IMG/VR virus record: IMGVR_UViG_3300032284_001598
Span: 1-22,001 of that record
Length of the DNA stretch: 22,001 nt
Strand: one strand, 5' to 3'
Source: a virus
Part shown: one piece after another, positions 1-22,001 of the stretch
Position numbering within the stretch: position 1 is the stretch's first letter
Layout: each line of letters starts with the position of its first letter
The notes under the pieces: generated by a model
Databases searched by the model: none
What the model saw: only the letters and a program-made list of their open reading frames with translations
What the model was told of the DNA's origin: nothing
Made by a program: the position numbers and the translations under genes

Positions 1-171
1 GTCGTCAAATTCGGGCCGTACTTCAATGTTGAAGGTTCCACCGGGCTGAAGGGTCAACTTCTTCCCGTGAATCACTACAGCGGCAATCTGGGTCAATTGA
101 CAACCATGCGGGTTAATACCAGTAGTCTCTAGATCGTACACGACATAATCGCGATATGTATTGAGTGCCAT
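1..171 (-). CDS. DnaQ-type 3'-5' proofreading exonuclease, 5' part only
   Basis: The 57 visible codons run off the left edge of the window. The N-terminus reads VVYDLETTGINPHGCQLTQI, which carries the ExoI motif (D-x-E followed by TTG) of DEDD-family exonucleases such as the DNA polymerase III epsilon subunit. The conserved DLE supplies two metal ligands. ExoII, ExoIII and the rest of the protein lie outside the window. The ATG at 171-169 overlaps the TAA of the preceding 70-residue gene (TAATG), so the two are probably translationally coupled. Its position just after a DNA polymerase III alpha gene suggests it supplies proofreading to the phage polymerase in trans; that role is inferred from family and context. 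An RNase T or generic DEDDh nuclease role cannot be excluded from this fragment. Confidence 0.85.
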   Translation of the reverse strand, partial: MALNTYRDYVVYDLETTGINPHGCQLTQIAAVVIHGKKLTLQPGGTFNIEVRPEFDD

Positions 172-383
172 TATTTATCCTTCAATTCTAAAAATTTTGC
201 AATTGCTTCATTTAGGTCATAATATATTTGCGAGAATTTATTGCTATGGACTTGATAGATCCCATTCTTTTTTCCGCGATACCAAGGAACATGATTCCTT
301 AAGTCACACAAAGAAATATCCTTATAGTCAATATCATTACCATCTCTAATAACTGTTGCGTAATCTAAAAATTTATCATTCAT
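171..383 (-). CDS. Hypothetical 70-residue protein between polymerase and exonuclease
   Basis: I do not recognise this gene. I start it at the ATG at 383 (MNDKFLDYATV) because a GGAAA lies about eight bases upstream; the frame stays open to 431, but that would overlap the polymerase far more. It overlaps the polymerase stop by 8 nt and its TAA overlaps the exonuclease ATG. The C-terminal half (WYRGKKNGIYQVHSNKF, then YYDLNEAIAKFLELK) looks like two or three short beta strands followed by one helix. That layout loosely resembles AP2-type or other small DNA-binding domains found with phage homing endonucleases, but no diagnostic residue makes this firm. Its place at the break point of a truncated polymerase makes it a candidate passenger or remnant. 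Confidence 0.65.
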   Translation of the reverse strand: MNDKFLDYATVIRDGNDIDYKDISLCDLRNHVPWYRGKKNGIYQVHSNKFSQIYYDLNEAIAKFLELKDK

Positions 384-1872
384 GTGTAATTTCCATAATT
401 TTATCCAAAAGATTAACCCCAAGGACATCAAACTTTGTTAGTCCCACTTTGTCTAAGTCATGCATTTCAAACCCCACAATTGGATTACCTTCTCTATCCT
501 TAATCAATGGAGCATCGTTAATTAGATCATCATTAGAAATAATTACTCCAGCAGGGTGTTTGCCTTGACTTTTATAAGTTCCTTCTATTCTTATAGCAAG
601 ATCAAACATATCTGACAACTCTCCACTTAAATTTCCATCCTTATCTAGTTTGCACCACTTCTCCAGCTTATCGGGTTTATTCTCAAGAGTCCAAAGAATA
701 ACAGATTTAATATCCATTTCTTCTAGTTCGTCAGATATACTAGCTTCTTGAGGCAAACTTTCAGTGATCTCATTCAATTCGGAAAAAGATAAGTCAGCAT
801 AGATACGGGCAACTTCTTTAATTACTGATCGCCCCTGAAGACGACCGAATGTAATCATTTGAAATACTCGACTATAACCATACTTATTTTTAAGATAATC
901 AATAATCTGATCTCTGTACTGAGATGGAACGTCCATATCAATATCCGGTAATGAGATGTTGTCTTTGCTAAATCGTCCTGAGTTCAGGAAGCGAGAGAAT
1001 AATAAGTCATATTTTACTGGATCAATTTCTGTAATGCCTAATAGATAAGATACTAAACATCCACCAGCAGATCCTCTTCCCGGCCCCGGCAACCAACCAT
1101 TATTTCTAACATATGCAATAATATCTTGCACAATTAAAAAGTACCCCGCAAGACCAAATCCATTAATAATGGATAGTTCATACTTTACACGATCTGCATA
1201 CTCATTACGTTTATCACCTTTTAAATGTGATAATTTCTTCTTCCATCCATCTCTACAAAGTTGAGTAATGTACTCTTCTTCGGTTTGACCTTGACAATCT
1301 ACTTTAGGAAGTTTAGGCTTGGAGAATATAGTATAGTCTTGGAGTTCAGAAATTAACTGCTCATTTGCAAAATGTTGCGTTTTAGTAGGTATAATTTTAT
1401 GTGTTGGATGAAAGAAATAATGATCAGATTCAAAGAACTTTTTATATTCTCCCATGTCAATATCTTTGGCTTTTTTCAAAGTCGTTTTAAAACCTGAGCA
1501 TAAAGAAATTCTATGTAAGATAGCATCTCTTTGATCTGCATAATATACACTCATAAGAGCGAGTTCATCCCCCTTATAAAATTGCAGATCTTTATTATCA
1601 TAAATGATATCTTCTCCAGATACTAGCCTAATAAGAATCTTATATCCAAATAATGATTTTACAATATAGTAACCACCATCAGCCTTCCAGCCAATGATGG
1701 GAACTATACCTTCTTTTTTCATACAGCTAAAGAATTCAACTACACCACTCAATGAGTTATCAGCAAGCAAACAATGAGTATAGCCAAGTTCTTTGCACTT
1801 TTTAGCTGCCTCATCTGGCTTGATGAAGCCTTTTAATAACGAATAATGAGTTGTAATACTAGGAATTAACAT
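376..1872 (-). CDS. dnaE-like: DNA polymerase III alpha subunit, N-terminal half (truncated or split)
   Basis: This is a C-family replicative DNA polymerase. The N-terminal 70 residues form a PHP-like domain (THYSLLKG, then GIVPIIGW). The palm follows: GPGRGSAGG at residues 263-271 is the signature loop, LPDIDMDV holds catalytic Asp312 and Asp314 (matching D401 and D403 of the E. coli enzyme), and LTKFDVLG holds the third catalytic Asp482 (matching D555). The protein ends 16 residues later, at residue 498. Normal alpha subunits exceed 1000 residues, so the fingers, beta-clamp binding, OB and C-terminal domains are missing. The reading frame is otherwise clean. The start is supported by AAGGAA upstream, and the ATG abuts the stop of the nuclease gene (TAAATG). 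The missing half may lie beyond the left edge as a second gene. On its own this piece would not be expected to polymerise. Confidence 0.9.
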   Translation of the reverse strand: MLIPSITTHYSLLKGFIKPDEAAKKCKELGYTHCLLADNSLSGVVEFFSCMKKEGIVPIIGWKADGGYYIVKSLFGYKILIRLVSGEDIIYDNKDLQFYKGDELALMSVYYADQRDAILHRISLCSGFKTTLKKAKDIDMGEYKKFFESDHYFFHPTHKIIPTKTQHFANEQLISELQDYTIFSKPKLPKVDCQGQTEEEYITQLCRDGWKKKLSHLKGDKRNEYADRVKYELSIINGFGLAGYFLIVQDIIAYVRNNGWLPGPGRGSAGGCLVSYLLGITEIDPVKYDLLFSRFLNSGRFSKDNISLPDIDMDVPSQYRDQIIDYLKNKYGYSRVFQMITFGRLQGRSVIKEVARIYADLSFSELNEITESLPQEASISDELEEMDIKSVILWTLENKPDKLEKWCKLDKDGNLSGELSDMFDLAIRIEGTYKSQGKHPAGVIISNDDLINDAPLIKDREGNPIVGFEMHDLDKVGLTKFDVLGVNLLDKIMEITHE

Positions 1873-2913
1873 TTATTTTCCTTGCTGAATGCTTCCGGGA
1901 TCTTGATATTTTCCAATAACGAAACCCGACTTAGAACATGTAGCCACAGTCTTTTCCATACCAATAGTATAGAGTTGCTGTTCTACGTGGTGACACATGG
2001 TCTTATCGGTTCCGGGCCAATTGGTTTTGTAAAAATGACATAGCTTTTCGCATTTGAAATTCTTACGGTCTCGTGAGATTGGCTTGGGCGTTTGATTCAT
2101 TGTAATCTCCTTAAACATTTTTTCAAGTGTCTTAAGGAAATTTTTATCATCATCTTCATCAAATGCAAGAGTGAAAGGTCCACCATCCCTACAAAAGAAT
2201 ATTGTCATCAATGCATATCTGTGTTGAGGATATAGTTTACTCACTGCGTAATGATATAATAGCAGTTGCATATCTTGCATCAGCTTGGCATAATCTTTCT
2301 TCTCTCCGGTCGCCCAGTCAAGCCTCTGTCCAGTTTTCCAGTCGATTACCTCAATTGTACCATCTGGGAGTTCAGTGACAAGATCAATTGTTCCTTTTAT
2401 GGCAAGATTTCCTGAAATTTCTTTTCCGTCTGGACCCGTGAAACTAAATTTAGCCCAAGGCTCTTTAATTGGAATATCAAAGTGAGGTTCTGTATCAATA
2501 ACTTTACGATTACGAGGGTCAAATTGTCCCTTATTATATGCAAGGGTGTCCCATACCATTTTATAGCAGAATTCATAATCCTTCTGATTGAATTCATTAT
2601 GAGTACAGTGTTTTTTATAATAGTCAAAACTTCTACCAAGAATATAGTTTACAAACTCATCAGTAAATAATTCTTCTTCAGTAAAAGAAAAGTCACCCAA
2701 TGGCTCTTGAGTGACTTTCATTTTTCCTCTTTTATTAAACTGTGTTCTCTTTTTACATATTGCTAATGTTTCAAATACAGCGTGAGTTATTGTACCCATG
2801 TCCGCACGTTTCCCTGATGGGGATTGCCACCCCAAAACGTATTGAAAAAAATAACTCATTTGGCAATACTTCCATTGGTTCAGGGAGGACGACCGAAAAT
2901 ACGTGATGATCAA
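1873..2913 (-). CDS. PD-(D/E)XK exonuclease, RecB/Cas4-like with probable Fe-S cysteines
   Basis: The 346-residue protein has the RecB-type nuclease core: THAVFE with His44, GTIDLV with Asp177, IDWKTG with Asp191 and Lys193 as the D-x-K catalytic pair, and MQLLLYHYA as the QxxxY motif (Gln216, Tyr220). Cys17 near the N-terminus and Cys288, Cys292 and Cys307 near the C-terminus are arranged as in AddB or Cas4 proteins, where four cysteines bind a 4Fe-4S cluster; the cluster is inferred. It probably processes DNA ends during recombination or replication. The start is TTG: AGGAGA lies five bases upstream, and the first internal ATG is at residue 19, after the conserved FRSSSLNQWKYC segment. No CRISPR array or cas1/cas2 is present, so I do not call it Cas4. 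Confidence 0.88.
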   Translation of the reverse strand: MIITYFRSSSLNQWKYCQMSYFFQYVLGWQSPSGKRADMGTITHAVFETLAICKKRTQFNKRGKMKVTQEPLGDFSFTEEELFTDEFVNYILGRSFDYYKKHCTHNEFNQKDYEFCYKMVWDTLAYNKGQFDPRNRKVIDTEPHFDIPIKEPWAKFSFTGPDGKEISGNLAIKGTIDLVTELPDGTIEVIDWKTGQRLDWATGEKKDYAKLMQDMQLLLYHYAVSKLYPQHRYALMTIFFCRDGGPFTLAFDEDDDKNFLKTLEKMFKEITMNQTPKPISRDRKNFKCEKLCHFYKTNWPGTDKTMCHHVEQQLYTIGMEKTVATCSKSGFVIGKYQDPGSIQQGK

Positions 2914-3011
2914 AATTCTCTCCTATTATTAACTACCAATTTACAAAATTGTATAAATTCTTCTTGGCTAAGATCCCATTTCATAGCATTTATTTTTTTA
3001 GGAACTTTTGA
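2910..3011 (-). pseudogene. C-terminal remnant of an HNH homing endonuclease
   Basis: Between the dNMP kinase stop and the nuclease start, the minus strand is open in the kinase frame after tandem stops (TAA TGA). It encodes 33 residues including VPKKINAMKWDLSQEEF and FIQFCKLVV, ending NNRREF. Over 31 aligned positions, 17 are identical to the last residues of the intact HNH endonuclease at 7257-7958 (KKVNMMK, LSDQDF, FIDFC, NRGE). The N-K/x-MK-x-x-LS segment is the usual tail of phage HNH nucleases. The catalytic HNH core is absent, so this is a deletion remnant and not a working nuclease. Its last codons contain the AGGAGA that serves as ribosome binding site for the downstream nuclease gene, and its TGA overlaps that gene's TTG. 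Confidence 0.8.
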
Positions 3012-3014
3012 TCA

Positions 3015-3833
3015 TTATTTAATTGACATTGTACTTGGTTTTCTTGCAGGCTTTTCCATTGATGGTATATCTGTTTTTACATCAAACCAGCCCCATCCAC
3101 TAATAATTTCAATTAGTTTTTGACATGATTCTTCAATCCCAAGATTTTGAGTATCTATAACAGCGTCAAATCCATCATAATTATCTAGAGCTAACTCGCT
3201 TGAATGATAATCTTCACCTTCAATTGTTCTAGTTAATCTAATAACTTTACCACCTGCATTTTGAACTGCCTTGACTTCATTCTCAAATCTAGCATCTGAG
3301 ATAATTGCCAAATTTGATTCTTCAGCAAGAATGTCTTTAATAGTTCTATCTGTCCATATGTCTGGATACATTTTTCTACATAGATCAGTTCCAAAATATT
3401 GCATGAATTCTCTACCAGTCATAAATCCAGATTTACCTTTGATCTTAACTGGCATATCTTCCCACTTGTATTGAGTTGGTGTATTTTTTTGTTCGTCTGT
3501 TCCATAAACAGATTCGCGAGGAATATTAAATAGCCCAATTGCAATTTCCTTTAATGCGGTTGCAAATGCATAATGTTTAACAAAAGGCCAAATATTATCC
3601 ATCGCCCAAACTGCAAATTCAATATCTAATCGCGTTACATCTATTCTGCCCTTGCCCTTAGAAATCTTTCCATTTTCTTCTCTGATACTGGTTTCAACTA
3701 CAATATCACCTGTATCTGCAATTTCAAAAGCATCAATCAAATTATATGATTTTAATTGATACCCATGAATAAAATTACAAAGAGTATTCTTACCACTTTG
3801 CTTTTTTCCAGAAAATGCTAAAATTTGAGTCAT
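3015..3833 (-). CDS. Deoxynucleoside monophosphate kinase, phage T4 gp1-like
   Basis: This family phosphorylates dNMPs to dNDPs for phage DNA synthesis. The P-loop is GKKQSGKNT at residues 9-17. GREFMQYFGTDLCRKMYPDIW and IISDARFENEV in the second half are typical of phage deoxynucleotide monophosphate kinases; the latter carries the conserved D-x-R-F-x-N-E signature. At 272 residues it is slightly longer than the T4 enzyme, with a charged segment at about residues 50-65 and a Lys/Pro/Ser tail. The ATG overlaps the primase TAA (TAATG). It sits in a replication operon and matches the other dNTP-supply genes in the window (ribonucleotide reductase, dCMP deaminase, dUTPase). Which dNMPs it accepts cannot be read from sequence. 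Confidence 0.88.
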   Translation of the reverse strand: MTQILAFSGKKQSGKNTLCNFIHGYQLKSYNLIDAFEIADTGDIVVETSIREENGKISKGKGRIDVTRLDIEFAVWAMDNIWPFVKHYAFATALKEIAIGLFNIPRESVYGTDEQKNTPTQYKWEDMPVKIKGKSGFMTGREFMQYFGTDLCRKMYPDIWTDRTIKDILAEESNLAIISDARFENEVKAVQNAGGKVIRLTRTIEGEDYHSSELALDNYDGFDAVIDTQNLGIEESCQKLIEIISGWGWFDVKTDIPSMEKPARKPSTMSIK

Positions 3834-4915
3834 TAAAATAATCCCTTCATCTGAGGTTTGAGTTCTGTTTCAATTTCTTCAATAGTCATTTCACCAATGT
3901 CTTTTTTAGATATGATTGGCCTGAAATAATTAAATCTTCTTCCACCTTTATTTATAATTCCCTGTGCAGCTTTTTCTCCAGCCTCATCTGTATCTGTTAA
4001 TATAATAACATTCATTACTCCAAGTTTTTCAAGTGCGATCAACTGATCTTCACTCAAATCAGCACCGAAGATTCCTGCACAATTTTTTATACCAGCTTCA
4101 TATAATCTCCAAACATCTCCTTGTCCTTCCACCAGAACTATAGATGAAGTTTTTTGTATATGAGATTTAGTTATCCAAAGTCCATATAAATAGAAAGATT
4201 TCTTAAATCCTTTGCTATTGAGCCATTTATACTTTTTATCATTATCGTCTAGACTTCTACCGACACATCCAATATAATTATAGCTTTCATCGTATATAGG
4301 AACCACTGCCCGATTATACATTTGCCTATGAGGATTATAGCATTCGCCAACGTCAAAAGCAATTAAGGTTTCTGGTAAATATCCACGACCGATAAAATAT
4401 TTTGATGGGATTTCTAGTGAGCTAACTATCTGGTCTCTTGATATACCCAAAGATACCTTTTCTGGTTCTCTGGTCAAAACTTCCATTAACTTATTATTGT
4501 TATAAATAGTTTCAGAAATCTTCTCTTCTTCAATATCTATAAGCTTTTTATTTAAGAATGATAAACAATAATTAATAGCAGAATAGAATGTTGCTTCTTT
4601 CCCCTGTTTTTGGGATAGCACACCCTTTACAAATCCAATAATGTTCTTTCCATGATCTCTTTCGCATCCATGTGTCCAGCAAACCCAGTTTCCTTTTGAT
4701 TTATTGCCATCCGTAAATATGCAAGCCCCTTCACAGTTGTCTCCCCCGTGAACGGGACATGCAAAAGCAATTCTATTCTCAAATTCATTATATTCAATTT
4801 TCAAAGATTCTAATAGAGATGGTAATTTATTTGATAGCTCATTGCATATCGAATAGATTTTCTCCCGACTGATCTTCTCGTTCTTCGAATGGCGGTTCAT
4901 CGTTTTGTTGGACAT
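3833..4915 (-). CDS. DNA primase with CHC2-like zinc finger and TOPRIM domain
   Basis: The N-terminal region has a zinc-binding pattern: CPVHGG followed about 25 residues later by CWTHGC, giving C-x2-H and C-x4-C (Cys53, His56, Cys79, Cys84 from this start). The C-terminal half holds a TOPRIM fold: IVLVEGQGDVWRLYEAG supplies the conserved Glu, and VIILTDTDEAGEKAA supplies the D-x-D motif. Together these identify a DnaG-type phage primase that lays RNA primers for the neighbouring helicase and polymerase. The start is uncertain. The ATG at 4915 has GGAG nine bases upstream, a GTG at 4930 is also in frame, and the ATG at 4900 lacks a site. Every choice overlaps the helicase 3' end by more than 60 nt, which is unusual here. 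Confidence 0.88.
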   Translation of the reverse strand: MSNKTMNRHSKNEKISREKIYSICNELSNKLPSLLESLKIEYNEFENRIAFACPVHGGDNCEGACIFTDGNKSKGNWVCWTHGCERDHGKNIIGFVKGVLSQKQGKEATFYSAINYCLSFLNKKLIDIEEEKISETIYNNNKLMEVLTREPEKVSLGISRDQIVSSLEIPSKYFIGRGYLPETLIAFDVGECYNPHRQMYNRAVVPIYDESYNYIGCVGRSLDDNDKKYKWLNSKGFKKSFYLYGLWITKSHIQKTSSIVLVEGQGDVWRLYEAGIKNCAGIFGADLSEDQLIALEKLGVMNVIILTDTDEAGEKAAQGIINKGGRRFNYFRPIISKKDIGEMTIEEIETELKPQMKGLF

Positions 4916-6299
4916 TATTAGCTGCTCCACTCTTTAATTCATTTCTTGTAAACCATTCAGTCAATTTAGCCGTTGAGCCATTCATTTTTATATTTATATA
5001 GTCACCTTGATCAAGTCCAGAACCGTGACGATTTTTGAGAAATACAATTTTACGATTGCCATGTTGATCACCGTCATCTGCAATCTCTTCATCACTTTTA
5101 ACTTGAAATTTAGCCACTGTGGTTGCAAGCCATTGTAATCTATCAGATTGGGCAATTTCTTCTTCTCTATTCAATTGTACAAAAGAAAGGCATGGAACAT
5201 CATACTTAATACAAAAATCGTTCATCTTAGTAATTTGAAATCCAAGAGCCTGATATTCCTGCATTGCAGCAGATAATCCAGCACTACTCATTAATTTGAA
5301 GTAGTCATAAATAATTAAACAATCTTTCGTTTTTCCATTCCCGTCTACTCCAACATGTTGATGAATCCATTTCTTCATGATATTTAGAATATTATCAAAT
5401 GGTTGACCGGCAATTGACATATAGTGATAAGGTATATCTTTCAAGTAATTAGCTGCTCGCATGACGCTTTCTTTTGACATAAAGCTATTTGCAAACTTAC
5501 CCTTAGCAATATCATTAATTTTAATACCACTAATATTTGCCAACATACGATTTCTCTGATCTTCAATATCCATTTCGGTATCAAGATAAAGAGTTGGTAT
5601 ATATAATTTACCTGCTGTATGCAATGCAACATTTGTAGAAATAACGCTTTTGCCAACGCCTGTTCTAGCCCCAATTAAGCATATGGATTTTCGTCGAACT
5701 CCTCCTCCAATAGCTTCATCGAAACGATTAAGGCCGGTAGGAATCCCAAGATAGTCAACAGGATTATCAATAAGGTATTGAACATACTCATCAATTTTAT
5801 CTCCAACTAACATTGTTTGATTGCTATGATCTTTATATGCCGCTGAAGTAATCTCAATAATTGGATTCTCGACTAATCCAATAATCTCTTCAATTCCCTC
5901 ATCGCCTGTAATTTTATTTAATGCTTTATCACAACTTGCGATTGTTTTTTTCATATCTCTAGCAAGTTTTAACTTAGCTAACTTGGCTGCAAATTTAGGC
6001 ACATTATCTTTATTGATTGGAAAATTAAATAACGACCGAATGAATCCCATTTCGGTCGTCTTATTAATTAACTCATAAACTCCTAATTTTTGAGCAGTGG
6101 AAAATATAGTTAAATATTCGATATTTTGATTATTAGCAATAATATCTTGGATACAACTATATATAACTTGATTTAATTCATGTGCAAAATAATCAGCATC
6201 AATAAAATCTAGCTCTACGTAAACTTCCAAGCCGTACTGGCAAATGCCCGCAAGTACAGCACGTTCAACGGGTAAATTTTCAAGTACAGCTTGGCTCAT
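4839..6299 (-). CDS. dnaB-like: Replicative DNA helicase, DnaB family
   Basis: The 486-residue protein has a DnaB architecture. The N-terminal helical domain is at about residues 5-115 (ERAVLAGICQ; the DADYF segment). A linker and the RecA-like motor follow, with Walker A GARTGVGKS at 210-218, TLYLDTEM as motif H1a, CLIIYDYFKLM as Walker B, and a late KNRHGSG segment containing the arginine-finger region. It should unwind DNA as a hexamer ahead of the phage polymerase and recruit the adjacent primase. The C-terminal 30 residues are acidic and probably disordered, and they overlap the primase start. GGAG lies ten bases before the ATG. A perfect 9-bp inverted repeat inside the gene (6032-6059) is not clearly meaningful. 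Confidence 0.93.
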   Translation of the reverse strand: MSQAVLENLPVERAVLAGICQYGLEVYVELDFIDADYFAHELNQVIYSCIQDIIANNQNIEYLTIFSTAQKLGVYELINKTTEMGFIRSLFNFPINKDNVPKFAAKLAKLKLARDMKKTIASCDKALNKITGDEGIEEIIGLVENPIIEITSAAYKDHSNQTMLVGDKIDEYVQYLIDNPVDYLGIPTGLNRFDEAIGGGVRRKSICLIGARTGVGKSVISTNVALHTAGKLYIPTLYLDTEMDIEDQRNRMLANISGIKINDIAKGKFANSFMSKESVMRAANYLKDIPYHYMSIAGQPFDNILNIMKKWIHQHVGVDGNGKTKDCLIIYDYFKLMSSAGLSAAMQEYQALGFQITKMNDFCIKYDVPCLSFVQLNREEEIAQSDRLQWLATTVAKFQVKSDEEIADDGDQHGNRKIVFLKNRHGSGLDQGDYINIKMNGSTAKLTEWFTRNELKSGAANNVQQNDEPPFEEREDQSGENLFDMQ

Positions 6300-6300
6300 T

Positions 6301-6639
6301 TTACTTTACTCCATAAAATCTCTTAATAAATCCGGGCAACTTGTCTAGTTCTGCTTTAAATGCAGCTTGGAAAGAATTAACCAAATCTTTGATATTCTTT
6401 TCTGCTTCATAAGCAATTTGCAATGTTTCTTTAACTGTTGCTTTTGCCTGATCTAATTGAACAACTAAAGCCTGATATTCGGCCTGTGCCTTCTTATATT
6501 CATCTTCGATATTCTTTAAAGCGGCTTCAATGGCTTCCACTTTTTTTTGCATATCTTCAACATTAACTGCTGCCATAACAGGAATAGTTGCTATTTCTGG
6601 GGCGGGAGCGGGGCCATCGCCATATACTTTTTTCGACAT
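6301..6639 (-). CDS. Coiled-coil protein with C-terminal LPxFIKRFYG motif
   Basis: No known family is recognised. From the ATG at 6639 (GGGAA upstream) the protein has 112 residues; longer in-frame extensions to 6672 would overlap the preceding gene. Residues 1-35 are Pro/Ala-rich (PAPAPEIATIP). The rest is a long amphipathic helix rich in Glu, Lys, Ala and Gln, with a heptad feel (VEAIEAALKNIEDEYKKAQ). It ends in LDKLPGFIKRFYGVK. The neighbouring upstream gene ends in a near-identical motif, so the two are probably paralogues or partners. The stop lies one base before the helicase ATG. A structural or scaffolding role is possible, but function is unknown. Confidence 0.8.
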   Translation of the reverse strand: MSKKVYGDGPAPAPEIATIPVMAAVNVEDMQKKVEAIEAALKNIEDEYKKAQAEYQALVVQLDQAKATVKETLQIAYEAEKNIKDLVNSFQAAFKAELDKLPGFIKRFYGVK

Positions 6640-6640
6640 T

Positions 6641-7021
6641 TTAATTTCCCTTTCCGTATAACTTCTTAACAATTCGTGGAAGTTTATTATAAGATTCTAC
6701 GATCTTATCAGCTTGATCTTGTGTTAATTGACGATTTTCTTCAGCAAGTTTCTTTTCTGCAATAAGTTTGTTGTTCGCTTCAAGTAAAATCTTATTAGAC
6801 TTTTGCAAATCTTCAGAATATGCATGTAATTCTGCAAGCTGCATCTCATATTCAAGCACTTGCTTATCAAGCTCAGCAACTTGATTCTTTAGAGAAGGCG
6901 TATCTGCATCTCCATATTGACGGGCGTTTAATTCATAAACATGAATTGTTTCGAGTTGATCGACCGCAGCTCTAATTGCTTCAAATTGATTGTAAGCATT
7001 CAATGGATTTTTTTCTGACAT
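6641..7021 (-). CDS. Coiled-coil protein, probable paralogue of the next gene
   Basis: This 126-residue protein has no recognised family. Residues 10-35 are mixed helix, and residues 45-115 form a charged coiled coil (VAELDKQVLEYEMQLAEL, then LLEANNKLIAEKKLAEENRQ). It finishes with YNKLPRIVKKLYGKGN, which matches the C-terminal motif of the gene at 6301-6639 (L-P-x-[IF]-[VI]-K-[KR]-x-Y-G). The strong ribosome binding site AAGGAGA overlaps the stop of the preceding Pro-rich gene. The two coiled-coil genes lie back to back, with the Pro/Val/Gln-rich exported peptide just upstream, suggesting one functional unit. That unit is inferred from order only. Confidence 0.82.
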   Translation of the reverse strand: MSEKNPLNAYNQFEAIRAAVDQLETIHVYELNARQYGDADTPSLKNQVAELDKQVLEYEMQLAELHAYSEDLQKSNKILLEANNKLIAEKKLAEENRQLTQDQADKIVESYNKLPRIVKKLYGKGN

Positions 7022-7032
7022 TTTAATTCTCC

Positions 7033-7260
7033 TTAAGGGTAAATTCTATAGATTGGGTATGGGTAATATACAGGTTGATATACTGGAACCTGCAATGGTA
7101 CATAAACAGGTCGTGGAACTACAATATACTGGGGTTGTTGAACCACATATTGGACTACTATTGGTTGCGGCTGTTGAACCACAATTTGTTGTGGAATATA
7201 TGGGTTAACTACAAAAAGTTGACCCAGTGTTGACATTGCTAAAAAAGCTAAAGCATTCAT
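7033..7260 (-). CDS. Short Pro/Val/Gln/Tyr-rich peptide with signal-like N-terminus
   Basis: The 75-residue peptide starts with a hydrophobic segment (MNALAFLAMSTLGQLFVV) that could be a signal peptide or anchor. The remainder is almost wholly Pro, Val, Gln, Ile and Tyr in a repeating pattern: QQIVVQQPQPIVVQYVVQQP, then PVYVPLQVPVYQPVYYPYP. There are no Cys and almost no charged residues. No enzyme motif is present, and the composition suggests an extended, surface-associated or self-assembling peptide. The ATG overlaps the HNH stop (ATGA), and its GAGGTG ribosome binding site lies inside the final codons of the HNH gene. It is a real gene by site and spacing; its function is unknown. Confidence 0.75.
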   Translation of the reverse strand: MNALAFLAMSTLGQLFVVNPYIPQQIVVQQPQPIVVQYVVQQPQYIVVPRPVYVPLQVPVYQPVYYPYPIYRIYP

Positions 7261-7958
7261 ATTTCACCTCTATTTTTTCCTACTAAAATACAAAAATCAA
7301 TAAAATCCTGATCGGACAAAACGCCCTTCATCATATTTACTTTTTTATGTACCCATTGTACATTTCCTTCAATATATCCGTTTCTGGAATCTATTCTATC
7401 TATTGAGGCATTGTAAGTAAATTGTGTTTTCTTTGTGGGCATAAATAATTCTAAACCTGTATAAACACACTTTCTATCTTGTTGTACATATATATCCCAC
7501 AACTTTTGATTGGAGATATCATATTCAATATTTCTATCCATAGCTCCATTTATGAATTTTTGTATAAACCAATCTGGCATATCTTCAAATTCTTTAACAA
7601 ATTTAGGATGTTGTTCACTATCACTACACCCACATGAAGGAGTATTTTTAATTCTGGAAGATCTGATTGTAAATATTTTACCACAATCACATTGAGCATT
7701 CCACATTTTTTCGCCAGCATCAAATGTTTTACTTAGATTCAATATGGTATAATTATCATATCTATTTCCATCTAAAGGCTTAGATACTGATTTCTTCTTT
7801 CCATAATCAATTCCATTTTGATTGCAATATCTTTGGATTACGCAATGTCGATATCCTTTTTCTTTTGCAATATCTGTGATGCTTTTTCCACTCTTTATAA
7901 GAGTTTCAACATCTTGCAAATTATCTCTTGACTTAACTCTATTGCTACCTCGTCGCAT
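7257..7958 (-). CDS. HNH homing endonuclease, free-standing
   Basis: Residues 10-50 contain a helix-turn-helix resembling those in phage HNH nucleases (SITDIAKEKGYRHCVIQRYC). A small zinc-ribbon-like segment follows (WNAQCDCGKIFTI, then SCGCS) with paired cysteines. The C-terminal nuclease core is ASIDRIDSRNGYIEGNVQWV followed by HKKVNMMKG, the usual HNH signature in this family with the GN-V-Q-W segment. This layout matches site-specific DNA endonucleases that mobilise themselves between phage genomes. The start is supported by GGAGGA eight bases upstream, within the end of the preceding gene (14-nt overlap). Its 3' end encodes the ribosome binding site of the Pro-rich gene. No intron or intein boundary is seen, so it is a free-standing gene. 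Its C-terminus is homologous to the remnant at 2910-3011. Confidence 0.85.
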   Translation of the reverse strand: MRRGSNRVKSRDNLQDVETLIKSGKSITDIAKEKGYRHCVIQRYCNQNGIDYGKKKSVSKPLDGNRYDNYTILNLSKTFDAGEKMWNAQCDCGKIFTIRSSRIKNTPSCGCSDSEQHPKFVKEFEDMPDWFIQKFINGAMDRNIEYDISNQKLWDIYVQQDRKCVYTGLELFMPTKKTQFTYNASIDRIDSRNGYIEGNVQWVHKKVNMMKGVLSDQDFIDFCILVGKNRGEI

Positions 7959-8205
7959 TTAAAAAATCCTCCGCAAAAAGAAGGCCATTCATGAAACTCT
8001 CTACAGAATTTTTACTGCGTGATATTGCAACTTGATATTGAATATTGTCATATTCTATTGGCATAATCCATGCATTATCATCTATTCTTTCATAGAACTC
8101 TGGAGCTGACTGCTCTACTATATCATACAGCTCAGTCGGCAAGTTGTCAAGAATAATTCTTCCATCTTTTTTAGAAAAGACTTGTATATAGCTTTTATTT
8201 TCCAT
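7945..8205 (-). CDS. Hypothetical 86-residue protein
   Basis: I do not recognise this gene. The ATG at 8205 (MENKSYIQVFSKKDG) overlaps the TAA of the upstream membrane protein (TAATG). The frame is open further upstream, but that would run through the membrane gene. The protein is mixed alpha/beta with an acidic middle (VEQSAPEFYERIDDNAWIMP) and no membrane segment or cysteines. It ends with TAG, and its last codons carry the ribosome binding site of the HNH gene. A small cytosolic phage protein is all that can be said. Confidence 0.7.
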   Translation of the reverse strand: MENKSYIQVFSKKDGRIILDNLPTELYDIVEQSAPEFYERIDDNAWIMPIEYDNIQYQVAISRSKNSVESFMNGLLFAEDFLNATR

Positions 8206-8429
8206 TATTGTCCTACTGGCACAGGTATGCCAAAAAAGAAATGTCCGGCTAGAAATCCTACAAAAAACCCAAAGAAGAATGGGACTATGGGCCATTTTCG
8301 ACTAACGCTGAAAACGACCCAACTAATCGTAGCCTTTCCTTTTATTACTGCATATACATCATAGCTTATTAAAGCAAAAAATGTAACTATTAGCCAGACA
8401 AAGGTAATACTAAATATTATTTCTGTCAT
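8205..8429 (-). CDS. Small membrane protein with two predicted helices
   Basis: From the ATG at 8429, chosen for GGAGAT four bases upstream over the in-frame TTG at 8441, the protein has 74 residues. It shows two hydrophobic segments: IIFSITFVWLIVTFFALI near the N-terminus and IVPFFFGFFVGFLAGHFFFG near the C-terminus, separated by a short loop with Lys and Arg. This gives a hairpin topology in the inner membrane. It overlaps the tiny upstream membrane ORF by 20 nt. A holin-like or superinfection-type role is conceivable for any phage hairpin protein, but nothing here is diagnostic. Confidence 0.72.
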   Translation of the reverse strand: MTEIIFSITFVWLIVTFFALISYDVYAVIKGKATISWVVFSVSRKWPIVPFFFGFFVGFLAGHFFFGIPVPVGQ

Positions 8430-8532
8430 TAATATCTCCAATTTTACTGCTTGTTAAAATATTAAATAATACACAGAAATAAAATCCCATGAAAATTATA
8501 AATCCATAAACGAACGTATCACTCCATGTCAT
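8410..8532 (-). CDS. Tiny 40-residue single-span membrane protein
   Basis: This short ORF fills the space between dUTPase and the 74-residue membrane gene. Its ATG overlaps the dUTPase TGA (ATGA), a GGGAG lies about ten bases upstream, and it ends at TAG 8412-8410. The product begins MTWSDTFVYGFIIFMGFYF and is hydrophobic through about residue 26, followed by a polar tail (SSKIGDINDRNN). The ATGA coupling and the continuous membrane span support a real gene despite its length. Function is unknown. It may act with the next membrane protein. Confidence 0.6.
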   Translation of the reverse strand: MTWSDTFVYGFIIFMGFYFCVLFNILTSSKIGDINDRNNI

Positions 8533-8975
8533 TGACCAGAACTCCCAAAACCGCTATCTCCGCGAGAAGTGTTGTCTAAATCATCAACTTCCGTAGGAGT
8601 AAAATCTGGTGCATGTTGAATAATCATTTGAGCAATTTTATCACCCGGAGCAAAAGTTTGATATCCATTACTTTCATTAATTAGCAAAACTTTAACTTCT
8701 CCCCTATATGGTGAATCGACTACACCCGCTAATGTATCAATACCTTTCTTTACTGCATGACCAGATCTGGGCCAAATTAGTCCAACAAATCCTTTCGGAA
8801 TAGCCATAGATATTCCTGTAGAGAACAACTTTCGTTCACCCGGAGCTAAAGTGACAACTTCTTTCTCATCACAATAAAGATCTAATCCAGCATCAAATAA
8901 ATTAGCCTTATCGGGCAACACAGAGGTTTTAGTTAGTCTCTTAACTGGTAATTCGTAACTTAGATATGCGCTCAT
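8529..8975 (-). CDS. dut: dUTP diphosphatase (dUTPase), trimeric family
   Basis: This enzyme hydrolyses dUTP to dUMP and pyrophosphate, keeping uracil out of DNA and feeding dTMP synthesis. All five trimeric dUTPase motifs are visible: DAGLDLYC (I, residues 28-35), PRSGHAVKKGI (II), GVVDSPYRGEVKV with the catalytic Asp (III), PGDKIAQMII (IV) and the C-terminal Gly-rich RGDSGFGSSG (V). The ATG at 8975 is chosen because AAAGGAA sits five bases upstream; the in-frame TTG at 8996 lacks a site. It overlaps the zinc-ribbon gene by four bases (ATGA). At 148 residues it is normal length. It works with the window's dCMP deaminase and ribonucleotide reductase. Confidence 0.95.
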   Translation of the reverse strand: MSAYLSYELPVKRLTKTSVLPDKANLFDAGLDLYCDEKEVVTLAPGERKLFSTGISMAIPKGFVGLIWPRSGHAVKKGIDTLAGVVDSPYRGEVKVLLINESNGYQTFAPGDKIAQMIIQHAPDFTPTEVDDLDNTSRGDSGFGSSGQ

Positions 8976-9451
8976 ACTTTTCCTTTCAATAAACAAGATT
9001 CACAACGATAAAAATCTCTAGCATAAAGTGGCAATACTTTTTCCACTTTGCCACAGACTTCACAAGTTTGATTAATTTTAGTAGCTTCTACTGATTTTCT
9101 GCTACGTTCAGTTGGTTGAACTTTTGGTGTTAGTATATCCTTATGTTCACTTCCATCATCTGCATATTTATTTTCTCTTGGACCAATATATATTGCTTGT
9201 CTTTTGTTGCTTTTATCAACTACGTTTGATCCAGTTTTTGACATGGTAAATTGTTCCATATCAAATCTTCCAGTCGTACTCATAGGAATTATAGGTTTTT
9301 TTACTTCCGGAGAAGATGCGACAGGTGTTACTGTATCTGCTTCTACTCCATAAGCATCCAACATTTCCAATCCCATTCTAATTAATTCGGGATCATTTAA
9401 TGTTTTTCCTTTTGCTATAATTCTCTTTGCCTGTTCTTTAAGATCGTTCAT
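8972..9451 (-). CDS. Hypothetical protein with C-terminal zinc ribbon
   Basis: The family is not recognised. The 159-residue protein has a helical N-terminus (residues 1-35, ELIRMGLEMLDAYGV) and a polar, probably disordered centre (residues 36-125). A zinc ribbon at the C-terminus has Cys130, Cys133, Cys150 and Cys153 in a C-x2-C and C-x2-C arrangement (CEVCG, CESC). Such tails bind nucleic acid or protein partners. AGGAG lies nine bases before the ATG, and both ends overlap neighbours (14 nt upstream, 4 nt downstream). It sits in the recombinase cassette, so a recombination or replication accessory role is plausible but only inferred from position. Confidence 0.72.
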   Translation of the reverse strand: MNDLKEQAKRIIAKGKTLNDPELIRMGLEMLDAYGVEADTVTPVASSPEVKKPIIPMSTTGRFDMEQFTMSKTGSNVVDKSNKRQAIYIGPRENKYADDGSEHKDILTPKVQPTERSRKSVEATKINQTCEVCGKVEKVLPLYARDFYRCESCLLKGKV

Positions 9452-9923
9452 ACGATTTACTCCTAGCGATATTTTCCAAAACTTTTATTGCATGCTCAAG
9501 ACCTTTGACTGTAGCTTCACCCGCTAATATTCTAGCATCAGCAGTAGTTTTAAGCATCTGTAATTTCAAACCAGATTTACTATTTCTGATTGCGGAGTGA
9601 TATTTCTCTTCCCATTTAGCATATTGGTCATGCTTTTGTCCGGTAACTATATACCAAATCCCCTGCTCAGTCCATTGTTTTACAGCTTTTTCTCTAGCTA
9701 AAACTGAGTTAGTATAAACAATATACTTATTAAGTGTAAATATAGCAGCTTGGCAATCAATATTGGATAGTTTTTTAATATCGTCTTCTGTGAGATGCAT
9801 GATCTGGCCTACTCTTTGGGCCAACTCAAAAGAGTCATCAATTCCATAATTGATATTGTGACCAGAGATCCACTCATCAATATTTTTATGGAAGTTTGTA
9901 ATCTTTATATCTATGTCTTCCAT
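9438..9923 (-). CDS. Helical protein in recombinase cassette, possible UvsY-like mediator
   Basis: No firm family match can be made. The 161-residue protein is mostly helical and basic in its second half, with conserved-looking segments YAKWEEKYHSAIRNSKSG, LKTTADARILAG and GLEHAIKVLENIARSK. T4 UvsY is a small helical protein of similar size and layout (alternating Tyr/Lys-rich helices, Asp/Ala-rich segment, long C-terminal helix) that loads the UvsX recombinase. This gene lies two genes downstream of a RecA/UvsX homologue. The mediator role is therefore an inference from shape and position, not sequence identity. GGAGG precedes the ATG by eight bases, and the start overlaps the nuclease gene by 13 nt. 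Confidence 0.7.
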   Translation of the reverse strand: MEDIDIKITNFHKNIDEWISGHNINYGIDDSFELAQRVGQIMHLTEDDIKKLSNIDCQAAIFTLNKYIVYTNSVLAREKAVKQWTEQGIWYIVTGQKHDQYAKWEEKYHSAIRNSKSGLKLQMLKTTADARILAGEATVKGLEHAIKVLENIARSKSYERS

Positions 9924-10324
9924 ATTTTATGCCTCCAGTCTTCGATAGACTCATTATGAAAAAGCTCAATCAGTTCAAAATTATTTAGTTCACACCAATG
10001 TTTCTTATCTCTATCTCTTGCCTGAGCTTTATAGAATTCCATTTTATTCTTAAAAAAGAAATTATTAAACTCAGTATGCTGCTGTCCATGAACTTCAATA
10101 ATAATAGATCTCACAGGAATAAAAAAGTCAGCTTTTAAAACTGACTTTCTATTATCTGTTTTTGTTCCCGGCAAGACAAGCTCCTCAAGAATTCTATCAT
10201 TTGGATATTTCTCTTTAAGAAGATATTTAGCTTTATTATGAAGTTCCGACCTTTTTTCAGTATCTACAATGTTATTACTAGGAATCCATGAGTATTCTTT
10301 TCCATCAAGTCCAATAATAATCAA
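9911..10324 (-). CDS. VSR/DUF559-like PD-(D/E)XK endonuclease
   Basis: The 137-residue protein has a compact restriction-like core. An acidic residue near ILEELVLPG is followed by LKADFFIP (Asp66), IIIEVHGQQH (Glu77 with the G-Q-Q-H turn) and a helix FYKAQARDRDKKHWCELNNF. The pattern of D-x-F, then I-E-x-x-G-x-x-H, is that of very-short-patch-repair or DUF559 type nucleases. Phage versions often act in recombination or as homing nucleases. It sits directly after the RecA homologue, which favours a branched-DNA or repair role. The start is TTG at 10324: no in-frame ATG exists near the N-terminus, AAGGA lies upstream, and TTGA overlaps the recombinase stop. It ends with TAG. Confidence 0.72.
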   Translation of the reverse strand: MIIIGLDGKEYSWIPSNNIVDTEKRSELHNKAKYLLKEKYPNDRILEELVLPGTKTDNRKSVLKADFFIPVRSIIIEVHGQQHTEFNNFFFKNKMEFYKAQARDRDKKHWCELNNFELIELFHNESIEDWRHKIWKT

Positions 10325-11325
10325 TATAGCATTTCCTTTACTTTTGATTCCAACAGCGCATAGAATTCTTTATTTTCAGAAAGGTAATTATAGACCTTTT
10401 CTTGTCCTTGTAATTTAACCTTTTCAGATTCAATAAAATCAAGATTATACCATGATCCAGCCACTGAGATTAGTCCAAGATCAATAGCAATCATGATAAT
10501 TTCTTGAACTTTGTCAATTCCATGACCGAATCGAATCCAACTTTCGCATGTCTTATATGGAGACCCAATTGAAGAACACAACACATCCCATGTAACTTTA
10601 AGCCCAATAACATTCTTATTATCTTTGCTAGAGCTTGCGGATTCCCACGGCGTGACGCTTTTAACTTCCATACGTGTATCTGCTTGGAATTGGATCTTAA
10701 CGCCACCATCGGCCATTTTTGACTTGCCATAGCCACTTGTATTGGTAATCATGTGAGTAATCATAATGACCAAACATTTTTGATTAGGAACTGTTTGTCC
10801 TAATTTCTTAACAAAGTCAGAAAGAATCTTAGGTAATCCCGGTCTAGTCATGCCACTGATATCTTCATCAAGATCGCGAGAGGGAATTAGAGATGAGATA
10901 GAGTCAATAACAAGAACGCATCCTTCATTCTCTTTTGCTGATACTAGTTTTCTAGCGATATCAAGAAATGTTTCTGCCGCCAGTGGTTGATCGCCAGATC
11001 TAATTACTTGTACAAGAGCGGGATCAATTCCCGGCACTTCAAAGTTCATTTCTTTTAGGCGACCCTCAACGTCAAGATAAATAATCTTTCGACCAAGAGC
11101 TTGACAATTCGCAATAATTTGCATGGTTGTGGTAGTTTTTCCAGCTTTTGGTGGACCTGATAGAATCATCCAAGAACCTTCTTTGATACCACCTCCAAGA
11201 GCTAGGTCTATAGCTGGGCTAATTGATATCGTCTTATAACTTCTTTTCTGCTCAAGAATCTTGTCGCCCGTAGTAACGTAATCCCCATATTTTTTAACAA
11301 ACTCTTTATCAACTGCCGTTGTCAT
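10321..11325 (-). CDS. uvsX-like: RecA/UvsX-type recombinase
   Basis: The 334-residue ATPase has the RecA core: Walker A GPPKAGKTT at 57-65, the catalytic Glu in IIYLDVEGRL (Glu87), Walker B VLVIDSISSLIP at 137-148, and a following loop GMTRPGLPKIL. The segment MITHMITNTSGYGKSKMADG and GGVKIQFQADTRMEV correspond to the L2/ATP-sensing region and strand of RecA proteins. It should form filaments on single-stranded DNA and drive strand exchange for recombination-dependent replication and repair. It is shorter than host RecA and closer in size to phage recombinases. A very good site (AAAGGAGAT) lies seven bases before the ATG. Downstream genes are a nuclease, a helical possible mediator and a zinc-ribbon protein. 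Confidence 0.93.
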   Translation of the reverse strand: MTTAVDKEFVKKYGDYVTTGDKILEQKRSYKTISISPAIDLALGGGIKEGSWMILSGPPKAGKTTTTMQIIANCQALGRKIIYLDVEGRLKEMNFEVPGIDPALVQVIRSGDQPLAAETFLDIARKLVSAKENEGCVLVIDSISSLIPSRDLDEDISGMTRPGLPKILSDFVKKLGQTVPNQKCLVIMITHMITNTSGYGKSKMADGGVKIQFQADTRMEVKSVTPWESASSSKDNKNVIGLKVTWDVLCSSIGSPYKTCESWIRFGHGIDKVQEIIMIAIDLGLISVAGSWYNLDFIESEKVKLQGQEKVYNYLSENKEFYALLESKVKEMLY

Positions 11326-11767
11326 TCTCTATCTCCTTTAATCTACTAATCAATGTTTTATTTCCGAAAGATTGTCTTGATTTAAATTCTGCTGGCTGAA
11401 TGCTTATTACTTCTATCGTATCATGTTTTGGCGCGTTGTCAAGAGCAAATTTAATCTTTTCAATATCTTTTTTGACATTTCTAGCACCTAAAGAAATAGT
11501 CTTAAATCCGCTTTTGGATTTAATAAACTTTACAACTGCTTCATCACCATATTCTTTTATTAGCTTATTAGCCAATGCTACCTGTCTAATATAGATTTTC
11601 TTCCACTTAGGCAAGTTCCAGAATTTGTATGGTAGTGTTCCAGCTTTTTCATGGGTTGCTAATTTTTGACATACAATTTCAGCAACATATTGTGCAGAAG
11701 TACAAAAATCCCCAGTGGATGGGGATTTGTATCTACTTAACGAAGTTTGGGTCTTTTTGTTTGACAT
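11309..11767 (-). CDS. Hypothetical 152-residue phage protein upstream of the recombinase
   Basis: I do not recognise a named family. The ATG at 11767 is chosen because AAGGA lies five bases upstream; the ATG at 11773 is too close to it. Residues 25-80 form a compact segment (QYVAEIVCQKLATHEKAG, then LPYKFWNLPKWKKIYIRQV) that looks like a conserved helical domain with a Trp/Lys patch. Residues 85-110 include SKSGFKTISLG. The protein is basic and may bind DNA, but that is a guess. It overlaps both neighbours (31 nt and 17 nt). Codons near residues 14-21 encode a perfect 8-bp hairpin (11706-11728) that may be chance. Confidence 0.75.
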   Translation of the reverse strand: MSNKKTQTSLSRYKSPSTGDFCTSAQYVAEIVCQKLATHEKAGTLPYKFWNLPKWKKIYIRQVALANKLIKEYGDEAVVKFIKSKSGFKTISLGARNVKKDIEKIKFALDNAPKHDTIEVISIQPAEFKSRQSFGNKTLISRLKEIENDNGS

Positions 11768-12234
11768 TGACATCCTTCTTCGCATCTTTTTGTTTTTTTA
11801 TACATTAGTTTTTTATTTTCGTCAGTCAATATTCTTGTTTCTACATTTGTACCCATTTGACATTCCGGCCAATAATATCTATTGATATGTATTAAACCAT
11901 CATCTTCTAATTTTCCAAATGTCATAAATGAATAGACTGTTTCTCCAGAGTCATCAATATTTTTAGATGTTCCTCTTATTAAAAGGATTCCATCTAATCC
12001 ATCGGGATCTGAGAATATAATCTTTGGAGCTTGAAAAGGAATAATGGCATAGACTTCCACAATATCTATGTTATTATTATTACAGTAGTTCCTTAATCTA
12101 GTCCAAGGATCTTTTTGGTCTGGCAAATCAAAATCAGACCATGCTTCAGACCCATCACTTAAAACACACTTCCATAATACTTGCTGATTTAATAATAAGT
12201 TTCTAATATGTTCATTATAGCTTCTACAAATCAT
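11737..12234 (-). CDS. Hypothetical 165-residue protein
   Basis: No family is recognised. The protein is mixed alpha/beta with a beta-rich centre (VEVYAIIPFQAPKIIFSDPD, then GILLIRGTSKNI) and no membrane segment. Many phage proteins of this look are uncharacterised. The C-terminus is basic with a small cysteine cluster (CEEGCQC), which could bind metal. The ATG overlaps the TAA of the preceding gene (TAATG); no good separate ribosome binding site is seen, so translation may depend on coupling. Its 3' end overlaps the next gene by 31 nt. Confidence 0.72.
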   Translation of the reverse strand: MICRSYNEHIRNLLLNQQVLWKCVLSDGSEAWSDFDLPDQKDPWTRLRNYCNNNNIDIVEVYAIIPFQAPKIIFSDPDGLDGILLIRGTSKNIDDSGETVYSFMTFGKLEDDGLIHINRYYWPECQMGTNVETRILTDENKKLMYKKTKRCEEGCQCQTKRPKLR

Positions 12235-12530
12235 TAGTCTTCTCTGATTTTATGAATACAGTTTCCCAGTCTTGGTGGTAGATTTCCTGTTGTTTTTGAT
12301 CTTCGATCTTTAGCCGTTTCATCAGCTCTAGTAGATGCCTGTTCTGTCATTGTTGTAACGCCATATTCTTTTTTTCGTGCAAACAATTCTCTAACTTCAG
12401 GATATCCAATTGGGCTTTGTTCATTTTTCTGAGCTAGTTTTGGTTCAGAAATATTAACTTTTTTATTTTCATTGCCCATTTTAATTTCTGTGGTAACATC
12501 TTTTTTGGGTACTGCTTTTTTCTTTGCCAT
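12234..12530 (-). CDS. Hypothetical basic, probably disordered protein
   Basis: The 98-residue protein is very rich in Lys, Arg, Glu, Thr and Asn with few hydrophobics, opening MAKKKAVPKKDVTTEIK. It has one cysteine and no clear fold. AAGGA lies nine bases upstream of the ATG, and the stop overlaps the next start. The composition fits a nucleic-acid-binding or intrinsically disordered accessory protein, but nothing more specific is visible. Confidence 0.68.
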   Translation of the reverse strand: MAKKKAVPKKDVTTEIKMGNENKKVNISEPKLAQKNEQSPIGYPEVRELFARKKEYGVTTMTEQASTRADETAKDRRSKTTGNLPPRLGNCIHKIRED

Positions 12531-12532
12531 GA

Positions 12533-12889
12533 TTAATATCCTTTATTTGTAAATTCTCTTTGTGCGTATGTTAGAAATAAAGATCTGCGAGTTTTCAAAT
12601 ATTGAACATATTGTGAATACACCGCTTGATCTACTTTTTTAAATTGAAAATTATAAGAGTTCAATTTATTCATGTCCATCCCATAAGGATCAAACAACAT
12701 TCCTCTCCCGTGTTTGATATAATAATTGATAGTTACTCTATCATCTTCACGATTATGAATTTTTGTAATTTTGGCTACTGCGTTTTTTTCCTCAGACAAA
12801 TTACCAGTTTTATCAACATATTGATTAATTAATTCATCTGTTTCTGGCAATAGCAATCCATTAAGATTTTCATTTTCATTCCTTGCCAC
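12533..12889 (-). CDS. Hypothetical 118-residue protein with GTG start
   Basis: The family is unknown. The start is GTG at 12889, with AGGAG located six bases upstream in the preceding gene; no in-frame ATG is available before residue 64. The sequence has an acidic N-terminus, a central beta-like stretch (DDRVTINYYIKHGRGMLFDP) and a Tyr/Arg-rich C-terminal helix (VYSQYVQYLKTRRSLFLTYA). That C-terminal pattern resembles small phage proteins of unknown role. It overlaps the upstream gene by 14 nt and is followed by the basic 98-residue gene. Confidence 0.7.
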   Translation of the reverse strand: MARNENENLNGLLLPETDELINQYVDKTGNLSEEKNAVAKITKIHNREDDRVTINYYIKHGRGMLFDPYGMDMNKLNSYNFQFKKVDQAVYSQYVQYLKTRRSLFLTYAQREFTNKGY

Positions 12890-13121
12890 TGTTTTCTCCT
12901 AGAGCTTCTAAAAGTTTTTTTACTTTTGATATACAATCTTGTTTATTGAAACCCATGACACTAATCTCTCCACGATTAGCCATTTGATTCCCTTTAAAAT
13001 CTTCTACGCACTCAATAATTTCTGGATCTATACTTCCATCATCTAATACTCTATGAATAAAAATATTAAATCTTATAATCCCAGTGTGCGGACTTTTATC
13101 TGATTTATTTGGTACAATCAT
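12876..13121 (-). CDS. Hypothetical 81-residue protein
   Basis: I do not recognise this gene. It starts at ATG 13121, overlapping the stop of the FmdB-like gene by four bases (ATGA), and ends in TGA within the next gene's ribosome-binding region. The middle (IIRFNIFIHRVLDDGSIDPE) reads as two beta strands joined by an acidic turn, and the end (DCISKVKKLLEALG) as a helix. A compact beta-beta-alpha protein is suggested. No function is evident. Confidence 0.7.
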   Translation of the reverse strand: MIVPNKSDKSPHTGIIRFNIFIHRVLDDGSIDPEIIECVEDFKGNQMANRGEISVMGFNKQDCISKVKKLLEALGENSGKE

Positions 13122-13459
13122 AATTTTCCTGTCTCAATATATTTTACTACTTTGTCTTTTGGCAAATTGGCAATCTTTCGAATCTCTTCTCTTTTTTCCT
13201 TCTTCTTGATACGTTCCAAGCTGCCATCCTGTGCCATTCTTTCCTGAAGACCGTATTTTCCAAGTTCCCTTGCGTTTTTTTCGGCAAGCTGGCCGATTGT
13301 CTTGATCTCCTTATTTATTATAACAGGAGGTTCATCCAAAACAACCGCCAGCCCCGGTTTTTCGCAAAATGGACAATCTTTTCTCAAGGGTTCTTTGATG
13401 CTATGAAAAGTTTCAAACTCTTCTTTGCATTCACTGCAAGCGTAATGATATGTCGGCAT
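13118..13459 (-). CDS. FmdB-like zinc-ribbon protein
   Basis: The N-terminus MPTYHYACSECKEEFE followed by CPFC is the FmdB (CxxC_CxxC) zinc-ribbon signature, with Cys8, Cys11, Cys29 and Cys32 as ligands. Members are named as putative regulators and occur widely in bacteria and in phages, but their biochemical role is unsettled. The C-terminal half is a charged helix (EKNARELGKYGLQERMAQDG, then LERIKKKEKREEIRKIANLP), making the protein longer than the minimal ribbon. A site AGGAAT lies six bases before the ATG. It begins a run of overlapping small genes leading to the recombinase. Confidence 0.85.
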   Translation of the reverse strand: MPTYHYACSECKEEFETFHSIKEPLRKDCPFCEKPGLAVVLDEPPVIINKEIKTIGQLAEKNARELGKYGLQERMAQDGSLERIKKKEKREEIRKIANLPKDKVVKYIETGKL

Positions 13460-13462
13460 AAA

Positions 13463-13732
13463 TTATTCCTCTATCAATCCCTCATATAAATCGGGATTAT
13501 TATTTAAATTTTCTTCACTCATGTTTAGCATAAAAGTTCTGTAGCTATTTTTATATGCTACTCGTCTTCTATCTGTTAAATCTTCGCGAGACAATGTAAG
13601 TTCATAAAAATGAACATATTCTTCATTAATCTCTTTCGTCTCTGTTAATATCTCGCTCTTTTGTGTTTCACACAATGCTAAGTTACCACACAAGAAAGCT
13701 GCTACAAATACAGGCGCTAACCACTTTTTCAT
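13463..13732 (-). CDS. Small exported protein with Sec signal peptide
   Basis: The 89-residue protein starts MKKWLAPVFVAAFLCGNLAL, a standard Sec signal: two Lys, a hydrophobic core, then ALC-ETQ as a possible cleavage site. A lipobox is weak because the residue before Cys is Leu. The mature part is charged and helical (EINEEYVHFYELTLSREDLT, then DRRRVAYKNSYRTFML). The ATG overlaps the PhoH stop (ATGA), with GAGG six bases upstream. An exported phage protein in the middle of metabolic genes may modify the cell envelope or the periplasm, but function is unknown. Confidence 0.78.
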   Translation of the reverse strand: MKKWLAPVFVAAFLCGNLALCETQKSEILTETKEINEEYVHFYELTLSREDLTDRRRVAYKNSYRTFMLNMSEENLNNNPDLYEGLIEE

Positions 13733-14418
13733 TTTAACCTCTCTAAAATACGGCCAATAATAGGATTACGAACAATGTCACTTGCGTCTAATTGAGCGGT
13801 TCCCACTCCTTGTAATCCAAATAATCTTTGTTGTACGTTTTCTAATCCACCTCTTAATGAATATGGAAGATCTGACTGATCTGCGTCACCATTAATTACA
13901 GCAGTCGAGTACATTCCAATTCTAGTTAAGAACATTTTTATCTGCTCATATGTTGCATTTTGCGCTTCATCAAGAATCATAAATGAATGGTGAAAGTTCC
14001 TTCCTCTCATATACTCAAGTGGACACATCTCTATTATACCAATAGCTCTATATTTCTGCAAGAGCATTTTGCCTAGATATTGCTCCATCTCTTCTAAAAC
14101 TGGTACTAAATAAGGATGAATCTTCTCATCTTTATCACCCGGAAGAAACCCTAAACCCCTACCATTCTCAACTGTTGGACGAGTAATAATGATCTTTTCG
14201 ATTTTATTCTCTAACAGCCAGCTACAGGCCAAACCCACTGCTACTGATGATTTACCTGAACCCGCAGGTCCGGTACAAATCGTCACATCATTCTCAACCA
14301 TAGATATAATATAATTCTCTTGATTAATGCTTTTTGGTTTGAGAATTTTACGATGTGGATTACTTACAGCTACATTTGTTGCCTTTTTTGCTTCTTTTCT
14401 AGCTCTTGATCTTGACAT
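13729..14418 (-). CDS. phoH-like: PhoH-like ATPase
   Basis: The 229-residue protein has Walker A GPAGSGKS at 50-57, the motif RPTVENGRGLGFLPGDKDEK, Walker B with FMILDEAQNAT (Asp150-Glu151), and INGDADQSD. These are all hallmarks of the PhoH family of P-loop ATPases/helicase-like proteins. Bacterial PhoH responds to phosphate starvation; phage homologues are common in marine and freshwater viruses, where their role is debated (RNA metabolism or phosphate stress). The first 30 residues are basic. AAGGC precedes the ATG by seven bases. It lies between a virion-like gene and the exported 89-residue gene, in an operon with ribonucleotide reductase. Confidence 0.93.
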   Translation of the reverse strand: MSRSRARKEAKKATNVAVSNPHRKILKPKSINQENYIISMVENDVTICTGPAGSGKSSVAVGLACSWLLENKIEKIIITRPTVENGRGLGFLPGDKDEKIHPYLVPVLEEMEQYLGKMLLQKYRAIGIIEMCPLEYMRGRNFHHSFMILDEAQNATYEQIKMFLTRIGMYSTAVINGDADQSDLPYSLRGGLENVQQRLFGLQGVGTAQLDASDIVRNPIIGRILERLK

Positions 14419-14428
14419 ATTTTAGCCT

Positions 14429-15310
14429 TCATGATACAGTGAAGTAGTTATTATTATTTTTATAGGTGTACTTGTATATGGAATAATTACTTTGTCCAGC
14501 ATCACCTCCACTTCTATCTACATTGGTCAAGAAGCAATGATCTCCAAGACTTATTGCTGGTGGACCACCTATTGATATAGTTTCATATTTATCTTCGACT
14601 TTATCATCTATTAATCGACCGAGACTTGTACTTGTGTATGTGCTATTTGATTGGCTATATCCTCTATCTAATACTTCATATGTACAACTAACGTCAATTG
14701 GAAAAGCTATGTATTTTCCACGAATCGTATAAAATCCACCGTATGTTGGCACAGTTCCATAGTTTATATTGATACTGGCTTCAACACTTAAAAGAGCGTG
14801 ACCATTTGTTATTAGTCCTGCAACATCAGAAGGCTCACCTCCTAATGAATAGTGCTGTCTTCTTCCGACATCGCCTTGGTCTGTTGAACCACTAAAGTCT
14901 GAAGAACTTCCCGTGGATTCTACGACATGGCCCTCATAAGTCACCTGTTCTGTAAAATTTCCCTGATTAGAAAAATTAAATGATGCGGATTTTAATACAA
15001 AGTCTTTAAATAATAATCCACCACCGCTAACGATATCTATTTGTACGTCCTTAGCTTCTGGATCATTATATATTTTATTCGCTAAATTAAATCCACTTAA
15101 TAATGCATTTCCTCCAGAGGATGTTAAAAAGTTACTTACACTAATTGTATATGTTGGTTTTTTATAATAATTATATACATTAGTCGGTAAACCCTTTTGA
15201 AAAGTCGGATTAACATCCATAGAGCGAGTCACGGTGACGGTTTGCGCCCCCATGACTTGACTCCCTACGGAAACTCTATGTACAAAATATCTAACGATAT
15301 CTATTGACAT
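14429..15310 (-). CDS. Beta-rich virion structural protein, tail-tube-like
   Basis: The 293-residue protein is rich in Ser, Gly, Thr, Asn and Tyr and appears to be mostly beta strand. The segment VLKSASFNFSNQGNFTEQVT followed by YEGHVV resembles the strand-turn-strand signature in phage tail tube and related virion proteins; VQIDIVSGGGLLFKDF precedes it. I call it structural with moderate confidence; an identity as tail tube, tail completion or baseplate component is inferred. It starts at the RNR stop (TTTAATG) and ends ten bases before PhoH. Finding a virion gene between ribonucleotide reductase and PhoH is unusual, since such genes normally sit in a late module. Confidence 0.6.
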   Translation of the reverse strand: MSIDIVRYFVHRVSVGSQVMGAQTVTVTRSMDVNPTFQKGLPTNVYNYYKKPTYTISVSNFLTSSGGNALLSGFNLANKIYNDPEAKDVQIDIVSGGGLLFKDFVLKSASFNFSNQGNFTEQVTYEGHVVESTGSSSDFSGSTDQGDVGRRQHYSLGGEPSDVAGLITNGHALLSVEASININYGTVPTYGGFYTIRGKYIAFPIDVSCTYEVLDRGYSQSNSTYTSTSLGRLIDDKVEDKYETISIGGPPAISLGDHCFLTNVDRSGGDAGQSNYSIYKYTYKNNNNYFTVS

Positions 15311-17493
15311 TAAACTATCTCACATGCTCCACCAGTACATGCCATTGCTTGTTCTAGTTGGGTATCATCATATTCTTCGATTACTTGTGTGTAATCTACA
15401 TCTTTATACTCACGCTTTAGTTCAGTCCAAAGTTTGAAGTTATAAATGTCCTTCATGCAATAGGTAAACTTTTTAATATCGCCATCAAAATACTTGTTGG
15501 CAAATTTTCCACATCTTAGAACCCACTCTTCTTTAGCTTTGCCTTTAATCGGAGCGCCAAATCCAAGTAAGCTATCGCAAGCTGCCCAAAGGTTGTCTTC
15601 AAATAAAGTTAAGGCCACTTCGATCAAACCGCTTGCAAACATAACTCCATCTCCATAATGTGCAATCATCTCACTAGGTAAATACACAGTAGTGAACGGA
15701 GCTTGTGGATAATCCTTATCGCCTGTTACTGGCAAAAGGGAAATACCACAGAAAAATTCACGATTGTTATATATAAACTTCTCAACTTCTTCCCATTCAT
15801 TAGGCTTGACATTGATAGTGTTACTCACATTGTGATTAAGCCAAGGTTTAGTACAAAGCTCTTTATTGGTCCCCGGCAATACCCAATTTTGTTGAGTTGA
15901 CTTTACCGTCTTAAGAAGTTCAATAGCGGTGATTTGATTTTTAGTCTTGCTACCGTCAGGAACTTCAATACAGAAAGCAATTACATCATCGGTCCTATTG
16001 GCCGACCAAACAGATTCTTCGCACGCCCTTGGGTTGATATTATTGAAATGCTGGTAGATCGCCTCCATCTTATTCGCCTGAACGCGACGAATATAGCGTT
16101 TAGCATGATGAGGGTGAATACCACTAGCAGTCCCAAGAATACAGGAAGCAGTTCCTTCAGGCTTAACGCAAGTAACTCTAGCGGCTTGATTAATACCAAT
16201 TGCAGCAGCGACCATTTTGTTTGTTGTTTTGGCAAGTTCTGCTGCCTTTCTTTGAATTTCTGCATTTAAACAAATTTCAGGCTTTTCAAACCAACCTGTT
16301 CCTGATACACCAAGTAGTGCTTCTCTGGCAAAGATCTTCTCACTAGTTTTTCCAAGGTAAGGAAAACTATTAAAACCAGCTTGTAAAGTTCCAATAATAG
16401 TCACAGCACGAACTGCGTCATAGAAGTCTTCTTCGTTAGTTACTTTAGCACAATTAACAGTTGAAAGATTACATCCCTGCCATCCGCTTTCGCCAGTTTC
16501 TATATCAACTGGATACATGCCAATCTCAACGCATGGATTAACAATAAAATCTTCGTCGTCAGCCCATACAAATCCCGGCTCGCCAAACTCTTTCACCGAC
16601 TTCATCAATTCAGCAAATTGCTCAGGAGTTGTTTTGTCTCTAATTAGCAAAGCTGAATTATTAGAACGTCCACGTTGGGGATTATCAATAAACCAATTAC
16701 CAGTTTTAGCAGTTGCCATTTCCTTATCATCTGGTGAAAATAAGCAAATAGTAGCGCTTCTACGTACTCCGCCACTGATAACAGCATCGGCAAAGTGCAT
16801 AACTATGTCATATACTTCGATTGATTTCAATCTGCCATCACCGCGAAGCATGGCTTTATCAAGAATATCTTTAATCTTTTCAAGTGCTTTTTTTAGTGGT
16901 TCTGGACCCGGAGCTTTACCACCACCTGAAATTCTTGTACCTTTGGCTCTGATCTTATCAAAAACAAATTGAATATCTTTGCCTTTATAATCTGGAAATT
17001 CAGTTTCAGCATCAAAATAAGATGAGATTAAAATACCTACAGCATCGCTCCACCCTTCAATATCGTCAGGAATTGTATATTTTACTTTTCCAGACTTGCT
17101 AGTTAAAAGATTGGGCAACTTGTTGATATGCTTTGTTTGTACTGAAAATCCTACACCGCAACCACAAAGAAGCATATACATGCATTCTTGAAAGAATCTA
17201 GGACGATCTGCAAATGATACAGTGCAATTAAACATGCGTGCATTGTGTTTGAAGATAGGATCTCCGCCAAACTGCAAAGCTCTTTGCGACCCCAATCCCT
17301 TTTTCTTGAGCATCATATCATATGCCCAATCAATCATTTTATGAACATCTTCATTTTTATCTGCATATTGCTTATGCATCATCGAACGAACACGATCAAC
17401 GCTTTCTTTATACGTTTCGCGTCTTTTCTTTTCGGGAATGTATCTTGCGTACTTACCTGTAAATGTATAGTCTTGCAGTGCTTTAATTGACAT
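15310..17493 (-). CDS. nrdJ-like: Ribonucleoside-triphosphate reductase, class II, adenosylcobalamin-dependent
   Basis: The 727-residue enzyme should reduce ribonucleoside triphosphates to deoxynucleotides using a cobalamin-generated thiyl radical. Its length matches the monomeric Lactobacillus-type enzyme. Visible active-site features are FNC (Cys90) and CNL (Cys341) as the redox pair, NPCVEI with the radical Cys321 and Glu323, the CVKPEGTASC phosphate-binding loop, and a C-terminal ACTGGACEIV whose Cys719 and Cys724 would re-reduce the active site. No flavodoxin or small-subunit gene is needed or seen, as expected for class II. GAGG lies seven bases before the ATG. It follows dCMP deaminase closely, forming a nucleotide module. 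No cobalamin riboswitch is present upstream. Confidence 0.94.
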   Translation of the reverse strand: MSIKALQDYTFTGKYARYIPEKKRRETYKESVDRVRSMMHKQYADKNEDVHKMIDWAYDMMLKKKGLGSQRALQFGGDPIFKHNARMFNCTVSFADRPRFFQECMYMLLCGCGVGFSVQTKHINKLPNLLTSKSGKVKYTIPDDIEGWSDAVGILISSYFDAETEFPDYKGKDIQFVFDKIRAKGTRISGGGKAPGPEPLKKALEKIKDILDKAMLRGDGRLKSIEVYDIVMHFADAVISGGVRRSATICLFSPDDKEMATAKTGNWFIDNPQRGRSNNSALLIRDKTTPEQFAELMKSVKEFGEPGFVWADDEDFIVNPCVEIGMYPVDIETGESGWQGCNLSTVNCAKVTNEEDFYDAVRAVTIIGTLQAGFNSFPYLGKTSEKIFAREALLGVSGTGWFEKPEICLNAEIQRKAAELAKTTNKMVAAAIGINQAARVTCVKPEGTASCILGTASGIHPHHAKRYIRRVQANKMEAIYQHFNNINPRACEESVWSANRTDDVIAFCIEVPDGSKTKNQITAIELLKTVKSTQQNWVLPGTNKELCTKPWLNHNVSNTINVKPNEWEEVEKFIYNNREFFCGISLLPVTGDKDYPQAPFTTVYLPSEMIAHYGDGVMFASGLIEVALTLFEDNLWAACDSLLGFGAPIKGKAKEEWVLRCGKFANKYFDGDIKKFTYCMKDIYNFKLWTELKREYKDVDYTQVIEEYDDTQLEQAMACTGGACEIV

Positions 17494-17496
17494 TAA

Positions 17497-17970
17497 TTAA
17501 CCTCTTTTTAATTTACGACCTAAGTTTTTAAATAAATCTTGGTCAAATTTTATTTCTTTAATTTTTAATCCATTTTCAATTAGAAAATTAATAACAGCGA
17601 TATCTCCTTCGTTCATGGAATATATAATACCTTCTTTATCTATTATTAATTCTCTTATATTATTTTGCCATAGCAATTTAGAGCATGTAGAACATGGGTA
17701 TGCAGTTACATAAGCTCTTAGATTATCATCTTTAACAATCATGTTACTAATTGCATTTTGTTCCGCATGAAGAATAAATGGGTATTTTCCCGGTCTTATC
17801 CTTGGTAAATTATCATCCTTAGTAGATGCGGGAAATCCATTATATCCTACGCTAACAATATGATTTTTATTATTAACAATGACACAGCCCACTTGCGTCT
17901 GTTCATCATGTGAACGAACAGATGCTAAATGGGCCATTGACATAAAATATTGATCCCAGTCTGGTCTCAT
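17497..17970 (-). CDS. Deoxycytidylate (dCMP) deaminase
   Basis: The zinc-dependent deaminase converts dCMP to dUMP, feeding thymidylate synthesis. HAEQNAI (His68, Glu70) and PCSTC (Cys93, Cys96) are the complete catalytic and zinc-binding set of the cytidine/deoxycytidylate deaminase family. GYNGFP upstream is typical of dCMP deaminases, as is the segment DEQTQVGCVIV. I start at the ATG at 17970, which overlaps the preceding TGA (ATGA), instead of the TTG at 17994, because deaminases usually begin shortly before the RPDWDQYFM motif. At 157 residues it is normal size. The ribosome binding site is weak, so coupling is likely. Confidence 0.92.
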   Translation of the reverse strand: MRPDWDQYFMSMAHLASVRSHDEQTQVGCVIVNNKNHIVSVGYNGFPASTKDDNLPRIRPGKYPFILHAEQNAISNMIVKDDNLRAYVTAYPCSTCSKLLWQNNIRELIIDKEGIIYSMNEGDIAVINFLIENGLKIKEIKFDQDLFKNLGRKLKRG

Positions 17971-18158
17971 AGTTGGTATTCTTTGTGTACCCAAGAAAAT
18001 TTTGATTCTGTGTTATAAGGCCCATATGCTACTAGTTTATTATAGCCTTCCCGTTCCTCAAAGTAACCAAAAAATCCATTTGGATTACGCGAATTTTCTG
18101 TATTCGGGATTTCCACTTTAATTGCTTGTTGGTTCAATTTTTCCATATTAATCTTCAT
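17967..18158 (-). CDS. Hypothetical 63-residue protein
   Basis: This short gene is unrecognised. I begin it at ATG 18158, which has GAGGA seven bases upstream; the frame is open further up, but there it overlaps the upstream 114-residue gene. The product has a polar N-terminus (EKLNQQAIKVEIPNTENS) and an aromatic, Gly-rich end (NGFFGYFEEREGYNKLVAYG). It ends in a four-base overlap with dCMP deaminase. Confidence 0.68.
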   Translation of the reverse strand: MKINMEKLNQQAIKVEIPNTENSRNPNGFFGYFEEREGYNKLVAYGPYNTESKFSWVHKEYQL

Positions 18159-18174
18159 AATTAAATCCTCTATA

Positions 18175-18519
18175 TTATCCGATATTGTACAGTTTGAGAA
18201 CTTCTTCCCTCGTAATTTTTCCACAATACTCAATAATTTCGCTTTCAGGATCTTCATCTTGAAATGAGACAAAATAAAATTCATCAATCTTTTCCTTAAA
18301 TAAGTCGTGCAATGCTTGTGTACTATAATCACTTTTTCGAAATAAATCCGCAAGATTATTAGATAAGGAGAAGGCCAAGTAACCTTCTCTTTCATCCAGT
18401 AATTGAATACTAAGACAGTGATATTCAACCTTATTTTGTTTGAATTTAAACATCAAGAGATTGCAATCGTAATGATCAATTACCTCTATGATTTTGATTT
18501 TACCAATATTAAGACTCAT
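18175..18519 (-). CDS. Hypothetical 114-residue protein, possibly DUF6575-like
   Basis: The family assignment is tentative. The sequence MSLNIGKIKIIEVIDHYDCN followed by LLMFKF, then the REGYLAFSLSNNLADLF stretch and a helical end, has the layout of small uncharacterised proteins such as DUF6575: a beta start, an acidic turn, then a conserved hydrophobic strand and a loop. No catalytic residues stand out. It overlaps the upstream 61-residue gene by 11 nt and is followed after 16 bases by the 63-residue gene. Function is unknown. Confidence 0.7.
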   Translation of the reverse strand: MSLNIGKIKIIEVIDHYDCNLLMFKFKQNKVEYHCLSIQLLDEREGYLAFSLSNNLADLFRKSDYSTQALHDLFKEKIDEFYFVSFQDEDPESEIIEYCGKITREEVLKLYNIG

Positions 18520-18694
18520 TCTGATTACCTTCTAAGACAACTGTTACTTTATTTACCCTGATTTCGATGTACGTCTTTCCATCCACCGTCTTCACATTTA
18601 TATTATCCAGCACAGCCTTCACTTTGTCAAGATCTGTTTGCGAAAAATTAAACTGATGAAGAAGAATTTCCATTAATTTATCGTTTAAGGCCAT
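18509..18694 (-). CDS. Hypothetical 61-residue protein
   Basis: The small protein has a helical N-terminal half (KLMEILLHQFNFSQTDLDKV) and a beta-hairpin-like second half (TYIEIRVNKVTVVLEG). AGGAG lies six bases before the ATG, and it overlaps both neighbours, so it is part of the operon starting at 19073. No family is recognised. Confidence 0.68.
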   Translation of the reverse strand: MALNDKLMEILLHQFNFSQTDLDKVKAVLDNINVKTVDGKTYIEIRVNKVTVVLEGNQNES

Positions 18695-19073
18695 TTGAAA
18701 CTCCTGCTACTGCTGCTAATCCATTCGGCATTGGAATAATTTTTTTAGTCTCTTCTAGAATTTCATTACGTTCTACATTAATTTTCATAATCTGATTTAA
18801 TTTATCAGTATGATCATTTAATATTGTTGTGTGAACATTAAAATTAGTTACAAGAATTTCATTTTGCTTTTCTAAAATTTCGGCAGTCCTACCTGAAGTA
18901 TCTTTTAATTGTGTAACTAATTCGAAATGAGCATCTATAATAGGTTCCAATTTTCTAAAAAATTTCTGGAATACTTTGTAAAATGCAGCCCCAGCAATTA
19001 TCCATAGCGCAATCGGAAATCCAGTTTTGTTAATAAAATCACCAAGCGCTGGTAACATTTCATGCCATGCCAT
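18678..19073 (-). CDS. Membrane-anchored coiled-coil protein, holin-like candidate
   Basis: The 131-residue protein has one strong membrane helix near the N-terminus (FPIALWIIAGAAFYKVF, residues 19-35). A basic patch and a long amphipathic coiled coil follow (VTQLKDTSGRTAEILEKQNE onward). One membrane span followed by a coil is the layout of several small phage holins and of membrane-tethered accessory proteins, but there is no lysis gene nearby, so this role is not established. It starts directly after the terminator of the upstream structural gene, with GGAGG ten bases before the ATG. No separate promoter is obvious in the short gap. Confidence 0.75.
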   Translation of the reverse strand: MAWHEMLPALGDFINKTGFPIALWIIAGAAFYKVFQKFFRKLEPIIDAHFELVTQLKDTSGRTAEILEKQNEILVTNFNVHTTILNDHTDKLNQIMKINVERNEILEETKKIIPMPNGLAAVAGVSNGLKR

Positions 19074-19090
19074 TATATCAATACCTCCAT

Positions 19091-19120
19091 AAAAAAGGGG
19101 CCGGGTATTGTCCCGACCCC
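19091..19120 (-). terminator. Rho-independent terminator of the 214-residue gene
   Basis: On the minus strand, GGGGTCGGG and CCCGGCCCC can pair (one G-T wobble) around a short six-base loop, followed at once by TTTTTT. It lies 22 bases after the stop of the 19142-19786 gene and ends just before the ribosome binding site of the next gene. It is the only clear intrinsic terminator in the window and suggests the 19142-19786 gene is transcribed at high level as its own unit. Confidence 0.9.
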
Positions 19121-19141
19121 CTCTAAACTTTAATACAAAAA

Positions 19142-19786
19142 TTACATACCTGTGATTGGTTTATAGTAATACTTGTTGGAACTTGTTGATGGTTTATAAT
19201 CAATAAAGTTGGTCAAGATATACAATTCACCCGGATATGCTCTACTTGGTAGAGATGTTGATGTTCCAAAGTCAGTACCAGCAGTACCAGATGGACTGGT
19301 GATCCACGGTGTTCTGGCTTTGATCTTACCATTAAATCCAGTACCAGTTGTGCTATAGCCAGTACGGCTAAACTGAGTGGTACGAATTAAACTGGTTGTG
19401 TTGACATAGTTATCTCTTACAAAGTAAGCGATAGAAGCAACAGAACCAACATTACCCATAAATTGCAGGAATGTCTTGGAAACGCCAGCAAGAGTTGTTG
19501 TAACACGGGTTAGAACCCATGTATTGTTCTTAGCTGCGTTATATGCAAATGTACCACCAGATAGAATCTTAGCGGTATTGTATGTTCTACTACCAGTAAG
19601 TGCTTTTGGCAGAGTTGTGATAGTAAGATCACTTGCATTAATATCTTTGTATTGAATTGCTTTTGTGATGATAGTAGTCGCAGTAGACAGACCTAGTATA
19701 GTACCACCCTGTCTTTGAGCTGTGAAAGTACTACCAGCAGTATTGTATAGATATGGGTTAATACCCGATGTTTGAACTGGAACCAT
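19142..19786 (-). CDS. Ser/Thr-rich beta protein, probable virion protein
   Basis: The 214-residue protein is rich in Thr, Ser, Gly, Ala, Tyr and Asn and has the look of alternating beta strands (VLTRVTTTLAGVSKTFLQFM, TTSLIRTTQFSRTGYSTTG, LYILTNFIDYKPSTSSNKYY). There are no cysteines, membrane helices or enzyme motifs. This composition is common in capsid decoration, fibre or other virion proteins; the exact role is not known. GAGG lies nine bases before the ATG. It stands alone between a 74-base upstream gap and a strong terminator, downstream of a sigma factor gene. That setting fits an abundant, late product. Confidence 0.7.
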   Translation of the reverse strand: MVPVQTSGINPYLYNTAGSTFTAQRQGGTILGLSTATTIITKAIQYKDINASDLTITTLPKALTGSRTYNTAKILSGGTFAYNAAKNNTWVLTRVTTTLAGVSKTFLQFMGNVGSVASIAYFVRDNYVNTTSLIRTTQFSRTGYSTTGTGFNGKIKARTPWITSPSGTAGTDFGTSTSLPSRAYPGELYILTNFIDYKPSTSSNKYYYKPITGM

Positions 19787-19804
19787 AGCTTTAGCCTCAT
19801 TCTT

Positions 19805-19840
19805 ATAATATATTTAACACTTTTTCCTTTTGTCCTATAC
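19805..19840 (-). promoter_or_regulatory. Candidate promoter upstream of the 214-residue gene
   Basis: The 74-base gap between the sigma factor stop and the virion-like gene is the longest gene-free stretch on the right. On the minus strand, AGGACA (19836-19831) and TATATT (19812-19807) are spaced by 18 bases, giving a weak sigma70-like promoter. An overlapping TATTATAAG element could instead be a phage-specific late promoter. The strong terminator after this gene argues that some promoter is here, but the exact site is uncertain. Confidence 0.35.
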
Positions 19841-19860
19841 TAATAGTTCCTTTTCCTCAA

Positions 19861-20361
19861 TTAGTTATACACAATTTCGCGACACAATTCAATCGCTTTC
19901 TTGAGTTTTTTTCTCGCCGCTTCTTTTCCATACCCGTTTGCTTGTCCAATTTCTTTATTTGTCATGCCATAATAAAATTTTTGAATTATAATATTATATA
20001 GTTCATAATTTAAATCTTTTATTGAATCTAAAATATCCCTGACTTCCTCTTTTTCTTTCTGAGAGATTGCAACAGTATGTAGATTATCAATTAAAGTGAC
20101 ATTTTTGAATTCTCTTGCTTTTTTATTATAGATTCTTCTGGTGTTATTTTGAATACTTCTATAAAGATATGATGAAAACTTAACATTTTTTTTATCATTA
20201 AATTTTTGAATACAAGTCCATAATGTATTCATCATAACGGATTTCATCTCATCCTTTGAACATATCCCCTTAAGATTTTCATAGCAAACTTTATTCATAA
20301 TTTTTCGATTGTAATCATTATCATATGCTTCATCAAATTTTTTATCACTTACAGATTGCAT
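19861..20361 (-). CDS. Small RNA polymerase sigma factor, possible late sigma
   Basis: The 166-residue protein has two recognisable sigma parts. Around residues 35-75, MNTLWTCIQKFNDKKNVKF followed by SSYLYRSIQNNTRR resembles region 2 (core binding and -10 recognition; the F-S-S-Y-L motif is typical). At residues 110-160, LNYELYNIIIQKFYYGMTNK followed by EIGQANGYGKEAARKKLKKA is a region-4 helix-turn-helix. The length is close to T4 gp55, the late sigma, so it probably directs host RNA polymerase to phage promoters. The ATG at 20361 has GGAAGGA upstream and is preferred over the GTG at 20382, which has no site. The gene directly precedes the isolated virion-like gene. Confidence 0.8.
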   Translation of the reverse strand: MQSVSDKKFDEAYDNDYNRKIMNKVCYENLKGICSKDEMKSVMMNTLWTCIQKFNDKKNVKFSSYLYRSIQNNTRRIYNKKAREFKNVTLIDNLHTVAISQKEKEEVRDILDSIKDLNYELYNIIIQKFYYGMTNKEIGQANGYGKEAARKKLKKAIELCREIVYN

Positions 20362-20752
20362 TTTCAATTTCCTTCCGGACACTTGTGAAATTAAATAGTT
20401 TTCCTACACCGACACAGAACGTATATCTACTCATAATTCTCAGTGCTTCAACGCCATTGATTACTTTCATCCTATCTGAAACTTTATGCGTTAAGTCAAA
20501 GTTCGTATATCCCATCCAACATTGCCATCTATCAGATGGTTTTAAGATAGAATCTGATGGAACTACCCCAAAAGGAGTGTGTATTACTTGGGATTGCATT
20601 TCTAATATAGGAGATAATCCTGCATTCATTGCGGACAATATTTGTTCATTCTCTTCTTCTACTTCTTCATTCATGATAAAATTATCAAGCGTACTTCCTT
20701 CAATCAATTCTATTTCTTTCTCATTCCAGTTTTCCCACATGATTTTTTTCAT
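20345..20752 (-). CDS. Hypothetical 135-residue protein
   Basis: The protein opens with Trp/Lys/Glu-rich sequence (MKKIMWENWNEKEIELIEGS), continues with an acidic helix, and ends with a conserved-looking block (PSDRWQCWMGYTNFDLTHKV, then RMSR-like helix and FCVGVGKLFNF). I recognise no family. The ATG overlaps the TAA of the previous gene (TAATG), with GGAG very close upstream. Its end overlaps the sigma factor start by 17 nt, so the two may be co-regulated. Confidence 0.72.
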   Translation of the reverse strand: MKKIMWENWNEKEIELIEGSTLDNFIMNEEVEEENEQILSAMNAGLSPILEMQSQVIHTPFGVVPSDSILKPSDRWQCWMGYTNFDLTHKVSDRMKVINGVEALRIMSRYTFCVGVGKLFNFTSVRKEIENAICK

Positions 20753-21075
20753 TAGTTTAGCTCCACGTTAATAGGGTCTACAACTAAATCTTTTGATTTA
20801 TTTAATTCTTTGTAGGCTTTGCTAAATATAGTAAAGTTTTTTGTATCACCCTGCTCTTTTGATTGTTCTTTTAATTGCTCTATAATCATTTTATCGAATG
20901 AACCACTATTTACTTTATTTAAAAGTAATGCAAATTTCTTTATATCTTCTGGAGTTTCGCCCCATGAGGCTTGAAATGCGATATTGCCATCTTCGTCCAA
21001 ACAAAAGATAACAAAAGAGGATGGTGAAAAGTCATTTGAAGAATTGAGGACTTCTTGCTGAGATGATTTCGACAT
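20752..21075 (-). CDS. Hypothetical 107-residue protein
   Basis: The N-terminus is Ser/Gln-rich (MSKSSQQEVLNSSNDFSPSS), then VIFCLDEDGNIAFQASWGET suggests a small beta-sheet, followed by helices (IKKFALLLNKVN, MIIEQLKEQSKEQGD). No known domain is visible. The start overlaps the upstream gene by 44 nt with only a weak site, so the exact start is less certain than most. Confidence 0.66.
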   Translation of the reverse strand: MSKSSQQEVLNSSNDFSPSSFVIFCLDEDGNIAFQASWGETPEDIKKFALLLNKVNSGSFDKMIIEQLKEQSKEQGDTKNFTIFSKAYKELNKSKDLVVDPINVELN

Positions 21076-21418
21076 AGTATGTATCCATAATAGAACTCAT
21101 GAAATTTGTTATATTGATTAGTTTCCCATTGCCACTAAGACAATCGGAAATATATGGCATTCTGCATACATATGTTATCTCCACTCCATCAGTTATTTTT
21201 TGACAAGCTGCTAATTCTTTATTGACCCATTCGTAATCTATATTTATGTAATTCTTATATATTTCTTGTAGAAAATCTTTTATATTGCTATCGAATGGAC
21301 CTAATCTTTTTTTTATAATATTGCCATCATTATCTAGTAAAACTTTGTAATAATTCTCATTTGTTTGTGGATAAGACATATCTGCGAAAATTGGTATTAA
21401 ACTTATATAGACATCCAT
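21032..21418 (-). CDS. Hypothetical 128-residue protein, first gene after the promoter
   Basis: The ATG at 21418 (MDVYISLIPIF) is chosen for GAGGA seven bases upstream; an in-frame upstream codon at 21478 would place the start within the promoter. The protein reads as alternating strands and helices, including YYKVLLDNDGNIIKKRLGPF, then WVNKELAACQKITDGVEITY. A hydrolase-like fold such as Nudix comes to mind from the D-G-N-I-K-K turn, but the Nudix box is absent, so I assign no function. It is the first gene of the transcript starting at about 21443. Confidence 0.68.
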   Translation of the reverse strand: MDVYISLIPIFADMSYPQTNENYYKVLLDNDGNIIKKRLGPFDSNIKDFLQEIYKNYINIDYEWVNKELAACQKITDGVEITYVCRMPYISDCLSGNGKLINITNFMSSIMDTYYVEIISARSPQFFK

Positions 21419-21437
21419 AATTTTTCCTCGTTGGTTA

Positions 21438-21464
21438 GGTGGACAGTTTATTATACCATCCACC
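21438..21464. promoter_or_regulatory. Possible operator: inverted repeat spanning the -10
   Basis: GGTGGA (21438-21443) and TCCACC (21459-21464) form a 6-bp inverted repeat with 15 bases between, centred on the TATAAT of the promoter. A repressor bound here would block RNA polymerase. A 6-bp repeat could be chance, so this is tentative. Confidence 0.35.
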
Positions 21465-21478
21465 CTCAATTTTATCAA
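21450..21478 (-). promoter_or_regulatory. Sigma70-type promoter, extended -10
   Basis: On the minus strand, TTGATA (21478-21473) and the consensus TATAAT (21455-21450) are separated by exactly 17 bases. A TGG directly precedes TATAAT, giving an extended -10. This is a strong host-type promoter; transcription should begin near 21443 and run into the 128-residue gene and the following unknown and sigma genes. It lies in the only gap between the 158- and 128-residue genes. Confidence 0.85.
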
Positions 21479-21481
21479 GAG

Positions 21482-21958
21482 TTAATTCAATAAAACCCAA
21501 GCAATTCCTCTCATTTTTTCTGAAAGTTTCGCAAAGTCTTCTTTTGTAATTATTGATTCATTTTCACCCAAAGTAGATAAAATCACTTTATAAAGTTTAT
21601 CGCCAAGACCAGAATATTTCTTAGCAATTCTGCCTTCGAAATACATTTTGCCAGCATCATAATAATAATTCTCAAAATTTAATGTGGTAACATTTTCATA
21701 TGTTGCTATTCTTTTACCCATTTCATTATTGAAAATGGCTATAAGCTCTCTATCAAAAACTTCATCTGGCCCAGATACAATATTTTTAATGTCTTTCACC
21801 TCTTGATAAACAGCATCACTAGGTTTAGATAATGTCAATAATTGTGCATATTCATTATTTGTTTTTTGAACATGTAGCAAGCGATCAATTGGTAGATCAT
21901 TATAGAAGAACCCGACCGCTAGAAGAGCAATGCCCAATAGCAGTTTAAGATTTTTCAT
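21482..21958 (-). CDS. Hypothetical exported or membrane-anchored protein
   Basis: The first 20 residues (MKNLKLLLGIALLAVGFFYN) are a signal anchor or Sec signal; no good cleavage site or lipobox follows, so an N-terminal anchor is likely. The remaining 138 residues are mixed helices and strands (LIAIFNNEMGKRIATYENVT, YYYDAGKMYFEGRIAKKYSG) and would lie outside the membrane, probably in the periplasm. The family is not recognised. AAGGA is about ten bases upstream of the ATG. It ends just before the promoter at 21478. Confidence 0.72.
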   Translation of the reverse strand: MKNLKLLLGIALLAVGFFYNDLPIDRLLHVQKTNNEYAQLLTLSKPSDAVYQEVKDIKNIVSGPDEVFDRELIAIFNNEMGKRIATYENVTTLNFENYYYDAGKMYFEGRIAKKYSGLGDKLYKVILSTLGENESIITKEDFAKLSEKMRGIAWVLLN

Positions 21959-22001
21959 TTGATACCGATTCCTTTTCTTGTGGCTTGATTAGTGTTGGGA
22001 A
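21945..22001 (-). CDS. 3' end of an upstream gene, frame ambiguous
   Basis: The last 43 bases upstream of the 158-residue gene stay open in two minus-strand frames. One gives PTLIKPQEKESVSNEKS and ends at TAA 21947-21945. The other ends at a TGA overlapping the next ATG (ATGA, 21957-21955). Either could be the C-terminus of a gene lying beyond the window; the second fits the coupling style seen elsewhere. Too little is visible to say more. Confidence 0.3.
   Translation of the reverse strand, partial: FPTLIKPQEKESVSNEKS

Follow-up and report, generated by a model that had tools for sequence, protein, structure and literature searches.

A predicted two-subunit C-family DNA polymerase in a phage clade, broken at the palm/fingers linker around a DnaQ-type exonuclease gene

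Replicative polymerases of the C family are, to our knowledge, otherwise seen as one large chain, and the viral DNA considered here raises the question of how a gene encoding only the first part of such an enzyme is to be understood. In the window, by which is meant the whole 22,001-base stretch that was analysed, an open reading frame designated dnaE-N ends just past the third catalytic aspartate of a DNA polymerase III alpha subunit. The initial annotation took it for one half of a stable split polymerase, broken at the palm/fingers boundary, and suggested that the other half might lie beyond position 1. The features of the window that bear on the question are:

1..171, minus strand: 5' part of a dnaQ-type DEDDh exonuclease gene, truncated by the window edge
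171..383, minus strand: small ORF of 70 aa (beginning MNDKFLDYATV), its start overlapping the dnaE-N stop by 8 nt
376..1872, minus strand: dnaE-N, 498 aa, predicted N-terminal subunit (PHP relic, thumb and palm) of a split C-family DNA polymerase
945-943, 939-937 and 429-427, minus strand: codons of the catalytic aspartates D310, D312 and D482 of dnaE-N
1873..2913, minus strand: PD-(D/E)XK (Cas4/RecB-like) nuclease encoded next upstream in the operon, with a stop that abuts the dnaE-N start codon
3015..3833, minus strand: deoxynucleoside monophosphate kinase, syntenic context
3833..4930, minus strand: DnaG-like primase (Toprim), syntenic context
4839..6299, minus strand: DnaB-like replicative helicase, syntenic context

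The dnaE-N frame is clean. Pfam profiles place a PHP domain at residues 8-108 (E 9.5e-11) and the entire PF07733 (DNA_pol3_alpha) domain at residues 200-485 (profile positions 1-260 of 260, E 2e-73), and the same search of the window protein found no finger domain. The protein has the motifs GPGRGSAGG, LPDIDMDV and LTKFDVLG, an alignment with 11 relatives shows D310, D312 and D482 to be invariant, and the chain ends 16 residues past D482 and 13 residues past KFDVLG, all in agreement with the length, motifs and early end first reported. An AlphaFold model of the protein (pLDDT 84.5) retrieved only DnaE and PolC structures among its top Foldseek matches (E down to 1.8e-29). The product therefore carries the PHP domain, the PF07733 palm/thumb and the three catalytic aspartates by which a C-family (DnaE) enzyme is recognized; the single polypeptide that is likewise part of that definition is lacking at the split loci described below. 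A good ribosome binding site precedes the start codon, right behind the stop of the upstream gene (AAGGAAAATAA-ATG), and the 8-nt overlap between the dnaE-N stop and the ATG of the next ORF (CATGAATGA) makes translational coupling plausible; both signals had been read correctly at the outset, as had the 70-residue ORF and the DnaQ-like exonuclease that follow. The former (383-171) matches no known family and is kept in near relatives and missing from others, and the first 57 residues of the exonuclease frame (171-1) match RNase_T (E 9e-7). Elsewhere in the window, a 727-aa B12-dependent (class II) ribonucleotide reductase is encoded at positions 15310-17493 (minus strand); its match to the barrel domain is only partial. 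The record contains no C-terminal half of the polymerase, and because it comprises just 22,001 bases in all, that half was sought in relatives.

A first scan of viral contigs yielded 42 relatives and was followed by two deeper scans. Among relatives with 41-92% identity, the N half, where complete, always ends 15-25 aa past KFDVLG, and the recurrence of one stop position in every complete relative is far beyond chance. Of 22 first-round records, 19 have the finger domain (PF17657) on an ORF of its own farther downstream; the remaining three gave no finger-domain match, and two of these visibly run out just past the N half. Every sufficiently long related viral contig encodes the C half as a separate downstream ORF of ~510-600 aa with the order fingers-HhH-OB (HHH_6 and OB matches were found in contig L027), as had been surmised for the sequence beyond position 1. 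The finger, HhH and OB domains that complete a DnaE are thus supplied in trans by the same phage in these relatives, outside the window record. The arrangement is seen in full in contig L019 (90% identical):

6910-8406: dnaE-N
between dnaE-N and the exonuclease: small ORF of about 70 aa
8608-9315: complete exonuclease, 235 aa
9337-10932: dnaE-C
beyond dnaE-C: SSB, then glycosyltransferases

Classification with HMMs found 174 viral loci split and none genuinely contiguous, and all 78 bacterial loci with both parts contiguous. In an enlarged set, the exonuclease-containing split viral loci numbered 221, contiguous viral loci of other lineages 92, and every one of the 80 bacterial loci was contiguous; redundancy is substantial, and 126 distinct split loci remained once N halves sharing >80% of their 5-mers were merged. 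An assembly error at the stop is excluded by its recurrence in >100 independent sequences, and the stable break at the palm/fingers boundary proposed initially was borne out. A few of the related contigs are chimeras. L017 was rejected as a contiguous locus, since it is split like the rest and its second match is a chimeric contig end; L120, with genes resembling those of a cellular chromosome between its polymerase halves, is likely chimeric as well. In L031 (6011-6013), a lone in-frame stop lies within GPGRGSAAG of an otherwise intact N half, as a sequencing error or unusual decoding. A literature search, with most subscription literature outside its reach, found no description of this split arrangement.

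The history of the break was examined with a tree of 162 palm-plus-finger sequences (FastTree, IQ-TREE). MT836213 and MT837297, the best-scoring "phage" matches, were dropped because what they encode resembles bacterial DnaE from gut scaffolds. Both records (MT836213.1 and MT837297.1, "Bacteriophage sp.", loci L307 and L304) hold a bacterial-looking full-length dnaE, with a sensor-kinase-like neighbour in L307, and are likely mislabelled bacterial DNA. The split phages form a perfect bipartition (support 100) with one state change, and their sister group consists of three unsplit loci, L317, L322 and L348 (support 100 in FastTree, 99 in IQ-TREE). These nearest relatives share with the split clade the gene order helicase, primase, dNMP kinase, PD-(D/E)XK nuclease, DnaE, SSB, the nuclease of L317 and L322 being the same upstream neighbour as in the window, and in L317 a glycosyltransferase follows the SSB gene. 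Unlike the split clade, they encode DnaE as one polypeptide of ~1120-1140 aa (1122-1138 aa in L317 and L322), and no RNase_T (DnaQ-type) exonuclease was found in their contigs, which are partial. Monophyly of the split, together with an unsplit syntenic sister in which no exonuclease was found, points to one ancient break at which the exonuclease was gained; on the simplest reading, the exonuclease gene would have landed in, or accompanied the break of, the palm/fingers linker in a single event. The split clade has no close isolate in the phage-record collection searched: among 50,697 phage records, the closest matches to the N half were about 35% identical, two of the top-scoring ones looking bacterial, and tblastn with the helicase, glycosyltransferase and exonuclease reached isolates at only about 22-26% identity. 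A search with Terminase_6C for lineage assignment gave no match.

Several observations indicate that the two halves together make up one enzyme. On PHROG 405, the N half covers positions 245-609 and the C half 626-1053, adjacent and without overlap, and on Taq DnaE they cover residues 7-631 and 642-1110. The spacing from KFDVLG to FQLES amounts to 13 + 32 aa when the window N half is combined with the L019 C half, vs about 46 aa in unsplit L322, so that almost no linker residues were lost at the break; the cut falls in the loop that joins the last helix of the palm to the first of the fingers. The separate C half was modelled with a pLDDT of 86.9, and the models of both halves match DnaE structures. 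The finger motifs RPG, YQEQ, RKAxGKK and FNKSH are invariant or nearly so across the split clade, and dN/dS values of 0.04-0.11 in both halves denote strong purifying selection. A full-length copy elsewhere in the genome would have undermined the split-gene proposal; 18 large related contigs (77-244 kb, possibly incomplete) have exactly one PF07733 each, and no family-A or -B polymerase (including PF00136) and no second DnaE palm were found in them. Contigs in IMG/VR are mostly fragments, and "only replicase" here means as detected within contigs. Across >120 distinct phage sequences, the split thus appears to be a heritable working arrangement rather than a broken gene.

A real split need not imply a polymerase, for the N half could now be a regulatory or nuclease subunit while the host DnaE replicates the phage. 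The degenerate PHP domain of the window's subgroup fits such a role, as do the clamp searches: one for a beta-clamp gene was negative, and the clamp-binding motif Qxx(L/M/I)(F/L/Y) after HhH, present in 60/75 bacterial DnaE, occurs in 34/203 split phage loci vs 22 expected by shuffling, which is not above chance. Of the fingers and clamp-binding domains that had been described as missing from the ORF, therefore, the fingers are indeed found in trans in relatives, but the C half carries no clamp-binding motif above chance. A non-polymerase role is nonetheless improbable given the (near) invariance of the three catalytic aspartates and the four finger motifs across the clade, and given that the halves are part of a full replication operon that also encodes helicase, primase, SSB and exonuclease.

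Still less probable is that a split intein like that of cyanobacterial DnaE, or an RNA-level intron, joins the halves into one covalent polymerase. Cyanobacterial split DnaE genes are joined in this way according to the literature, and split inteins are present inside the polymerase halves of some relatives (L027, L198). At the break itself, however, there is too little room for intein fragments, with ~13-25 aa after KFDVLG in the N half and usually ~15-20 aa before TWDLI in the C half; no Hint/intein match was found among window or L019 proteins; the DNA between the halves is an intact, coupled exonuclease gene; and no Rfam intron was found in six sources at the gathering threshold. The N- and C-terminal intein fragments that define a split-intein DnaE are thus missing at the break, and the intein that the initial annotation had proposed looking for at the junction was not seen. 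Where inteins do occur, they lie elsewhere. In L027 (3530-6443), the C half is interrupted a second time: the split intein found here (FNK|CLSPKT... and ...GIATSN|SHAV) encloses a NUMOD3/homing-endonuclease ORF between its two parts, so that three genes contribute to the polymerase; L044 (10613-12139) carries, in its finger domain, an HNH-containing cis intein at IIRPG|C; and in L198 (2784-5126) a split intein interrupts the catalytic motif GPGRG|SAAG in the palm of the N half. Inteins usually reside in functional essential genes, and their position at catalytic motifs in these three relatives suggests that both halves matter and supports their being functional.

The weakest alternative, a decaying or truncated pseudogene in a phage that uses another polymerase, is invited by the window itself, which shows half an enzyme, and was rejected as scarcely credible on the dN/dS of both halves, the same break in >120 distinct sequences, and the searches for PolA, PolB or a second DnaE palm in the 18 large, possibly incomplete relatives.

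The best explanation, to which we assign a probability of roughly 0.85, would therefore be a noncovalent two-subunit C-family replicase expressed with its exonuclease from a coupled operon. It would account for the conserved break point, the half encoded in trans, the exonuclease between, the purifying selection, the sole detected replicase, the monophyly and the unsplit syntenic sister, as these appear from sequence. The window ORF would be the N-terminal subunit (PHP relic-thumb-palm), bearing all three catalytic aspartates, and the gene for the C-terminal subunit (fingers-HhH-OB) would lie shortly beyond the left end of the window, past the small ORF and the DnaQ-type 3'-5' exonuclease gene. 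Both subunits are most likely translation products of a single coupled operon, and the halves and the exonuclease most likely bind one another noncovalently to form the phage replicase, in which the N-C complex would be polymerase-active and the exonuclease would proofread for it.

The exonuclease gene is the constant element of the gap. A complete DEDDh (DnaQ) gene separates the halves in each of the 174 split loci of the first set (126 non-redundant later), and its D13, E15, D124, H193 and D198, which make up the DxE, D and HxxxxD signature, are 100% conserved in relatives. It overlaps or abuts its neighbours at ATGA or TAATG junctions, which point to coupled translation, and other genes, endonucleases included, come and go around it. 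Endonuclease-VII-like genes lie inside the gap at L005:9712-10542 and L029:10160-10546, making it a recurring insertion site. The state of the PHP domain was scored by the nine-residue active-site motif HHDHEH[C/H]DH, as used in PMC12926913. This motif is intact in 49/126 split representatives, whose N halves are longer (median 634 aa, flanks included); most of the others, the window's among them, have lost it. In the sister group it is intact in L317 and L322 and not in L348. On the tree, loss falls mostly in one clade, with several single losses besides. In the window's subgroup, PHP persists only as a fold, its metal ligands lost, so that the PHP-like segment noted initially is retained as a Pfam match but not as an active site. 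It is plausible that proofreading passed from PHP to DnaQ. More speculative, and on balance unlikely, is an obligate three-polypeptide replicase (palm subunit, exonuclease, fingers subunit) whose exonuclease, acquired just as the gene broke and kept between the halves since then, bridges the halves or regulates their assembly and also took over PHP proofreading.

Precedents for divided C-family polymerases differ from this split. In cyanobacterial DnaE of the Synechocystis/Nostoc type, the break lies within the fingers region; that dnaE gene too is naturally split, but its parts are far apart and joined by a split intein, whereas here the break falls in the palm/fingers linker, within one operon and with no intein at the break. 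In group 2.2 jumbo phages, a minimal Pol III alpha is split into distant genes and is proposed to reconstitute, and a family-B replicase is used (Iyer et al., 2021, PMC7824862). What the two systems share is a C-family polymerase that a phage encodes in two separate pieces; in those phages the core is minimal and other Pol III domains are missing, whereas here the two genes of a near-complete DnaE flank an exonuclease gene within a single operon, and this DnaE is the sole polymerase found, with no PF00136 in 18 contigs. Closest in break point is the cultured Corynebacterium phage P1201 (DQ499600; L460:1516-4876), in which two Pol III alpha ORFs, gp59 and gp58, are separated at the same palm/fingers linker. 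Unlike in the split clade, these ORFs are overlapping/adjacent with no exonuclease between, and P1201 is a single isolate with unsplit corynephage relatives, far off in the tree; its break either arose independently or is a frameshift. Gordonia phages Terapin and Suzy and the Microbacterium phage PhunaPhoke (L300, L301, L308) also have DnaE in two adjacent genes, but the break lies upstream of the palm, the first gene encodes about 320-345 aa, and in Terapin and Suzy palm and fingers are still together.

Standard annotation masks the split, since each half is named DNA polymerase. A split clade with an exonuclease gene inside the cut, beside an intact syntenic sister, amounts to a natural before/after experiment, relevant to the ways in which a replicase may be divided and to the causes of intein-free splits in phage genes. 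With both PHP states within the clade, it bears also on the replacement of PHP proofreading by DnaQ, and it would supply a split replicative polymerase for biochemistry.
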